DNA of 64,000 nucleotides. Origin: Glaciihabitans arcticus (GTDB lineage Bacteria > Actinomycetota > Actinomycetes > Actinomycetales > Microbacteriaceae). Position 1 is the first letter of the stretch, and the number at the start of each line of letters is the position of its first letter. Positions 1 to 64,000 of this stretch are shown in pieces. The position numbers were made by a program, and so were the translations under genes. The stretch spans positions 2,046,001 to 2,110,000 of the forward strand of contig NZ_SISG01000001.1 of the NCBI RefSeq assembly GCF_004310685.1, given 5' to 3'. The notes under the pieces were generated by a model. The model did not search any database and was not told where the DNA came from. It saw only the letters and a program-made list of their open reading frames with translations.

Positions 1-259
1 CAAAACCACGCAGCTTGCGGATGACGTCGTCCGTCGACCGCCCCTCCACCTCGATGAGCGTCATGGCGCGGATCGTGTCCGGGTCGAGCTCTTCGCGGAT
101 CCGGATCGAGAACCCGAGCGCGACACCTGAGCTCACCAGTCGGTCGATGCGGTGGGTGACCGTCGCCCTGGTCACCGCGAGCTGGCTCGCGAGCGTGGAC
201 ACGGGGGCCCTGCCATCCACTCGCAGTAGCGCAATGAGCCGTCGATCGAGATCGTCCAT
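1..259 (-). CDS. Lrp/AsnC-family transcriptional regulator (3' end beyond the window)
   Basis: The visible N-terminal 86 residues begin MDDLDRRLIALLRVDGR and carry the AsnC-type winged helix-turn-helix, with the recognition stretch near VSTLASQLAVTRATVTHRI. They then enter the start of the ligand-sensing RAM domain (IRAMTLIEVEGR). The gene runs off the left edge, so its C-terminal half is not seen. Lrp/AsnC regulators usually sense amino acids. The gene diverges from an ornithine cyclodeaminase/citrulline hydrolase pair about 100 bases away, so control of that pair in response to an arginine-family amino acid is the obvious inference. The ATG is chosen because the family characteristically starts with a short acidic MDxxDRxI segment. 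Confidence 0.88.
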   Translation of the reverse strand, partial: MDDLDRRLIALLRVDGRAPVSTLASQLAVTRATVTHRIDRLVSSGVALGFSIRIREELDPDTIRAMTLIEVEGRSTDDVIRKLRGF

Positions 260-361
260 GATCAGAGTGTACTTCTGACCGAGCAGACTGCAAATTTGGT
301 ACCACTAAATGATCGGTGATTGCGATTGTGGCTGCACAATGCCGATATCTACGCTGGTGCA

Positions 362-1396
362 ATGGTGCTATTCGCAGGCGTGACCGATGTCGTGAAGTGG
401 GTGCAGGCGACGAGCCTCGAGACGATCCTCGAGGGAATGGTCGAGTACCTCGAGGCGGACTTCCGCCGCTGGCCCGCGTTCGAGAAGGCTCCGCGGGTCG
501 CGAGTCACTCCGATGTCGGGGTCATCGAGCTGATGCCGACGAGCGACGGCGAGCTCTATGCGTTCAAGTACGTCAACGGGCACCCCGCCAACCCGCTTCG
601 CGGACTCCAGACCGTGACGGCCTTCGGCGTGCTCGCCGACGTCGCCAGCGGTTACCCCCTGCTCGTAGCCGAGATGACGGTGCTCACCGCGCTGCGCACC
701 GCCGCGACATCCGTTCTGGCCGCGAAGTACCTGGCCCGCCCCGATGCGACGACCATGGCCCTCATCGGAACCGGCACGCAGGCCGAGTTCCAGGCCATCG
801 CTTTCCGCACCGTTCTGGGGATCAACACTCTGCGCGTGTTCGACACCGATCCTGCGGCCGTCGCCAAGCTGCGCCGCAACCTCGAGCCGCTGGGCTTCGA
901 GATCCACACCGCGGCGAGCGCGGCCGAGGCGGTCGACGGCGCGCACATCGTCACCACCTGCACGGCCGACAAGGCGAACGCCACGATCGTGACCGCCGAC
1001 ATGGTTCAGCCCGGCCAGCACCTCAACGCGATCGGCGGCGACTGCCCCGGCAAGACGGAGCTCGACGCCACCATCCTCGTGCCAGGCAGCGTCTTCGTCG
1101 AATTCACCCCGCAGACCCGCATCGAGGGCGAGTTGCAGCAGGTGTCCCCCGACTTTCCCGTCACCGAGCTGTGGAACGTCATCACCGGGGACGCGGCGGG
1201 CCGGTCATCCAGAGATCAGATCACCGTCTTCGACTCGGTCGGGTTCGCCATCGAGGACTTCACCATGCTGCGCTACCTGCGCGACAGCATCGTCGGCACA
1301 GCCTTCGCGCGCGACATCGACCTCGTCGTCGACCCCGACGACCCAAAAGACCTGTTCGGCCTCGTCGCGGGCAGCAACGCCCCCGTCCCTGCCTGA
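362..1396 (+). CDS. ocd: Ornithine cyclodeaminase
   Basis: This encodes a cytoplasmic NAD-dependent enzyme of the ornithine cyclodeaminase/mu-crystallin family, expected to convert L-ornithine to L-proline and ammonia. Visible features are VASHSDVGVIELMPTSDGE and YAFKYVNGHPANP near the N-terminus, the Rossmann glycine motif ALIGTGTQAEFQ in the middle, and GGDCPGKTELD further on. From the ATG the protein is 344 residues, close to the usual 350. An in-frame TTG at 320 would add 14 residues that do not look like the family. No clear Shine-Dalgarno precedes either start, so the exact start is uncertain. Its stop overlaps the start of the next gene (TGATG), so the two are translationally coupled. 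Confidence 0.9.
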   Translation: MVLFAGVTDVVKWVQATSLETILEGMVEYLEADFRRWPAFEKAPRVASHSDVGVIELMPTSDGELYAFKYVNGHPANPLRGLQTVTAFGVLADVASGYPLLVAEMTVLTALRTAATSVLAAKYLARPDATTMALIGTGTQAEFQAIAFRTVLGINTLRVFDTDPAAVAKLRRNLEPLGFEIHTAASAAEAVDGAHIVTTCTADKANATIVTADMVQPGQHLNAIGGDCPGKTELDATILVPGSVFVEFTPQTRIEGELQQVSPDFPVTELWNVITGDAAGRSSRDQITVFDSVGFAIEDFTMLRYLRDSIVGTAFARDIDLVVDPDDPKDLFGLVAGSNAPVPA

Positions 1397-2307
1397 TGCA
1401 GGCGCCCTCCGCGGTCGTCATGATCCGGCCGCACCACTTCACCCCGAACCCGGCGACCGCTGCCGACAATGCATTCCAGGTGGATGTCCCGGCCGACGAT
1501 TCACGCCTGCTCGCAGCCGAGGCGTACCGCGAGGTCACGGCCGCGAGTGTCGCGCTGGCCGACGCCGGGATCACCGTGCACCTCTTCGAGGACGAGGACA
1601 CGACTACCCCCGACAGCGTGTTTCCGAACAACTGGTTCTCGACCCACTCGGGCGGACACGTTGCGATCTACCCCATGCACTCCCCCAGTCGGCGCACCGA
1701 GCGGCGCAGTGACGTCATCGAGTTGCTGAAGCACGACTACCGCGTGCAGGACGTCATCGACTATTCGGGGCTCGAGTACGACGATGTGTTCCTCGAGGGC
1801 ACGGGTGCCATGGTCCTCGACCACGCCTCGCGCATCGCCTACGCGGCGCGCTCCAACCGCGCGGACCCCATCGCCCTCGAGCGCTTCTGCACCAACTTCG
1901 GCTACGAGCCGATGGTCTTCGATGCTGCCGACAGCGACGCAGTGCGGATCTACCACACCAATGTCCTGATGTGCATCGCGACCGACTTCGCCCTGATCGG
2001 TGCCGAGCTGCTGACCGATGAGCGTCGCCGCCAGCAGGTGCTCGACCGCATCGCGGCACCCGGCCGCGAGATCATCACCCTGCGTGAAGACCAGGTGCGC
2101 AACTTTGCGGGCAACGCGATCGAGCTGCGTGGGAGCGCCGGCCGGGTGCTCGCGCTGTCGTCGCGGGCGTACCGCAGCCTCGATCCCGCGCAGATCGGGA
2201 CCATCGAGCAGTACGCGCGGCTCGTGCCACTGGACGTGCCGACCATCGAACTGGCCGGAGGCTCCGTGCGGTGCATGCTCGCCGGCATCCACCTCGACCG
2301 CCGCTAG
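1396..2307 (+). CDS. ctlX: CtlX-type citrulline utilization hydrolase (amidinotransferase fold)
   Basis: The 303-residue protein belongs to the arginine deiminase-related/amidinotransferase superfamily. Key segments are the substrate-binding FPNNWFSTH, the acidic EYDDVFLEGTGAMV, the catalytic histidine region RIYHTNVLMC, and a C-terminal GGSVRCML whose Cys is the expected nucleophile. CtlX-type proteins act on citrulline and are often found with ornithine cyclodeaminase, as here, where the ATG overlaps the ocd stop by one base. A coherent pathway would be citrulline to ornithine to proline. Activity on another guanidino or ureido substrate cannot be excluded from sequence. The open frame extends far upstream, but that part only overlaps ocd in another frame. 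Confidence 0.82.
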   Translation: MQAPSAVVMIRPHHFTPNPATAADNAFQVDVPADDSRLLAAEAYREVTAASVALADAGITVHLFEDEDTTTPDSVFPNNWFSTHSGGHVAIYPMHSPSRRTERRSDVIELLKHDYRVQDVIDYSGLEYDDVFLEGTGAMVLDHASRIAYAARSNRADPIALERFCTNFGYEPMVFDAADSDAVRIYHTNVLMCIATDFALIGAELLTDERRRQQVLDRIAAPGREIITLREDQVRNFAGNAIELRGSAGRVLALSSRAYRSLDPAQIGTIEQYARLVPLDVPTIELAGGSVRCMLAGIHLDRR

Positions 2308-2394
2308 CCGAGGGCAGCGCTAGCTGAGGTCGGGGCCTCGTCCTAGGCTGGAGCGACATGCAGGGCCGGCTGCTCGAGGGGCGAGGAGTCGAGA

Positions 2395-2736
2395 ATGGCC
2401 ATGCAGCATGCTGTTGTGGATGGTGCGGCGGCAGCCGAGCGTGCGAGATCCGGTCACGTGAGCGGGTGGCATCCCGTGCTCGCAGCTGTCGAGGGCGAGC
2501 CGGGCACGTGGTTGATGGTGGACGAGGGGCGCGGCCGCTGCTACGGGGTGATCCGGCTGCTGCGGATCCGCGGGGAGGCAGGCTACCGCGCCGTGACCTG
2601 GGCGGAGAAGAGCGAGGACCGGCAGCTGATCGGCTATTTCCGGAGCCTGCGCGCCGCGTGCGCCGCCGCCCACAACAACCTGCTGTCGACTTACGGCAAC
2701 CCCGGCCCGCCCAACGGTGGAAGGGTGAGCCGCTGA
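2395..2736 (+). CDS. Hypothetical protein, 113 residues
   Basis: I do not recognise this small soluble protein. It starts at an ATG with a good AGGAG Shine-Dalgarno seven bases upstream. There is no signal peptide or membrane span. The middle holds a Trp/Gly-rich, probably beta-rich stretch (GTWLMVDEGRGRCYGVIRLL) followed by YRAVTWAEKSEDRQLIGYF, ending in a helical segment and a Pro/Gly tail. It lies on the same strand as ctlX after an 87-base gap and ahead of a small membrane protein. Nothing ties it to either neighbour. It is probably real because of the ribosome-binding site and codon use. Confidence 0.6.
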   Translation: MAMQHAVVDGAAAAERARSGHVSGWHPVLAAVEGEPGTWLMVDEGRGRCYGVIRLLRIRGEAGYRAVTWAEKSEDRQLIGYFRSLRAACAAAHNNLLSTYGNPGPPNGGRVSR

Positions 2737-2762
2737 TCAGGTCGCTGTGAGATAGTGCGCGA

Positions 2763-3041
2763 ATGAGCGACTCAACAGCGACCCCGAGCGACCCGGCCGA
2801 GGGCCGCCGCCGCAACCTCATCGGCACATGGGCGTTCGGCTTCGCCCTCGCCGCGCTGGTCGCCGGACTCGGCGGGCAACTCACACTCACCCTCAACCTG
2901 AGCGCCATCGCGATCTTCGCGGGGTTCGTCGGATTCTTCGAAGGTCAGCGTCGCGGCCTGCGCCGACTGCTCTCGATCCTGGCGATGGCCATCGGCCTGG
3001 TCACCCTGACGCTGATGGCGACGCCTACACCTTTCGCCTAG
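2763..3041 (+). CDS. Small membrane protein, 92 residues
   Basis: This is a predicted inner-membrane protein of unknown function. After a polar N-terminus (MSDSTATPSDPAEGRRRN) it shows three hydrophobic segments, roughly residues 20-38, 44-60 and 69-87, with a basic loop EGQRRGLRR between the second and third. It has no recognisable motif. It is convergent with the VIT-family gene downstream, with 10 bases between the stops. Confidence 0.6.
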   Translation: MSDSTATPSDPAEGRRRNLIGTWAFGFALAALVAGLGGQLTLTLNLSAIAIFAGFVGFFEGQRRGLRRLLSILAMAIGLVTLTLMATPTPFA

Positions 3042-3051
3042 CGGCTGCGCT

Positions 3052-4113
3052 CTAACCGATGCTCGTGCCGAACAGCAGCCCGAGCAGATAGGTCGCGCCT
3101 GCGGCTCCGAAGCCGATCGCGAGCTGCCGCAGGGCACGCAGCAGGGGCGGTCCGCCCGAGAGCAGCCCGACGACGGCACCGGTGCCGAGCAGCGCGATGC
3201 CCACGAGGGCAGCCGCGATGATGACCGCGGAGAACCCGGTCGCGCCGAACAGGTAGGGCAGCACGGGGATGATCGCGCCCGAGGCAAAGAACAGGAAGCT
3301 CGAGACGGCCGCGCCCATCGCCGAGCCGATCTCCTCGTGCTCAGCGACCGCATCCGCGGGGCGCTCGATGCTGAGGTCGCGCATGACCTCGGCGGCGTGC
3401 GCCTTCGACTCCTCCTCGCTCATGCCGCGAGCGCGGTAGACGAGCGAGAGTTCGTTGGCGTCGACGTCGAGAAACTCGAGCGCCTTCTGCGCGTCGGGGT
3501 TGGGGTTCGATGCCGCGAGCAGTTCCCGCTGCGAACGCACCGAGACGAACTCGCCGGCGCCCATCGAGAGGGCGCCCGCGAGCAGGCCGGCAATGCCGGT
3601 GGCGAGGATGACGGGAGTCGACACCCCGGTCGCGCCGATGCCGAGCACCAGCGCAAGGTTGCTCACGAGCCCGTCGTTCGCACCGAACACCGCCGCCCGG
3701 AACGTGCCCGACAACCGCTGGCGCCCGCGGGCGGCGAGGGCACGCACGACCTCCTCGTGGATCTGCTCGTCGGCCGCCATGGTCGCGGTCGCGTCGACGT
3801 CATCCTCATAGGGCGATCGCGCCTCGGCACGCTGGGCGAGCGCGAGAACGAAGACCGATCCGAAGCGACGGGCGAGCCAACCGAGCATACGCGTGCGGAT
3901 ATCCCCGCGCTGTGGGCGACCGACCCGATCGCCGAGCAGTCCGAGCCAGTGCGACTCGTGGCGGGCCTCCGCGTCTGCGAGGGCGAGCAGGATGTCCCGC
4001 TCCTCCCCCTGGCGTCGGCTCGCAAGGTCCCGGTACACGGCGGCCTCCGCGCGCTCGTCCGCGAGGTACCTGCGCCACTTGCGGAGGGTGGCTGCGGAGG
4101 CGGGCGCGCTCAC
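3052..4113 (-). CDS. VIT1/CCC1-family transporter with N-terminal ferritin-like domain
   Basis: The 353-residue protein has two parts. The first ~150 residues are helical and ferritin/rubrerythrin-like, with Glu and ExxH elements (DERAEAAVYRDLA, LALADAEARHESHW). The C-terminal part is a VIT1/CCC1 membrane domain with FGANDGLVSNLALVLG, GAGEFVSVRSQREL and several hydrophobic helices. This architecture resembles membrane-bound ferritins of the MbfA type, which move or detoxify iron or manganese. The GTG start overlaps the stop of the aldose epimerase gene (GTGA), so the two are translationally coupled, although no functional link is apparent. The metal specificity cannot be read from sequence. 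Confidence 0.85.
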   Translation of the reverse strand: MSAPASAATLRKWRRYLADERAEAAVYRDLASRRQGEERDILLALADAEARHESHWLGLLGDRVGRPQRGDIRTRMLGWLARRFGSVFVLALAQRAEARSPYEDDVDATATMAADEQIHEEVVRALAARGRQRLSGTFRAAVFGANDGLVSNLALVLGIGATGVSTPVILATGIAGLLAGALSMGAGEFVSVRSQRELLAASNPNPDAQKALEFLDVDANELSLVYRARGMSEEESKAHAAEVMRDLSIERPADAVAEHEEIGSAMGAAVSSFLFFASGAIIPVLPYLFGATGFSAVIIAAALVGIALLGTGAVVGLLSGGPPLLRALRQLAIGFGAAGATYLLGLLFGTSIG

Positions 4114-5012
4114 GCGGCGTACCGCACGCCCCAGCGGGCGACCCAGGTCTCCCCGGGCTCCAGCCAACGCAGGCCCTTGCCGCTGTTGAACGCGTCGGGC
4201 GCGGCGGTCATCGGCTCGAGGGCGACGGCGACGCCGGTGCCGCCATCCTTGGGGAAGTCGCGCGGCGTGTAGACCTGCAGGTATCCGAAGCTCTCGTCCT
4301 GCCAGACCTCGAGGCTGCGACCGTCTGGCGCGCTGAGCACGCTGCTGGTCTCGCCCGCCGGAAGCCCGCCGAGCGTCACGTTGAGGTCGATCTCGCCGAG
4401 CACACGACCGCCGCGCAGGTCGAAGTCGCCGTCGACGGGCACCTCGTCGACCGGAAGCAGCAGGTCGTTCATCGAGAAGCGGGTGGACGCGCCGACGGTC
4501 AGCGTGAGATCTGCGGAAGGAACATCCCCGATACGGAAGTAGGGATGGGCGCCGATCGCCACGGGCGCCTTCGCCGTACCCGCGTTGAACAGTGTGTGCG
4601 TCACCGCGAGACCGCCGTCGACGAGCTCGTAGCGCACGCTCGTGTCGAGCAGAAACGGGTAGCCGTGCTGCGGGAACACTCCCGCCGACAGCGTGATGGC
4701 CGACTCGCTCTGCTCGGCGACCCGGTAGGGAGTGTTGCGCAGCAGGCCGTGGGTGGCCTGCTTGCGGCCGGGATCCGTGAGGTCGAGCTGCTGGCGCTTG
4801 CCGTCGAGTGACCATGCGCCCTCGGCGATGCGGTTGGGCCACGGGACCAGGACGATGCCGCAGCCCATGGGCGGGCCATCCTGCTCATCGAAGGGCTCGG
4901 TCAGGTCCACGCCGTCGATCGAGAAGTGACGGATGCCCGCTGCCAGCTCGGTGATGATTGCGCGAGACGTGCCGCGGGTGAGGGTGAACTGCTGACCGGT
5001 GGGAGCACGCAT
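4110..5012 (-). CDS. Aldose 1-epimerase family protein
   Basis: This is a cytoplasmic galactose mutarotase-like beta-sandwich enzyme, 300 residues, that would interconvert alpha and beta anomers of aldoses. Supporting motifs are VPWPNRIAEGAWSLDG near residue 60, THGLLRN with the catalytic-region His, AIGAHPYFRIG, and the late acidic segment VALEPMTAAPDAFNSG that carries the general-base Glu. The length is standard. It is the upstream gene of a two-gene unit with the VIT-type transporter. With galT/galK a few kilobases away it may serve galactose metabolism, but it is not in that operon. Confidence 0.88.
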   Translation of the reverse strand: MRAPTGQQFTLTRGTSRAIITELAAGIRHFSIDGVDLTEPFDEQDGPPMGCGIVLVPWPNRIAEGAWSLDGKRQQLDLTDPGRKQATHGLLRNTPYRVAEQSESAITLSAGVFPQHGYPFLLDTSVRYELVDGGLAVTHTLFNAGTAKAPVAIGAHPYFRIGDVPSADLTLTVGASTRFSMNDLLLPVDEVPVDGDFDLRGGRVLGEIDLNVTLGGLPAGETSSVLSAPDGRSLEVWQDESFGYLQVYTPRDFPKDGGTGVAVALEPMTAAPDAFNSGKGLRWLEPGETWVARWGVRYAA

Positions 5013-5032
5013 AGTGCAAGCCTATCCAGCAG

Positions 5033-5581
5033 CTAACCGACCGTGCCGCCGCTCAAGTCGCGGCTGGCGGCGCGGATCGTGTGGAGCGGAGTGTCGAGCA
5101 CGGCTAGCCCGAACTGGATGCGGTTGCGGTACCGGGCCGGCAACATTCCCCGTTCGACCGAGAAGGTCAGCATCAGGGCGTTCGCCCGTAGACCCCGAAC
5201 GGCGGCCCAGGGCACGAGGATCGGGTGCGCGTCGGCGGGATCGCGCAGCTCGATGCCTGCGGTGTCGAGGCGGAACGCGACATCCGGCAGATCATCGCTG
5301 TCCCAGTAGGCGGCTTTTGCGGCGATCGCGCGGAACTCGCGGCGGGCGACCCAGAACTGGTACAGGCCCGCGACGAACTCGAGGGCGAACAGCACGTAGA
5401 CCCACTGCACGCTCTCGGGAGCGTTCTGCGCGAAGTAGATGGCGAACACGGCCGAGCTGCCGACAAGCAACAGGCCCAGCGCGATCGAGAGGTAGGCGGA
5501 CACCCGCTTGCTGCGCCGTTCGCTTGTACGCCATCGGGCGATCTTCGCCTTGTCGACGCGCACCTCGAGATACTCGGTCAC
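5033..5581 (-). CDS. YcxB-like membrane protein (second tandem copy)
   Basis: This 182-residue protein starts at a GTG that overlaps the stop of the upstream copy (GTGA). It has a charged N-terminus (TEYLEVRVDKAKIARWRTSE), two adjacent hydrophobic helices (about residues 30-50 and 58-75), then a soluble YcxB-like domain with AYWDSDDLPDVAFRLDTAG, HPILVPWAAVRGL and a C-terminal VLDTPLHTIRAASRDLSGG. Function is unknown. It aligns along its whole length with the upstream gene, so the pair arose by tandem duplication. An open frame makes it appear fused to its neighbour, but only because the neighbour carries a frameshift. Confidence 0.7.
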   Translation of the reverse strand: MTEYLEVRVDKAKIARWRTSERRSKRVSAYLSIALGLLLVGSSAVFAIYFAQNAPESVQWVYVLFALEFVAGLYQFWVARREFRAIAAKAAYWDSDDLPDVAFRLDTAGIELRDPADAHPILVPWAAVRGLRANALMLTFSVERGMLPARYRNRIQFGLAVLDTPLHTIRAASRDLSGGTVG

Positions 5582-6133
5582 GACACCCGTCCGCCGCTGA
5601 GCACCCGCATCGCTGTGCTGATCGTCTGCGGCACCTGGTCGAGCATTGTGCGTCCGAACGCGTACTGGCCGCAGTACTTCGCCGGCAGTGCGGCGGGGTC
5701 CACTCGGAACCGGATCATCGCGTACTTCACGCTCATCCCCCTTCACCCACTCCCACGGGATCTCGAAGCTCCCGCCACCGTCGAGGTCGGGCAGGGTCAG
5801 CCCGTTCTCGTGCACGGTGAACGCCGTCAGAGGGAGGTTCTCGGCGGACCAGTACGCGTCGTCCTTCTTGGCCACGTAGACGAAGGACGCGATGCCGAGG
5901 GCGATGAGCGCGACCGAGATGACTACCGCAAAGCCGAAACTCAGCACGATCGATCCGAGGTTGACGACATCGATGCTCGGAATGACGAAACTGGCGATCA
6001 CGCCGAGGAACAGCAGGCCGAACAGAATCTGCACCGCGCCCCCGACGTAGCGAACGGTCCGCTCCCGCTTGCGCAGTTTCGCGGCCTTCGCCCGATCGAT
6101 GTGAACAACGAGCGGAGGCTGAGCAGAAGTCAT
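5578..6133 (-). pseudogene. YcxB-like membrane protein (first tandem copy), frameshifted
   Basis: The gene starts MTSAQPPLVVHIDRAKAAK, has two membrane helices, and reads well to PWEWVKG. There a run of five G (minus strand; C at 5737-5741) shifts the frame. With four G the frame continues as MSVKYAMIRFRVDPAALPAK and ends in VPQTISTAMRVLSGGRVS at 5578. This tail aligns with the end of the neighbouring copy (VLDTPLHTIRAASRDLSGG). The repaired protein would be 184 residues, nearly the length of its paralogue. As written, the frame runs on into the second copy as an artificial 366-residue fusion. It could be a sequencing error or a real slippage mutation. Confidence 0.72.
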
Positions 6134-6152
6134 GTCCCCAAGTATGGCGGGG

Positions 6153-7499
6153 TCAGGCGGTCGAGCGAGCTACGAGCCGCTCGATCGCCGCGAGCGGGAT
6201 GTCCAGCCAGTCGGGCCGGTTGCGCGCCTCGTACAGCGACTCGTAGACGGCCTTGTCGATCTCGAAGGCGTCGAGCAGGGCGCGCTGCTCGCGGATGTCG
6301 ACACCCGCCGTCGCGTTGTAGCCGTCGACAAACGACTTGCGGGCCGCGGACGCCCAGGCGCGAGCATCGACCGGGGGGTTGTTGTGCTCGAGGGCGCCGG
6401 CCACGTAGTCGAACGAGCGCAACATCCCGGCGACGTCGCGCAGAATCGAATCGGGGCGCGACCGCTCGGGCATGGGCCGCATCGGCTCGCCCTCGAAATC
6501 GAGCAGCACCCAGCCGAGTTCGGGCGACGACAGCGTCTGGCCGAGGTGGTAGTCGCCGTGGATGCGCTGCAGCCGCGGCCATGCGCCCTTCTCGACGCTT
6601 GCGTAAATCTCGCGGATGCGGTCGGCGAAGGGGGCGACGCGCGGCACCTCGCGAGCGGCCGAGTCGATGCGACGGCGCATGCTCACCATGGCGCCCTCGA
6701 TCTCGTCCGGTCCGGCCTCGACAGTGGGCAGCGCCTCGGCGAGGGTGGCGTGCACCTCGGCGGTCGCGACGCCCAGACCGTACGCCTGCTCAGTGAAGTC
6801 CTCGCCCGCGGCCGCAGCGCTGAGTGCAACCCGCCAGGCGTCGTCGAGTCCGGGCAGGAACTCCTGCACGAAGGCGAGGTGGCCAATGGCTCGTCCGTCC
6901 TCCCGGCCCGAGTCGGGCCAGCTCGCCTCGAGCGACCCGAATGACGTGGGCACGCGATGGGAACCGGCGGAGGTCAGCGCGGCCTGGGTCGTGACATCCG
7001 GATTCTCGCCGTGGTGCAGCACGCGGAACACCTTCGCAATGACCGAGGGCACCGAACCGCCCTCGAGGTCGCAGATGATCGAGGTATTCGACTGCTCGCC
7101 CGACAGCACCCTCGACGAGAGGATGCGCCCCGGGCTCGACAGCGCATGCCCCCGCGCGGTCGAGTCGTGGCCGGTGAGCTCGCGGTTCTCGCCGATTGCG
7201 CGCAGCAGGCTCTTGGCGTAGGCGGGATCGTGCGGACCGTCGTAGTGGAAGCGACCGTCGACCTCACCGATGAGCGAGTTCTCGAGCCCGGCGAGCGGCT
7301 CATCACGGGTGGTGACGGGCACGTGGTAGAGCACCGGCCTGGCGGACGCCTCATCGATGAGCAGATAGCTCGTGACCTGCACACCGTCGATCTCGTCGAG
7401 CAGGGTTCCCTTGACGCGCAACTGCGGTGAGCGGCCTTTCGCCGAGTACCAGCGCTGTTTCGCCATCCAATCGCTCAGGAATTCCGCATCAATGCTCAT
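6153..7499 (-). CDS. mak: Maltokinase
   Basis: This cytoplasmic enzyme phosphorylates maltose to maltose-1-phosphate with ATP, feeding GlgE-type alpha-glucan synthesis. The 448-residue protein has the N-terminal cap domain (LSDWMAKQRWYSAKGR near the start) and an aminoglycoside-phosphotransferase-like kinase domain. That domain carries RIHGDYHLGQTL with the catalytic Asp, followed by the metal-binding WVLLDFEGEPMRPMPER. These are diagnostic for actinobacterial maltokinases. The ATG is preferred to a GTG nine bases upstream because MSIDAEFLSDWM fits the family. The usual partners treS and glgE are not in this window. Confidence 0.9.
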   Translation of the reverse strand: MSIDAEFLSDWMAKQRWYSAKGRSPQLRVKGTLLDEIDGVQVTSYLLIDEASARPVLYHVPVTTRDEPLAGLENSLIGEVDGRFHYDGPHDPAYAKSLLRAIGENRELTGHDSTARGHALSSPGRILSSRVLSGEQSNTSIICDLEGGSVPSVIAKVFRVLHHGENPDVTTQAALTSAGSHRVPTSFGSLEASWPDSGREDGRAIGHLAFVQEFLPGLDDAWRVALSAAAAGEDFTEQAYGLGVATAEVHATLAEALPTVEAGPDEIEGAMVSMRRRIDSAAREVPRVAPFADRIREIYASVEKGAWPRLQRIHGDYHLGQTLSSPELGWVLLDFEGEPMRPMPERSRPDSILRDVAGMLRSFDYVAGALEHNNPPVDARAWASAARKSFVDGYNATAGVDIREQRALLDAFEIDKAVYESLYEARNRPDWLDIPLAAIERLVARSTA

Positions 7500-7555
7500 A
7501 AAGCGCACCCTATCGCCCGGCCCTGAAAACGCGAGGCCCCAATCGTCAGCAACTC

Positions 7556-8380
7556 CTAATCGTCAGCAAGTACGACGCTAAGACCGGCGAGTCGCAGGCG
7601 GGTGACGATCTCGGGTGGGGCGTCGCTCGCCGTGACGAGTGTGTCGAAGTCGGAGATCGGTCCCACGCTGCCGAGCCGCGCCCGACCGAGCTTCGACGCG
7701 TCGGCGACGAGGATGGGGCGCTCGGCGGAGAGCACCATACGGCGCTTCACCTCGGCCTCGGGGAGGTTCACGTTGGTGACGCCGCGATCCGGGTCGACGC
7801 CGTTACAGCCGATGAACGCGAGGTCGGCGCGCAGCGTTTCGAGGAACGGCGAGGCGAACGGATTCACGAGCGAGTGCTGCAGCGGGCGGAGGGTGCCGCC
7901 GGTCACGACGACGGTGAAGCGGGGCATCGCCGCCTCCAGGGCGAGCGCGATGGTGAGCCCGTTGGTGACCACGAGCACGTCGTCGAGGTCGCGACGCTCC
8001 ACGAGCGCGTGCGCGACCGCGAGGGCCGTGGTGCCCACGTCGAGCAGCACACTCTGCCCGCGCTGCACGAGCCCGGCTGCCCGGCGCCCGATCGCGCGCT
8101 TGGCGGCCGCGTGCTCTTCGAGGGACGCCTCGAACGACTGCTCCCCGAGCCCCTGCGACCGCGGCATCGCGCCACCGTGCACGCGGATGACACTGCCTGC
8201 GGCCTCGAGTGCGGCGAGATCCGACCGCACGGTGACTCCGCTCACTCCGAGTTCGAGAGCCGCATCGGTCACCCGCAGAAACCCGCGCTCGGTGATCATG
8301 CGCAGCACGCGGTCGCGGCGGGCGAGGGCGGGAGCCGCGTCATCCACCCTTTCAAAAGCTTTCACAATTGAAAGTACCAT
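7556..8380 (-). CDS. DeoR/GlpR-family sugar-phosphate regulator
   Basis: The protein has an N-terminal DeoR helix-turn-helix (RDRVLRMITERGFLRVTDAA, then LGVSGVTVRSDLAALE) and a C-terminal DeoRC sugar-phosphate sensor (LLDVGTTALAVAHAL, VVTNGLTIALAL, ADASKLGR). It diverges from galT-galK with 18 bases between the annotated starts, so it probably represses the galactose genes. The annotated ATG gives 274 residues. However, a perfect inverted repeat lies inside its first codons, and internal GTG starts (8366-8364, or one just before DDAAPALARRD) would free that site to act as an operator. The start should be treated as unsettled. Confidence 0.85.
   Translation of the reverse strand: MVLSIVKAFERVDDAAPALARRDRVLRMITERGFLRVTDAALELGVSGVTVRSDLAALEAAGSVIRVHGGAMPRSQGLGEQSFEASLEEHAAAKRAIGRRAAGLVQRGQSVLLDVGTTALAVAHALVERRDLDDVLVVTNGLTIALALEAAMPRFTVVVTGGTLRPLQHSLVNPFASPFLETLRADLAFIGCNGVDPDRGVTNVNLPEAEVKRRMVLSAERPILVADASKLGRARLGSVGPISDFDTLVTASDAPPEIVTRLRLAGLSVVLADD
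8359..8374. promoter_or_regulatory. Putative operator of the gal genes
   Basis: CTTTCA and TGAAAG form a perfect 6-bp inverted repeat with a 4-bp AT-rich spacer, lying 25 bases before galT and at the extreme 5' end of the divergent DeoR gene. The location suits an operator for that regulator. No binding data can be inferred beyond position and symmetry. Confidence 0.45.
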
Positions 8381-8398
8381 TTTCGATATCGTAATTGG

Positions 8399-9475
8399 AT
8401 GCCCATCACCTCGGAATCGACGACGCTTGCTGACGGCCGCGAACTCATCTACTACAACGATGCCGACTCGACCCTGACCGGCGCTCGTGCTCTGGATGCC
8501 CGGCTCCTCGATCCCCGCCCTGACACCGCCACCATGCGCCAGGACGTGCTCACGGGCGAATGGATCTCGATCGCCGCGGCTCGCCAGAACCGCGCCTTCC
8601 TGCCACCGGCCGACCAGGATCCGCTCGCGCCGACGACCCCGGCGAACCCCTCTGAGGTGCCGAGCAACTACGACGTGGCGGTGTTCGAAAACCGCTCCCC
8701 CTCCTTCGGTCCGGAGGTCGGCTCGCTCGACCTCTCGGGCCTCGCCCTGAACCGCACGGCACCGTCATTCGGACGCTGCGAGGTGGTGTGCTTCAGCCCC
8801 GATCACGAGGGCTCGTTCGGGTCGCAGACGCCCAGCCGCGCCCGCACGATCATCGAGGCCTGGGCGGATCGCACCGCGTTCCTCTCCGCGCTGCCCGGTG
8901 TCGAGCAGGTGTTCCCGTTCGAGAACCGCGGCGAGGCGATCGGCGTGACGCTGCTGCACCCGCACGGCCAGATCTACTCCTACCCCTACGTCACGCCGCG
9001 CACCCAGCGCCTGGTCGAGTCGGTCGCCGCCGTGCCGACCCTGTTCGAGGACATCCTGGCGAGCGAGCGCTCATCGGAGCGCGTCGTGCTCTCCGGCGAG
9101 CACTGGACGGCCTTTGTGCCGTTCGCGGCACGTTGGCCGATCGAGGTGCACATGCTGCCGCACCGGCACGTGCCCGACTTCGCGGCCACCTCTGCGGAGG
9201 AGCGCGACGAACTCGCTGACCTGTACTTGAAATTATTGCGGGGGGTCGACGCGTTGTACCCGACGCCGACGCCGTACATCGCGGCCTGGCACCAGGCTCC
9301 GGTGAACGTTGCCCGCTCCGAGATCCGTCTTATGCTGCAGCTGACCTCGCCGCGCCGGGCGGACAACAAACTCAAGTACCTCGCCGGCTCCGAAGCGGCG
9401 ATGGGAGCGTGGATCGGCGACGTGACGCCGGAGGCCTCAGCAGCATTTATCAGGGAAGGCATTGCCCGCGCATGA
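8399..9475 (+). CDS. galT: Galactose-1-phosphate uridylyltransferase
   Basis: GalT exchanges UMP between UDP-glucose and galactose-1-phosphate in the Leloir pathway. The 358-residue protein shows the HIT-superfamily active site LLHPHGQIYSYPY with the nucleophilic His, a VFENRSPSFG motif, and the second histidine-rich region VHMLPHRHVPDF. The start ATG has no good Shine-Dalgarno, so it may be leaderless or begin slightly downstream. Its stop overlaps the galK start (ATGA), so the two are one operon, probably controlled by the divergent DeoR regulator. A galE gene is not present in this window. Confidence 0.94.
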   Translation: MPITSESTTLADGRELIYYNDADSTLTGARALDARLLDPRPDTATMRQDVLTGEWISIAAARQNRAFLPPADQDPLAPTTPANPSEVPSNYDVAVFENRSPSFGPEVGSLDLSGLALNRTAPSFGRCEVVCFSPDHEGSFGSQTPSRARTIIEAWADRTAFLSALPGVEQVFPFENRGEAIGVTLLHPHGQIYSYPYVTPRTQRLVESVAAVPTLFEDILASERSSERVVLSGEHWTAFVPFAARWPIEVHMLPHRHVPDFAATSAEERDELADLYLKLLRGVDALYPTPTPYIAAWHQAPVNVARSEIRLMLQLTSPRRADNKLKYLAGSEAAMGAWIGDVTPEASAAFIREGIARA

Positions 9476-10632
9476 CTGACATTAGAGACGACGTCCGCTT
9501 CGACTTCGAGCAGCTGTTCGGGTACGCGCCGCAGGGCGTCTGGTCGGCTCCGGGTCGTGTGAACCTGATCGGCGAGCACACCGACTACAACGAGGGCTTC
9601 GTGCTGCCGTTCGCGATCAACCGCCGCACGGTGCTCGCCTTGGGCACGCGGGATGACGCCGTGCTGCGCATCGCCAGCTCGTTCGCCGATGAGGTGGCGG
9701 AGATCCCCCTCTCTTCTCTGGCGCCCGACGCCCTCGCGGGCTGGTCAGCGTACCCGTTCGGTGTGGCCTGGGCGCTCGGCGAGTTCGGCGCGGATCTCGC
9801 GGCGGTGCCGGGAGTGGACATCTACATCGACTCCGTGGTGCCCGTGGGCGCCGGCCTATCGTCTTCGGCAGCGATCGAGTCGGCGGTCGCCGTAGCCCTG
9901 AACGATGTGTGGCAACTCGGCTTCGATCGCCCGACTCTCGCAAAGGTGGGGCAGCTCGCCGAGAACAAGGCGGTGGGTGCCCCGACCGGGATCATGGACC
10001 AGTCCGCCTCACTGCTGGGTCGCGCTGACGCCGCCGTGTTCCTCGACTGTCGCTCGCTGGAGTCCGAGCTGATCGACCTCGGCTTCGCCGCGGCCGGGCT
10101 CGAGCTGCTGATCATCGACACCGGGGTATCGCACGATCACGCCACCGGCGGTTATGCGGAGCGCCGGGCATCCTGCGAGAAGGGCGCTGCGGTTCTCGGC
10201 GTCTCGTCCCTGCGCGATGTGTCGGTGGATGACCTGCCCCGCGCCCGCGAGATGCTGGATGACGAGACCTTCCGCCGCGTGCGGCACATCGTGACGGAGA
10301 ACCAGCGGGTGCTCGACACCGTGCGCGCCCTGCGCGATGAGGGACCCGCCGCTATCGGCGACCTGCTGGATGCCTCGCACGCGTCGATGCGCGATGACTT
10401 CGAGATCTCGGTGCCAGAGCTGGACCTCGCGGTCGAGACCGCGCAGGCGAACGGCGCTATCGGCGCCCGGATGACGGGTGGCGGCTTCGGCGGCTCCGCC
10501 ATCGCCCTCGTGCCCTCGGGCGGGGTGTCGCGCATCCAGGTCGCGATCGACGGCGCCTTCGCGGAGCACGGTTTCGGCCAGCCCGTCACTTTCGTGGTCG
10601 CAGCCTCGGATGGCGCCGGCCGCGAGAACTAA
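9472..10632 (+). CDS. galK: Galactokinase
   Basis: GalK phosphorylates alpha-D-galactose to galactose-1-phosphate. The 386-residue GHMP kinase has the galactokinase signature GRVNLIGEHTDYNEGFVLP near residue 25, the ATP-binding PVGAGLSSSAAIESAV near residue 125, and the C-terminal GHMP motif GARMTGGGFGGSAIAL. The start ATG overlaps the galT stop. A strong hairpin follows the stop and ends the operon. The family assignment is clear and the length is normal. Confidence 0.95.
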   Translation: MTDIRDDVRFDFEQLFGYAPQGVWSAPGRVNLIGEHTDYNEGFVLPFAINRRTVLALGTRDDAVLRIASSFADEVAEIPLSSLAPDALAGWSAYPFGVAWALGEFGADLAAVPGVDIYIDSVVPVGAGLSSSAAIESAVAVALNDVWQLGFDRPTLAKVGQLAENKAVGAPTGIMDQSASLLGRADAAVFLDCRSLESELIDLGFAAAGLELLIIDTGVSHDHATGGYAERRASCEKGAAVLGVSSLRDVSVDDLPRAREMLDDETFRRVRHIVTENQRVLDTVRALRDEGPAAIGDLLDASHASMRDDFEISVPELDLAVETAQANGAIGARMTGGGFGGSAIALVPSGGVSRIQVAIDGAFAEHGFGQPVTFVVAASDGAGREN

Positions 10633-10638
10633 GACCCC

Positions 10639-10694
10639 GATTCGCACGTTTCGGCCGCTTGCCCGTAAGGGAAGCCAGCCGAAACGTGCGAATC
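10639..10694. terminator. Bidirectional hairpin terminator
   Basis: A 17-bp perfect inverted repeat (GATTCGCACGTTTCGGC and its complement, 10639-10655 and 10678-10694) with a 22-base loop separates the convergent galK and alpha/beta hydrolase genes. It has no long T-run, but strong stems without T-tracts are common in actinobacterial termination regions. Confidence 0.65.
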
Positions 10695-10707
10695 AATCCA
10701 GCGGGGC

Positions 10708-11614
<907 letters not shown>

Positions 11615-11676
11615 TTCACCGCAACCCCTATTCGAAGAATTGTGAATGCGCCATCTCACCACCAAGGAAACAGCTC

Positions 11677-12282
11677 ATGTCCACCAGCTCCCCGACCGCG
11701 GCTCGCCAGCCCCGACCCCCCGTGCTCTCCGAGACGCAGGCACGCTCGCGCGCGCTCGAGACGGCGACACGGTTGTACTACGCGCGCGGGATCTCCGCCG
11801 TCGGCATGGACGCGCTCAGCTCCGAGTCGGGCATCGGGCTCAAGCGCCTGTACCAGCTGTTCCCGTCGAAGGAGGCGATCGTCGAAGAGGTGCTGAACTC
11901 CATGCACGGCACCTGGGTGGGCGATATCGAGCAGGCCGCGGCATCCGCGACCACGCCTCGCGACCGCCTGCTCGCGGTCTACGACTACCTGGGCCGCTGG
12001 TTCAGCGACGACGACTATCGCGGCTGCGTCTTCATCAACACGTTCGGCGAGATCGGGGCGGCGTCCCCGCGCATCGCCACTCTCGTTCGCGATCACAAGC
12101 TCGACTTCCAGCAGTACGTGGTGCGGCTCGCCGTCGAGGCGGGGGCGACCGAGGCGCTCGGGCAGCAGCTCGCGATCCTCGCGGAGGGCGCCCAGACCAC
12201 GGCAGCCATCGCCGGCGATCCTGCCGCTGCGGGCTACGCGCGCGATGCAGCGGTCACCCTGATCGATGCGGCGCTGACCTGA
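11677..12282 (+). CDS. TetR/AcrR-family transcriptional regulator
   Basis: The 201-residue protein has an N-terminal TetR helix-turn-helix (SRALETATRLYYARGISAVG, then GIGLKRLYQLFPSKEAIVEEVL) and a helical ligand-binding domain containing DYRGCVFINTFGEIG, a pattern common in LmrA/YxaF-like members. The ATG is chosen for its AAGGAAA ribosome-binding site eight bases upstream. It is divergent from the hydrolase gene, with two palindromes between them, and probably represses both. A REP-like repeat follows the gene. Confidence 0.88.
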   Translation: MSTSSPTAARQPRPPVLSETQARSRALETATRLYYARGISAVGMDALSSESGIGLKRLYQLFPSKEAIVEEVLNSMHGTWVGDIEQAAASATTPRDRLLAVYDYLGRWFSDDDYRGCVFINTFGEIGAASPRIATLVRDHKLDFQQYVVRLAVEAGATEALGQQLAILAEGAQTTAAIAGDPAAAGYARDAAVTLIDAALT

Positions 12283-12288
12283 TCGCAG

Positions 12289-12344
12289 GTTGAGTCGCCC
12301 TACCGCTGGTTGAGTAGCGAGCGCCAGCGAGCGTATCGAAACCG
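12289..12344. repeat. REP-like dispersed palindromic repeat
   Basis: A GGTTGAGTCG fragment (12289-12298) is followed by a fuller unit (12308-12344) that starts GGTTGAGTAG, has a GCGAGCGCCAGCGAGCG centre and ends TATCGAAACC. The same ends occur in the paired repeat at 29489-29574. The element sits between the convergent TetR and YbaK-like genes, where it may end transcription. Confidence 0.65.
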
Positions 12345-12350
12345 GTCCGA

Positions 12351-12824
12351 TCAGTCCGGCTCTACCGCGGTCACCGTTCCATCCGTGACACGCACGAGCT
12401 CCTCGAACGTCGTCGGGTACACCGCGTGCGAATGCCCGGCCGCCGCCCAGAGCACATCAAATTCGGCGAGCGCCGAGTCCACCCAGGTCGGCAGTGGTTC
12501 GGGATGTCCGACCGGAGAAACCCCGCCGATCGTCTGGCCGGTGGCCGACAGCACCAGGGACGCGTCCGCGCGCTTGATGACACCGCCGAGCCGGGTTCCC
12601 AGCCAGGCCGTGTCGACGCGGTGCGCGCCCGAGGTCATCACGAGGATGGGTGCGCCGTCGAGGGTGAACACGAGAGAGTTCGCGATCGCGCCGACGGATA
12701 CCCCGAGCGCCGCCGCGGCCTCGGCTGCTGTGCGCACCCCGTCGTCGAACCAGCGTGGCTCGCCCTCTGCACCGGCGGCACGCAGCGCCGAGACAACTCG
12801 GGCGACCGAGGGGTGATCAGCCAC
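12351..12824 (-). CDS. YbaK/EbsC-family aminoacyl-tRNA deacylase
   Basis: This is a 157-residue cytoplasmic protein of the YbaK/ProX editing family, which hydrolyses mischarged aminoacyl-tRNAs. Typical features are EPRWFDDGVRTAAEAAAALG, IANSLVFTLDGAPILVMTSG, the basic KRADASLVLSATG, and the glycine-rich IGGVSPVGHP that lines the active site. It starts with GTG inside the end of the CHY zinc-finger gene (8-base overlap), making it the last gene of the glyA-folD transcript. The exact tRNA or amino-acid specificity cannot be told. Confidence 0.85.
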   Translation of the reverse strand: MADHPSVARVVSALRAAGAEGEPRWFDDGVRTAAEAAAALGVSVGAIANSLVFTLDGAPILVMTSGAHRVDTAWLGTRLGGVIKRADASLVLSATGQTIGGVSPVGHPEPLPTWVDSALAEFDVLWAAAGHSHAVYPTTFEELVRVTDGTVTAVEPD

Positions 12825-13137
12825 GCGAGAACCCTTCGAAGTACAGGTGATGGTGCAGGGCGCATCCCGGATTAAAAGCAGCCGAGCAGTGCGGGCAGGC
12901 GGATGCCGCGAGATACTCGTCCACGGTCAGCTCGTGACGGCACACCCCGCACAGCACCGCGGGTTCACCGAAGCGCGACCGCGGCCAGAGTGCCGCTGGA
13001 TGCCCCGCCGAATCGTGGCACTCGGAGCACGGGTAGTACGCGTCGCAGCAGGCGAAGCGCAAGGCGACGACGTCGGTGGGGCCGCTCCAGTGCACGCACC
13101 GGGTCTGGTCGTCCACCGTCTGCCCAAGAACCTGCAC
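12817..13137 (-). CDS. CHY zinc-finger protein
   Basis: This 106-residue protein is dense in Cys and His: RCVHW, FACCDAYYPCSECHDS, VLCGVCRHEL, ACPHCSAAFNPGCALHHHLYF. The pattern matches the CHY-type zinc finger and would bind about three Zn ions. Function is unknown beyond metal binding. It starts at a GTG that shares bases with the folD stop (TAGTG), so it is translated from the same messenger as glyA and folD. Confidence 0.82.
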   Translation of the reverse strand: MQVLGQTVDDQTRCVHWSGPTDVVALRFACCDAYYPCSECHDSAGHPAALWPRSRFGEPAVLCGVCRHELTVDEYLAASACPHCSAAFNPGCALHHHLYFEGFSRG

Positions 13138-14012
13138 TACAGGCGCTCCGCCGCCTCGACCACGTTCTTGAGCAGCATCGCGCGCGTCATCGGCCCCACG
13201 CCACCGGGAACCGGGGACAGGAACGCCGCGACCTCACGCACACCGGGATCGACGTCTCCGACGAGGCGCGCCTTGCCGGTCTCCGGGTTCACGACGCGCG
13301 TGATTCCGACGTCCAGCACGGCCGCGCCGGGCTTGATCCACTCGGGCTTGATCAACCCGGGAACGCCGACCGCCGCGACGATGATGTCCGCGCGGCGCAC
13401 CTCCGACTCGAGGTCGACGGTGCGGGAGTGGGTGAGCGTGACGGTCGCATCCAGACCCTTGCGGGTCAGAAGCAGACCCAACGGGCGGCCGACGGTAAGA
13501 CCGCGACCGACCACCACAACGTGCTTGCCCGGGATGGACACCCCGTAGCGACCGAGCATCTCGACGATGCCGGCCGGCGTGCAGGGCAGCGGCGAATCCA
13601 GCTCACCGAGTACTCCGAGCACGAGCTTCCCGAGGTTGGTCGGGTGCAGGCCGTCGGCGTCCTTCGCGGGATCCATGAGCTCGAGCATCGCGTTCTCGTT
13701 GATGCCTGCCGGCAGCGGCAACTGGATGATGTATCCCGTCACCGCCGGGTTCTCGTTGAGGGAGACGATCGCCGCCCGCACATCGGCTTCGCTGGCGTCG
13801 GCCGGCAGGTCGATGCGGATCGACTCGATGCCGACCTCCGCGCAGTCGCGGTGCTTGCCCGCGACATAGGAGAGGGATCCGGGATCCTCCCCGACCAGCA
13901 GCGTGCCGAGTCCCGGCGTGACGCCGTGCGACTTGAGGGCGGCGATGCGGCTCGCGAGTTCCTGCTTGACGGCGGTCGCGGTCGCGACCCCATCGAGGAG
14001 CATAGCCGTCAC
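13137..14012 (-). CDS. folD: Bifunctional methylenetetrahydrofolate dehydrogenase/methenyltetrahydrofolate cyclohydrolase
   Basis: FolD interconverts 5,10-methylene-, 5,10-methenyl- and 10-formyl-tetrahydrofolate using NADP. The 291-residue protein shows the catalytic-domain segment [20 protein letters not shown], the substrate motif [13 protein letters not shown], and the nucleotide-binding [17 protein letters not shown]-terminal [19 protein letters not shown] completes the signature. The GTG start overlaps the glyA stop (GTGA); an ATG nine bases in is an alternative. Its place behind glyA puts it under the ZTP riboswitch, which fits its role in supplying formyl groups for purine synthesis. 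Confidence 0.95.
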
Positions 14013-15316
14013 TTCCAGGAGCCCGGCGACGTCAGGCCCTCGTACAGCGGGAACCCATCCGTGAGCTTGAGTACACGGTCGCGGAGAGCCGCGACATCCG
14101 GGGCAGGCTTCAGCGCGGTGGCGATGATGTCGGCCACCTCGGTGAACTCGGCATCGCCGAAGCCACGGGTCGCGAGCGCGGGAGTTCCGATGCGCACGCC
14201 CGAGGGGGTCATCGGCGGGCGCGGGTCGAAGGGAACCGCGTTGCGGTTCACCGTGATGCCGACCGAGTGCAGGATGTCTTCGGCGTCCTGGCCGTGGATG
14301 GCCGAGTTGCGCAGGTCGACGAGCACGAGGTGCACGTCGGTGCCACCGGTCAGCACGTCGATGCCGGCTTCCTTGGCGTCGGGCGCGGTGAGGCGCTCGG
14401 CGAGAATCTGCGCGCCGCGGATGGTGCGCTCCTGGCGGTCCTTGAATTCGGGCTCGCCGGCGAGCTTGAACGCCGTGGCTTTCGCCGCGATGACGTGCAT
14501 CAGCGGTCCGCCCTGCTGGCCGGGGAAGACGTTCGAGTTGATCTTCTTCTGAAGCTCAAGGTCGTTGTTCAGGATGAAGCCCGAGCGCGGACCGCCGATG
14601 GTCTTGTGCACCGTCGACGAGGTCACGTGGGCGTGCTGCACGGGGTTCGGGTGGAGGCCCGCCGCGACGAGACCGGCGAAGTGTGCCATGTCGACCCACA
14701 GGGTGGCGCCGACCTCGTCGGCGATGGCGCGGAACGCCGCAAAGTCGAGCTGGCGGGGGTAGGCGCTCCACCCGGCGATGAGCACCTGCGGGCGCAGCTC
14801 GAGGGCCTTCTCGCGCACGACGTCCATGTCGACGAGGTAGCTCTGCGGGTCGACGCCGTAGGCGTGCGCCTCGTACAGCTTGCCGGAGAAGTTGAGCTTC
14901 ATGCCGTGGGTGAGGTGTCCGCCGTGAGCGAGCTCGAGGCCGAGGATCTTGTCGCCGGGGCTGGCGATGGCCGCGAGCACTGCCGCGTTGGCGGAGGCTC
15001 CGGAGTGCGGCTGCACGTTCGCGTACGCGGCACCGAACAGGCTCTTCGCGCGGAAGATGGCGAGCGACTCGGCGACGTCCACGAATTCGCATCCGCCGTA
15101 GTAACGGCGTCCGGGGTAGCCCTCGGCGTACTTGTTGGTGAGCACCGAGCCCTGCGACTCGAGCACGGCGCGTGGCACGAAGTTCTCGCTCGCGATCATC
15201 TCGAGGGTTCCGCGCTGGCGGCCGAGCTCCTGCTCGAGCACCGCCGCGATCTCGGGATCGACTTCAGCCAAGGGTGAATTGAAAGAAGACGTGGGGGAAT
15301 TGAAGGTGGAAGACAC
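14009..15316 (-). CDS. glyA: Serine hydroxymethyltransferase
   Basis: GlyA makes glycine and 5,10-methylene-THF from serine and THF with PLP. Evidence includes [66 protein letters not shown], and the PLP-lysine segment [14 protein letters not shown] near residue 240. The start is the GTG at 15316, which has AGGAG six bases upstream and gives 435 residues. The open frame continues 28 codons further upstream, but those codons are the ZTP riboswitch read as protein (PFAWAN is CCGTTCGCCTGGGCC plus AAC). It leads the glyA-folD-CHY-YbaK transcript. Confidence 0.96.
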
Positions 15317-15361
15317 TGGCTCTCCTAGACACTCAGACGGATAGAACAAAGGTATCCGGTT

Positions 15362-15450
15362 GGCCCAGGCGAACGGCCAAATCGTGTAGTGCATAAGCAC
15401 ATAGTTGCTCCCCGGTGGTTGCCCACCTGAACGCCAGTTGCAACCCGTTC
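15362..15450 (-). promoter_or_regulatory. ZTP (pfl) riboswitch upstream of glyA
   Basis: The minus-strand leader contains both conserved parts of the ZTP/ZMP aptamer. The 5' domain has CAACTGGCG, a GGTGG...ACCACC stem and the ACCACCGGGGAGC core. After a variable linker the 3' domain reads CCGTTCGCCTGGGCC. It begins about 46 bases upstream of the glyA GTG. ZTP riboswitches sense the purine intermediate ZMP/ZTP, which accumulates when 10-formyl-THF runs short, and switch on folate-cycle genes such as glyA and folD. A short CGGAT/ATCCG hairpin lies between the aptamer and the ribosome-binding site and could be part of the expression platform. Confidence 0.9.
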
Positions 15451-15462
15451 AGGATAGCAGCC

Positions 15463-15945
15463 TCAGCCCTCGCGCAGCAGTCCGATCCGCTCGCGCAGGT
15501 AGGCGTCGAGCGGCCTTGTTCCGTCTCCCGCCTTCCAGCGCACTCGCACGATGCCGTCCGAAATCAGAAGTGGTCCGGATGCCCCGGCTCGTGCCAACTC
15601 GTCGACGTCGATCGGCGTGTACGAGTGGTTCACGACCTCGCCTTCCGGAAACTTGCCGCGTGCGGCGGCGCGGCGGATCTCGCGGCGCTCCTCCGCGAGC
15701 AGCGTGCGACTGGTGACGGCGATCTGCGGCTCGATCGCCCGGGTCACCTCGCCGGTCGCGTAGAGGTTGCCCTGCCGGTCGATGAGCAGCACCCCCAGTC
15801 GCCAGGCGCGTCCGGCGGGCTGCAGGGTGGGCGCGGCGCGCAGCCGTCCGATCCCCCGCGACTGCCTCCAGACGCCGAGCGATTCGTCGGGCAAGCCCTC
15901 GAGGTCGGCGATGGCCTCGGCGAGGAGGTCGGCGAGCGCGGTCAC
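15463..15945 (-). CDS. Conserved hypothetical protein, 160 residues
   Basis: This soluble protein is not recognised. The chosen start is GTG (TALADLLAEAIADLEGLPDE). The middle is likely beta-structured (GRAWRLGVLLIDRQGNLYAT), followed by a basic helix LLAEERREIRRAAARGKFPEG and a C-terminal VRVRWKAGDGTRPLDAYLRER. There is no signal peptide, membrane span or known catalytic motif. It lies directly upstream of the ZTP riboswitch on the same strand, ending 13 bases before the aptamer, and diverges from the GH20 gene. Confidence 0.6.
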   Translation of the reverse strand: MTALADLLAEAIADLEGLPDESLGVWRQSRGIGRLRAAPTLQPAGRAWRLGVLLIDRQGNLYATGEVTRAIEPQIAVTSRTLLAEERREIRRAAARGKFPEGEVVNHSYTPIDVDELARAGASGPLLISDGIVRVRWKAGDGTRPLDAYLRERIGLLREG

Positions 15946-15982
15946 TGTTCCATTGTGCGCTGCTCGCCTAGGGTTGTGGCCC

Positions 15983-17413
15983 ATGACCTTGATCGTTCCG
16001 GCACCTGTCAGCTCCACTCCCGGATTGGGTGCGGCGTTCGGCCTCGGCCCCGCGACCCGCGTGCAGTTCCACGGGAGCGGGGCGGAGCCCGTCGCGCGCT
16101 ACCTCGGCAACCTGCTCGAGCTGCCGGTGGTCGAGGGGGACGAGGCGGGGAGCAGTGTCATCCAACTCACGATCACACCGGGCGAGCGGGTCGGAGCCTA
16201 CGACCTGGCCATCGACGTGGATGCCGTGACCATCTCGGCGGATGACCCGAGCGGCCTGTTCTACGGCGCACAGAGCCTGCGCCAGCTGCTGCCCGAGGGG
16301 CTTCCGGTCACGATCAGCGATGCACCGCGCTTCGCCTACCGTGGGGCGATGCTCGATGTCGCGCGGCACTTCTTCCCCGTGGCGGACGTGAAGCGCTACA
16401 TAGACGCAATCGCACAGCTCAAGCTGAACTACCTGCACCTGCACCTCACCGACGACCAGGGCTGGCGCCTCGAGATCGACGGTTGGCCCGAGCTCACCGC
16501 CATCGGCGCCTCGACCGCGGTGAACGGCGACCCGGGCGGCTTCTACACGCAGGCCGACTACACGGAGATCGTGGAGTACGCGGCCAGCCGCTTCGTGACG
16601 ATCGTGCCCGAGATCGACGTGCCCGGCCACACCAATGCGGCGCTGGTCGCTTACCCCTCGCTCGGCGGCGGCAGCTACGAACCGTATGAGGGTGTCGAGG
16701 TCGGCTTCAGCTCGCTCGCGATCCGCAGCGAGGAGACCTATCTATTTCTGGATGACGTTTTCCGCCAGGTCTCGGCGATCACGCCCGGGCCGTACCTGCA
16801 TCTCGGTGGGGACGAATCGCTGTCCACCACCGACGAGGACTTCCTCTACTTCGCCGAGCGCGCTGCAGCCCTCGCTGCGAGCCACGGCAAGACGGTGATT
16901 GGCTGGCACGAGCTTGGGCGCAGCCGCGCCCTTCCTCGAGGAACCGTCGGCCAGTACTGGGGCTTCACGACGCCGGAGGACGACTCGGCGGCCTCGACGA
17001 CGTCCTTCGTGGAGCAGGGCGGCAGCGTCATCTTCTCCCCCGCCGACGTCGCCTACCTCGACATGAAGTACGCGGACGACAGCCGCGTCGGAGTCGACTG
17101 GGCGCGCGGTGTGACGTCGCTCGAGGAGGCCGCATCCTGGGACCCGCTCGCGATCATCCCGGACCTCGCCGAGTCGCACATCCTGGGGCTGGAAGCGCCG
17201 ATCTGGACGGAGACGCTCCCCACCATCGAGGATGTCGAGTGGCTCGCCTTCCCCCGCATCGCCGCGATCGCGGAGATCGCCTGGTCGCCGCGCACGGCCC
17301 CCTTCGACGAGCTCGCCCCGCGCCTCGCCGCCTTCGCCCGCCACCTCGACGCGGCCGGCACGCACTACTTCCGCGCGCCCGAGGTCGACTGGCTGCCTAC
17401 TTCAGACCGCTGA
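15983..17413 (+). CDS. Beta-N-acetylhexosaminidase, GH20
   Basis: This 476-residue GH20 enzyme would remove terminal GlcNAc or GalNAc from the non-reducing end of chitin fragments or glycans. An N-terminal GH20b domain (to about residue 115) precedes the TIM barrel with PRFAYRGAMLDVARHFFPV, NYLHLHLTDDQGWRLEI, PEIDVPGHTNAAL and the catalytic Asp-Glu pair in YLHLGGDESLS. There is no signal peptide from this ATG, so it appears to be intracellular and to act on imported oligosaccharides. It is convergent with the ABC importer that follows (17-base overlap). An upstream extension of the frame is ignored because it overlaps the divergent gene. Confidence 0.92.
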   Translation: MTLIVPAPVSSTPGLGAAFGLGPATRVQFHGSGAEPVARYLGNLLELPVVEGDEAGSSVIQLTITPGERVGAYDLAIDVDAVTISADDPSGLFYGAQSLRQLLPEGLPVTISDAPRFAYRGAMLDVARHFFPVADVKRYIDAIAQLKLNYLHLHLTDDQGWRLEIDGWPELTAIGASTAVNGDPGGFYTQADYTEIVEYAASRFVTIVPEIDVPGHTNAALVAYPSLGGGSYEPYEGVEVGFSSLAIRSEETYLFLDDVFRQVSAITPGPYLHLGGDESLSTTDEDFLYFAERAAALAASHGKTVIGWHELGRSRALPRGTVGQYWGFTTPEDDSAASTTSFVEQGGSVIFSPADVAYLDMKYADDSRVGVDWARGVTSLEEAASWDPLAIIPDLAESHILGLEAPIWTETLPTIEDVEWLAFPRIAAIAEIAWSPRTAPFDELAPRLAAFARHLDAAGTHYFRAPEVDWLPTSDR

Positions 17414-18251
17414 ACGCGAGACCGTCGATCACCCTCCGCTGCAGCACGATGAAGAGGATGAGGATCGGCGCCATCGCCATCATGCTGGCCGCCATGATCA
17501 CGGGATAGTTCGTGTTGCTCTTGTCGCTGACCAGCGTCGCGAGCCCTGCGGCGAGCGGCATCTGCTCCTGGTAGGTGGAGATGACGAGCGGCCAGAGCAG
17601 CTCGTTCCACGACCAGAGGGCGCTCGTGATGGCGAGCACACTGATGCTCGGCAGCGCGAGCGGCAGCATCACACTCCAGAACGTGCGCACCGGTGACGCG
17701 CCATCGAGGCGCGCGGCCTCCTCCAGCTCGGTCGGCAGGTTGAGGAACGCCGTGCGCATGAGGAACGTGCCGAAGGCGCTGAAGAGTCCCGGGGCCACGA
17801 TTCCCGCGATGGTGTTCAGCCAGCCGAAGCCCTGCACGATCTGGTACTGCGAGATGAGGTACACCTGCGACGGGATCATGAGGATCGAGAGCACGAGGGC
17901 GAGCACCAGCGCGCGGCCTCGGAAGTGCATCCTCGCGAAGGCATAGCCGGCGAGCGTGCAAAGCGCGATCTGGGCGATACACCGGATGATCGTGATGACG
18001 ATCGAAGTACGCAGCTGAGAGAGGAATGGCAGGCGCTCGAACACCGTCGCGTAGTTCTCCCACTGAATCTCGGCCGGCCAGAACGTCGGCACGACGCTCT
18101 GCACCTCCGCGTTGGTGGAGAGGGACATGATGATCTGCCAGAGGAACGGGAACGCCATCAGGAACCCGCCGACGCCGAGCACGATGTGCGCCCAGGCGTG
18201 GGATCCACCACGGCGAGCGCGACGACGGGTGCGCACGGCTGCCTCAGTCAA
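17397..18251 (-). CDS. CUT1 sugar ABC transporter permease (MalG type)
   Basis: This 284-residue inner-membrane permease has six hydrophobic segments after a basic N-terminus. It carries the cytoplasmic EAA loop (EEAARLDGASPVRTFWSVML) that contacts the ATPase, and an ending of RRVIDGLAFSGLK typical of MalG-like subunits. It is the last gene of a binding protein-permease-permease operon and overlaps the preceding permease by 8 bases. No ATPase gene accompanies the operon. The substrate is unknown; the convergent GH20 gene hints at amino-sugar oligomers. Confidence 0.92.
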   Translation of the reverse strand: MTEAAVRTRRRARRGGSHAWAHIVLGVGGFLMAFPFLWQIIMSLSTNAEVQSVVPTFWPAEIQWENYATVFERLPFLSQLRTSIVITIIRCIAQIALCTLAGYAFARMHFRGRALVLALVLSILMIPSQVYLISQYQIVQGFGWLNTIAGIVAPGLFSAFGTFLMRTAFLNLPTELEEAARLDGASPVRTFWSVMLPLALPSISVLAITSALWSWNELLWPLVISTYQEQMPLAAGLATLVSDKSNTNYPVIMAASMMAMAPILILFIVLQRRVIDGLAFSGLK

Positions 18252-19200
18252 CGCTCACCCACCGCTTCTGCAGGCGGAACTGCAGCAGGGTCACGAGGCC
18301 GATGAGCACGAAGATGACCATGGCGATCGCGGCCGCGTAGCCCTTCTCGTTCGTGATGAAGCCGGCTTCGTAGAACAGGTAGACGAGCGAGAGGCTCTTC
18401 GGCAGCACCGCGTTCTGGCTGCCGAGGATCGCGTAGAGCAGGTCGAAGAGCTGGAAGCTCGAGATCACCGTGATGATGGTGACGAAGAAGATGCTGGGGC
18501 TGAGCAGCGGCACGGTGATCGAGGTGAACTGTCTCCAGCGGGACGCACCATCCAGCTCGGCCGCCTCGTAGTACTCGATCGCGATACTCTTGAGACCCGC
18601 GCCGAGCACGATCATCGAGAAGCCGAGCGACGACCACAGTCCGACGATCGCCACGGCGACGATGGCGATACCGGGCGAGCTGACCCAGTACGGGCCGTCG
18701 ATGCCGACGAGCGAGAGCAGGTAGTTCACTATCCCGAAATCGCCATTGAAGATAATGCGCCAGACCATGGCGATCGCGGTCGGCATCGCGACGTACGGGA
18801 GGAAGAACAGCACCCGGTAGAGGCTCGCGAATCGCAGGCCCGGCAGGTTGAGCAGGTTCGCGAGATATACCGCGATCGGGATGCCCAGCAGCACGATCCC
18901 CGTATAGAGCAAGGTGTTGCCGAGCGCGACGTACAGTTGCGGGTCGGAGACAAGCCGCACGTAGTTGTCGACGCCCGTCCACTCGGATCCCCCGAAGACA
19001 CCCCATTCGGTGAATGAGTAGTAAAACGTCTGCAGGATGGGCCAGAGGTAGAACAGCGCGATGCCGCTCAGCAGCGGGAGCACGAACAGCCAGGGCCACA
19101 GTCCGTCCCGTTTGCGAGCGTGCGCCTCCGCCCTGTCCTGGGCGACGCGCTCGGGTAGCGCGTCGCCGGGGACGGGACGGAGGCGGGTCTCGACGGAGAT
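18244..19200 (-). CDS. CUT1 sugar ABC transporter permease (MalF type), unusual start
   Basis: The membrane part begins at GLWPWLFVLPLLSGIALFYLWP and includes the EAA loop YEAAELDGASRWRQFTSITV. This is the MalF-like partner in the operon. No ATG, GTG or TTG occurs in frame between the end of the binding-protein gene and the first membrane helix. The only canonical upstream start (GTG at 19317) would overlap the binding-protein gene by 115 bases. An AAGGAG lies five bases before an ATC codon (19200-19198), which is taken here as a tentative non-canonical start giving 318 residues (ISVETRLRPVPG...). A base error or a lost GTG is possible. Confidence 0.8.
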   Translation of the reverse strand: MSVETRLRPVPGDALPERVAQDRAEAHARKRDGLWPWLFVLPLLSGIALFYLWPILQTFYYSFTEWGVFGGSEWTGVDNYVRLVSDPQLYVALGNTLLYTGIVLLGIPIAVYLANLLNLPGLRFASLYRVLFFLPYVAMPTAIAMVWRIIFNGDFGIVNYLLSLVGIDGPYWVSSPGIAIVAVAIVGLWSSLGFSMIVLGAGLKSIAIEYYEAAELDGASRWRQFTSITVPLLSPSIFFVTIITVISSFQLFDLLYAILGSQNAVLPKSLSLVYLFYEAGFITNEKGYAAAIAMVIFVLIGLVTLLQFRLQKRWVSVD

Positions 19201-19202
19201 GG

Positions 19203-20513
19203 TTACTCCTTGGCGAGCAGCGCGGTCATCTGGGCGGCGAGATCCTTGCTGACGTCCGCGACCTTCGTCGCTCCGGAGAACACATCCGGCAGCAGTTTGG
19301 TCTCGAGGGCATTCCACGCGGCGCTGTTCTTCGACACCGGGAGCGGCTTCGCGTACTCAGTCGCGTCGAGGAACACCTGCAGGTTCACGCCCGGGTACGA
19401 CTCGGCAAAGGCGGCCTGCGTGCCATTGAAGGCCGGGATGACCGCGCCCATGTCACCCTGCTGCTTCTGTGCCGCCTCGCTCGCGAGGAACGCCTGCAGT
19501 GCCTGTGCTGCCTGCTTGTTCTTGCTGCTCGCGGCCACCACGTTGGATACACCGTGGATGACGGTGGCCTGCTCCTTGCCCTGCGGCAGTGGGGCCACAT
19601 CCACCACGTCCTTGACGGGCGAATCGCCGATCGCACCGCGCGACCAGCTGCCGCTGTAGAACATGCCGACCTTGCCGGAGGTGAACCACTGGTCGGCCGG
19701 GGTGTCGGTCAGCTGCGGAATGGACGGAGATGCACCGCTCGCGATCAGGTCGGTCCAGACCTGCAGGCCGTCCTGCGTCGCGGCCTCGTCGTATCCCGAT
19801 ACTCCGTCGGCGGTGATGACCTCGCCACCGGCCTGGAAGATGGTGTTGTAGTAGGTCGTCTGGCCGTCCATACCTGCGGCGACCCCGTAGATGCCCTTGT
19901 CCTCGAGCTTCGTCGAGACGGTCTCGGCGGCCTCGGCGAGGTCGTCCCAGGTCCAGTCGGCGGTCGGCTCCTCGACACCGGCCTGAGCGAGGATGTCCTT
20001 GTTGTACCAGAGCGCGATCGTGTCGAAGTCCTTGGGAACCCCGTACTGGGTGCCGTCGAGGTTGTACAGGTCGACGAGTGACTCGGGGTAATTCGCGGTG
20101 TCGATGTAATCGCCGTCAACGAGGGAGGTGATCGGCTCGATCTTGTCGTTCGAGGCGTAGAGCTGGAAGTTGGGGCCGTTCAGCCAGAACAGGTCCGGCA
20201 GCGTGTTGCTCGTGGCCTGGGTCTGCACCTTCGTCCAGTAGCCCTCCCACGGTGTGACGTCGAGGTTGACGTCGATGTTCGGGTACTCCTCGTTGAACGC
20301 GTCGACGTTGGCCTGAATCGCGTCCTGCTGGGTGGCGTCCCAGAACGCGTACGTGATCTCGGCCTTCAGGTCCTTGTCCGGCGGGGTGTAGTCACCGCCC
20401 GTCGTTCCAGCGGGGCCGGCGGCACAACCGGCGATGAGCACCGAGACACCGATCGCGGCGGTGATGCCGGTGAGCGCGCGGCGCGGAACGCTGCGTTGGG
20501 GGCTGCTGTTCAT
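19203..20513 (-). CDS. Sugar ABC transporter substrate-binding lipoprotein
   Basis: This 436-residue extracytoplasmic binding protein has a lipoprotein signal ending in the lipobox SVLIAGC (Cys about residue 28). The mature part is a MalE-like family 1 binding protein: ITYAFWDATQQDAIQANVDAFNEEYP is replaced here by its key pieces FWDATQQD and FNEEYPNIDV, with NTLPDLFWLNGPN and LWYNKDILAQAGV. The ATG follows AGAGGAAG at nine bases. It heads the operon with two permeases. Two palindromes lie upstream (20615-20659). The substrate is not predictable. Confidence 0.92.
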   Translation of the reverse strand: MNSSPQRSVPRRALTGITAAIGVSVLIAGCAAGPAGTTGGDYTPPDKDLKAEITYAFWDATQQDAIQANVDAFNEEYPNIDVNLDVTPWEGYWTKVQTQATSNTLPDLFWLNGPNFQLYASNDKIEPITSLVDGDYIDTANYPESLVDLYNLDGTQYGVPKDFDTIALWYNKDILAQAGVEEPTADWTWDDLAEAAETVSTKLEDKGIYGVAAGMDGQTTYYNTIFQAGGEVITADGVSGYDEAATQDGLQVWTDLIASGASPSIPQLTDTPADQWFTSGKVGMFYSGSWSRGAIGDSPVKDVVDVAPLPQGKEQATVIHGVSNVVAASSKNKQAAQALQAFLASEAAQKQQGDMGAVIPAFNGTQAAFAESYPGVNLQVFLDATEYAKPLPVSKNSAAWNALETKLLPDVFSGATKVADVSKDLAAQMTALLAKE

Positions 20514-20614
20514 GATGTGTTCTTCCTCTCGACGTGCACGGGCGACTCGGAGAAGCGACATCTCGCTGCGTCGCGTGAAGTTGGTCGATAGTGACCCCTT
20601 CTGGGGTCGAGGCA

Positions 20615-20659
20615 CAACAAATGAACATTTTGTTGAGCGATTTGATCACTCGGAGTGAT
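20615..20659. promoter_or_regulatory. Two palindromes in the binding-protein promoter
   Basis: At 20615-20635, CAACAAA and TTTGTTG form a 7-bp inverted repeat around TGAACAT. At 20645-20659, ATCACTC and GAGTGAT form a 7-bp inverted repeat with one central base. The second site begins inside a TGATCA hexamer (20643-20648). Both lie 100-150 bases upstream of the SBP start and resemble operator sites. The second also abuts the end of the upstream lipoprotein gene. Confidence 0.5.
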
Positions 20660-20668
20660 TAGTTTGGG

Positions 20669-22354
20669 TCAGCCCTCGGTGCGGACGACGCGCACGAAGC
20701 GCACCGTGAGGTCATCGGCGCCGTCCGCGAGTGAAATGCGCAGTCGGGATGTCGCGCCGTCGGGCAGCGCGACGGTAGCCGTCACCCACCCTCCGGTTGC
20801 GCCGCGCGGCACCGGGACAGAGGCGCCGCTGTCGGTGTCGACCGTGAAGGTTCCGCTGCCCTCGTCGAGGAAGGTGATCTTGGCGATGAGGGGGCTGGAG
20901 CCCGCGGCATCCCGGAACCGCTCGTCGACGTCGAACACGAAGCCGGTGTCGCCATCGGCGACCGAGGTGCTGAGACCCTCGTGGGCGATGCCGTTGTCGG
21001 ACTCGAACACCTCGGTGTGCACATCCGCGTCGGAGCGGTGCGCGACGGAGCCGGGCTCGTCGACCTGCACGAGCCAGCGCTCGAGGTTGCGCACCCACGG
21101 CAGGGTCGGCCACGCCTCGGGGTCGGCGAAGCGGCCGAGCTCGTTGTTCGTCCAGTAGCGGTCCTCGGCGTCGCGAAGGGCGGCCCACGCGTCAGGCGAG
21201 GTGTCAGCCTTCTGGCCCATCGACAGCCGCACCCAGTCCCAGTGCTCCGGGAACTCGGCCGAGTACGAGGGGCCGGGCACGATATAGATCCAATTCATGC
21301 GCAGTTGCAGCGCCTTGAGATTCGACTGCCGCACGGCGTAGTAGGGGTCGTCGGTCTCGTAGCCGCAGTCGTTGTAGCACTCGTTCTCGGTCGCGACGAC
21401 GCGGGTGCCGTCGTGCACGGGAAGCGACTCGTCGATGACCATGTGGCCGTTCGGCAGGATGCGGGAGCCGTATGACGGCGCCTCGCTCAGGTGGAAGTTG
21501 GAGAGTTCGGTGATGCCGGTGCGCACGCCCATGCCGGCGTCGACGGCCTGGGCTGAGAGCAGGTCGTCCTGCTCGCCGAACGGGCCGAACGGATAGTCTT
21601 CGCCGGTGAAGACGAGCTTGTTCGAGTTCTCGCCGAACAGGTCGACGAGATCGGTCCAGGCGTGGTCGTACCACTTCTTGTAGGTCGCGAAATCGAGATC
21701 GCCCGAGTCGAACGCGGCGCCGATCATCTCGTAGTCGTACTCGGCCCAGGTGAACGCACCGGGCACGTAGACGAACTTGAGACGCGGGTCGGCCGCGAGA
21801 CCGCCGTCGACGAAGACGCTGCGGTAGGTGTCCATGAGGTGACCCCAGACGCACTCGTCCCAGATCGGCAGGTGCTTCTCACCGTCGTAGTCGGGGCCAT
21901 AAGTCGAGACGCCGCAGTCCTCCTGCACCCACTCGGGCGCCCAGTTCTCGCCGCTCGCGAAGATGCGCATCCAGAAGGCGCCGTCCTGGGCGAGCTGGTC
22001 GTCGAACGACGCGAAGCTCATCCCCTGCGCGTCACCGGTGGAGGTCGTGTCGAGCGCACCGCCTTTCTTCGGCTGCAGCTGTTTCCAACTGAAGTCGACC
22101 GAGCGCACGAACACCCGATCCTTCTCCGACGCGTCCTCCGAAAAGTAGCCGGAGTTCGGAGCGGGCCGCACCCAGTCGGGCAGCGACCAGTCGTCCCCCT
22201 CGGCGACGGTGACACCCGAAGGTCCGGCGTCGACGAACTCGAAGTCCGGGCCGTCCGAGTCGGCAGCGGGTGGGTTCACGGGAGCCTCCGTTGTGCAGGC
22301 GGCGAGGGTGCCGAGCAGGGTCAGGGTCAGGGCCGCGCCCAGGATGCGCTTCAC
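20669..22354 (-). CDS. Secreted lipoprotein of unknown family, possible glycoside hydrolase
   Basis: This 561-residue lipoprotein (lipobox GTLAAC, Cys at about residue 20) has no family I can name. After a low-complexity linker, residues ~50-430 look like a TIM-barrel glycosidase: VRSVDFSWKQLQPKKGG, the aromatic WMRIFASGENWAPEW, KFVYVPGAFTWAEYD, KLVFTGEDYPFGPFGE, RVVATENECYNDCGYET and MNWIYIVPGP. The last ~110 residues form a beta-rich module resembling a carbohydrate-binding domain (VFDVDERFRDAAGSSPLIAK, GGWVTATVALPDG). The GTG start overlaps the PfkB stop (GTGA), so it is the last gene of the 28273-20669 operon and probably acts on that operon's substrate outside the cell. Confidence 0.7.
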   Translation of the reverse strand: MKRILGAALTLTLLGTLAACTTEAPVNPPAADSDGPDFEFVDAGPSGVTVAEGDDWSLPDWVRPAPNSGYFSEDASEKDRVFVRSVDFSWKQLQPKKGGALDTTSTGDAQGMSFASFDDQLAQDGAFWMRIFASGENWAPEWVQEDCGVSTYGPDYDGEKHLPIWDECVWGHLMDTYRSVFVDGGLAADPRLKFVYVPGAFTWAEYDYEMIGAAFDSGDLDFATYKKWYDHAWTDLVDLFGENSNKLVFTGEDYPFGPFGEQDDLLSAQAVDAGMGVRTGITELSNFHLSEAPSYGSRILPNGHMVIDESLPVHDGTRVVATENECYNDCGYETDDPYYAVRQSNLKALQLRMNWIYIVPGPSYSAEFPEHWDWVRLSMGQKADTSPDAWAALRDAEDRYWTNNELGRFADPEAWPTLPWVRNLERWLVQVDEPGSVAHRSDADVHTEVFESDNGIAHEGLSTSVADGDTGFVFDVDERFRDAAGSSPLIAKITFLDEGSGTFTVDTDSGASVPVPRGATGGWVTATVALPDGATSRLRISLADGADDLTVRFVRVVRTEG

Positions 22355-23265
22355 AACTGCTTCACAACGGTTCGGTCGGCGAGGTCATTCGCGTGCTCGA
22401 GCGAGAATTCGCCGGCACCCGGGATGGCGGCATTCGCCGCGGCCGCACCGGTCGCAACCGCGAGTGCTTCGCCGAGCGAGCCCCCGCGGTCGAGCACGGC
22501 GAGCAGGCCGCCGAGGTAGCTGTCGCCGGATCCCACGGGGAACGCCCCGCGGAACTCGAGTGTCGCGCGCCACGCGCCGTCCTCGTCCACCGCGACTGAG
22601 CCCTCGGCACCGTCGGTGACGATCACCGTGCCGCCCGAGCGCTCGCGCAACAGCGTCGCCAGCTCGCGAGCCGGCGCAGAAACACCCAGCAGCTCGCTCG
22701 CCTCGAACCGGTTCACCTTGACCAGCTGCGGGCGCAGCTCGGAGACCAGGGTGTCGAGCGCCGCGCCGTGGGTGTCGAGGGCGATGCGGTCGCCCGCTTC
22801 CGCTCGGGCACGCAGCATGTCGACGAGCTCGTGCAGGGGCACCCCGGTCGGCACGCTGCCGGAGAGCGCGGTCCATCCCGCACCACCGTCAAGACCGCCT
22901 ATCGCCTGCCGTATCTCGTCGACCTCTGAGGGATGCAACGGCGCGGCCGACTCGTAGAACTCGGTGAGGCGGCCGTCGTCGCCGGCCACGGTCACGCAGC
23001 TGCGCGTCTCGCCCGCGACGGGCACGGCGAGCACGGCCACGCCCGCAGCCTCGGCGAGGGAGCTCACGAGCGCGCCGACATGCCCCCCGAGCGGAGCCAC
23101 GACGCGCGCCGAGGCACCGAGGCGGGTTGCGGCCCGCGCGAGGTTGAGTCCCTTACCACCAGGAAATCGAAGCACCTCGCGCGGACGATGGATCTCCCCG
23201 ACCGTGACCTCAGCGACCCGGTAGGTCACGTCGAGCGAGGGGCTGAGGAGCAGAACGGTGATCAT
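22351..23265 (-). CDS. PfkB-family sugar-phosphate kinase, FruK/LacC type
   Basis: This 304-residue kinase belongs to the 1-phosphofructokinase/tagatose-6-phosphate kinase branch. It starts MITVLLLSPSLDVTYRVAEV and has the family glycine motif FPGGKGLNLARAATRLGAS, TALSGSVPTGVP, KVNRFEASELLG, and a C-terminal GAFPVGSGDSYLGGLLAVL containing the catalytic Asp region. It probably phosphorylates a ketose-phosphate made by the SIS isomerase in the same operon, which would yield a substrate for a class II aldolase. Its ATG overlaps the preceding kinase's stop (TGATG). Fructose-1-phosphate as the substrate is an alternative. Confidence 0.85.
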   Translation of the reverse strand: MITVLLLSPSLDVTYRVAEVTVGEIHRPREVLRFPGGKGLNLARAATRLGASARVVAPLGGHVGALVSSLAEAAGVAVLAVPVAGETRSCVTVAGDDGRLTEFYESAAPLHPSEVDEIRQAIGGLDGGAGWTALSGSVPTGVPLHELVDMLRARAEAGDRIALDTHGAALDTLVSELRPQLVKVNRFEASELLGVSAPARELATLLRERSGGTVIVTDGAEGSVAVDEDGAWRATLEFRGAFPVGSGDSYLGGLLAVLDRGGSLGEALAVATGAAAANAAIPGAGEFSLEHANDLADRTVVKQL

Positions 23266-24188
23266 CAAAGGTGCTCGCGCAGCTCGTCGAGGCCGGCCTG
23301 CGCGCCGGTGCCGCCGGACGCTCGAGTCGAGAGCGAGCCGGCGACCGTCGCCCAGCGCAGACGGGTCTCCTCGACCTCCACGCCGTGGGCGATCGCGGCG
23401 AGGTAACCCGCATCGAAGCTGTCGCCCGCGCCGGTCGTGTCGACGACATCGAGACGGATGCCCGGCGCCCGCACCACCGATCCGCCGGCCTCGAGCGACC
23501 ATCCGCCGTCGGCACCGTCCTTGACGACCACGCGTGTTCCGACGTCAACGAGCCCCTCGGGCGTCACCCCGAACACGCCGGCGATCGCCTCGAGCTCGGT
23601 GCGGTTGGGCAGCAGCACATCGACGAGCGGGAGCACTCCTTCGAGACCCGCCCAGTCCTCGGTCGGGTCCCAGTTGGTGTCGAGGCTCACGCCGACGCCG
23701 CGCACCCTGAGTTCCGTGAGCAGCTCGGGCAGCACGCCGGTGAACGCGGGCATCAGGAAGGGCGAGGCGAAGTGCACCCAGCGAGCCTGCGAGACCTCGA
23801 GTGCAGCCAGCACGTCATCCTTCGTCAGCATGGGTATGGTGCCGGCGAGGGTGAGGATGGCGCGATCGTCGGGCGCCGACAGGATGACCGAGATGCCGGT
23901 CGGGTTGATCGGGTCGACGCGCACGGCGTCCAGCTGCACGCCCGACTTGCCGAGCGCGCTGCGGGTGAAGCGGCCGAACTCGTCATCGCCGACGACGGCC
24001 GCCAGCCAGGTCGGCACCCCGAGCCGGGCTAGGCCCGACGCGACGATGGAGGCACTGCCGCCGAGCACGAGCTCGGCGCCGTCGAGGAGCTGTTCCGCCT
24101 GGCCGAAGCGCGGCACCACGTCGCCGCGCAGCACGAGATCGACGTTGGCATCCCCGACGACGAGGACGGGGTAGGGCGAGCCGGTCAT
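23265..24188 (-). CDS. PfkB-family carbohydrate kinase, ribokinase-like
   Basis: This is a second kinase (307 residues) in the same operon, of the ribokinase type: VLVVGDANVDLVLRGDVVP at the start, ELVLGGSASIVASGLARLG, LLPNRTELEAIAGVFG, and the C-terminal anion-hole/catalytic motif DVVDTTGAGDSFDAGYLAAI. It would phosphorylate a free sugar or sugar acid. Having a ribokinase-like and a LacC-like kinase together suggests two successive phosphorylations, the first on the imported sugar and the second after isomerization. It overlaps the upstream permease by four bases. Confidence 0.85.
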   Translation of the reverse strand: MTGSPYPVLVVGDANVDLVLRGDVVPRFGQAEQLLDGAELVLGGSASIVASGLARLGVPTWLAAVVGDDEFGRFTRSALGKSGVQLDAVRVDPINPTGISVILSAPDDRAILTLAGTIPMLTKDDVLAALEVSQARWVHFASPFLMPAFTGVLPELLTELRVRGVGVSLDTNWDPTEDWAGLEGVLPLVDVLLPNRTELEAIAGVFGVTPEGLVDVGTRVVVKDGADGGWSLEAGGSVVRAPGIRLDVVDTTGAGDSFDAGYLAAIAHGVEVEETRLRWATVAGSLSTRASGGTGAQAGLDELREHL

Positions 24189-25075
24189 CCGCGCAGGCCC
24201 GACAACGTCATCGTCGCGACGAACTGTTTCTGGGCGAATAGGAAGAAGATGATGAGCGGCAGGGTCGCGACGACGTTCGCGGCCATGAGCAGGGTCCACT
24301 GCGTGCGGCGGGTGCCCTGGAAGTTCGCGATGCCGAGCTGCAGCGTGAACCAGTCCTGGTTGTTGATCGCGATGAGCGGCCAGACCAGGTCGTTCCATGA
24401 GTTGAGCAGCGTGAAGATCGCGAGGGTCGCGAGCGCGGGCTTGGCGAGCGGCAGGATGATCTGCATAAACACCTGCCAGCGATTGGCGCCGTCGATCATG
24501 CCGGCCTCCTCGAGCTCGGGCGGCAGCGAGAGGAAGAACTGCCGCATGAGGAAGATACCGAACGCCGAGGCGAGCCACGGCACGATCGCCGCCCCCAGCC
24601 CGTCGATGATGCCGAGACGGGCGAACAGGATGTAGGTCGGGATCATCAGCAGCTGCGTCGGGATCATGATCGTGCCGAGGATGGCCAGGATGCCGAAGGT
24701 GCGGCCGCGGAACTTGAGGCGGGCGAACCCGTAGCCGGCGAGCGAACACAGCACGAGGTGCGACGCAATGGCGACGGTCGAGACGATCACCGTGTTGAGC
24801 ATCCAGCGCAGGATGGGCGTATCGGAGAAGAGTCCCACGAATCCGCCGAAGTCGATGCGCGAGGGGATGAACGGCGGCGGGAAGCTCACGAGCTCCTCCG
24901 CGGGCGACACCGAGGCCATGAACATCTGCACGAACGGCAGCAGGAACAGGAATGCGACGGGGATGAGGAACAGGTGCCAGCCGCTCGGGCGACGGCGCTT
25001 GCGACGCCTCGGCACGGCCGGCGCGTCGGTGGCCACGGGAGCGGTGGCGACGGGCTTCGTCTCGAGCACAGTCAT
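24185..25075 (-). CDS. CUT1 sugar ABC transporter permease (MalG type)
   Basis: This 296-residue permease starts at an ATG overlapping the previous permease's stop (TAATG). After a Pro/Arg-rich cytoplasmic tail it has six hydrophobic segments, the EAA loop PELEEAGMIDGANRWQVFMQ and the common ending KQFVATMTLSGLRG. It belongs to the operon with the binding protein at 26035-27339. The substrate is inferred to be the sugar processed by the neighbouring kinases and isomerase. Confidence 0.92.
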   Translation of the reverse strand: MTVLETKPVATAPVATDAPAVPRRRKRRRPSGWHLFLIPVAFLFLLPFVQMFMASVSPAEELVSFPPPFIPSRIDFGGFVGLFSDTPILRWMLNTVIVSTVAIASHLVLCSLAGYGFARLKFRGRTFGILAILGTIMIPTQLLMIPTYILFARLGIIDGLGAAIVPWLASAFGIFLMRQFFLSLPPELEEAGMIDGANRWQVFMQIILPLAKPALATLAIFTLLNSWNDLVWPLIAINNQDWFTLQLGIANFQGTRRTQWTLLMAANVVATLPLIIFFLFAQKQFVATMTLSGLRG

Positions 25076-26010
25076 TAGAAGGCCTCCATGCCGCGACGAC
25101 GCGAGTAGATGACAACGCCGATGGTGATGGCGAGGGTGATGAAGAACAGGGCATAGGCGACCGCGGATCCGTAGCCGAAGTCGAGGCGCCGGAACGCCTG
25201 CTCCCACAGGTAGTAGACGATCGTCTTCGTCGCGTCGAGTGGTCCGCCCCTCGTCGTGGTGAAGACGAGGTCGAAGAGTTGTATCGCGCCGATGGTCTGC
25301 CAGATGCCGACGAACACAGTGACGGGGCGCAGGGCCGGCCAGCTCACCGACCAGAACGACTGCCAGGCGTTCGCGCCGTCAAGGCGGGCGGCCTCGAGAA
25401 GTTCGGGAGAGACATCCTGCAGCGCCGCAAGGTAGATGACCGTGGTGAACGCCGCCTGCCCCCAGAGCGACATCAGGGCGATCACGAACATGGCCTGGTG
25501 CTGGTCTTCGAGCCACTTCTGCTGCGGCAGCCCGATCACCCGCAGCACGTTGTTGACGAGTCCGAACTGCGGATTGAACAGATAGGTCGAGAGGATGCCC
25601 GTCGCGGCAGCCGAAGCGACGAACGGCACGAAGATGGCCGTGCGATAGAACCCGATGAACCGAATCTTGCGGTTGAGCGCCACGGCCAGGAACAGCCCGG
25701 CCAGTACCGACATCGGAACGAACAGCGCGGTGTAGACCCCGGTGTGCAGGATCGCGGCGTGGAAGTCGTCGTCCGTGATCAGCCGGGCGTACTGCTCGCC
25801 GCCGACGAACTCGGGTTCGCTGAACCCATCCCACTTCTGCAGGGAGAGGATGAAGGCCCACGCGGCCGGGAAGATCGAGAGCCCGAGAACGAGGATCGAG
25901 GCCGGGAGGACGAACAGCCATCCGCCCAGGTCCTCGACCAGACGACGACGCGACCGCTGGGCGGGCTTTGGGCCCCTCGTGGCAGTTGCTCGCTCAGCAG
26001 TCGTCATCAT
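25075..26010 (-). CDS. CUT1 sugar ABC transporter permease (MalF type)
   Basis: This 311-residue permease has a basic N-terminus, a first helix GGWLFVLPASILVLGLSIFP, and further helices. It carries the EAA loop LLEAARLDGANAWQSFWSVS and the segment FDLVFTTTRGGPLDATKTI, a conserved MalF-type motif. It sits between the binding protein (24-base gap) and the second permease (TAATG overlap). Two adjacent ATG codons are possible starts. Confidence 0.92.
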   Translation of the reverse strand: MMTTAERATATRGPKPAQRSRRRLVEDLGGWLFVLPASILVLGLSIFPAAWAFILSLQKWDGFSEPEFVGGEQYARLITDDDFHAAILHTGVYTALFVPMSVLAGLFLAVALNRKIRFIGFYRTAIFVPFVASAAATGILSTYLFNPQFGLVNNVLRVIGLPQQKWLEDQHQAMFVIALMSLWGQAAFTTVIYLAALQDVSPELLEAARLDGANAWQSFWSVSWPALRPVTVFVGIWQTIGAIQLFDLVFTTTRGGPLDATKTIVYYLWEQAFRRLDFGYGSAVAYALFFITLAITIGVVIYSRRRGMEAF

Positions 26011-26034
26011 CGTCGTACCCGTCTGGTTGGTGTG

Positions 26035-27339
26035 TTACTTGAGGGTGGTGTTGGCTTTTTCTGCGGCTTCCTCGAGGGCGGCCTTCGGCTCGCCCTGGCC
26101 CTGCAGCACCTCGGAGATTGCATTTCCGATCGACTCGGATAGCCCAACGTAGCCCTTGATGGTCGGGCGCACGTTGATCGCGTTCTCGTTGTTCGCGGCC
26201 ATAACATCGAGTCCGGGGTAGGCCTCGACCTGCTCCTTGAACGCGTCCGAGTCGACCTCGGAGGAGCGCAGCGGCAGGTTGCCGATCGCGACGTTCCAGC
26301 GCTCGTCCTGCTCGGCGGAGGTCAGCCACTTGGTGAACTCGTACGACCAGTACTCGCGGTTCTTGTCCTTGTGGTCGAACAGCGCCCAGATGTCGGGGCC
26401 GGAGACGGTCTGGTGGTCGCCGTCCGTGCCGGGAAGCTGCACAACGCCGTAGTCGGTCTTGGCCGTGTTGAGGTCGTAGAGCTGCCACGGGCCCGACGTC
26501 ATCATGCCGATCCGGTCGCTCGCGAACAGCTGGGCGAACTTGGTGTCCGTCTGGTCGAGGTAGATGCTCTTGTCGTCGATCGCCATCTCCTGCAACAGGG
26601 TCAGTGCGCGCACGCCGGCCTCGGAGTCGAATGCGGCCAGGCCCTCGTCGTCGAGGATGTCGCCACCCTCCTGCCAGAGGTGCGGCCAGAACTGCCATAC
26701 GGTCTCCTCGGATCCGGAGACCGAATACGCGTAGCCGTAGGTGTTGGTGCTCTCGTCGGTCAGGTCGTCCGCAGCCTCGCGGAAGTCGTCCCAGCTCCAG
26801 TCCTCGGTCGGGTACTCGACCCCGGCCTCGTCGAACACCGTCTTGTTGTAGATGAGAGAGAGGTTGTCGACGATCGCCGGGAAGCCGATCGTCTTCTCGC
26901 CGGTCGGCTGCACGGTGCCGCGGGCCGACTCGGAGAACTCGTCCCACTTGACCTCGGGGTCCGTGACCTGCTCGGTGATGTCGAGCGTGCGGCCCGACGA
27001 CTCGAGCTGGCTGGCCCAGGAGCCGAACGCGTAGGAGATGTCGGGGTAGCTGCCGCCCGCGAAGCCGGCCGAGATCTTCTGCAGCAGCTCCTCGGTGGAG
27101 GAGGATCCGGGCGAGACGTCGATCGTTACATTCGGGTGATCCTTCTCGAACTCGGCGGCGAGATCCTCAAGCATCGTCTGCGCCTGCTCGCTCTGGCCGG
27201 TCCACCAGGTCAGCTCGACCTTGGCGTCCTTGTCGAGCGTCGTCGCGCCCTGCTGGCTGGCGCCACACCCCGAGAGGGCGATGACCGCGGCGACGGCCGC
27301 GACTGCGGCGATCGGTCGTGCTGCTGTGAACCTGTGCAT
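26035..27339 (-). CDS. Sugar ABC transporter substrate-binding lipoprotein
   Basis: This 434-residue lipoprotein (lipobox VIALSGC) belongs to the family 1 extracellular binding proteins: VELTWWTGQSEQAQTMLED, FEKDHPNVTIDVSPG, YPDISYAFGSWASQLES, IYNKTVFDEAG and MMTSGPWQLYDL. It is the first transport gene of the operon with two permeases, after an AAGGAG ribosome-binding site. It is very similar over its entire length to the orphan binding protein at 33558-34859, which has no permeases of its own, so the two may share this transporter. Confidence 0.93.
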   Translation of the reverse strand: MHRFTAARPIAAVAAVAAVIALSGCGASQQGATTLDKDAKVELTWWTGQSEQAQTMLEDLAAEFEKDHPNVTIDVSPGSSSTEELLQKISAGFAGGSYPDISYAFGSWASQLESSGRTLDITEQVTDPEVKWDEFSESARGTVQPTGEKTIGFPAIVDNLSLIYNKTVFDEAGVEYPTEDWSWDDFREAADDLTDESTNTYGYAYSVSGSEETVWQFWPHLWQEGGDILDDEGLAAFDSEAGVRALTLLQEMAIDDKSIYLDQTDTKFAQLFASDRIGMMTSGPWQLYDLNTAKTDYGVVQLPGTDGDHQTVSGPDIWALFDHKDKNREYWSYEFTKWLTSAEQDERWNVAIGNLPLRSSEVDSDAFKEQVEAYPGLDVMAANNENAINVRPTIKGYVGLSESIGNAISEVLQGQGEPKAALEEAAEKANTTLK

Positions 27340-27394
27340 CAGAACTCCTTGGCTACTTATATGGGCAAAGAAAGGTGCTTGTGGGGCGGGACGG

Positions 27395-28273
27395 TCAGGC
27401 GAGGATGATCGAGCGGGTCAGGTGACGCGGGCTATCCGGGTCGAGACCGCGGTGTGCGGCGAGCGCGACCGCCAGGCGCTGGGCCTGGACGAGCTCCACC
27501 AGCGGATCGTGTGATCCGAGGATGACGCGGGCACCGGTTGCGCGGATCTCGTCGGCCAGGCGCTCATCGGCGACCCCGAACATCCAGACCAGCGAACCCT
27601 CGTGGGCGACGGCCAGCGGACCGTGGCGGTAGTCAAGCACGGGGTAGGACTCGGACCACGCCTGCGCGGCCTCGCGGATCTTCAGTGCGGCCTCCTGGGC
27701 GAGACCGTAGGTCCAGCCGGTGCCGAGGTACACGAAGTGGTCGTAGCTTCCGGCGTCGAGCGGGAGCTCTTCGGCGAGCGCGGCCTCGAGCTGCTCGGGA
27801 AGGCCGTCAACGCTGAGACCAAATGCGGCGCGGGCGAGGATCAGGAATGTAGTCGGGAACCGCGTCTGCATGACCGACTTCTCGTCGGCGAAGTCGAGCA
27901 GCAGCACGTCATCCGCCAGCAGAGCGGCAGGAGAGTCGGCGACGCCGGTCACGACGACCTTGCGCACGCCGACCGGGAGCGACTCGAGCGCGGCGACGAC
28001 CTCACTCGTGGTGCCGGAGCGGGTCAGGGCGATCACGCGGTCGTAGTCGCGCCAGGCGCGCGGCTCGGAGGCGTAGGCGGCGTCGGTCTCGCCGAGGGCC
28101 GCGCTCTCGCGCAGCCAGGCGAGCGACTCGGCGACGAACGCCGAAGTGCCGCAGCCGATGACGAGCACACGCTCGCCCGGACCAGCCAGCAGCTCGCGAG
28201 CGTGATCGACGCCTTCGAGCGCTTCACGCCACATTGCGGGCTGGGTGGCGATTTCTGTCGCGGTGATCGACAT
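27395..28273 (-). CDS. SIS-domain sugar isomerase/deaminase, AgaS-like
   Basis: This 292-residue protein has two SIS domains: RVLVIGCGTSAFVAESLAWL (residues ~35-55) with VIALTRSGTTSEVVAALESL, and a second domain with VYLGTGWTYGLAQEAALKIREA and SYPVLDYRHGPLAV. This resembles GlmS isomerase domains and AgaS (galactosamine-6-phosphate deaminase/isomerase). It lacks the glutaminase domain of GlmS. It is the first gene of the operon leading into the ABC importer and kinases, divergent from the amidohydrolase. The likely reaction is aldose- or amino-aldose-6-phosphate to ketose-6-phosphate. The exact sugar is inferred, not shown. Confidence 0.85.
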   Translation of the reverse strand: MSITATEIATQPAMWREALEGVDHARELLAGPGERVLVIGCGTSAFVAESLAWLRESAALGETDAAYASEPRAWRDYDRVIALTRSGTTSEVVAALESLPVGVRKVVVTGVADSPAALLADDVLLLDFADEKSVMQTRFPTTFLILARAAFGLSVDGLPEQLEAALAEELPLDAGSYDHFVYLGTGWTYGLAQEAALKIREAAQAWSESYPVLDYRHGPLAVAHEGSLVWMFGVADERLADEIRATGARVILGSHDPLVELVQAQRLAVALAAHRGLDPDSPRHLTRSIILA

Positions 28274-28350
28274 TCTGCTCTCTCCGTTTGATCATCTTGC
28301 CGAGGGGGTTTCCGTGTGATGCAAGTTGTGGTGCAATGGTGGCTCTGAAG

Positions 28351-28398
28351 TGATCGTTTGACAAGAAAACTGTGCAAACTGATCATTTGGATTGATCA
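28351..28398. promoter_or_regulatory. TGATC-containing inverted sites in a divergent promoter
   Basis: TGATCGTTTG (28351-28360) faces CAAACTGATCA (28375-28385), and TGATCA recurs at 28393-28398. These half-sites lie between the SIS operon and the amidohydrolase gene, just upstream of the latter's ribosome-binding site. Related TGATCA cores appear in the GH4/DeoR promoter at 31753-31776, so one DeoR-type regulator may bind both. Confidence 0.5.
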
Positions 28399-28415
28399 CC
28401 AATAGAGGAGTTGCC

Positions 28416-29480
28416 GTGCGACCATCGTGGGAAACCCTGCGCACCATGCCCGTCACCGAGTGGGCGCCGCGCTCGCAGCTGGAGCTGCCCGCCACCCCGA
28501 TCGAGAGGCCGCGGTTCCCCGCGATCGACGTGCACAACCACCTCGGACGTTGGCTGAGCGACGGCGCGTGGATGATCCCCGACGTCTCGGCCCTCATCGC
28601 CGTGATGGACTCCTGCGGGGTCGAGACGATCGTCAACCTCGACGGTATGTGGGGCGATGAGGTGAGCGCCAACGTCGAACGCTACGACCGGGCACACCCC
28701 GGCCGCTTTCTTACCTTCTGCCAGCTCGACTGGGCTCTGCTGGCGACACGGGATGGCGTGGCCGAGCTGCGCGCATCCCTCGACGACAGCCACTCGCGCG
28801 GCGCCAGGGGCGTCAAGATCTGGAAGAACCTGGGTCTCACAATCCGCGACGCGGACGGCTCGCTCATCCTGCCCGACGACCCGCGCGTCATCTCGGTCGT
28901 GCAGCACGCCGGCGAGCTCGGGATGCCCGTGCTCATCCACACCGCAGACCCCAAGGCCTTCTTCGAACCCCTCGACGAGCACAACGAGCGGCTCGACGAG
29001 CTGCTGCAGGTGGAGGAGTGGTGGTTCGGCGATCGCTCCGTTCACCCGACCTTCGACCGCCTGCTCGACGCGCACGCCACCCTGGTCGCCTCCTGCCCCG
29101 GCACAACCTTCATTGGCGCCCACGCGGGATGCGCCGCCGAGGACCTCGACCGGGTCGAAGCCCTGCTCGCCACGGCCCCCAACTACACGATCGACATCGG
29201 CGGCCGCATGGCTGAGCTGGGTCGGCAGCCGCGGCGGTTCCGGCAGCTGCTCGAGCGGTTCCCCGACCGGGTACTGTTCGGCACCGACATCTATCCGGCC
29301 TCGCCCGAGCAGTTCCGGCTGCACTTCCGCTTCCTCGAGACGGCGGACGAGGCCTTCGAATATGCGCCCGGCGACCCCATCCCGCCGCAGGGCCGCTGGA
29401 CGGTCTCCGCGCTGCACCTCGACGAGCCCACCCTTGAGGCGGTCTACCGCGGCAACGCGCGGCGCGTGCTCGGCCTCTGA
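28416..29480 (+). CDS. Amidohydrolase family protein (amidohydrolase_2)
   Basis: This 354-residue metal-dependent hydrolase has a TIM-barrel fold. It has the metal-binding HxH near residue 45 (FPAIDVHNHLGRW), a lysine-containing RGVKIWKNLGL, MPVLIHTADP, TFIGAHAGC and the late Asp in VLFGTDIYPAS. The GTG start follows GAGGAG at five bases. It diverges from the SIS-isomerase operon and shares its promoter region. It might open a lactone or deacylate a derivative of the imported sugar. It is not of the NagA type, so assignment as a GalNAc-6-phosphate deacetylase would be speculative. Confidence 0.85.
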   Translation: MRPSWETLRTMPVTEWAPRSQLELPATPIERPRFPAIDVHNHLGRWLSDGAWMIPDVSALIAVMDSCGVETIVNLDGMWGDEVSANVERYDRAHPGRFLTFCQLDWALLATRDGVAELRASLDDSHSRGARGVKIWKNLGLTIRDADGSLILPDDPRVISVVQHAGELGMPVLIHTADPKAFFEPLDEHNERLDELLQVEEWWFGDRSVHPTFDRLLDAHATLVASCPGTTFIGAHAGCAAEDLDRVEALLATAPNYTIDIGGRMAELGRQPRRFRQLLERFPDRVLFGTDIYPASPEQFRLHFRFLETADEAFEYAPGDPIPPQGRWTVSALHLDEPTLEAVYRGNARRVLGL

Positions 29481-29488
29481 CATATCGC

Positions 29489-29574
29489 AGGTTGAGTAGG
29501 CGCTCCAGCGCCGTATCGAAACCCGGTTGAGCGCAACTCAGATTTCGATACGGCCGCGGGCGGCCTACTCAACC
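29489..29574. repeat. Paired REP-like palindromic repeat between convergent genes
   Basis: Two units face each other. The first starts GGTTGAGTAGG and ends CCGTATCGAAACC (29489-29524). The second is its inverted relative, from GATTTCGATACGG to CCTACTCAACC (about 29541-29574). TTGAGCGCAACTCA lies between them. The ends match the repeat at 12289-12344. The element lies between the convergent amidohydrolase and aldolase genes and would fold into a long hairpin in either transcript. Confidence 0.75.
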
Positions 29575-29584
29575 AGCGTCGGCG

Positions 29585-30430
29585 TCAGGCGAGCGCCGCG
29601 CAGAACCTCGCCACGGTCTCCGCCATCGCGTCGCGGGAGGCGCGGGCGCCCGGACGGGGATCCACGAGCGAGGGGTCGGCAGTGAGCACGGACCGCAGCG
29701 CGGCCATCCCGGCCAGGTTGAGGGCGGTGCCGATGTTCACCTTGCGGATGCCCGCGCTGACGGCTGCGGAGAGCGCGTCATCCGACACCCCGGAGGACCC
29801 GTGCAGCACAAGCGGCACCGGCACGGCTGCGGCCAGCACGCCGATCAGCGCAAGGTCGAGGGCAGCGGAGCGGTCGCGCATGGCGTGGGAGCTGCCGACG
29901 GCGACCGCGAGCCCGTCGACACCCGTGGCGGCGACGAAAGCGACAGCCTGCGCGGGATCCGTGCGCACGCCCGGCGCGTGTGCGCCATCCTTGCCCCCGA
30001 TCTCACCGAGCTCGGCCTCGACCCAGAGTCCGGCGGCCTGCGCGCGCCGGGCTGCGGATGCCGTTGCCGCGACGTTGCCGTCGTAGTCGAGTTTCGAGGC
30101 GTCCACCATGATCGAGCTGAGGCCGACGTCGGCCGCGATCGCGATGCCGAGATCGATGAGCGCGGGGTCGTCAATGTGGTCGAGGTGCAGCGAAACGGGC
30201 ACCGACGCGGTCGACGCCAGCTCCCTGCAGGCGAGCAGCAGTGGGCGCGGATTGCCGCCGTGAAAGCGCACGGCATTCTGACTGAACTGCAGGATGACGC
30301 CCGACCCCGCTCCCGCAGCGCCATCGATGATCGCCTCCGCGTGTTCGAGGGTGATCACGTTGAACGCCGCAACCGAGCGTCCGCGCGCGGCGGCGTCCGA
30401 GATCAGGTCGGCGGTGCGGGCGAGGCTCAC
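29585..30430 (-). CDS. Class II fructose/tagatose-bisphosphate aldolase family protein
   Basis: This 281-residue aldolase has the class II zinc-aldolase layout: GRSVAAFNVITLEHAEAII, the Zn/substrate region VSLHLDHIDDPALID, the catalytic EAELGEIGGKDGAH, LVLHGSSGVSDDALSAAV and RKVNIGTALNLAG. GatY/KbaY-type enzymes of this size cleave tagatose-1,6-bisphosphate. Fructose-bisphosphate and other ketose-phosphates are also possible. The GTG start overlaps the GH4 stop (GTGA), so it forms an operon with the GH4 glycosidase. It supplies the cleavage step missing from the kinase/isomerase operon. Confidence 0.87.
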   Translation of the reverse strand: MSLARTADLISDAAARGRSVAAFNVITLEHAEAIIDGAAGAGSGVILQFSQNAVRFHGGNPRPLLLACRELASTASVPVSLHLDHIDDPALIDLGIAIAADVGLSSIMVDASKLDYDGNVAATASAARRAQAAGLWVEAELGEIGGKDGAHAPGVRTDPAQAVAFVAATGVDGLAVAVGSSHAMRDRSAALDLALIGVLAAAVPVPLVLHGSSGVSDDALSAAVSAGIRKVNIGTALNLAGMAALRSVLTADPSLVDPRPGARASRDAMAETVARFCAALA

Positions 30431-31749
30431 GGCAGCCAGAGCTCGACGTCGCCGCCGAGGGATCGGGGCAGCACGGCCTGGTGGGCGTCGAACATGGCGT
30501 CCGTGAGTTCCCACAGCTTTGCCGGCGTCAGGGTCGAGCTCGCGTTCGGGTCGACGAGCATGGCCTGGCGCACGAGGTCGCGGTTGCCGGTGAGGGCCGC
30601 CTCGATCGTGAGCTCCGCGACGGACAGGTAGGTGCGGTTGTGGGCCGCGCCCTGGGTGGGAATGGCGCCGACGGCGATCGGTCGGATGCCTGCGGCGTCG
30701 ACCGTGGTAGGCACCTCGACGACCGCGCCATCCGGAAGATTCGAGATGAGGCCGCGGTTGACGACGTTGGCATGGATCTCGCGCTCGGTGTTGGTGAGGA
30801 TCGAGTGGATGACCTGAGGCGCGTACTCGGCCGCGTCACCCTCCTCGTGCAGCTCGATGTCGGTGCCGGCGGCGAGTGCCGTCTTAGCCGTCTCGAACTC
30901 GAGCACGTTCTCCTCGCTGATGCCCACGTACTCGAGCGGCTTGAGGCGGAATCGCTCGATCTGCTCGTCGGAGCGCAGGAACCAGGACAGGTACTCGGAG
31001 GAGTGCTCGCTCGTCTCGGTCGGGTAGTAGCCGACGCGGCGGAAGATCTCGACGCGCACGCGACGCTCGAGCTCCGGGTCGGAGGCGATCTTCTCGCGCA
31101 GCAGCGGGTAGAGATCCTGGCCGTTGTGCGTCCACTCGTAGAGCCAGGCCTGGTGGTTGACTCCGGCGGCGCGGTAGTGCGTCTCCTCGAGCGGTACATC
31201 GAGCAGGTCGTTGAGATCGTTCACCGTCCAGTAGACGCTGTGGCAGAGGCCGACCGCCTTGAGCTGGGGTGACACCACGGAGAGCCACCAGATGTTCATC
31301 GCCATCGGGTTCGTGTAGTTGAGGAAGTACGCGTTCGGTGCCAGCTCCTGCAGGTCGCGGGCGAGCTGCGACAGCACGGGGAAAGTGCGCAGCGCGCGGA
31401 ACACGCCGCCGATGCCGGTTGTGTCACCGATCGTCTGTCGCAGTCCGAAGGATGCCGGCAGCTCGAGGTCCACCTTGGTGGCCGCGATCCCGCCCACCTG
31501 CACCATGTTCACCACGAAGTCGGCACCGTCGAGCGCAGCCCTGCGGTCGAGGGTCGCCGTCAGGTTGACGGGACGGCCCAGGCGGCGCGAGACCTGCTCC
31601 GCGGTTCCGCGCGCGACGTCGAGGCGCTCGGCGTCCACATCGTGCAGCACGAGGTCGATCGTGGGGAGGTCGGGAAAGCGCAGGAGGTCCGTGACGAGCT
31701 GCCTGGTGAAGACGACGCTTCCGGCCCCTATAAATACAACGCGAGTCAT
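30427..31749 (-). CDS. GH4 alpha-galactosidase-like NAD/Mn-dependent glycosidase
   Basis: This 440-residue cytoplasmic GH4 enzyme uses NAD and a divalent metal for redox-assisted glycoside cleavage. Evidence is the N-terminal Rossmann motif VVFIGAGSVVFTRQL, FLNYTNPMAMN, the metal-binding VGLCHSVYWTVND and AAGVNHQAWLYEW. CHSV is typical of the MelA alpha-galactosidase branch. Other GH4 specificities (alpha-glucosidase, alpha-glucuronidase) are possible. The ATG 12 codons inside the longest frame is chosen because MTRVVFIGAG is the standard start. It is first in an operon with the aldolase and diverges from a DeoR regulator. Confidence 0.88.
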   Translation of the reverse strand: MTRVVFIGAGSVVFTRQLVTDLLRFPDLPTIDLVLHDVDAERLDVARGTAEQVSRRLGRPVNLTATLDRRAALDGADFVVNMVQVGGIAATKVDLELPASFGLRQTIGDTTGIGGVFRALRTFPVLSQLARDLQELAPNAYFLNYTNPMAMNIWWLSVVSPQLKAVGLCHSVYWTVNDLNDLLDVPLEETHYRAAGVNHQAWLYEWTHNGQDLYPLLREKIASDPELERRVRVEIFRRVGYYPTETSEHSSEYLSWFLRSDEQIERFRLKPLEYVGISEENVLEFETAKTALAAGTDIELHEEGDAAEYAPQVIHSILTNTEREIHANVVNRGLISNLPDGAVVEVPTTVDAAGIRPIAVGAIPTQGAAHNRTYLSVAELTIEAALTGNRDLVRQAMLVDPNASSTLTPAKLWELTDAMFDAHQAVLPRSLGGDVELWLP

Positions 31750-31752
31750 GCA

Positions 31753-31807
31753 ATGATCATCGAAGGAAATGATCATTCCGCGCAAGAGAATGAGCGATTT
31801 AGCTCAT
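31753..31807. promoter_or_regulatory. Operator-like palindromes between GH4 and DeoR genes
   Basis: ATGATCAT occurs twice (31753-31760 and 31769-31776), 16 bp centre to centre. Further on, ATGAGC and GCTCAT form an inverted repeat (31790-31807), followed by another ATGAGC-like half. This packs the short promoter shared by the GH4 operon and the DeoR regulator. The TGATCA core also occurs in the promoters near 28351-28398 and 20643. Confidence 0.6.
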
Positions 31808-31849
31808 AATGAGCATTCGTACTGCGCGATTCACGAGGGGGAAGCTGGG

Positions 31850-32662
31850 ATGAGCACGAGCATCGATGCCCGGAGCACACCTGCCGCATCCGGCAAACGG
31901 TCGCGCCGCATGATCGCCATCCTCGATGTGCTCAGCGAGCGCGGCACCGTCGGACTGTCCGACCTCGCCGAGACCCTCGCCATCTCCCCCGCTACCGCGC
32001 GACGGGATCTCGCGGATCTCGCCGACCAGCGCCTCATCGTGCGCACCCACGGCGGCGCGCGCCTGATCGACTCCCGCAACGAGCTGCCCGTCAACCTGCG
32101 TGACACCCGGTTCTCGGACGCGAAGCGTGCCATCGCCCGAGCTGTCGCGGACATCATCCCGCAGCAGCGCTACGCCGTCGCCCTCAGCGGCGGCTCGACC
32201 GCGGCCAACGTCGCCCGGGCGCTCGCGCAGCACAATGAACTCACCATCGTGACCAATTCGCTCACGATCGCCCAGCTGGTCACCACGTTTCCGCAGCTCA
32301 AGGTCGTAATGACCGGCGGCATCCTGCGACCCGAATCACTTGAACTCGTCGGCGTGCTCGCCGAGAACACCTTCAACGCGATCAACCTCGGCACCGCCAT
32401 CCTCGGCACGGACGGCATCACTGCGGAGGGCGGGGTCACGACCCACGACGAGACCGAGGCGCGCACCAATCACGCCATGGTCACCCACGCGCAGCGGGTG
32501 ATCGTCGTCGCGGACGGCTCAAAGATCGGCCGGCTCGCGCTCGCCCAGGTCGCGACGATCGAACAGGTCAACCTGCTGGTCACCGACTCCTCCGCGGACC
32601 CGGCGGCGCTCGACGAGATCCGGGCGGCCGGCGTGAGTGTGCTGGTCGTAGAAGTCAACTAG
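31850..32662 (+). CDS. DeoR/GlpR-family transcriptional regulator
   Basis: This 270-residue repressor has an N-terminal helix-turn-helix (RRMIAILDVLSERGTVGLSD, then LAISPATARRDLADLADQ), the family HGGARL wing, and a sensor domain with ALSGGSTAANVARAL, IVTNSLTIAQLV and VVVADGSKIGRLAL. The start ATG follows GAGGGGGAAG. A frame extension to 31769 reads through the operator region and is rejected. It diverges from the GH4-aldolase operon and is convergent with the ribokinase (8-base overlap). It probably responds to a sugar phosphate of this island. Confidence 0.9.
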   Translation: MSTSIDARSTPAASGKRSRRMIAILDVLSERGTVGLSDLAETLAISPATARRDLADLADQRLIVRTHGGARLIDSRNELPVNLRDTRFSDAKRAIARAVADIIPQQRYAVALSGGSTAANVARALAQHNELTIVTNSLTIAQLVTTFPQLKVVMTGGILRPESLELVGVLAENTFNAINLGTAILGTDGITAEGGVTTHDETEARTNHAMVTHAQRVIVVADGSKIGRLALAQVATIEQVNLLVTDSSADPAALDEIRAAGVSVLVVEVN

Positions 32663-33548
32663 CGAGCTCGTCGAGACTGACCCCGCGCGCATACGACGTC
32701 GTGGTGCCTGCCGACTCGACGGCGTGCGACCCGGCCGCGGCTCCCACGCGCACGGCGAAGGCGAGATCCCGCCCAGCGGCGAGCGCGGCCGCGAGCGCTC
32801 CGACGAACGCGTCGCCCGCACCCGTGGTGTCGACGACCGCCGAGGGCACCGGTGAGGGCTCGATCCAGGATCGACCAGGTGTGGACACGGCGGCTCCGCG
32901 TGATCCCAGCGTGACGACGACCGAGATGCCGAAGCGCGCGGCGAGGTCGCCCGCGAGGTCGTCGCTGTAGTCACCGAGCAACTCGGCGGCCTCGCCCTCG
33001 TTCACGATGAGCGGGTCGGCGGTCGCGAGGGTGTCGAGGTCGACCTCGACCACCGGCGCGAGATTGAGCACGAAGCGGGCGCCCGTGGCGAGCGCCGCGC
33101 GCGCGGCAGCGTCGATCGCCGCACCCGGCAGCTCCCCCTGCGCGAGCACCACGGCCGAGGCGCCCAGCGAGAGGACGTCATCCGCCGAAACCCTCGCATT
33201 CGCGCCACTGTGCACGATGATCGTGTTCTCACCCGCGCCGTTGACCGTGATGTAGGCGGCGCCGGTGCCCGTGGCATTCAGAATTCGGATGCCCGTCACA
33301 TCGACCCCGTCAGCCTCGAGTGCCGCGAGCGCACCGGTGCCCGCGGCATCGCCGCCGACGGCCCCAACGAAAGCCACCCGAGCACCGAGGAGTCGCGCCG
33401 CGATCGCCTGATTCGCTCCTTTGCCCCCGAGGCCCGAGGCCCCGTCGTTGGCGAGGATCGTCGCGCCGGCCCCTGGGAAATCGTCGACGTAGGCGAAATA
33501 GTCCTGGTTGATGGAGCCGACGACGACGATGTCCGGGTGTGAGGTCAT
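32655..33548 (-). CDS. rbsK: Ribokinase-like PfkB kinase
   Basis: This 297-residue kinase fits the ribokinase subgroup: IVVVGSINQDYFAYVDDFPG, the GGKGANQAIAARLLGARVAF motif, VNEGEAAELLG and the C-terminal VVDTTGAGDAFVGALAAAL. It is the third PfkB protein in the island. Its start is nine bases after the orphan binding-protein gene, so they form a unit. Ribose is the default substrate, but in this setting another pentose or hexose is possible, so the symbol is tentative. Confidence 0.82.
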   Translation of the reverse strand: MTSHPDIVVVGSINQDYFAYVDDFPGAGATILANDGASGLGGKGANQAIAARLLGARVAFVGAVGGDAAGTGALAALEADGVDVTGIRILNATGTGAAYITVNGAGENTIIVHSGANARVSADDVLSLGASAVVLAQGELPGAAIDAAARAALATGARFVLNLAPVVEVDLDTLATADPLIVNEGEAAELLGDYSDDLAGDLAARFGISVVVTLGSRGAAVSTPGRSWIEPSPVPSAVVDTTGAGDAFVGALAAALAAGRDLAFAVRVGAAAGSHAVESAGTTTSYARGVSLDELAS

Positions 33549-33557
33549 GCGGCAAAT

Positions 33558-34859
33558 CTACTTGAGCTGGCCGTTCGCCTCCTCGGCGGCGGCCTCAAGA
33601 GCGGACTTCGGATCGCCCTTGCCCTGCAGCACCTCGGAGATGGCGTGCCCGATGGACTCGGAGATCCACACGTAGCCCTTGATGGTGGGGCGCGCGGTCT
33701 TCGCATTGAGCGAGTTGGCGGCCATCACCTCGAGGCCGGGGTACTCCTTCACCTTCTCCGCGAAGGCGTCGGAGGACAGCTCGGAGGTGCGCAGCGGCAG
33801 GTTGCCGATGGCCACGTTCCACCGCTGGTCCTGTTCGGCTGAGGTGAGCCAGTGCGTGAACTCGAAAGCCCAGTACTCGCGGTTCTTGTCCTGGTGGTCG
33901 AACAGGGCCCAGATGTCGGGGCCGGAGACGGTCTGGTGGTCGTCGCCGGTTCCCGGCAGCTGCACCACACCGTACGAGGTGCCCGCGGCCTTGAGGTCGT
34001 AGAGCTGCCACGGCCCCGAGGTGATCATGCCGATGCGGTCGGCGGCGAAGAGCTGGCCGGCCTTCGTGTCGGTCTGGTCGAGGTACACGCTCTTGTCGTC
34101 GACCGCCATTCCGCGCAGGAAGGTAAGCGCGTTGATGCCGGCCTCTGAGTCGAACTCGACCGATGTGCCATCCTCGGAGAGGATGCTGCCGCCCGCCTGC
34201 CACAGGTGCGGCCAGAACTGCCAGGTCGTCTCCTCGGTTCCCTGCACCGAGTAGCCGTAGCCGTAGGTGTTGGTCGCGGGGTCGGTCAGGCGCTTGGCCG
34301 CCGAGCGGAAATCCGCCCACGACCAGTCCTCGGTCGGGTAGTCGACGCCTGCCGCGTCGAAGACCGTCTTGTTGTAGATGAGCGAGAGGTTGTCGACGAT
34401 CGCGGGGAAGCCGATTGTCTTCTCCCCCGTTGGCTGCACCGTCTGGCGGGCTGAGTCCGAGAACTCGTCCCATCCGATGGCGTCATCCTGAACCCGCTCG
34501 GTGATGTCGAGGGTGCGGTTCGATCCCTCGAGCTGGCTCGACCACGACCCGAAGGCGTACGAGATGTCCGGGTAGTTGTACCCGGAGAACGAGGCGAGCA
34601 TCTTCTGCAGCAATTCCTCGGTGGATGACGCCCCCGGCGACAGATCGATCGTGACGTTCGGGTGCTCCTTCTCGAACTCCTCGGCGAGGCTCTCGAGCGT
34701 CTTGTGGGCGGCCTCGTCCTGGCCGGTCCACCAGGTGATGGTGACGTCGGCGTTCTTGTCGAGAGTCGTCGCGCCGGGCGAACTGCCGCCGCACCCGCTC
34801 AGGGCGATGACGGCCGCTGCGGCCGCCAGGAGGGAGATGGGACGGGTGAACCTGTTCAT
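33558..34859 (-). CDS. Orphan sugar-binding lipoprotein, paralogue of 26035-27339
   Basis: This 433-residue binding lipoprotein (lipobox VIALSGC) matches the one at 26035-27339 along its full length: VTITWWTGQDEAAHKTLE, EHPNVTIDLSPGASSTEEL, YPDISYAFGSWSSQLEG, WALFDHQDKNREYWAFEFTH and TIKGYVWISESIGHAISEVL. No permease genes adjoin it; a ribokinase follows instead. It may deliver a related ligand to the permeases of the neighbouring operon, widening its substrate range, or be a remnant of a partly lost operon. Confidence 0.92.
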   Translation of the reverse strand: MNRFTRPISLLAAAAAVIALSGCGGSSPGATTLDKNADVTITWWTGQDEAAHKTLESLAEEFEKEHPNVTIDLSPGASSTEELLQKMLASFSGYNYPDISYAFGSWSSQLEGSNRTLDITERVQDDAIGWDEFSDSARQTVQPTGEKTIGFPAIVDNLSLIYNKTVFDAAGVDYPTEDWSWADFRSAAKRLTDPATNTYGYGYSVQGTEETTWQFWPHLWQAGGSILSEDGTSVEFDSEAGINALTFLRGMAVDDKSVYLDQTDTKAGQLFAADRIGMITSGPWQLYDLKAAGTSYGVVQLPGTGDDHQTVSGPDIWALFDHQDKNREYWAFEFTHWLTSAEQDQRWNVAIGNLPLRTSELSSDAFAEKVKEYPGLEVMAANSLNAKTARPTIKGYVWISESIGHAISEVLQGKGDPKSALEAAAEEANGQLK

Positions 34860-34924
34860 GAATGCGCCTCTTCGCTCAGCCGAAGGCGCGGTCTCGGGCG
34901 AGCGCGCCGGTCAGCACCGTCGAA

Positions 34925-34937
34925 GGATGCTGCATCC
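34925..34937. promoter_or_regulatory. Short palindrome upstream of the orphan binding protein
   Basis: GGATGC and GCATCC form a 6-bp inverted repeat around a single T, 66 bases upstream of the orphan binding-protein start. It could be an operator. The rest of the 34860-35008 gap shows nothing else clear. Confidence 0.25.
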
Positions 34938-35008
34938 CCCCGGGTGCGTGAGGTAATCGTGGAGGGAGCGGCACCGCGAGGGCAAGCAAAAGCGCAGAAC
35001 GCTCAGTT

Positions 35009-36256
35009 CTAGTGCTTGTTTGCGGCCCTTCTGCCGAGGATCGCGTCGGAGATGAGCACCAGAGCGAGGGCGAGCGCCACGATCCCCGCGTACACGAACG
35101 GCAGGTACTCGAGGCCCAGCGTGTCGAGCGTGATGGCGCCGACAAGGGCTCCTCCGCCGATACCGACGTTGAAGGCGGTGGTGTAGAACGCGCTCGCGGC
35201 ATCACGGATACGCGCAGAGGTCGCGTGCAGGAGGCGGGTCTGCAACAGCGGGGGCAGCACGCCCATCGTGAGCGCCCAGACGACCGTCGCCGCGACGGCC
35301 GCCGGGAAGTACGACGGCACCAGCGCGAGGGTGAGGATCGCCGCGAACAGCCCGATCATGCCGACGATGAGGCTTGCGCGCGGGCGGCGTCCGAGCCACA
35401 GGGCGACGAGTACCAGCGAGAGCGCGCCGACGATGCCGTAGAAGAACAGGGCGCCACTCACCGAGGCCTCGTCGATGCCGACCTGACGCACGAAGAACGG
35501 GGCGAAGTAGGTGTAGAAGCTGTACTGGCCGACCATGACCGTCGCCGTGATGATGCACACGAAGACGACCGCGAGCACCGAGTGGTCTCGACGGGGCGGG
35601 GCCGCGAGGCGGTGTTCCTTGGTCAGGACCTCGATGCCCCCGGTAGCTGTGCTGACCCGACCGCTGGCCGTTGCGTTGTCGACCCGCGGCAGGAAGACGT
35701 AGACGAACGCGGCCCCCACCACGATGAGCGCGGCGAGGATGCCGAACGACAGCCGCCAGCCGAACGCGTGACCGAGAGCCGTGCCGAGCGGAACGCCGAG
35801 CACGAACGCGAGGGATCCGCCGCCCAGGGTGATCGAGACCGCGCGGCCGATGTACTCGGTCGGCACGAGGTACGCGGAGTACGCCCCGACGACCGACCAG
35901 AACAGCCCGTGCGCCAATCCGCCCAGAATTCTGGATGCAACGAGCCATTCGTAACTCGGAGCGACAGCCGTGAACACCGCGCTCACCGCCAGCACCACGA
36001 GCACCGCGATCACGAGGGTGTGCCGTGAGAAGCGCCGGGTGAGGGCGACGAGGGAGGTGCTCGTGAGCACGACCGTGAAGGCGAACACCGTGACGGTGAG
36101 GCCGATAAGCGACTCGCTCACGCCGAGTTCGCGGCTCATCTCGGGCAGGAGCCCGGTAGGCAGCATCTCGATCGTGACACTCAGGAAGATGGCGACGGCG
36201 AGGGTGAAGAGGCCGGCGTAGGGGAACTTGAAGGGAGTAGAGGTGGGGACGCCCAT
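35009..36256 (-). CDS. MFS transporter, DHA1-type exporter
   Basis: This 415-residue membrane protein has 12 predicted helices and belongs to the major facilitator superfamily. It begins with KFPYAGLFTLAVAIFLSVTIEMLPTG cut at GLFTLAVAIFLSVTIEML, has ILGGLAHGLFWSVVGAYSAY in the fourth helix, and RDAASAFYTTAFNVGIGGG in the C-terminal half. These features fit the drug/sugar-efflux DHA1 group. The ATG at 36256 is chosen over a long upstream frame. It is a close paralogue of the next MFS gene, and the two lie in tandem 95 bases apart. Confidence 0.9.
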   Translation of the reverse strand: MGVPTSTPFKFPYAGLFTLAVAIFLSVTIEMLPTGLLPEMSRELGVSESLIGLTVTVFAFTVVLTSTSLVALTRRFSRHTLVIAVLVVLAVSAVFTAVAPSYEWLVASRILGGLAHGLFWSVVGAYSAYLVPTEYIGRAVSITLGGGSLAFVLGVPLGTALGHAFGWRLSFGILAALIVVGAAFVYVFLPRVDNATASGRVSTATGGIEVLTKEHRLAAPPRRDHSVLAVVFVCIITATVMVGQYSFYTYFAPFFVRQVGIDEASVSGALFFYGIVGALSLVLVALWLGRRPRASLIVGMIGLFAAILTLALVPSYFPAAVAATVVWALTMGVLPPLLQTRLLHATSARIRDAASAFYTTAFNVGIGGGALVGAITLDTLGLEYLPFVYAGIVALALALVLISDAILGRRAANKH

Positions 36257-36306
36257 GAGGGACGATCTCCGTTCGATGCTTGGGTGGGAACGTATCGCCG
36301 TCCGCG

Positions 36307-36325
36307 GGTTGCCGCTCCGGCAACC
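36307..36325. terminator. Hairpin between tandem MFS genes
   Basis: GGTTGCCG and CGGCAACC form an 8-bp perfect stem with a CTC loop. The hairpin lies in the 95-base gap between the two MFS genes and may attenuate or end transcription. No T-run follows on the minus strand. Confidence 0.4.
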
Positions 36326-36351
36326 TTTCCAGAGTACCCGACCGCGCCGGA

Positions 36352-37563
36352 TCAGGCCGGGGTGGCCCGCCTCGCCCGTGCGGCCCGCAGCGCGTCGAAG
36401 CCGAGGAACACCACAACCCCGGCGAGCAGGAGCGCGATCTCGAACAGGGGAAGCGTCGCGAGTCCGACGCCCTCGAGCACCAGTCCGCCGACGAGCGCAC
36501 CCGCGCCGATCCCGAAGTTGAAGGCCGTGGTCTGCAGGGCGGCGGCGAGGTCGCGCATGCGGAACGAGGCGGTGTGCAGCATCCGGGTCTGCAGCATCGC
36601 CGGCAGACCGCCGAACGACACGCCCCAGACGATGAATGCCGCGACGACGACCACCTGGTTGGCGGAGGCGAGGGCGAGCACCAGAACCGAGATCATCACC
36701 AGGATGCCAGCACCCACGAGTCCCCGGCGCGGGTAGCGGTCGGTCACGAGGCCCGCCAGCACGAGGCCGACGGCTCCGGCACCACCGAAGAGGAAGAGCA
36801 TAAACGGCACAACGTCGGGCTCGAACCCGCCCACGTCGATCAGCCACGGTGCGATGTAGGTCGAGAACAGGTTCTGTCCGCCCAGAATGAAGAGGATGAC
36901 GACGCACAGCACGAGCACCCCGCCGAGGCTCTTGTCCTTGCGCAGCGGCAGCGCGATCTCCCCGGTGCGCAGCGGAACATGGTGGTTTACCGGTGGCAGG
37001 TAGCGGATCACGACGATCGCGAGCACGGCGACGACGCCCGCGATGATCAGGAACGCCGCCCGCCAGCCGAGGGCGTGACCGAGCGCGGTGCCGACCGGAA
37101 CACCCAGTACAAAGGCCGCGGATCCGCCGCCCGCCGTGATCGCGACGGCACGGCCTAGCTGGTGCTTCGGCACGAGGTGCGCCGAGTAGGCGGCGACGAC
37201 CGCCCAGAACAGGCCGTGCGCGAGCCCACCGAGGATGCGCGCACCGACGAGGATCTCGTAGCTGGGTGCCACCGCGGCGAGCGTGTTGGCGAGGGCGATG
37301 ACCAGCAGCACAACGACCACGAGCGACTTGCGCGAGTAGCGGCGGGTCAGCGCGGCGAGAGGCGTTGTGGCGATCACAACGGTCGCGGCGAAGATCGTGA
37401 CCAGGTAGCCGACCGTCGAGAGGCTCACGTCGAGCTCTTCCGCCATCTCGGGCAGCAGGCCGGTGGGCAGGAACTCGCTGGTGACCGAGACGAAGATGGC
37501 GCCGGCGAGAGTCAGCAGTCCCACCCAGGGGAACGGCTGCTCTGCCTGCGTCTTCGACATCAT
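36352..37563 (-). CDS. MFS transporter, DHA1-type exporter (paralogue)
   Basis: This 403-residue, 12-helix MFS protein is similar to the downstream MFS gene (ARILGGLAHGLFWAVVAAYS, LGRAVAITAGGGSAAFVLGV, LAAALQTTAFNFGIGAG). Efflux of a drug or small metabolite is the family expectation. There are two adjacent ATG codons; the first is used and the longer frame is rejected. It diverges from purU with 33 bases between starts, so the promoters overlap. Confidence 0.9.
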   Translation of the reverse strand: MMSKTQAEQPFPWVGLLTLAGAIFVSVTSEFLPTGLLPEMAEELDVSLSTVGYLVTIFAATVVIATTPLAALTRRYSRKSLVVVVLLVIALANTLAAVAPSYEILVGARILGGLAHGLFWAVVAAYSAHLVPKHQLGRAVAITAGGGSAAFVLGVPVGTALGHALGWRAAFLIIAGVVAVLAIVVIRYLPPVNHHVPLRTGEIALPLRKDKSLGGVLVLCVVILFILGGQNLFSTYIAPWLIDVGGFEPDVVPFMLFLFGGAGAVGLVLAGLVTDRYPRRGLVGAGILVMISVLVLALASANQVVVVAAFIVWGVSFGGLPAMLQTRMLHTASFRMRDLAAALQTTAFNFGIGAGALVGGLVLEGVGLATLPLFEIALLLAGVVVFLGFDALRAARARRATPA

Positions 37564-37596
37564 TCCAGCGTAGCCGCCGCCCACTACTCTGGAATC

Positions 37597-38454
37597 GTGT
37601 CCGAGAACTCAACGCACTGGATCCTCACCCTCGTCTGCGAAGACCGGTCGGGCATCGTCCACGCCATCAGCGGCGCGATCGTCGAGGCCGGTGGCAACAT
37701 CACCGAGTCGCAGCAGTTCTCCAGTGACGACACCGGCACCTTCTTCATGCGCCTGCAGGTCGAGTCCGGGGTATCCCGAACCGACTTCGAGGCGGCGCTC
37801 GCCCCGGTGATCGAGCGCTACGGAATGGACTGGACTCTCGACGTGGTCGGCCGCCCGTTGCGCACGCTCGTGCTGGTCTCCAAGGCCGGGCACTGCCTCA
37901 ACGACCTGCTCTACCGGCAGCGCGCCGGGCAGCTCACCGTGGAGGTACCGCTCGTGCTCAGCAACCATGGCGACCTCGGCTCGCTTGCCGCGTTCTACGA
38001 CGTTCCGTTCGAGCACCACCCCGTTGTCTCCGCGGGGCAGAAGCTCGCCTTCGAGCAGCGGGTGCTCGAGGTGGTCGAGGAGCACGACATCGAGCTCGTG
38101 GTGCTCGCGCGCTACATGCAGATTCTGTCACCCGAACTGTGTGCCGCACTGTCGGGGAAGATCATCAACATCCATCACTCCTTCCTGCCCGGCTTCAAGG
38201 GCGCGAACCCCTACAAGCAGGCGCATGCGCGCGGCGTGAAGCTCATCGGCGCGACGGCGCACTTTGTGACGAGCGACCTCGACGAGGGTCCGATCATCGA
38301 GCAGAACGTCGTTCGTGTCGACCATTCGCGCACGCCCGCCGAGCTCGTGGCGATCGGCCAGGACGAGGAAAGCCGCACACTCACGCAGGCCGTCAAGTGG
38401 TTCTCGGAGGATCGCGTGCTGCTCGACAGTGCGCGCACCATCATCTTCAAGTGA
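37597..38454 (+). CDS. purU: Formyltetrahydrofolate deformylase
   Basis: PurU hydrolyses 10-formyl-THF to THF and formate, balancing the folate pool. The 285-residue protein has an N-terminal ACT domain (WILTLVCEDRSGIVHAISGA) and a formyltransferase-fold catalytic domain with KIINIHHSFLPGFKGANPY, the His-containing GATAHFVTSDLDEGPII and NHGDLGSLA. The GTG start gives the normal length. It complements glyA-folD elsewhere in the window. Its stop overlaps the next gene (GTGA). Confidence 0.94.
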   Translation: MSENSTHWILTLVCEDRSGIVHAISGAIVEAGGNITESQQFSSDDTGTFFMRLQVESGVSRTDFEAALAPVIERYGMDWTLDVVGRPLRTLVLVSKAGHCLNDLLYRQRAGQLTVEVPLVLSNHGDLGSLAAFYDVPFEHHPVVSAGQKLAFEQRVLEVVEEHDIELVVLARYMQILSPELCAALSGKIINIHHSFLPGFKGANPYKQAHARGVKLIGATAHFVTSDLDEGPIIEQNVVRVDHSRTPAELVAIGQDEESRTLTQAVKWFSEDRVLLDSARTIIFK

Positions 38455-39065
38455 GTCGGGGCGCACCCTCGCGTCGTGCCGTCGTCGGCACGGTGCTCAT
38501 GCTTCTCGCCTACGTCGGGGTGGGCATTGCCACGACGGCCCACCGGTACGTCATCTTCCAGACCCTGCTGGGTGGGACGACCGACCACGCGCTGGTCTAC
38601 CGACTGGTGTTCCTGGCCGAAACGGCCACGCTCGTCGTCTTCGCGGGAGCGCTCGTGCTGCACCTGTTCGCGCGACGATGGTGGTCGACTGTCCTGTTGA
38701 TGCTCGCGGTCGCGGGAATGGTCGTAGCGGTCTTCCTCAATCGCCCACCCCGTCGTGGGTCAAATCGCGCCCACAACGAGTTCGTGGAGCAGCTGGGCGT
38801 CATCCTCGGCGACAACGCCCTGGCGTCGACAGTCTTCGATGCGTCGGTTCACGCGACGTTCGTCGTCGTGGTCGCGGCACTCGTGACGACGGCATGGGCA
38901 TTCGGCCTGCGCTTCTACCGGGAGTGGAACATCGCTCCCGGCTCGGGCGCGATGGAGCGGGCCGTCTTCAGGGCGACCCCGTTCGTGATGTGGCTCTACC
39001 CGTTCTGCCTCATCGCCGTACTCGTCTTCAATGCGAACGTGGGTGCCGAGGTCTCCCTGCGCTAA
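38451..39065 (+). CDS. Membrane protein of unknown function
   Basis: This 204-residue integral membrane protein has about five hydrophobic segments (VVGTVLMLLAYVGVGIATT, LVFLAETATLVVFAGALVL, WSTVLLMLAVAGMVVAVFL, a segment near residue 145 and a C-terminal MWLYPFCLIAVLVFNANVGA). I recognise no family. It starts with GTG at the purU stop (GTGA), so the genes are coupled. Confidence 0.6.
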   Translation: MSRGAPSRRAVVGTVLMLLAYVGVGIATTAHRYVIFQTLLGGTTDHALVYRLVFLAETATLVVFAGALVLHLFARRWWSTVLLMLAVAGMVVAVFLNRPPRRGSNRAHNEFVEQLGVILGDNALASTVFDASVHATFVVVVAALVTTAWAFGLRFYREWNIAPGSGAMERAVFRATPFVMWLYPFCLIAVLVFNANVGAEVSLR

Positions 39066-39072
39066 CCCTGTG

Positions 39073-39108
39073 ACCCCCGTACAGGGGTAGACCCAGTAGG
39101 GTACTGGG
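39073..39108 (+). promoter_or_regulatory. Two short hairpins abutting the start of a small secreted protein
   Basis: ACCCC...GGGGT (39073-39088) and CCCAGTA...TACTGGG (39092-39108, 3-base loop) occupy the 36 bases immediately before the ATG at 39110, where a ribosome-binding site is expected. No AGGAGG-like sequence is visible. The second hairpin could block initiation, or the message may be leaderless. Confidence 0.4.
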
Positions 39109-39109
39109 T

Positions 39110-39361
39110 ATGACTCAGGTTAAGCGCTCCCTCGTCCGCACCGCCACCGCTCTCGTCTTCGGAACGGCCCTCGCGGTCTCCGTGGCCATGCCCGCCTCCG
39201 CGGTCGTGCACACCAACGAGTACTACACGTCGAAGGCGAAGTGCGTGACCTCGGCCGAGTGGTACACGAACCACGGTTGGAGCATCGTTGTGTATTGCGA
39301 CGTCACCGCCTCGAGCGGCGGCGTCGCTCACCAGTGGTACAGCCTGTTCCAGCGCGGATAG
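39110..39361 (+). CDS. Small secreted two-cysteine protein
   Basis: This 83-residue protein has a classical signal peptide (VRTATALVFGTALAVSVAM, cleavage predicted after PASA). The mature part is about 52 residues, starts VVHTNEYYTSKAKCVTSAEW, has two Cys likely to form a disulfide, and is rich in Tyr/Trp. I recognise no family. It lies alone between a membrane-protein gene and nagA and has an unusual hairpin-filled leader. A secreted peptide effector or structural peptide is possible, but nothing shows which. Confidence 0.62.
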   Translation: MTQVKRSLVRTATALVFGTALAVSVAMPASAVVHTNEYYTSKAKCVTSAEWYTNHGWSIVVYCDVTASSGGVAHQWYSLFQRG

Positions 39362-39401
39362 CCTTCGCGATTTGCGTGCCCGGCGTCACTACGCTGGGCA
39401 C

Positions 39402-40520
39402 GTGACTGTACTGTTCGAGAACGCCCGGACGATCTACGGCGAGCCCCTCTGGCTGCTCGTCGACGCGGGGCACTTTGTGTCCACCGGCTCCGGTGATGCT
39501 CCGGATGCCACAGCTCGCGTCGACCTCGGTGGCCGAGTCGTCACCCCCGGCTTCATCGACCTGCACGCGCACGGCGCGGGCGGTCACGGCTACGACAGTG
39601 GACCGGACGAGATGCGTGCGGGCGTCGCCGTCCACCGCGCGCACGGCACGACCCGCTCGCTCGTGAGCCTCGTGGCGAACCCGCTCGCGACCCTGCGCAC
39701 CTCGCTCGCGACCATCGCCGAGCTGAGCAGGACTGATCCGACCGTGCTCGGCTCGCACCTCGAGGGGCCGTTCCTCGCCGCGGATCGCCGTGGCGCCCAC
39801 AACCTCGACTTCCTGCGCGACCCTTCGCTCTCCGACATCGATGACCTGCTGGCTGCAGCCGACGGCACCCTCCGTCTGGTGACACTCGCCCCGGAGCTGC
39901 CGGGTGCGATGGAGGCCATCGACGCGTTCGTCGCGGCCGGAGTCACCGTTGCGATCGGGCACACCGAAGCCTCATACGACCTCGCTCGCGAAGCGTTCGA
40001 CCGCGGCGCGTCGATGCTCACGCACGCGTTCAACGCCATGCCGGGCATCCACCACCGCGCGCCCGGACCGGTCGTGGCCGCGTTCGAGGATGAGCGGGTG
40101 ACGCTCGAGATCATCCTGGACGGGCAGCACGTGCATCCCGATGTCGCTGCATTGGCGTTCACCGCCGCCCCTGGCCGCATCGCGCTGGTCACCGACGCGA
40201 TGGCAGCGGCCGGCTCGACGGATGGCGACTACACCCTCGGCTCCCTCACCGTCAGTGTCGTGAACGGGCTCGCGGTGTTGCGCGGCACCTCGACGATCGC
40301 CGGTTCGACGCTCACGCAGGATGCAGCACTGCGCATCGCCCTCGACCGCACCAGCATCGCCCCGGCTGCGGTCGTCGCGGCCCTCAGCTCGACACCGGCT
40401 CGCGCCATCGGCCTCTCCGACCGGTTCGGGATGCTCGCCGCCGACTACCCCGCGGACTTCGTGGTGCTCTCTGACGACCTGGCCGTCGACGAGGTCTGGG
40501 TGGCGGGGTCGCGGCTCTAG
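39402..40520 (+). CDS. nagA: N-acetylglucosamine-6-phosphate deacetylase
   Basis: NagA removes acetate from GlcNAc-6-phosphate. The 372-residue amidohydrolase shows PGFIDLHAHGAGGHGYDSG, SHLEGPFLAADRRGAHN, TVAIGHTEASYD, MLTHAFNAMPGIHHRAPG and ALVTDAMAAAG. The GTG start gives a normal length. It is convergent with nagB (36 bases between stops) rather than in one operon with it. Together they convert GlcNAc-6-phosphate to fructose-6-phosphate. Confidence 0.93.
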   Translation: MTVLFENARTIYGEPLWLLVDAGHFVSTGSGDAPDATARVDLGGRVVTPGFIDLHAHGAGGHGYDSGPDEMRAGVAVHRAHGTTRSLVSLVANPLATLRTSLATIAELSRTDPTVLGSHLEGPFLAADRRGAHNLDFLRDPSLSDIDDLLAAADGTLRLVTLAPELPGAMEAIDAFVAAGVTVAIGHTEASYDLAREAFDRGASMLTHAFNAMPGIHHRAPGPVVAAFEDERVTLEIILDGQHVHPDVAALAFTAAPGRIALVTDAMAAAGSTDGDYTLGSLTVSVVNGLAVLRGTSTIAGSTLTQDAALRIALDRTSIAPAAVVAALSSTPARAIGLSDRFGMLAADYPADFVVLSDDLAVDEVWVAGSRL

Positions 40521-40556
40521 CCTCCTCGGCGTGGTCTTGGCGGCGGCGCGATTCTC

Positions 40557-41330
40557 CTAGCTCCAGCGCTCCCAGTCGAACCGGTTGTCCCAGGCGTAGC
40601 GGTAGTAGTCGGCGTGCTCGAGGTCGGCCGCGGCATCCTCGTCCAGGATCACCGTGACCCGCGGGTGCAGCTGCACCACAGAGCCCGGCGTGCCCGCCGA
40701 GACCGCACCCTCGAGGGCAGCCGCTACGGCCGCGGCCTTCGCCGAGCCGAACGCGAGCAGCACGAGGTGCCGGGCGCGCAGGATGGTGCCGAGTCCCTGC
40801 GTGATGCAGTGGGTCGGGACATCCTCAAGAGAAGGAAAGAATCGCGCGTTGTCGATGCGGGTCTGCTGGGTGAGAGTCTTCACGCGCGTCAGCGACGCGA
40901 GGGACGACCCGGGCTCGTTGAAGCCGATGTGGCCGGTGCGACCGATCCCCAGGATCTGCAGGTCGACGCCGCCGGCCGCCACGATCGCGTCCTCGTAGCG
41001 CTCCCCCGCGCCCTGCGCCGGGCCGTCATCGCCGGGCACCCGTACGAGCGACGGCGTGAGGCCGAGCGGCTCCACCACCTCGCGCGTGATGACCGAGCGA
41101 TAGTTTTCGGGATGACCCGCCGGCAGCCCGACATACTCGTCGAGCGCGAAGCCGCGCACGCGAGAGAGGTCCAGAGAGAGGGCCGCGAGCGCCTTCCACG
41201 TGGTGAGCGGTGTCGAGCCGGTGGCCAGCCCCAGCACGGAATCGGCACGGGACGAGACCTGTGCCGCGATCGCGTCTGCGGCGATCTCGCCGGCCTCCGC
41301 AGCGGACGGAACGATGACGACTTCAGCCAC
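40557..41330 (-). CDS. nagB: Glucosamine-6-phosphate deaminase
   Basis: NagB converts glucosamine-6-phosphate to fructose-6-phosphate and ammonia. The 257-residue protein has LGLATGSTPLTTWKALA, FALDEYVGLPAGHPENYRSV, and the catalytic GIGRTGHIGFNEPGSSLAS. The GTG start overlaps the end of the ROK kinase gene by eight bases. It is the last gene of the operon that begins upstream at the importer. Length and motifs are normal. Confidence 0.93.
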   Translation of the reverse strand: MAEVVIVPSAAEAGEIAADAIAAQVSSRADSVLGLATGSTPLTTWKALAALSLDLSRVRGFALDEYVGLPAGHPENYRSVITREVVEPLGLTPSLVRVPGDDGPAQGAGERYEDAIVAAGGVDLQILGIGRTGHIGFNEPGSSLASLTRVKTLTQQTRIDNARFFPSLEDVPTHCITQGLGTILRARHLVLLAFGSAKAAAVAAALEGAVSAGTPGSVVQLHPRVTVILDEDAAADLEHADYYRYAWDNRFDWERWS

Positions 41331-42231
41331 GAGGAGCTCCCAGATAGGCGGCACCGAGCGCCGCAACCGGCGAGCCCTCGGGCAGGCGGCGCAGGCGCTC
41401 GGGCAGCCCGAGCGAATCGATGAACGGCGAGCTGGCGGCCCACGTGTCGAGGATCGCCGTGACGCCGCCCAGCACGCGGTCGCCCAGGTGGCTGATACCG
41501 CCGCCGATGACCACGAGTTCCACATCCACGGTCAGCACAAGGATCCGCACCGAGGTCGCGACACCCTCGAACAGGCGGCGGCGGATCTCGAGCGCTCGCG
41601 CGTCACCGGCGTCCGCGGCATCCAGCACCGCACTGACCGCGTTGTCCTCGCCGGTCGCCCACTGCCGGGCGATGCCCGAACCCGAGGCCATGACCTCGAG
41701 CCCGCCGGGCTGGCCGTCCAGGTCGAGCGGGCCGAGGGGGTCGACGAGGATGTGGCCGATCTCGCCGGCCGCACCACGCGAACCGCGCCAGAGGGAACCG
41801 CCGAGCACCAGCCCCGCGGCGAGACCGGTGCCGAGATTGAGGTAGCCCATCGACGAATCGGCGGGCAGGTCGAGCAGGTGGAACGCACCGAGCGCGGCAG
41901 CATTCACGTCATTCTCGACGCGCACGGGGGTGGCGAAGCGGTGCGACAGCTCAGCGCCGAGGTCGAGGTGCTCGACCCCGAGGTTGAGGGCGTGCGTCAC
42001 GCGCCCGGCGCGCGAGTCGACGGCGCCGGGAATGCCGACCCCCACGGTCGACAGGTGTTCGAACCGGATGCCCGCCGCCGACACCAACCCGGTGACAGCC
42101 TCGACCGTGCTCTCGAGCACAGCTGCGGGACCCCAACCGGTCGGCAGCCGCAGCTTCTGGGCGATGCTGCCGTCATCCGCGAGCAGCACGGCCTCCGTCT
42201 TGGTGCCGCCGATGTCGATGCCGACCCTCAC
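41323..42231 (-). CDS. ROK-family sugar kinase, probable GlcNAc kinase
   Basis: This 302-residue ROK protein has no helix-turn-helix, so it is a kinase. It starts VRVGIDIGGTKTEAVLLAD (ATP-binding) and has GVGIPGAVDSRAG, the phosphate-site VENDVNAAALGA, GTGLAAGLVLGGSLWRGSRG and GEIGHI. The Zn-binding Cys cluster of typical ROK glucokinases is reduced here. Between nagB and the NagZ-type gene, GlcNAc is the expected substrate, with glucosamine as an alternative. GTGA overlap with the GH3 gene. Confidence 0.88.
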   Translation of the reverse strand: MRVGIDIGGTKTEAVLLADDGSIAQKLRLPTGWGPAAVLESTVEAVTGLVSAAGIRFEHLSTVGVGIPGAVDSRAGRVTHALNLGVEHLDLGAELSHRFATPVRVENDVNAAALGAFHLLDLPADSSMGYLNLGTGLAAGLVLGGSLWRGSRGAAGEIGHILVDPLGPLDLDGQPGGLEVMASGSGIARQWATGEDNAVSAVLDAADAGDARALEIRRRLFEGVATSVRILVLTVDVELVVIGGGISHLGDRVLGGVTAILDTWAASSPFIDSLGLPERLRRLPEGSPVAALGAAYLGAPRG

Positions 42232-43643
42232 CGCGCTTCCCTTTCCAGCCAGGCCTCGAGGGCTGCGCCCGCGTGCCGCGACGCTCCGAAGGTGGCGACG
42301 TCGGCGTAGGCGCGGGAGTCGTCGGGCCAGCCCATGTCGACGACGAGCACTGACGGGTTCGCTTGCCGCTCGCGGTCGATGAGGTCGCGCACCCAGGCGT
42401 GCCGGTGGTTGTCCTTGCCGACGAGCACGAGTTGTCCGCCGGTCGCGGCCAGCTCCTCGCCCGAGCCGGTGCGCGCATCGAAGCGCGGACCCCACGGCGC
42501 GACCCCGATCGCGATGTTGGCGACGGTCTGCAGGGCGACGAGAGTGCGGTCGTGTTCAACGCTCACTCCCGCGCGCACGTCGAACGCGGCGGCGCTGCGC
42601 TCGAGGTCGAAGCTGGGCTCGTCGGCGGTGGTCGCAGGGATCGGGAGCGCGTCGGCCTGAGCCGCGAGCTCGCGCGCGAGGGCGATGTTGCGGGAAGCTG
42701 CATCCTCAAGCCGCGCGGACGTCAGGCGACCCGTGCTCACCGCCGTCTGCAGCGCGTGTTCGATCGCGTCGAGCTGCTCGTCGGTGTTGTCCGTGCCGAT
42801 GCAGAGCAGGTCGCAACCCGCGGCGATCGCGAGCACGGCGGCCTCAGGGATACCGACCTCGCCGCTCGCCCCCGCCATGTCGAGGGCGTCGCTCACGATC
42901 ACGCCGTCGAAGCCGAGGTCGCGGCGCAGGAGGTCTTCGAGGACGATGCGCGAGAAGGTCGCGGGGCCGCTCGGATCGACCTGTGGAAGAAGGATGTGCG
43001 AGGTCATGACGGTGCGCGCACCGGCCGCGACGACCGCCTCGAAGGGCGCGAGTTCGCGCTCTCGAAGGGCAGACAGCGGCAGGTCGACGACGGGCAGGGC
43101 GAGGTGCGAGTCCTGGGCTGTGTCGCCGTGGCCCGGGAAGTGCTTTGCGCTCACTGCGACACCCGTCGACTCGTGCCCACGCACCCATGCGGCGCTGTGG
43201 GCCGCGACGAGGGCCGCGTCGCTGCCGAAGCTGCGCACCCCGATGACCGGATTGTCCGCGTTCGAGTTGATGTCGACATCCGGAGCAAAATTGAGGTTCA
43301 CACCGGCGAGACGCAGTTCCCAGCCGACCTGGCGGGCCACCTGCTCGGTGTAGTCGAGGTCGTTGATGCGACCGAGGAGGGCGTTGCCCGGGTACGGAGA
43401 TCCCTGGTCGTAGTACAGCCGGGTTACATCACCGCCCTCCTCGTCGATCGCGATGAGGGAATCTGGATTCGCCTCGCGGATCGCTCCGGTGAGCTCGCGC
43501 AATTGCTCGCGCGACTCAATATTGTTGCCGAAGATGCACACTCCGGCTAGGCCGTTGCGCAGTCGCGCAGCCAGCCATTCGGGAAGCTCCGTGCCGACGA
43601 AGCCGGGGAGCAGGACCGCGGCAGCGTTTGTCGAAGGGGTCAT
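42228..43643 (-). CDS. nagZ: GH3 beta-N-acetylglucosaminidase, NagZ-like
   Basis: This 471-residue GH3 enzyme has no signal peptide and so acts inside the cell. It shows LIAIDEEGGDVTRLYYDQG, NLNFAPDVDINSN, the NagZ motif SAKHFPGHGDTAQDSHLALP with the general-acid His, and the nucleophile region FDGVIVSDALDMAGA. It would release GlcNAc from imported chitobiose or muropeptides. The related Nag3 enzymes of Actinobacteria are phosphorylases, so phosphorolysis is an alternative. It lies between the importer and the GlcNAc kinase, overlapping both. Confidence 0.9.
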   Translation of the reverse strand: MTPSTNAAAVLLPGFVGTELPEWLAARLRNGLAGVCIFGNNIESREQLRELTGAIREANPDSLIAIDEEGGDVTRLYYDQGSPYPGNALLGRINDLDYTEQVARQVGWELRLAGVNLNFAPDVDINSNADNPVIGVRSFGSDAALVAAHSAAWVRGHESTGVAVSAKHFPGHGDTAQDSHLALPVVDLPLSALRERELAPFEAVVAAGARTVMTSHILLPQVDPSGPATFSRIVLEDLLRRDLGFDGVIVSDALDMAGASGEVGIPEAAVLAIAAGCDLLCIGTDNTDEQLDAIEHALQTAVSTGRLTSARLEDAASRNIALARELAAQADALPIPATTADEPSFDLERSAAAFDVRAGVSVEHDRTLVALQTVANIAIGVAPWGPRFDARTGSGEELAATGGQLVLVGKDNHRHAWVRDLIDRERQANPSVLVVDMGWPDDSRAYADVATFGASRHAGAALEAWLEREAR

Positions 43644-44536
43644 CCCTTCACCGCCCCGCTCACGAGGCCCGAGCTCATTCGCCCCTGCACGATGAGGAAG
43701 AAGATGATCACGGGGATCGCCATGAGCGTGGAGCCGGCCATGATGCCGCCCCAGTTGGTGGTGCCGTTCGCGATCTGGAACGTGCGCAGCCAGACCGGCA
43801 GGGTCATCATCTCGGGTCTCGAGTTCACGACGAGCGCGAGCAGGAACTCGTTCCAGGCCTGGATGAAGGCGAACACACCGGTCGCGACGAGCCCGGGGGC
43901 GAGCAGCGGGAAGGTGATCTTCCAGAAGGCGCCGGCGCGGGAGAGGCCGTCGATCATGCCGGCTTCCTCGAGGTCGATCGGAACGCCGTCGACGAAGCCG
44001 CGCAGGGTCCAGATGGTGAACGGCAGCACGGTCGCGATGTAAACGATCGAGAGACCGGCGATCGTGTTGAGCAGTGACCAGCCGTCGAGCAGGCGGTAGG
44101 TGGCGACGATCATTGCCTCACCGGGGATCATCTGAACGATCAGGATCGCGAGGATGAAGCCCTTACGGCTCTTGAACCGGAAGCGCGTGACGGCCAGCGA
44201 CGCGAGGAACGCGAAGATCAGCGCAACGATGACCACGATGATCGTGACCATCAGCGAGTTGCCGAGCGCCGGCAGAAACTCCGAGCGCGTGGTGTCGAAC
44301 AGCACGGTGTTGTAGTTGCGCAGCGTGAAGTTCTCGGGCCAGAACTGCACGCGAGAGCCGATGATGTCGCTCGTCGGCTGGAACGACGTCTGCACCATCC
44401 AGTAGACGGGGAACACCGAGAGGATGAAGATGCCCACCGCAGCGGTGCTGAGAACCGTGGAGAGAACGCGCTTGGGGGCGCTGACGACGCGCTTGCGGCT
44501 GATGACGCGGGCGGGGGTGGCGGTGGTGGCGCTCAC
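43640..44536 (-). CDS. CUT1 ABC transporter permease (MalG type), amino-sugar cluster
   Basis: This 298-residue permease has a basic N-terminus, six helices, the EAA loop IDLEEAGMIDGLSRAGAFWK, and a C-terminal QGRMSSGLVSGAVKG. It overlaps the partner permease and the GH3 gene by four bases each, so it is tightly coupled to GlcNAc-oligosaccharide degradation. An NgcG-like role in GlcNAc/chitobiose uptake is inferred from context. Confidence 0.92.
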   Translation of the reverse strand: MSATTATPARVISRKRVVSAPKRVLSTVLSTAAVGIFILSVFPVYWMVQTSFQPTSDIIGSRVQFWPENFTLRNYNTVLFDTTRSEFLPALGNSLMVTIIVVIVALIFAFLASLAVTRFRFKSRKGFILAILIVQMIPGEAMIVATYRLLDGWSLLNTIAGLSIVYIATVLPFTIWTLRGFVDGVPIDLEEAGMIDGLSRAGAFWKITFPLLAPGLVATGVFAFIQAWNEFLLALVVNSRPEMMTLPVWLRTFQIANGTTNWGGIMAGSTLMAIPVIIFFLIVQGRMSSGLVSGAVKG

Positions 44537-45522
44537 ACTTCCTCCTTGATGGTCTGACGGACGTAGTAGAAGGAGATCGCCATGAGGATGATCACCGTGA
44601 TGACGGCGATGGCGCCACCCGTGCCGTACTCACCGTTGGCGAGCGAGGTCTGGTAGATGTACACACCGAGTGTCGAGGTCTGTTCCCGGATGCCGCCGAT
44701 GCCCTGCAGCGCGAACACCTGGGTGAAGACGCGCAGGTCCCAGATCACCTGGAGGATGAAGACCACGAGGAAGATCGAGCGGAGGTAGGGGAACACGATG
44801 AGGGTGAAGCGCTTGAAGCCGCTCGCGCCGTCCAGCTGCGCGGCCTCGATGACCTCCTCGGGCACCTGGGTCAGGCCGGCGTAGACGGTGAGCGCCACGA
44901 AGGGCACGGCTCCCCAGACGACGATGATCGTGAGCACGAGGTAGAAGCTGAGCGGATCGATGAGCCAGGAGTGCCCGATGTAGTCGAGCCCCAGCAGTTC
45001 GGTAAAGACGTAGTTGACGACGCCGTGGCTGGTGTCGAACATCCAGCCCCAGACGATGGTCGCGGTGAGGGCGGGCATGGCCCAGGCGAGCAGGAGCCCG
45101 ACCGAGACGAGCAGGCGGAAGAACTTGCTGAGCTTCGTCATGAGCAGCGCGATGAGCGTTCCGAGCACCATGGTCAGTGTGACTGCCACGAGGCAGAACA
45201 GCAGGCTGCGGATGAGCACGTTCCAGAACTTGCCGTCGTTCAGAATCTCGACGTAGTTGTCGAAGCCGACGAACGGGGCGGGAGCGCCGAAGACCTGGGC
45301 GCGCCCGTACTCCTGGAACGACATGATGAAGAGCTGGATGAGCGGCCAGCCGACGACCACCGCGAGGATGACGAGCGACGGAACCAGCAGCATGTAGGGG
45401 GTGAGTCGCCCCTGGCGACGGCGTCGGCGGTTCGCCGGGGCCGGCGTGGGAGTCGGGGCAACGATGTGCTCTCCGTCGACTCCGCTCGGCACAGTCACCG
45501 CTGTCTTGCCGATCGTGGTCAT
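44533..45522 (-). CDS. CUT1 ABC transporter permease (MalF type), amino-sugar cluster
   Basis: This 329-residue permease has an extended Pro/Arg-rich cytoplasmic start followed by LLVPSLVILAVVVGWPLIQL. It has further helices and the EAA loop VIEAAQLDGASGFKRFTLIV. The ATG follows CGGAG at seven bases; the longer frame (to 45603) reads through the leader and is rejected. It pairs with the MalG-type permease (GTGA overlap). A hairpin separates it from the binding-protein gene. Confidence 0.92.
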   Translation of the reverse strand: MTTIGKTAVTVPSGVDGEHIVAPTPTPAPANRRRRRQGRLTPYMLLVPSLVILAVVVGWPLIQLFIMSFQEYGRAQVFGAPAPFVGFDNYVEILNDGKFWNVLIRSLLFCLVAVTLTMVLGTLIALLMTKLSKFFRLLVSVGLLLAWAMPALTATIVWGWMFDTSHGVVNYVFTELLGLDYIGHSWLIDPLSFYLVLTIIVVWGAVPFVALTVYAGLTQVPEEVIEAAQLDGASGFKRFTLIVFPYLRSIFLVVFILQVIWDLRVFTQVFALQGIGGIREQTSTLGVYIYQTSLANGEYGTGGAIAVITVIILMAISFYYVRQTIKEEV

Positions 45523-45557
45523 GGTGTGCTCCGTTAAGATTGGGGGTGCCCCGAGTT

Positions 45558-45574
45558 CTTTCCTAGGGCGATGG
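45558..45574. repeat. 17-bp leader repeat, copy 1 (copy 2 at 46919-46935)
   Basis: CTTTCCTAGGGCGATGG occurs here and again at 46919-46935. Copy 2 lies just upstream of the binding-protein start, where its minus-strand CCTAGGAAAG supplies a ribosome-binding-like sequence. Copy 1 lies upstream of the permease pair, without a nearby start. It may be a duplicated leader or a regulator site. Confidence 0.45.
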
Positions 45575-45582
45575 GCAAAGAG

Positions 45583-45626
45583 CAGGGTGCCCGGCGCGAC
45601 CATGCACGGTCACGCCGGGCACCCTG
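45583..45626 (-). terminator. Intercistronic hairpin between binding protein and permease
   Basis: CAGGGTGCCCGGCG and its complement form a 14-bp perfect stem with a 16-base loop. It lies after the binding-protein stop and before the permease start. Such hairpins often give partial termination or protect the upstream message, raising binding-protein output over permease. Confidence 0.7.
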
Positions 45627-45643
45627 TTTCTCACTGGCTGTTA

Positions 45644-46906
45644 TTAGCCGTTGAGGATCTCGTTGATGCTCTTGTCGAGTCCCTCGGCGAGCTCCTTGAC
45701 GTCTCCGCCCTGAGCGATCTGCACGAAGAAGTCGGTCAGGACTCCGGATGCCTCGACCTCAGCCCACTTCGGCGAAGCCGGGGTGAGGCGAGCGTTGCCG
45801 GCGGCGGCCGAGATCGCCTGGGCGACCTCGTCGGTGCCGAGGGTGTCGGCGAGCGACAGCTTGGCCGGAACGAGTCCGCCCTTGCCGTAGATCGTCTGGA
45901 ACTCGTCGCTCAGGATGATGGCAAGTGCCTTCTTGGCGAGGGTCGGGTGAGCCGACTTGGCCGAGACGGCGATGTTCGATCCACCGGCGAAGACCTGTGC
46001 GGCTCCTCCGTCGACGCCCGGGAGGGCGTAGACGCCGAGGTTCTTCTCCTGGTCGGGGCAGCCGGGTGCTTCTGCGTCAGCAGGAGCGAGAATCGACCAC
46101 TTGACCCACGACGGCGCGGAGAGCTGGATGGACTTGCCCTCACAGAAGTCGACCTGGGGGTTGTCCTCCTTGCCATCCTTCGCAGCCTTCGAGGCCTTGA
46201 TCATGACTTCCTGAACCTGCTCGAGACCCTTGATGGATCCCTCGGAGGAGAAGCCGGCTGTCCATTCGCCATCCTTGAACGTGGCGATGTCGCCACCGTT
46301 CTCCCAGATGTACGGGAGGGCGTTGTACCAGTCCTGTCCGGGCCACCAGATTCCGGACTTGCCCGGGTTCTTGGTGGCGAGCGTCTCACCGTTGGAGATG
46401 TACTCGTCGAGCGTCGTCGGCACCTCAAGACCGGCGGCTGCGAGCGCATCCTTCTTGTAGAAGACCAGGCGAGCGCCGGAGTACAGCGGTGCCGCGTAGA
46501 ACTTTCCGTCGTACGAGCCGGCCTCGACGAAGCCGGGCAGCAGGTCGTCGCCGCCGAGGTCTTCGTAGTCGTCGGTCAGGTCGAGGAACGCGCCGGCCGA
46601 CGTGAACGCCGCCGCCTGCGTGTTTCCGACCTCGACCACGTCGGGGCTGTCGCTACCCGAGAGGTTCGTGGTCAGAAGGTCGACGAGTCCGGGCCAGGCC
46701 TGCTCCTCGATCGTGAGGGTCGAACCGGGGTTCTCCTTCTCGAACGTGGTCTTCAGGTAGTCGCGGGCATCCTGCGGCGTGTCGGTTCCGACGAGCCAGA
46801 CGCGAATGTCACCGGTCTCCGACTCTGCCGGAGCTCCTCCGCCGGCACAACCAGCGAGAGCGATGGCAGCGACGACACCGAGTGCTGCGAAGCTGAGTTT
46901 CCTCAT
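45644..46906 (-). CDS. Sugar ABC transporter substrate-binding lipoprotein, amino-sugar cluster
   Basis: This 420-residue lipoprotein (lipobox AIALAGC) has a family 1 binding-protein body: IRVWLVGTDTPQDARDYLKT, SPDVVEVGNTQAAAFTSAG, YSGARLVFYKKDALAAAGLE and SGIWWPGQDWYNALPYIWEN. The aromatic residues would stack on sugar rings. The ATG follows GGAAAGGA. NgcE/DasA-like uptake of GlcNAc or chitobiose is inferred from the neighbouring nagZ, kinase and nagB genes. It lies after the ROK repressor gene. Confidence 0.93.
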   Translation of the reverse strand: MRKLSFAALGVVAAIALAGCAGGGAPAESETGDIRVWLVGTDTPQDARDYLKTTFEKENPGSTLTIEEQAWPGLVDLLTTNLSGSDSPDVVEVGNTQAAAFTSAGAFLDLTDDYEDLGGDDLLPGFVEAGSYDGKFYAAPLYSGARLVFYKKDALAAAGLEVPTTLDEYISNGETLATKNPGKSGIWWPGQDWYNALPYIWENGGDIATFKDGEWTAGFSSEGSIKGLEQVQEVMIKASKAAKDGKEDNPQVDFCEGKSIQLSAPSWVKWSILAPADAEAPGCPDQEKNLGVYALPGVDGGAAQVFAGGSNIAVSAKSAHPTLAKKALAIILSDEFQTIYGKGGLVPAKLSLADTLGTDEVAQAISAAAGNARLTPASPKWAEVEASGVLTDFFVQIAQGGDVKELAEGLDKSINEILNG

Positions 46907-46972
46907 CTTGTTGCATTCCTTTCCTAGGGCGATGGTGCCGCGACTCGTGTCGGACACCCCTTGGTGCTGGGG

Positions 46973-48223
46973 TCAGGAGACCCCGAGTTGACCGGAGAGG
47001 ACCATGACGGCTGCGCCGCGCATGACTATGTCCTCACCGAGCGTTGTCATCCGAAGAGTGAGATCGCCATGGAACTCGGCCATCGTCCTCGCGCGGAGTG
47101 TCTCGATAGTCGCCTCTGCAAGCGGGCCATCAAGTAGTTCGGTCGGACCGCTGAGCACAACCTCTGCGAGGTTGAGCGCTCCGACCACGGGTGCGAGGGC
47201 AATGCCGAGGCGCTGCCCCGCTTCCCGAAGAATCGTGTTCTGTTCTGTCTCTGAGGATGCCGCGGCGAGCGCCGCGCGCAGCCGCGGCGTTGCCAGCCAC
47301 GTCTCGAGGCAGCCGTGCTTGCCGCACACGCATTCGGCGCCGCCGTCAGTTCCGACGACGACGTGCCCGATCTCGCCCGCGGCGAAGCGGCTGCCGAACA
47401 GCGGTGTGCCGTCGAGAAGCAGTCCGGCTCCGACACCGTGGCCGACCTTGATGAGCATCATGTCCGCATTGGCGTCACCGAAGGAGTGCTCAGCGAGGGC
47501 TGCGGCGTTGGCATCGTTGCTCACAAGCACCGGCACACCGAACCGTGCGGCGAGGATCTGCTGCAGGGGTTCGTCGCTCCAGCCGAGGTTAGGGGCGCTG
47601 AGCACTACGCCCGCGAGATCCACAACACCGGGCGACCCGACACCCACACCCAGCACGGGGAGGGTAGCCCGGGCCACGAGGGACTCGACGAGTGCGATGA
47701 CGGTTGCTGTTGCATCCTCGCCCGTCGCACCGGCGAGGGGAAGTTCGGCGCGCTCGAGGATCTGCCCGTCGAGGTCGAGCACCGCACCGCGGAACGTCTC
47801 GTAGGCGCTCAGGTCGATGCCGATGATCTGGAACGCCTCGCGGTTGAGGTCGAGGAGGGTGGCCGGCTTGCCGGGGCGGGCGTCTTCACGCTGGCCGGTC
47901 TCGACGACGAGGCCCTCGAGGATGAGGTCGGCGACCAGGTCGGAGATGGTGACGCGAGTGAGGCCGGTCTCGCGGGCGATGTCGGCGCGGCTCTGCTGGC
48001 CTTCGGCGTACAGAGTCTGCAGCACGAGGGCCCGGTTGTGGCCACGAGCGTGTTCGGGAAGCACCTTGGTGCTGGGGCGCAGAGCGCGGCCCGTCGAGTA
48101 CCCTCGGGCTCTCCCCGCGGCGTAGCTAGCCGTTGCGCTTGTCGCGAAGCCGTTCGCCGGGGCTGCCGGTGGGTTCACCGGAGTTCCGACGGAAGCGCTT
48201 CGCTGCACTTCCGATGCAGTCAT
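46973..48223 (-). CDS. ROK-family transcriptional repressor (NagC/Mlc-like)
   Basis: This 416-residue protein has an N-terminal winged helix (HNRALVLQTLYAEGQQSRAD, then IARETGLTRVTISDLVADL) joined to a ROK domain. That domain has IGIDLSAYETFRGAVLDLDG, VSNDANAAALAEHSFGDAN, GHGVGAGLLLDGTPLFGS and the Zn-binding CVCGKHGCLE. NagC-type repressors sense GlcNAc-6-phosphate or sugars. It lies 66 bases upstream of the binding-protein gene on the same strand. A large palindrome directly upstream of its ATG indicates autoregulation and control of the nag import operon. Confidence 0.9.
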   Translation of the reverse strand: MTASEVQRSASVGTPVNPPAAPANGFATSATASYAAGRARGYSTGRALRPSTKVLPEHARGHNRALVLQTLYAEGQQSRADIARETGLTRVTISDLVADLILEGLVVETGQREDARPGKPATLLDLNREAFQIIGIDLSAYETFRGAVLDLDGQILERAELPLAGATGEDATATVIALVESLVARATLPVLGVGVGSPGVVDLAGVVLSAPNLGWSDEPLQQILAARFGVPVLVSNDANAAALAEHSFGDANADMMLIKVGHGVGAGLLLDGTPLFGSRFAAGEIGHVVVGTDGGAECVCGKHGCLETWLATPRLRAALAAASSETEQNTILREAGQRLGIALAPVVGALNLAEVVLSGPTELLDGPLAEATIETLRARTMAEFHGDLTLRMTTLGEDIVMRGAAVMVLSGQLGVS

Positions 48224-48268
48224 GTTTGTTAGTAAACCTTACGAACAAACTTTACCGCAAGGTTTGTT
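48224..48268. promoter_or_regulatory. Probable ROK-repressor operator
   Basis: GTTTGTTAGTAA and TTACGAACAAAC form 12-bp arms (one mismatch) around ACC at 48224-48250, beginning next to the ROK start codon. A further GTTTGTT half-site follows at 48262-48268. This resembles the TTAGTAAAC-type sites of actinobacterial ROK repressors. The rest of the gap to 48504 shows no other clear site. Confidence 0.72.
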
Positions 48269-48504
48269 TGGACGCTTTACATACTCGTTACATGACGAAA
48301 CGCATCCGAAATCCGTGCCGACCACCCCTGTCTACCCCGGCTCGACATTAGGAAACCTTCATCTCGAGCGGCCACTCACCCGGGATTCCGGGGCAGGGGC
48401 CGCGCATCCACAGGTCTCTCACAGGGGAACCAAAGCTAATTCTTCGCGGGTCGGGCATGCTTGGTGACAAGTCACCCATCACTCCCGCAACAGGAAGCGA
48501 CCCC

Positions 48505-48945
48505 ATGAAGACCTCGACGAAAAAGACCACGTTCGCCGTTCTGGCCGCCGTCTCCCTCCTCGGCACGGTGACCGGTTGCGCCGCCGCCGCGACCCCCACC
48601 GACACCGGCTCCGACGCGGGCACCGACACCGGCAGCGCGAGCGACGCCCCCTACGCCGACGGCACGTACGAGGCCTCGGGCGACTACCAGTCCCCCAACG
48701 GCATCGAGACCGTCGATGTCACCATCACCCTCGCGGACGACACCGTCACCGACGTTCAGGTCGTCGGCCACGGCCAGGCACCCGAGTCCCGCGAGTACCA
48801 GGGACAGTTCATCGACGGCATTGCGGCCGAGGTCGTGGGCAAGGACATCGATGAGATCTCCGTCGACCGCGTGGCCGGGTCATCCCTCACCAGCGGCGGC
48901 TTTATGAAGGCCCTCGATGCGATCAAGGCTGACGCCCTCGCCTAG
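48505..48945 (+). CDS. FMN-binding domain lipoprotein
   Basis: This 146-residue lipoprotein has a signal ending in LGTVTGC (Cys about 29), a Thr/Ser/Asp linker, then an FMN-binding domain of the NqrC/RnfG type (YADGTYEASGDYQSPNGIET, VTITLADDTVTDVQVV). In this family a Thr near the C-terminus is covalently flavinylated; VAGSSLTSGGFMKAL contains the candidate Thr. It would be an extracytoplasmic electron carrier. It overlaps the ApbE gene by 29 bases. The ATG follows CAGGAAGCG. Confidence 0.88.
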   Translation: MKTSTKKTTFAVLAAVSLLGTVTGCAAAATPTDTGSDAGTDTGSASDAPYADGTYEASGDYQSPNGIETVDVTITLADDTVTDVQVVGHGQAPESREYQGQFIDGIAAEVVGKDIDEISVDRVAGSSLTSGGFMKALDAIKADALA

Positions 48946-49807
48946 GCTCCCCCACCGGCTGGCCTTCGAGGCCATCGGGGCGCCGTGGAGCATCGAGACG
49001 GCCGAACCCGTCGACCCTGAGCTCGCGGCGGCCATCGACGCACGCATCGAGAGCTTCGATCGCACCTGGTCGCGGTTCCGTGACGACTCACTCGTCTCCC
49101 GCATCGCGCGCGAGCCGGGCGTCTACCGGCTGCCGCCCGAGGCGGGTGCGCTGCTCGACGTCTATCGTGCGCTGTATGAGGCGACGGATGGCGCGGTCAG
49201 CCCGCTCGTCGGTCGATCACTCGAGCGGCTCGGGTACAACAGCGCGTACACCCTCCGTGACAGCGGCGAGCGCGGCCCCGCCCCCGAGTGGAGCTCAGCG
49301 CTCGCCTGGGACGGCGAGTCCCTCAGCGCACTCCGACCCGTCACGCTCGACGTCGGCGCCGCAGGCAAGGGCTACCTCGTGGATCTCGTTGCCGCCCTCC
49401 TGCGCGAGGCCGGCCACACCGAGTTCGTGGTGGACGCGAGCGGCGACCTCGCGCACGCGGGCTCGGAACACACCCGGGTCGGGCTGGAACATCCTCTTGA
49501 CGCCACAAAGGCGATCGGGATCGCCCTCGTCGGCAACCAGGCTCTCGCCGCCTCGGCCTCGAACCGCCGAGCGTGGGGAGACGGGCTGCACCACGTGATC
49601 GACGCGACGACCGGGCTTCCGACCAGCAACGTCATCGCGACCTGGGTCGTCGCTCCGACCGGGCTGCTCGCCGACGGTCTCGCGACCGGCCTGTTCTTCG
49701 CCCCGGCGGACTCCTTCTCGGCCCTGGGGCCGTTCGAGTGGGTTCGGATGTTCTCGACCGGTCGAGTCGAGCACTCGCCCCACCTGCAGGGAGAATTGTT
49801 CCTATGA
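48917..49807 (+). CDS. apbE: FAD:protein FMN transferase (ApbE)
   Basis: ApbE moves FMN from FAD onto a Thr of an acceptor protein, here probably the FMN-binding lipoprotein encoded just upstream. The 296-residue protein has FDRTWSRFRDDSLVSRIAR, GAVSPLVGRSLERLGY, VTLDVGAAGKGYLVDLVAAL, VDASGDLAHAG, and the Mg/FAD-binding HHVIDATTGLPTSNVIATW. It has no obvious lipobox, so it would be cytoplasmic or weakly membrane bound from this start. An AAGG precedes the ATG by six bases. Its stop overlaps the third gene (ATGA). Confidence 0.9.
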   Translation: MRSRLTPSPRLPHRLAFEAIGAPWSIETAEPVDPELAAAIDARIESFDRTWSRFRDDSLVSRIAREPGVYRLPPEAGALLDVYRALYEATDGAVSPLVGRSLERLGYNSAYTLRDSGERGPAPEWSSALAWDGESLSALRPVTLDVGAAGKGYLVDLVAALLREAGHTEFVVDASGDLAHAGSEHTRVGLEHPLDATKAIGIALVGNQALAASASNRRAWGDGLHHVIDATTGLPTSNVIATWVVAPTGLLADGLATGLFFAPADSFSALGPFEWVRMFSTGRVEHSPHLQGELFL

Positions 49808-51309
49808 GAAAAGCCAGCGGATTCCTCGGCGCCGTCACCATGTACAAGCTGGTGCTGGGGCTGCTCATCGCACTTTTCGCGCTCTCGCTCGTGCTGTCTC
49901 TTCTCGGGGTGCTGCCATATGCGCCGCTCGCGATCCTCGCCAGCTGGGCCGTCTCGGTCGGCGTGAGCGTGGGGTCGAGCTGGGCATTCGGCCGGGCGTT
50001 CGGCGCCAAAGCGCATCTCGAGTCGGCGGCCATCACCGGCCTGCTGCTGCTGTTCATCCTGCGCCCGGAGCTCTCCGTCGAGAGCCTCCTGATCCTCGCC
50101 CTGGCCGCGTTCCTCGCGAGCGCCTCCAAGTACCTGCTCGCGGTGCGCGGACGCCACATCTTCAACCCCGCTGCCATCGGCGCCGTGCTCGTGACCGCCA
50201 CGGGCCTCACCTTCAGCGGATGGTGGGTGAGCAGCCCGGCGATGCTCCCCCTCGTCGCGATCGGCGCCTTGCTCATCCTCTATCGCACCCGCCGCTTGGC
50301 GATGGGGCTGACCTTCATCGGCACGGTGCTCGTCATCGACGTGGTGCTGTCGCTGACCCGCGGCCTCACCGTTCCCGACGGGCTGAGCCTCGCCATCCTG
50401 GGTACGTCGACCGTGTTCTTCGCGGGCTTTATGCTGAGCGAGCCCCTGACCCTTCCGCCGCGCAGGATGCAGCAGCTCGCCCTCGCCGTCATCGTCGCGC
50501 TGCTGTTCGCGGTGCCGTTCAACCTGCTCGCCGTCTACTCCAGCCCGCAGCTCGCCCTCGTGATCGGCAACCTCTTCGCGTTCCTCGTCGGCCAGCGCCG
50601 CGGCCTGCGGCTCATCCTGCTCGAGAAGACCCAGCTCACCCCGACCTCGTGGGAGTTCAGCTTCCAGCCGTCGCGGCCCGTGTTCTTCCACCCGGGACAG
50701 TACATGGAGCTCGGGATCCCGCACGCGAGCGCCGACATCCGCGGCCAGCGTCGCATCTTCAGCATCTCCTCCGCGCCGGGCGAGGGCGCTCCCGTGAGCA
50801 TCGCCATCAAGGTGAGCCCGCGCTCGAGCAGTTTCAAGACGGCGATGCTCGCTCTCGAACCCGGCGAACGCGTCTACGCGACCTCGGTCGGCGGGGACTT
50901 CCTGCTCCCGAGCGACCCCGCCGTGCCCGTGCTCCTCGTCGCGGGCGGCATCGGCGTCACGCCGTTCGCGAGCCAGCTCGCGCACGCGACCTCGGCCGGT
51001 GAGCAGCGCGACATCGTGGTCATCTACGCCGTGGCTGCGGGCGAAGAACTCGTCTACGCCGAGCAGCTCACCGCGAGCGGCGCGCGCGTGCTCGTCGTGT
51101 GCCCCGAACCTCCCGTCGCGCTGCCTGAGGGCTGGGAGTACCTCGGCAGCCGCCGCATCGACGCCGACCTGCTGCGCGAGGCGGTGCCGGATCTCGCCGA
51201 CCGCCACGCCTTCGTCTCCGGCCCGCCCGCGCTCGTCACGGGAGTGCGCCAGGCCCTCCGCACGGAGAAGGCCCGACGCGTAACCACCGACTACTTCAGC
51301 GGCTACTAG
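49804..51309 (+). CDS. NqrB/RnfD-like membrane domain fused to a flavin reductase domain
   Basis: This 501-residue protein combines about 270 residues of membrane helices resembling NqrB/RnfD (VMYKLVLG-type start, KYLLAVRGRHIFNPAAIGAV, FFAGFMLSEPLTLPPRRMQQ) with a C-terminal ferredoxin-NADP reductase-like domain. The latter carries the FAD motif RRIFSISSAPGEG, the nucleotide motif LLVAGGIGVTPFASQLA and a terminal YFSGY. It would take electrons from NAD(P)H at the cytoplasmic side and pass them across the membrane to the flavinylated lipoprotein. The ATG overlaps the ApbE stop, making a compact three-gene module. Confidence 0.88.
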   Translation: MRKASGFLGAVTMYKLVLGLLIALFALSLVLSLLGVLPYAPLAILASWAVSVGVSVGSSWAFGRAFGAKAHLESAAITGLLLLFILRPELSVESLLILALAAFLASASKYLLAVRGRHIFNPAAIGAVLVTATGLTFSGWWVSSPAMLPLVAIGALLILYRTRRLAMGLTFIGTVLVIDVVLSLTRGLTVPDGLSLAILGTSTVFFAGFMLSEPLTLPPRRMQQLALAVIVALLFAVPFNLLAVYSSPQLALVIGNLFAFLVGQRRGLRLILLEKTQLTPTSWEFSFQPSRPVFFHPGQYMELGIPHASADIRGQRRIFSISSAPGEGAPVSIAIKVSPRSSSFKTAMLALEPGERVYATSVGGDFLLPSDPAVPVLLVAGGIGVTPFASQLAHATSAGEQRDIVVIYAVAAGEELVYAEQLTASGARVLVVCPEPPVALPEGWEYLGSRRIDADLLREAVPDLADRHAFVSGPPALVTGVRQALRTEKARRVTTDYFSGY

Positions 51310-51317
51310 CCCGCGCG

Positions 51318-52190
51318 CTATTTCACGCTGCCGGCAGTGAGCCCGCCGACCAGCCGCTTCTCGATCAGCATGAACAGCACAACGACCGGCACGATCGCGA
51401 CAATCGACACCCCGAACACGTAGTGCCAGCTGGTGGCGTACTGCCCGACGAACTTGGTGAGGGCGACGGACAGCGGCTGGTTTCCAGCAGTGGAGAGGAT
51501 GACGAGCGAGGCGGCGAACTCGTTCCAGCAGGAGACGAAGGTGAACACGATCGCCGTGACGATTCCGGGCCAGACGAGCGGCAGGTTGATTCTCGTGAGG
51601 ACCGTCCAGCGTCCGGCGCCGTCGAGCTGCGCGGCCTCATCCACCTCTTTGGGCACACCCGCGAAGAAGCTGTGCATGATCCACACGGCGAACGAGAGGT
51701 TGAAGGCCGCATTGATGAGGATCATCGCGAACCAGGTGTCGCTGATGCCGAGGAACTGGAACTCCCGGAACAGACCCGACGTCAGCACCGCCGGCTGCAG
51801 CATCTGCGTCACGATCACCAGGAACAGGAACACCATGCGTCCGGGAAACCGGAACCGCGCCGTGTAGTACGCCGCCGGCAGCGCGACGGCGAGCACGAGC
51901 AGCGTCGCACTGACCGCGATGATGATCGTCGAGATGAGGTTCTGCACGAGCGGCGTCTCGGGCGTCGACCACATCGTGAGGTAGTTCTCGGGGTGCCATT
52001 CCTCGGGCAGGAACGTCGGCGGCACCTGCAGAATCTCGCGCTTCGATTTGAGCGAACTGACCAGCATCACCACGTACGGGGCGACGAAGAACAGCAGCAC
52101 CAGCAGGCCGACGACCATACGCAGGATGACCGTGCCGATCGGCACCTGGTCGGCCGTGTACCTGCGAACTCTCGCTGTGCTCACGGTCAC
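51318..52190 (-). CDS. CUT1 sugar ABC transporter permease (MalG type)
   Basis: This 290-residue permease has six hydrophobic segments, the EAA loop VDEAAQLDGAGRWTVLTRIN, and the ending KRLVGGLTAGSVK. It is the last gene of a binding protein-MalF-MalG operon that is convergent with the electron-transfer module. The GTG start overlaps the previous stop (GTGA). There is no ATPase, regulator or sugar enzyme next to it, so the substrate is unknown. Confidence 0.92.
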   Translation of the reverse strand: MTVSTARVRRYTADQVPIGTVILRMVVGLLVLLFFVAPYVVMLVSSLKSKREILQVPPTFLPEEWHPENYLTMWSTPETPLVQNLISTIIIAVSATLLVLAVALPAAYYTARFRFPGRMVFLFLVIVTQMLQPAVLTSGLFREFQFLGISDTWFAMILINAAFNLSFAVWIMHSFFAGVPKEVDEAAQLDGAGRWTVLTRINLPLVWPGIVTAIVFTFVSCWNEFAASLVILSTAGNQPLSVALTKFVGQYATSWHYVFGVSIVAIVPVVVLFMLIEKRLVGGLTAGSVK

Positions 52191-53137
52191 ACCTCCCGCA
52201 TCGGCTTGACCACACGCACATAGACGGCGACGATCGCGAGCACTATGAGGAATCCGACGACGCTGAGCGCGCTCGCGACGTCGATGCGATGGTCGGTCTG
52301 GATGTACTTGAAGATCAGCGTCATGATCGTGTCCGCCTCATAGCCGGGGATGGAGCCGGTCATCACCTTGAGGATCGGGAGCGAGTTGAACACGTTGATG
52401 ATGTTGATGAGGATGGCGACGGCGAGCGCGGAGCGAAGCTGAGGCAGGATGACCGAGAAGTACGTGCGCGTGCGGCCCGCGCCATCCATTCGGGCAGCTT
52501 CGAGCACATCGGCGGGAACCGTCTGGAGCCCGGCGAGGATCGTGTAGGTGGTGAACGGCAGCGAGACGAACACGGCGATCGCTATCGACCAGGCGAAGGC
52601 GGATGGCGCGTTCTTCGTCCAGCCGTAGGGGGCGTCGAGCACACCGATATTGACCAGCACTTCGTTGATGATTCCGTAGAACGGGTCGAGCCCGTAGTAG
52701 ACCACCAGCGTCGTCATCACCACGCTGGCCGCCCACGGGATGATGACCGCCATGCGCACAAGCTGCCGGCCGGGGAAGGCCTTGTCGAGCAGTTGCGCGA
52801 GGGCGAGCGAGAGCAGCACCGTGAGCGTCACGACGACCACGACCCAGAGCAGGGTGCGCGCGAGCACGCCCCAGATCGGGGCGAAGTCGAGTAGCGACTG
52901 AAAGTTCTCGAAGCCGACGCCGCCGCGGTCGACGCCGGACTGGCTGATGTCCCGCGTCGAGTTGTAGAACATCACCCCTGCCGGGAAGATGACGACGCCG
53001 AGGATGAGCAGGAGCGCCGGGGCGATCCAGGGAAGCGCGATCGCGAGGTCGCGCAGGGACGTGCCCTCCCTGCGGCGGGGGCGACGGTCAGCCGTCGCTC
53101 CCGCCGGGGAGGTGCGTCCCACAGGGGACGCCGTCAC
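52187..53137 (-). CDS. CUT1 sugar ABC transporter permease (MalF type)
   Basis: This 316-residue permease has a basic N-terminus, a first helix LPWIAPALLLILGVVIFPAG, and the EAA loop VLEAARMDGAGRTRTYFSVI. The GTG start overlaps the binding-protein stop (TAGTG). The longer open frame upstream overlaps the binding-protein gene and is rejected. It pairs with the MalG-type permease in a three-gene importer operon. Confidence 0.92.
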   Translation of the reverse strand: MTASPVGRTSPAGATADRRPRRREGTSLRDLAIALPWIAPALLLILGVVIFPAGVMFYNSTRDISQSGVDRGGVGFENFQSLLDFAPIWGVLARTLLWVVVVVTLTVLLSLALAQLLDKAFPGRQLVRMAVIIPWAASVVMTTLVVYYGLDPFYGIINEVLVNIGVLDAPYGWTKNAPSAFAWSIAIAVFVSLPFTTYTILAGLQTVPADVLEAARMDGAGRTRTYFSVILPQLRSALAVAILINIINVFNSLPILKVMTGSIPGYEADTIMTLIFKYIQTDHRIDVASALSVVGFLIVLAIVAVYVRVVKPMREV

Positions 53138-54381
53138 TATCCCTCGTCGACCTTGGCCTGGATCTCGGCCAGAACGGCTTTCGCGTCCTTGCCCTGGGCG
53201 AGCTGCCCGACGAGGCTCTTGAACGCGCCGTCGGTCGCCGACCACTTCGGGTTGGTGCTCGGGTAGAAGGCCGCGTTCGGCAGTGCCTCGAGGAACGGGG
53301 CGAGAGCCTCGTCGGCGGCGAGCGCCTCACCACCGGAGACCGTCGTGGGCAGGAACTTCTCGGTTGTGACCCAGTCGACGTAGACGTCGGTCGAGAACAG
53401 GTAGTCGAGGAAAGCGGTGATCGCCTCCTGCTTGTCGTCGCCATTGTCGAATGCCATCATGTGGTCCGCGACGCCGAGCGTGAAGGGCTCGCCGTCCTTT
53501 GTCGGGATGGGCACGAGCGAGTAGTCGAGGTCGGGGTTGTCGGCCTCGATCTGCGCGACGGTGGGCGGAAGGGCCTCGATCATGCCGATCTTGCCCTGCA
53601 CGAAGACATCGATCAGCGGGGTGCGGTCGGTCGCACCGGCGTCGGGCTGGGTGGCGCCCGCATCCACCATCTTCTGGATGAATTCGGCAGCCTCGAGGTT
53701 CTCGGGGGTGTCGATGGTGATGTCCTTCTCGTCACCGAATCCGCCGCCACCGCCGTAGAACCAGATGGCGCTCTCGGCCTGGGCCTCCTCGGAGCCGAGC
53801 GGCAGGCCGTAGCCGTACACGCCTCCCCCGATGTCGGAGACCTTGGTCGCCGCGTCGAGCAGCTCGTCCCAGGTGGTGGGCGGGTTGCTGACCCCGGCCT
53901 CTTCGAGCAGGGCGTTGTTGACGAACAGTGTGCGGGCCGAAGCGATGAGCGGTAGGCCGTACTGCACGCCGTCGACGGAGGCGTTGTCGGAGAACGACTC
54001 CTGGAAATCGGCGAGCGTGTCTGCCGAGACCACGTCTTCGGCCGGGTAGAGCAGGCCGTCGGCTGCGAAGCCCGCGAACGGTCCGCCGTTCATGATGTCG
54101 GGGGCCTTGCCGCCCTGCACCTTCGTGGTGACCACGTCATTGAGGTTGTCCCAGGACTGCACCTCGAGGTTGACGGTGATGCCGGGGTTGGCATCCTCGA
54201 AGCCGTCGATGACCTTCTCCCAGAGCGCCTGAGTGCCGTCCGAGTAGGAGGGGACGAGCAGGTCGATGCTCTCACCGTCACCCGATGCTCCGCCGGTGTT
54301 GCCGAAGCCGCAGGACGCGAGAGTGAGGGATGCGACGGCCGCCGTCGCGATCACCGCGCCGAGTCGTGTTGATCTCTTCAT
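53137..54381 (-). CDS. Sugar ABC transporter substrate-binding lipoprotein
   Basis: This 414-residue lipoprotein (lipobox LTLASC) has a family 1 binding-protein body: IDLLVPSYSDGTQALWEKVI, KAPDIMNGGPFAGFAADGLL, TLFVNNALLEEAGVSNPP, AIWFYGGGGGFGDEKD and VADHMMAFDNGDDKQEAI. It heads the 54381-51318 operon. Substrate unknown. The overall pattern fits plant-type oligosaccharide or disaccharide binding proteins, but this is only family resemblance. Confidence 0.92.
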   Translation of the reverse strand: MKRSTRLGAVIATAAVASLTLASCGFGNTGGASGDGESIDLLVPSYSDGTQALWEKVIDGFEDANPGITVNLEVQSWDNLNDVVTTKVQGGKAPDIMNGGPFAGFAADGLLYPAEDVVSADTLADFQESFSDNASVDGVQYGLPLIASARTLFVNNALLEEAGVSNPPTTWDELLDAATKVSDIGGGVYGYGLPLGSEEAQAESAIWFYGGGGGFGDEKDITIDTPENLEAAEFIQKMVDAGATQPDAGATDRTPLIDVFVQGKIGMIEALPPTVAQIEADNPDLDYSLVPIPTKDGEPFTLGVADHMMAFDNGDDKQEAITAFLDYLFSTDVYVDWVTTEKFLPTTVSGGEALAADEALAPFLEALPNAAFYPSTNPKWSATDGAFKSLVGQLAQGKDAKAVLAEIQAKVDEG

Positions 54382-54674
54382 GATTGTCCATTCCCGATTT
54401 TTGTAACCGAGGCGGCGGTGGCCGGCTCGGGCGAGCGCCCCGCGCTTTCCAGATCGCGCGGGGTGCCTGTCCTCGAACCGGCGATACAGGGAGTGGGTCG
54501 GTTCGGGGTTGAAGGGGAATCTACGTGCGTAGTGCCGCCTACGTCAAGGAGTTAGGCAGGATCATTAACAAACCCGAAATATGCTGGTGAATCGCGTAAT
54601 TATCGGTTGCGGACACGACGAATGACGGCGCGCGCAGAGCGCCGCCGTCATCCGTCGTTCGGTGGGGAGGGAGG
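54382..54674. promoter_or_regulatory. Promoter gap of the importer with a small dyad
   Basis: This 293-base gap between the S8 peptidase stop and the binding-protein start holds a CTACG-TG-CGTAG dyad (54521-54532) and a nearby second CCTACGT. Both are in the expected operator zone for the importer. I see no RNA gene or small open frame with support. Confidence 0.35.
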
Positions 54675-57600
54675 TTAGAAGACCACCCACACCACCTGGG
54701 TCGAGCTTGACGATCCCGCTACCGTGTCCGAGCCGGCGAAGCTCGCCTTGAGGAGGTAGACACCGGCCTTGAGCTTCGGCAGCTCGTAGCTGACCGTGCC
54801 GTTCGCGGCCAGGTTGAGCGTCGCCGCGACCGGCTTGCCGTTGACCGTGAGGCTCACGGCACCGGTGGCAGGGGCATCCCCGGCCTTCACGGTGATCTTC
54901 GCCGTGGTGCGCTGCCAGGAGAAGAGCACGTTCTTCGTGACGCTCAGCTTGGTCGTGGAGACGAACTTGACCGTCACTCCAGCGGAGGTCGCGCTGCCCG
55001 GGGGCAGGTCCCCCTTCGTGGCGGTGACCACGACGGTGAGCGTCTTGCCCTGGTCGGCCTTCTTGACCGTGTAGGTCGCCTTGGTCGCCTTGGCGATGTT
55101 CACGCCGTCCGCCTGCCACTGGTACGCGAAGGTGAGCCCCTCGGTGTCCCAGCTACCCGGTGTCGCGGTGAGCTTCTTACCCACCTCGGGGGTTCCGGTG
55201 ATCGTCGGCGGTGCCGTGTTGATCGGTGTGCCGGGCTCGATGTCCTCACCGGTCGTCACGTCGACCACGGTGTAGGCACCGGTGTCGCCGTACTCGACGA
55301 GTCCGAGGTAGTACGAGAACTCGTTGAGGTCGGCCCACGAGGCCGTGTAGGTGACCGGCACTCCCTGCTGGCCGGCGAGAACCGCCGGCTCGAGGGCGAG
55401 CGGTGCGCCGCCGGGCACAATCGAGGTCGTCACGAGATCCCATGCGGTGGTTCCCGCGTAGACGTCCACGAGCACGAGGTAGTTGCCTGCGGTCGGTGAC
55501 GGGATGTCCACTCGCTCGTCCGCAGACCCGGTCGCCGACTGCCAGCCCGCCACGGGAGCCCCCGCAGCGTTCAGCAGGTACACCACCAGGTCGAGGTCGG
55601 CGGTGTCGGTGATCGCGTCGAGGTCGAAGCGAGCGAGCTCGGCTCCGGCCGGAACGCTGACCTCGTATTCGACCGGCTCCGGAACGGAGACCGGGTCACC
55701 GGTTCCCGAGTGCTCGGGGTCGGTTCCGGTTGCGTCCGGCGCAAGCACACCCTGCGAGAGACCCGTTGTGCTGAGCGGGATGTCCCCGTTGCCACCCGGG
55801 GTCACCGTCACATCGACGGAGCCGGTCACGCCGGTTCCCTCGACGTCGGAGGGGGCGACGATCGTCACGGGCTGCACCGCGATCGGGCTGCGCACTACCG
55901 TGCTGCCGCTCGTCCAGGTCAGCGAACCGGTGGCGAACGCGTCGAGAGCAGCATCCGTTCGCGTGAACGTGACGGTGAACTCCTTCTCTTCACCAGCCGC
56001 CACGGTGAACGTGGCCGGTTCGACGACGGCGTTCACGCCCTCGAGGCCCTGGATCGCTGCCGTGTAGGTTCCCGCGGTCGTCGCGGTCACCGTGCGGGTG
56101 ATCTTCTCCGGCGCTGTGAGGGCACCGATGGCGATCGAGGCGAGGTTCAGGTTGCTCGGGTCCACCGGATCCACCCCGAAGTCGTAACCGAGTGCCTGCA
56201 GGTATGCGGCCCAGTCATAGACATCGTTGAGGTAGAGCAGTCCCGGGTTGAAGAACTTCGTCGGATCCACGTGACCGGCACCCTGGGCGAATGGGTCAGT
56301 GACCGGCTCCCCATCGGCGTCGACCGTGTTGTACGCGGTCGTCATCATGGCCGACTTGATCTCGGCGGGCGTCGCGTTCGGACGCTCCCCGAGGTAGAGG
56401 GCCGCGAGTCCGGCGATGTGCGGTGCCGCCATCGAGGTTCCGCTGAGGAACTCGTAGCTCGGGTCGGTCGTCTCCTGGTTGGGTCCGGCCGCGAGGATCG
56501 CGACGCCCGGAGCCGAGATGTCCGGCTTGAGCAGGTCGCTGCCGTCGGCGAGCACGGGTCCCCGCGAGGAGAATCCGGCGACGACGGGAACCGGCGGCGT
56601 GTAGGCCGTCGAGTTGCCCGTCTTGAGCGATGCCGTTGCGCCCTCGGTGGCCGCGTAGGCGACAACCTGGTCGTGGTACATCGCGTCGAGGTGAACGGTC
56701 GGCACGGAGTGCACATCCGAATCGATCGAACCGGGCGTGATGTTCACCAGGATCATTCCGATGCCGCCGACGCGCTTCACCTCGGCCGACTTGGCGACCC
56801 GGTCGAAGACGCCGCGCTCACAGACCACGATCGTGGGCTCGGTGAGTGTCGCGTCGAGCGTGCCCGGACCACACAGGTTGGCCTGGGCTCCGGCCGTGCC
56901 TGCGGCGGCGATGCTCGTCGAGTTGATGAGCGCGCCCTCCACGGGTGCGGCAGCCGGGTCGAGATCGACCGAGATGGATGCACCGGCGAAGGCCTGACCG
57001 TCGCCGAGCGTAGCCGTGGCCTCGTAGCCGGGGATCGTCGACGCGGCAACCGTGGTGATCCACGGCGACGCGTTGTCGAGGGTGGAGGCGTCGGGGCCGT
57101 CGTTGCCGGCCGAGGCCGCCACGAAGATGCCGGCTGCTGCCGCTCCGAGGAACGCGTCGTCGGTTGCGGAGTAGGTGGTCTCGGCGGCTCCCCCACCGAT
57201 CGAGTAGTTGATGACGTCGACGCCGTCGGTGACGGCCTGGTCGATGCCGGCGAGGAGGTCGGTCGTCGTGCAACCGTCATCCGTGCGCACGGCCGGGTCC
57301 TTGCCCGACCAGCAGACCTTGTAGACAGCGATCTTGGTAGCGGGGGCCACGCCGGTGATGTTGCCGAAGTCGACGCCGTCGACGGTCGCGGCGGTGTCGA
57401 CGTTGCCGGCCGCGGTGCTCGCGGTGTGCGAACCGTGGCCGTCGCCGTCACGTGGGGAGACGAACTCGCCTGTGCCGGTGGTCTCGTCGCCGAGGCGGGC
57501 GGTCGTAAAGCCTTCGACGAAGTACCGCGCGCTGATGATCTTGGTCGAGCAGTCGGCGGCCGTGAACTGTGTTCCGGTCTGGCAGGTGCCGGTGAAGGTT

Positions 57601-58286
57601 CCGCCGTCGCCGCGCTTGTACGAGATCGTGTTCGCGCCGGAGAGGTACGGCTCCGTTCCAGCAGTGGTGCCGAGCGGGGATCCCGAGAACGCGGGGTTCT
57701 CGGGGGCGATACCGGTGTCGAGGACACCGAGAACCACTCCCTCCCCGGCCTTCTCGGCTCCTCCGATGCTCTCCCAGACGCCGCCCTCACCCTCGAGGCC
57801 GAGGAAGGCGGTCGAGGTCGTGGTCACCTGCTTGATCTCGTCGGGCGAAATGGTGAGCACGTTGCGGTTCGCGACGAGCTCGGCGGCCTGCGCCGCGGTG
57901 AGGTCTGCAGAGAATCCGTTGAACGCCATCGTGTATGACGCGTCGATGGTGACGCCCGCGGACTTGGCCACAGCCTTCTGCTGGTCGGCGAGGTAGTCCT
58001 TGTACTTGGTGACCGGGGCCTTGCGCGCGTTGAGCTGGTCGCCCTCGTCGGGCTTCGTCGCGGAGTAGCCCTGGATGCCACCGTCGTAGGTGGCGACTGA
58101 ACTGTCGGCGAGGGTCACGATGTAGCGACCCGGCTTGAAGCTGGTCTGGCCGATCTGGCCCGGGGCGGTCGGGGCGGCGCTCGCTAGCGATGCGGAGCCG
58201 ACGACGAGAGCGCTGGCCACGAGGGCTGCGGCGCTGATTGTTGCGAGAAACGAACGGGCCGTTGTGCGGCCGTGACTACTTTTCAC
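54675..58286 (-). CDS. Secreted multidomain subtilisin-like S8 peptidase
   Basis: This 1203-residue exported protease has a signal peptide (cleavage after SLASA, about residue 37) and an I9-type propeptide (PGRYIVTLADSSVATYDGGI, FNGFSADLTAAQAAEL). The S8 domain carries Asp in GVLDTGIAPENPAF (about 190), His in DGHGSHTAST (about 284) and Ser in SGTSMAAPHIAG (about 618), with a PA insert between. C-terminal beta domains follow: an Fn3-like region, a PPC-like domain (ARFDLDAITDTADLDLVVYL), an Ig-like repeat (PPTITGTPEVGKKLTATPGS) and a final Big_3-like domain. The GTG start follows AAGGA. There is no LPXTG, so it is probably released. Confidence 0.93.
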   Translation of the reverse strand: MKSSHGRTTARSFLATISAAALVASALVVGSASLASAAPTAPGQIGQTSFKPGRYIVTLADSSVATYDGGIQGYSATKPDEGDQLNARKAPVTKYKDYLADQQKAVAKSAGVTIDASYTMAFNGFSADLTAAQAAELVANRNVLTISPDEIKQVTTTSTAFLGLEGEGGVWESIGGAEKAGEGVVLGVLDTGIAPENPAFSGSPLGTTAGTEPYLSGANTISYKRGDGGTFTGTCQTGTQFTAADCSTKIISARYFVEGFTTARLGDETTGTGEFVSPRDGDGHGSHTASTAAGNVDTAATVDGVDFGNITGVAPATKIAVYKVCWSGKDPAVRTDDGCTTTDLLAGIDQAVTDGVDVINYSIGGGAAETTYSATDDAFLGAAAAGIFVAASAGNDGPDASTLDNASPWITTVAASTIPGYEATATLGDGQAFAGASISVDLDPAAAPVEGALINSTSIAAAGTAGAQANLCGPGTLDATLTEPTIVVCERGVFDRVAKSAEVKRVGGIGMILVNITPGSIDSDVHSVPTVHLDAMYHDQVVAYAATEGATASLKTGNSTAYTPPVPVVAGFSSRGPVLADGSDLLKPDISAPGVAILAAGPNQETTDPSYEFLSGTSMAAPHIAGLAALYLGERPNATPAEIKSAMMTTAYNTVDADGEPVTDPFAQGAGHVDPTKFFNPGLLYLNDVYDWAAYLQALGYDFGVDPVDPSNLNLASIAIGALTAPEKITRTVTATTAGTYTAAIQGLEGVNAVVEPATFTVAAGEEKEFTVTFTRTDAALDAFATGSLTWTSGSTVVRSPIAVQPVTIVAPSDVEGTGVTGSVDVTVTPGGNGDIPLSTTGLSQGVLAPDATGTDPEHSGTGDPVSVPEPVEYEVSVPAGAELARFDLDAITDTADLDLVVYLLNAAGAPVAGWQSATGSADERVDIPSPTAGNYLVLVDVYAGTTAWDLVTTSIVPGGAPLALEPAVLAGQQGVPVTYTASWADLNEFSYYLGLVEYGDTGAYTVVDVTTGEDIEPGTPINTAPPTITGTPEVGKKLTATPGSWDTEGLTFAYQWQADGVNIAKATKATYTVKKADQGKTLTVVVTATKGDLPPGSATSAGVTVKFVSTTKLSVTKNVLFSWQRTTAKITVKAGDAPATGAVSLTVNGKPVAATLNLAANGTVSYELPKLKAGVYLLKASFAGSDTVAGSSSSTQVVWVVF

Positions 58287-58526
58287 AGGTGTTCCTTTTG
58301 GGTTCGGACGGACTCTGCTCGGCAGTTCGGGCTGCACACGATCTCTAACTTCCACCGTCCGGAGCCGAACTGACCCCCGAGTGGGGGGCAATGTTATCGA
58401 TTCGTTATAAACGATGGATGACCCGGCCTCCGCACAATCGATGCGAAAAGTTCACCGGCGACGGCAGACCGCACGGTCTAGTTCCGATAGATTTGGGAAG
58501 TTCTACTCACAAAACAGGGAGTCCTC

Positions 58527-58943
58527 TTGAAGCTCACAGCTCGCACGTCGTCCGTAATCGCTGGCGCCGCCATTTCACTGATGCTCCTCACCGGCTGTGC
58601 CGGCGGCCAGAGCAAGCTCGAAGCCTGCACGATTCTCAAGGACGGTCTGCTCGAGGTCAACACGGCACTCTCCGACAGCGTCGGCGACCTGCAGGCCGAC
58701 CCGGAAGCAGCAGCCGATGGCATGAAGTCCGCCGCTGACGACTTCGAGACCGCCGTCGCCAAGATCACCAACTCCGACGTCAAGGGCCCGGCAGACGCCG
58801 CGGCCGGATCCATCACCGACTTCAGCGACGCGATCGGCGAGTACGCGGCCGACCCCGAGAACGCTGACATCAACGCCGTCTCCGACTCGGCAGCAGCCGT
58901 CGCCGACGCCGTGACGCCGCTGCAGACCACCTGCTCCGCGTAG
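58527..58943 (+). CDS. Small acidic lipoprotein of unknown function
   Basis: This 138-residue lipoprotein starts at a TTG with AGGGAG five bases upstream. The signal ends in SLMLLTGC (Cys about 24). The mature part is acidic and helical (KLEACTILKDGLLEVNTALS, DFETAVAKITNSD, DAIGEYAADPEN) with two more Cys, near its ends, that could pair. No family is recognised. It is convergent with icd, with a strong terminator between them. Confidence 0.68.
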   Translation: MKLTARTSSVIAGAAISLMLLTGCAGGQSKLEACTILKDGLLEVNTALSDSVGDLQADPEAAADGMKSAADDFETAVAKITNSDVKGPADAAAGSITDFSDAIGEYAADPENADINAVSDSAAAVADAVTPLQTTCSA

Positions 58944-58958
58944 TCTCCGCACCTACGA

Positions 58959-58991
58959 CGAAGGCCCCGGTGGAATCCACCGGGGCCTTCG
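58959..58991. terminator. Strong bidirectional terminator
   Basis: CGAAGGCCCCGGTGG pairs perfectly with CCACCGGGGCCTTCG over 15 bp around an AAT loop. It separates the convergent lipoprotein and icd genes and would end both transcripts. Confidence 0.85.
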
Positions 58992-59004
58992 TTATGTGTC
59001 CTGC

Positions 59005-60219
59005 TTACGCGAGACGCGACGCGAGTTTCTTGTCGAGCGTGTCAAGGAACTCCTCCGTGGTCTCCCACTTCTGGTCGGGACCGACCAGGAGCGCGAGGTC
59101 CTTCGTCATGTGGCCGGCCTCGACCGACTTGATGACGACGTCTTCGAGGGTGTTCGCGAATTCGGCGAGCGCCGGGTTGTCGTCGAGCTTCGCGCGGTGC
59201 GCGAGACCGCGGGTCCAGGCGTAGATCGAGGCGATCGGGTTGGTCGACGTGGGCTTGCCGGCCTGGTGCTGGCGGTAGTGGCGCGTGACCGTACCGTGCG
59301 CTGCCTCGGCCTCGACAACCGAGCCGTCCGGAACGGACAGCACCGACGTCATCAGGCCGAGCGAGCCGAAGCCCTGCGCCACGGTGTCGGACTGCACGTC
59401 CCCGTCGTAGTTCTTGCAGGCCCAGACGTAGCCGCCCTCCCACTTCATGGCCGAGGCGACCATGTCGTCGATGAGACGGTGCTCGTAGGTGAGTCCGGCA
59501 GCATCGAACTTCTCCTTGAACTCGGCCTGGAAGACCTCCTCGAAGATGTCCTTGAAGCGACCGTCGTAGGCCTTGAGGATCGTGTTCTTCGTCGAGAGGT
59601 ACACGGGGTAGTTGCGTGAGAGGCCGTAGTTGAGCGAGGCGCGCGCGAAGTCGATGATGGACTCGTCAAGGTTGTACTGCACCTGCGCGATGCCGTCGCC
59701 GGGAGCATCGTAAACCTCGAACTTGAGGGGCTCAGACCCATCCTCAGGCGTGAATTCGACAGTCAGCTTTCCCTTGCCGGCAAAGCGGAAGTCGGTGGCG
59801 CGGTACTGGTCGCCGAAGGCGTGGCGGCCGATGATGATCGGCTTGTTCCAGCCCGGCACGAGGCGCGGGATGTTCGAGATGATGATCGGCTCGCGGAAGA
59901 TCACGCCGCCGAGGATGTTGCGGATCGTGCCGTTCGGGCTCTTCCACATCTTCTTGAGGCCGAACTCCTCCACGCGTGCCTCGTCGGGGGTGATGGTCGC
60001 GCACTTGACGCCGACGCCGTGCTTCTGAATGGCGTGCGCTGCGTCGATCGTGACCTGGTCATCGGTCGCGTCGCGGTGCTCGATGCCGAGGTCGTAGTAC
60101 TCGAGGTTGATGTCGAGATAGGGGTGGATCAGGGTGTCCTTGATCTTCTGCCAGATGATGCGCGTCATCTCGTCGCCGTCGAGTTCGACGACCGTTCCTT
60201 CAACCTTGATCTTCGACAA
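59005..60219 (-). CDS. icd: NADP-dependent isocitrate dehydrogenase
   Basis: Icd oxidatively decarboxylates isocitrate to 2-oxoglutarate in the TCA cycle. The 404-residue protein is of the eukaryotic-like homodimeric type: [93 protein letters not shown] and [24 protein letters not shown] preceded by GGAGAG is taken as the start because it yields the standard MSKIKVEG N-terminus; an ATG four codons upstream lacks a ribosome-binding site. It is preceded by a divergent GNAT gene. Confidence 0.95.
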
Positions 60220-60357
60220 CTGTCTCTCCATTCGACGGCCCGATTGGCCACGGACAGCTTACCGCGTGACGAAAGTATCTTGACATCGAGAGAGTTCGCT
60301 CTCGGGTAGTCCTCTCCGACTACCCCCGTGCCGCCCGAGCGGGTTAGCCTGTTCGAC

Positions 60358-60810
60358 ATGGGTGAACTCAGGCTGGAAGAGCTGTCGGCGAGCACGATCG
60401 TGGCGGCCAACGGCCTCACGCTCCGCCCCGGCCAGGAAGCGTTCGTCACACCGACCTCCTACGCGATTGCGGATGCGTACATCAATCCGCTCACGTCGTG
60501 GCCGCGCGTGGTGCTCGACGGTGATGAGGTCGTGGGCTTCATCCGCGGCAATTTCGACCCCGAGAACGCGCAGCCCGAGTTCCGCAGCTGCGTCTGGCGC
60601 GTCAACGTCGCGGCCGATGCCCAGGGCATGGGCATCGGCAAGTTCGCCATCTGGGCGCTGGCCGACGAGGCCCGTTCGCGCGGCTTCACGCAGCTCACCG
60701 TGATCTGGGAGCCCGGCGAAGACGGCCCGGAAGACTTCTTTTTGCGCGTCGGCTTCAAGGTCATCGGTGAGACCCAGTACGGCGAGAGCATCGGCGCGCT
60801 CGAGCTCTGA
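60358..60810 (+). CDS. GNAT-family N-acetyltransferase
   Basis: This 150-residue acetyl-CoA-dependent acetyltransferase has the GNAT fold: VVGFIRGNFDPENAQPEFRS and CVWRVNVAADAQGMGIGKFA, the latter carrying the acetyl-CoA-binding QGMGIGK loop. TVIWEPGEDGPEDFFLRVGF follows and corresponds to motif B. It resembles BltD/PaiA-like diamine acetyltransferases. The substrate is uncertain. It overlaps the ATL gene (TGATG) and diverges from icd. Confidence 0.86.
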   Translation: MGELRLEELSASTIVAANGLTLRPGQEAFVTPTSYAIADAYINPLTSWPRVVLDGDEVVGFIRGNFDPENAQPEFRSCVWRVNVAADAQGMGIGKFAIWALADEARSRGFTQLTVIWEPGEDGPEDFFLRVGFKVIGETQYGESIGALEL

Positions 60811-61121
60811 TGCCTCCCGGGCCTTCCGAGGACTTCGTGTCCCGTGTGCTCGAGGTTGTCGAGTCGATTCCGGATGGCGCGGTCATGACGTACGGCGACG
60901 TGGCGTCCGCCCTCGGCTCCCGCGCGGCGCGCGCGGTGGGGCAGGTCATGGCGTACTACGGGGCCGATGTCCCGTGGTGGCGGGTCGTGCGCGCCTCCGG
61001 CCATCCCGCCGCGGATCATGAGGCTCGCGCCCTCGAGCACTTCCGGGCAGAGGGCACGCCGTTGCGCTGGTCGGGTGACGTCTTCCGCGTGGATCTCGCT
61101 GCGGCGCGGCACACGCCATAG
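60810..61121 (+). CDS. Alkyltransferase-like protein (ATL)
   Basis: This 103-residue protein has the DNA-binding domain of O6-alkylguanine-DNA methyltransferases (VLEVVESIPDGAVMTYGDVA, AARAVGQVMAYYG) but the active-site PCHRV is replaced by PWWRVVRASG, so it lacks the acceptor Cys. Such ATL proteins bind O6-alkylguanine and recruit nucleotide-excision repair rather than removing the alkyl group. The ATG overlaps the GNAT stop (TGATG). Confidence 0.88.
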   Translation: MPPGPSEDFVSRVLEVVESIPDGAVMTYGDVASALGSRAARAVGQVMAYYGADVPWWRVVRASGHPAADHEARALEHFRAEGTPLRWSGDVFRVDLAAARHTP

Positions 61122-61222
61122 CTCGGCGTCATCCTCTCCTCCACAGCGAATCATCCGTCTGAGGTATCCCCGCAAGCCTCGGGGCCGACGACGGCACGCG
61201 GTCGGGTCGCTGGAATGGGTAC

Positions 61223-61315
61223 ATGGACACCTTCAGCACTCCCGTACTCGTCTCGGCTCCCCTGCTCGGACTCGCACTCGTCATCATCACCGCCATCGGA
61301 TCACTCCTCTCGTGA
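61223..61315 (+). CDS. Possible 30-residue membrane peptide
   Basis: The frame MDTFSTPVLVSAPLLGLALV continues as IITAIGSLLS and stops at a TGA that overlaps the GTG of the next lipoprotein gene. It would be a single hydrophobic helix. A GGAATGGG lies before the ATG. The overlap argues for translational coupling, but the frame is short and unproven. Confidence 0.3.
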   Translation: MDTFSTPVLVSAPLLGLALVIITAIGSLLS

Positions 61316-61713
61316 GGACCGCACTCGCCCTCGGCGCCGCCGCCGTTCTCACCGTGTCGCTCTCCGGCTGCTCGTTCGTCGAGGAGCTGGCCACCCACGA
61401 GAAGGAGCTCAGCTACGACAGCTGGGCCGACGCGCCCGCCAGGGGCGACCTCGCCTTTGTGCCGGCTGACTTCATCCCGCACGATGCGACCGACCTGCAC
61501 ATTCGCACCCAGACGAGCAGCACCGGCAAGCTCTACGCGTTCGAGGCGGAGACGCCGCTCGACACCGAGCTGTGCACGCCGGGGGTGCTCTCCGGCACGC
61601 CGCCCATGGACACCGAGTGGTGGCCCGAGGAGATTCCGACCGACGGACTCGTCTGCGCCCCCGACTTCCAGGTCTTCGAGGTCGACGGCGTGACGTACGG
61701 GTTCCGGGTCTGA
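61312..61713 (+). CDS. Hypothetical lipoprotein
   Basis: This 133-residue lipoprotein has a GTG start, signal ALGAAAVLTVSLSGC and lipobox Cys at about residue 20. The mature part contains LAFVPADFIPHDATDLHIRT and CTPGVLSGTPPMDTEWWPEE, with a second Cys near the end (LVCAPDFQVFEVDG), and is rich in Trp and acidic residues. No family is recognised. The start overlaps the stop of a possible small membrane peptide. A strong hairpin follows. Confidence 0.68.
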   Translation: MRTALALGAAAVLTVSLSGCSFVEELATHEKELSYDSWADAPARGDLAFVPADFIPHDATDLHIRTQTSSTGKLYAFEAETPLDTELCTPGVLSGTPPMDTEWWPEEIPTDGLVCAPDFQVFEVDGVTYGFRV

Positions 61714-61728
61714 CTCGAATCGCCCCGA

Positions 61729-61779
61729 TTTGCCACAAACGGCCCGTGCGCTGGAGAGCACACGGGCCGTTTGCGGCAA
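61729..61779. terminator. Bidirectional hairpin terminator
   Basis: CAAACGGCCCGTG (61736-61748) pairs with CACGGGCCGTTTG (61761-61773), extended by TTGCC/GGCAA after one unpaired base on each side. It lies between the convergent lipoprotein and ABC exporter genes. Confidence 0.8.
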
Positions 61780-61787
61780 GTGACGAA

Positions 61788-63596
61788 CTAGACGAGTGAC
61801 TCGCGCCACGCGGCGTGCAGCTGCGCGAAGCGGCCGGTGCCGGCGATGAGGTCGCGGGGGGTTCCGTCTTCCACGATGATCCCGTGCTCCATTACGAGCA
61901 CGCGGTCGGCGATCGCAACCGTCGAGAGACGGTGCGCGATGATGATCGCCGTGCGGTCGGCGAGCAGGGTCGTGAGACCCTCCTGCACGAGTCGTTCCGA
62001 GGGGATATCGAGCGAGGCGGTGGCCTCATCCAGAATCAGAACGACCGGGTCGGCGAGGAACGCACGCGCGAATGACAGCAGCTGGCGCTGGCCGGCCGAG
62101 ACCCGCCCGCCGCGCTTGTTCACGTCGGTGTCGTACCCGCCGGGCAGCGACTCGATGAACTCGTGCGCGCCGACCGCCTTGGCCGCCGCGACGATCTCCT
62201 CGCGCGACGCGTCCGGGTTGCCGAGCGCGATGTTCTCGGCGACCGTGCCCGAGAACAGGTATGCCTCCTGAGTCACCATCACGATGGCACGACGCAGATC
62301 CTTGGGATGCAACTGCCGCAGGTCGATGCCATCGAGGGTCACGGCGCCCTGGCTCGGGTCGTAGAACCGCGAGACGAGTTTCGCGAGTGTCGACTTGCCG
62401 GCTCCCGTGGACCCGACGAGCGCGATCGTCTGCCCGGATGGGATGTCGAGGTCGAACTCGGGCAGGATCACCCGGTCCTTCTTGTACGCGAACTCGACAC
62501 CGTCGAAGCGCACGGCACCCTTCGCCTCCCACAGGTCGATCGGATCGGTCGGGTCGGGAACGCTCGGCATCTCCTCGAGCACGCCCGAGATCTTCTCGAG
62601 CGCGGCCGCGGCCGACTGGTACGAGTTGTAGAACATGGCCATCTCCTGCGCGGGGGCGAAGAACTGGCGCGTGTACAGCAGCGCGGCGAGCAGCGCGCCG
62701 ATCGCGAGACCGTTGTCGGCGACCCGCAGGCCGCCGACGAGCAGCACCACGGCGAGCGCGACGTTTCCGATCAGCACGAGCCCGGGGTCGAAGATCCCGA
62801 ACAGCTGGATCACACGCGCGTTGACGAAGCGGTAGTCCTCGACCAGGTCGCCGAATTCGTCTTCGTTGCGCTTCTCCTTGCGGAACGCCTTGACGGCGCG
62901 GATGCCGGTCATGGTCTCCACGAACTGCACGATAAGGCGTGCCGAGGCGACGCGTGTCTTGCGGAACAGCGTCTGCGAGCGCAGCTGGAACCAACGCGTG
63001 AGCACGGCAAGCGGGATCAGCGCGCCGAACAGCACAAGACCGCTCACCCAGTCGACGGAGAACATCGCGATGCCGATGAACAGCATGTAGAGCGCGCCCT
63101 GCACGAGCTGGTTGACACCCGAGTCGAGCAGTTCGCGGATCGCGTCGAGGTCACTCGTCTGGCGCGCGATGATACGGCCCGACGTGTAGCTCTCGTGGAA
63201 CTCGAGGCTCAGTCGCTGCGTGTGCAGGAACACCCGCTTGCGCAGGTCGAGCAAAATCGCCTGGCTGATCTTGGCGGTCAGCACGGTGTACCACGCGATG
63301 AGCCCGGCTCCCGCGATACCCGCGATCAGGAATAGCGCGACCGTGACGCCGAGCGGCATCCAGTCGAGCTCGTCGCGCAGCGCAGGCAGTCCCTGGTCGA
63401 TGCCGATCGCAATCAACGCGGGGCCGGCGACCTGTGCGGCGGTGCTCACGATGACGACAACGAGGGTCAGGATGACCTGCGCGCGCACCGGGCTCAGCAA
63501 CGAACCGAGCAGGCGCAGCGACCGCTCCCGAATCTGCTTGCTCTCCGCCTTGTTGAAGTCGTTGCGCTCTTCACCCTCTACTCCTGTGACGCTCAC
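61788..63596 (-). CDS. ABC exporter subunit with intact catalytic site
   Basis: This 602-residue half-transporter has six membrane helices (residues ~35-320) and a C-terminal ATPase domain with Walker [22 protein letters not shown]-loop [17 protein letters not shown], a signature of [16 protein letters not shown] rather than LSGGQ, and Walker [18 protein letters not shown] with a normal catalytic Glu. It forms a heterodimer with the product of the overlapping upstream gene (GTGA). Lipid or drug export is the usual family role. Confidence 0.9.
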
Positions 63597-64000
63597 GCTC
63601 CCACCTCCCGTTCACGATCTTCGCGTTTGACTTCGTCTTCGAGGCTCGAGATCACGAACCTGTAGTGCTCGCTCGAGGTGAGCAGCTCGGAGTGCTTGCC
63701 GACCGCGGTGATGCGGCCGTTCTCGAGCAGCGCGACCCGATCCGCCAGCATGACGGTGGATGGCCGGTGCGCCACGATCAGCGCCGTCGTCGAGGCGAGA
63801 ACCTTGCGCAGGGCCGCTTCGACGAGTGCCTCCGTGTCGACGTCGAGCGCCGAGAGCGGGTCGTCGAGCACAAGGACCGACGGCTTCGCGGCGACGGCGC
63901 GCGCGAGGGCGAGCCGTTGGCGCTGGCCACCGGAGAGGCTGAGCCCCTCCTCGCCGACCTTGGTGTCGAGTCCTTCGGGCAGGTCGTACACGAAATCGGC
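63593..64000 (-). CDS. ABC exporter subunit with degenerate Walker B (5' end beyond the window)
   Basis: The visible C-terminal part includes the [20 protein letters not shown] signature and [20 protein letters not shown], in which the catalytic Glu after the Walker B Asp is Asp. The H-loop is [20 protein letters not shown]. This is typical of the partner in heterodimeric exporters that have one non-canonical ATP site. The N-terminal membrane domain and Walker A lie beyond the right edge. The stop overlaps the next gene's start. Confidence 0.88.

Follow-up and report, generated by a model that had tools for sequence, protein, structure and literature searches.

Within the window, the 64,000-nucleotide stretch of Glaciihabitans arcticus DNA analyzed here, three overlapping genes occupy positions 48505-51309. 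The coordinates and reading frames given for them in the earlier note, which was made from the sequence alone, hold, and the families can be named by Pfam and by a search of the genome. The genes and the intergenic element upstream of them are as follows:

48505..48945, + strand, 146 aa: FMN_bind lipoprotein gene (Pfam FMN_bind, alignment, motif tally, hhalign)
48917..49807, + strand, 296 aa: ApbE flavin transferase gene (Pfam ApbE; alignment with E. coli Ftp)
49804..51309, + strand: NqrB/RnfD-FNR fusion gene (PF03116, PF00175, AlphaFold models, fold searches)
48224..48280, no strand: palindromic operator-like element of the GTTTGTTAGTAAACCTTACGAACAAAC type, in the gap that separates the trio from a divergent ROK repressor gene

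The lipoprotein and ApbE genes overlap by 29 bp (48917-48945), and the ApbE and fusion genes by 4 bp (49804-49807). In a profile search of the genome, which is 99.85% complete, the members of the trio are the sole FMN_bind match and the sole ApbE match. The upstream flank holds the ROK gene together with solute-binding-protein transport genes, while a convergent operon with another solute-binding protein lies downstream; all of these flanking genes look unrelated to the trio. The element at 48224-48280 is probably the operator of the divergent ROK regulator, and any effect of it on the trio would be hypothetical: of 72 loci, 18 have its core word TTGTTAGTA upstream of the trio, 18 have a ROK gene in that place, and 17 have both. 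Elsewhere in the window, a VIT1 match is observed at about 3079-3702 on the minus strand, inside a long open frame, and a second VIT1 match occurs elsewhere in the genome.

Recurrence of the three-gene neighbourhood

The earlier note had advised a search for the same neighbourhood in other Actinobacteria, and had stated that homologues never accompanying the fusion gene would refute it. This condition does not refute it: the complete trio is present in 77 of 81 loci (80 named loci plus the window), more than chance would give. Since the named loci were taken as the top 80 out of 226 relatives, this co-occurrence is measured among close kin. Seventy of the 77 trios are colinear by called genes and seven via profile hits. 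Three of the incomplete loci (L040, L064 and L105) are truncated where their contigs end, and the fourth, L102 (2369-3871 of a Saccharibacteria MAG contig), has the fusion without either partner within 2.35 kb upstream. Among the 70 loci with called genes, the ApbE-fusion overlap is 4 bp in 57, and the gap between the lipoprotein and ApbE genes exceeds 190 bp in three. The ApbE hit of L055 is divided between two frames. Two further arrangements were observed: ApbE and the fusion share one open frame in L100 (8255-11386, Pseudolysinimonas kribbensis), as a natural fusion or through a sequencing frameshift, and a tandem pair of FMN_bind lipoprotein genes (8082-9102) precedes the ApbE/fusion pair in L090.

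At the level of the family, the fusion is found in 118 of 299 genomes, every one of which also has an ApbE match (exactly one in 66 of them); the hypergeometric probability of this association over the 299 genomes is 1e-26, with relatedness ignored. FMN_bind hits undercount the trio lipoproteins, whose scores lie near the cut-off. In the class-wide sample, a fusion match is present in 19 of 296 genomes.

The trio is also complete in L089 (8642-11482, a Saccharibacteria MAG contig), which reads much alike under translation tables 11 and 25; its FMN protein has an N-terminal hydrophobic stretch and lacks the lipobox Cys. A tree groups both Saccharibacteria copies (L089 and L102), with their position among the Actinobacteria unsupported. 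Exchange with Actinobacteria and mis-binning are both possible origins of these copies.

Predicted features of the three proteins

The fusion protein and the gene segments that encode its parts are divided as follows:

about residues 1-265 of the fusion: NqrB/RnfD-like membrane domain
about residues 266-501 of the fusion: FAD/NAD(P)H reductase domain, with an invariant C-terminal Tyr
49930..50199, + strand: first half of NqrB/RnfD (PF03116 profile positions 39-128; SAAITGLLL and FNPA motifs; alignment with E. coli RsxD)
50251..50589, + strand: second half of NqrB/RnfD (PF03116 profile positions 178-286; FMLSEPLT; RnfD inter-half loop missing)
50935..51249, + strand: NAD(P)H-binding subdomain (PF00175), with GGIGVTPF

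The description of this protein as NqrB/RnfD-like helices joined to a reductase domain is borne out by a split PF03116 match, by PF00175 (4.5e-9, 37.4 bits) and by the predicted fold. PF03116 is absent from the hmmscan output for the window fusion protein, and appears in the genome search in two pieces that jointly reach 28.9 bits (cut-off 27.7); it is matched by 9 of the 18 members of the family alignment, the best at 2.5e-11 and the window protein not among the nine. Since hhalign matches the fusion profile weakly to E. coli RsxD as a lone sequence (probability 3%, E 0.013), homology to NqrB/RnfD rests on the motif alignment, the split PF03116 match and the predicted fold. The AlphaFold model of the membrane domain (pLDDT 90.8, pTM 0.88) retrieves 15 NqrB/RnfD entries at Z 20.0-23.6, the best being 8ahx_D (Z 23.6, rmsd 3.8, 246 aligned residues), and the next fold, that of the urea transporters, follows at Z 12.8; Foldseek gives 9eri_D at E 2.5e-6. 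Modelling in this way confirms a predicted NqrB/RnfD fold for the N-terminal domain. For the reductase half, Z scores of 24-26 are obtained against FAD domains of the flavohaemoglobin type and of NqrF (4eh1_A, Z 26.2, 223 aligned, rmsd 2.4; NqrF FAD domain 7qu5, Z 24.1, 231 aligned, rmsd 2.7). Eighteen aligned rows show no variation at the Arg and Phe of the R-x-F-[ST] FAD motif, at the GGxGxTP residues or at the C-terminal Tyr, and no 2Fe-2S domain is reported by Pfam in the fusion.

FNPA and TDP/SEP are 89 residues apart here, as against 164 in E. coli RsxD. What is missing includes the ATPL motif of RsxD, in agreement with the unmatched profile positions 129-177. The Thr of ATPL is the FMN-bearing residue of RnfD. 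Alignment thus indicates that the second covalent-FMN site of Nqr/Rnf has been lost from the fusion as a whole loop and is not just mutated. This agrees with the account of the NqrB/RnfD-like subunit in PMC10979944, according to which the flavinylation site is not conserved and the flavin of the partner may visit a non-covalent site. The absence of this loop, like that of a recognisable export signal on ApbE (below), goes beyond the earlier note.

The lipoprotein begins with a lipoprotein-type signal, MKTSTKKTTFAVLAAVSLLGTVTGC, with Cys25; the lipobox Gly24-Cys25 is nearly invariant in a 24-row alignment, lipidation being judged by eye and by hydrophobicity. A hydrophobic stretch of at least 1.6 is found at the start of all 73 lipoproteins assessed. 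As only 2 of the 73 have twin-Arg-like starts, Tat export was rejected and Sec is the likelier route. The protein matches Pfam FMN_bind at 2.1e-5 (25.5 bits, cut-off 22), and the profile of the family aligns with canonical FMN_bind proteins at an hhalign E of 6.6e-7. Because a profile search of the PDB returns no credible sequence relative of the family, the fold is deduced from Pfam and hhalign only.

The lipoprotein contains the motif DRVAGSSLTS, in which the predicted FMN residue is Ser127 (codon 48883-48885). In the profile alignment with canonical FMN_bind proteins, VDRVAGSSLTSGGF aligns gap-free with VDAISGATYTSEGY, and the residue flavinylated by ApbE is the last of D-x-x-[ST]-G-A-[ST] (PMC12052999); together these point to Ser127 and therefore not to Thr129. 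The Thr of SSLTSGGF, which the earlier note had put forward as the attachment site, lies two residues past the aligned position. FMN is predicted to be esterified at Ser127, although Ser126 could be the attachment residue instead. Both serines are kept in 78 of 78 homologues, and Thr129 is replaced once, by Ala in L039, in a tally based on the pattern SSLxSxGF, which all 78 meet. In the same tally, and differently from D-x-x-[ST]-G-A-[ST], position -1 is Ser in all 78 rows and position -3 is Ala or Gly in 69; Asp at -6 is found in 22, the window protein among them. The clade motif, [AGS]GSS, differs at -1 and usually at -3 and -6, so that a motif particular to this clade accompanies an ApbE that is equally its own. 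In published work, Thr is preferred by ApbE and Ser gives 10 to 55% less flavinylation (PMC12052999).

ApbE of the window matches Pfam ApbE at 3e-39. Three residues invariant in the clade ApbEs, a Ser, a His and an Asp, fall in the alignment on residues of the same kind in E. coli Ftp, and were matched by eye to the catalytic residues named for V. cholerae ApbE (PMC12052999). Even when the frame is extended to the preceding stop codon, the GAPW motif is preceded by only about 23 residues, whose hydrophobicity peaks at 0.59 versus 2.68 in E. coli Ftp. A value of 1.6 over 12 residues, the threshold and the gene caller both being home-made, is reached before the domain in 4 of 73 assessable clade ApbEs; of seven ApbEs beside canonical SGAT-type proteins, six fall below it and L122 above. 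The window ApbE looks cytosolic, with no recognisable signal peptide in its sequence. Most ApbEs are exported, and cytosolic exceptions exist, for example one serving a soluble fumarate reductase (PMC12052999). No title or abstract opening among the literature found describes a signal-less ApbE with an exported substrate; signal predictions are tabulated in the supplement of PMC8238504.

An ApbE with no recognisable signal peptide, paired with a presumed substrate that resembles a Sec-type lipoprotein, implies that flavinylation may precede export. In such a scheme, which we advance tentatively and regard as somewhat doubtful, cytosolic ApbE would, in this clade, esterify FMN to Ser127 of the pre-lipoprotein, and the protein would then be exported by Sec with the flavin attached. 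Were this so, extracellular FAD would no longer be needed, surface flavoproteins would be made in a second mode, and the divergent [AGS]GSS motif would be matched to a divergent ApbE subfamily. With this combination, where flavinylation takes place in Actinobacteria, and in what order, can be tested directly; the order relative to export is a modest testable question within a known system.

Proposed electron path and candidate acceptors

Collectively, gene order, families, predicted folds, conservation of active site and motif, and co-inheritance describe a compact module, and it is highly probable that the trio acts as an extracytosolic relay of the NQR/RNF-like type. NAD(P)H would reduce FAD in the C-terminal domain of the fusion at the cytosolic face, and electrons would traverse the membrane through the NqrB/RnfD-like domain, probably by a non-covalent flavin. 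They would then reach the FMN esterified to Ser127 of the surface lipoprotein, where it would have been attached by ApbE, and the lipoprotein would hand them to an acceptor encoded outside the operon. We infer the direction of flow, the donor, the acceptor, the formation of a complex and the covalent flavin from the protein families. Several observations speak against the relay: the motif diverges at -1 and mostly at -3 and has the -6 Asp in 22 of 78 homologues (the window protein included), ApbE shows no recognisable signal although its target looks exported, the lipoprotein family has no credible PDB relative, and in L102 the fusion stands without its partners in 2.35 kb upstream. The published system, the fold, the motif and the co-occurrence all agree with the module type proposed in the earlier note and with its likely job of passing electrons from NAD(P)H to a flavin at the surface, and this part of its interpretation stands; its Thr site is not supported, and for its suggestion of metal or quinone reduction no convincing local evidence is seen.

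No acceptor gene is conserved beside the trio: 37 of 81 loci is the most that any other cluster reaches, and in 67 of the 81 the flanks extend over the whole 10 kb in both directions. The most frequent neighbours include isocitrate dehydrogenase (37 of 81 loci, on the opposite strand), an acetyltransferase of the GNAT type (31), clusters of ROK and ABC-transporter genes (22-26) and Hsp20 (17). The window members of the first three groups were checked by Pfam, Hsp20 was named from sequence only, and several frequent clusters (e.g., 8 and 10) were left unnamed. Given this ceiling of 37 loci, our view is that the acceptor is diffusible or generic.

The trio could serve as a maintenance reductase, supplying redox equivalents to a generic acceptor in the envelope, be it oxidised envelope proteins, quinones or oxygen, through a diffusible or housekeeping partner; we give this slightly less than an even chance. 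It is favoured by the neighbour counts, the most frequent named cluster being on the opposite strand, and by the wide distribution of the fusion in the family (118 of 299 genomes). Canonical-type FMN_bind proteins, split off as better-scoring at E < 5e-6, a threshold chosen in this analysis, occur in 41 of the 118 genomes with the fusion and in 63 of the 181 others (odds ratio 1.0), a further point in its favour. The case is nevertheless argued by exclusion only. Mutual exclusion of the trio and canonical-type proteins was likewise considered and is not seen at this ratio.

A dedicated assimilatory ferric reductase, in which Fe(III) would be reduced by the surface FMN and then taken up, a role already suggested for those MsrQ-like clusters that hold VIT1, appears unlikely. 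VIT1 is present in 6 of 127 published NQR/RNF-like clusters (PMC8238504), the genome has two VIT1 matches of which one is in the window, and the MsrQ-like cluster of a relative (L114) carries VIT1; the window match, however, is about 45 kb away from the trio, and the recurrent neighbour clusters inspected, in which part of the ORFs are annotated, hold no recognised iron gene. An IdeR-type box with at most 9 of 19 mismatches is found in 50 of 72 trio regions versus 156 of 350 other upstream regions, but shuffled trio regions give a mean of 48.4 of 72 and reach at least 50 in 85 of 200 shuffles, and no trio upstream region has a site with fewer than 7 of 19 mismatches. Shared iron regulation of the trio was therefore rejected, the box being no closer to consensus than in shuffled copies.

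It is very improbable that the lipoprotein is not flavinylated at all, binding FMN loosely or playing another role while ApbE modifies something else: the divergent motif and the cytosolic-looking ApbE would fit, but the two genes are adjacent and the sole such matches in the genome, all 78 homologues keep Ser126-Ser127, ApbE retains the active-site residues at the aligned positions, and linkage of the trio is near complete.

Comparison with known systems

On family comparison, the trio is best assigned to the published NQR/RNF-like flavinylation system, so that its kind is already known. The system was described by Meheust et al. 2021 (eLife e66878, PMC8238504) in 127 clusters, mainly from Actinobacteria and CPR, and was later modelled by Huang et al. 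2024 (PMC10979944). That electrons flow one way, starting at NAD(P)H and ending on an extracytosolic acceptor, is proposed in the former and repeated as a proposal in the latter. The trio and this published system share ApbE, an exported FMN_bind protein and an NqrB/RnfD membrane domain joined to PF00175, and in both the NqrB/RnfD flavinylation site is not kept. Specifically, the fusion has an N-terminal NqrB/RnfD domain and a C-terminal NAD-binding PF00175, ApbE/FMN_bind genes lie within five genes with a signal peptide or lipidation site on at least one, and the flavinylation Thr is absent from the NqrB/RnfD-like domain. The trio differs in the motif [AGS]GSS, as opposed to [ST]GA[ST], in the wholly missing FMN loop and in the signal-less ApbE; these are details that published members may share.

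With the Nqr and Rnf complexes, the trio has in common the NqrB/RnfD fold, an NqrF-like reductase domain (Z about 24) and an FMN_bind partner; unlike them, it has no FMN-Thr loop and, by Pfam, no 2Fe-2S domain in the fusion, and presumably it does not pump ions. A complete Nqr or Rnf complex is ruled out, as PF02508 (NqrD/E, RnfA/E) has no match in the 99.85% complete genome, the control matching in 4 of 14 genomes. The actinobacterial MsrQ-like clusters (PF01794 plus PF00175, FMN_bind, ApbE; L114 and L117) follow the same logic and share the C-terminal reductase domain, but have a ferric-reductase-type membrane domain and an SGAT motif. An MsrQ-like system is ruled out here, since PF01794 has no match in the window genome and the fusion has the predicted NqrB/RnfD fold. 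The L114 cluster (1160-4301), in which MsrQ-like (PF01794/PF00175), FMN_bind (SGATYT) and ApbE genes lie beside a VIT1 gene, illustrates the connection to iron that has been published for MsrQ-like systems. With no second ApbE or FMN_bind match, no PF02508 and no PF01794 in the genome, deletion of the trio could have a clear-cut phenotype, which could help in the search for the acceptor.

The trio represents a published electron-transfer system in a clean and minimal form that is also common. As a discovery it is ordinary, bringing one correction (the predicted Ser127 site), one structural refinement (the missing loop) and one testable question.
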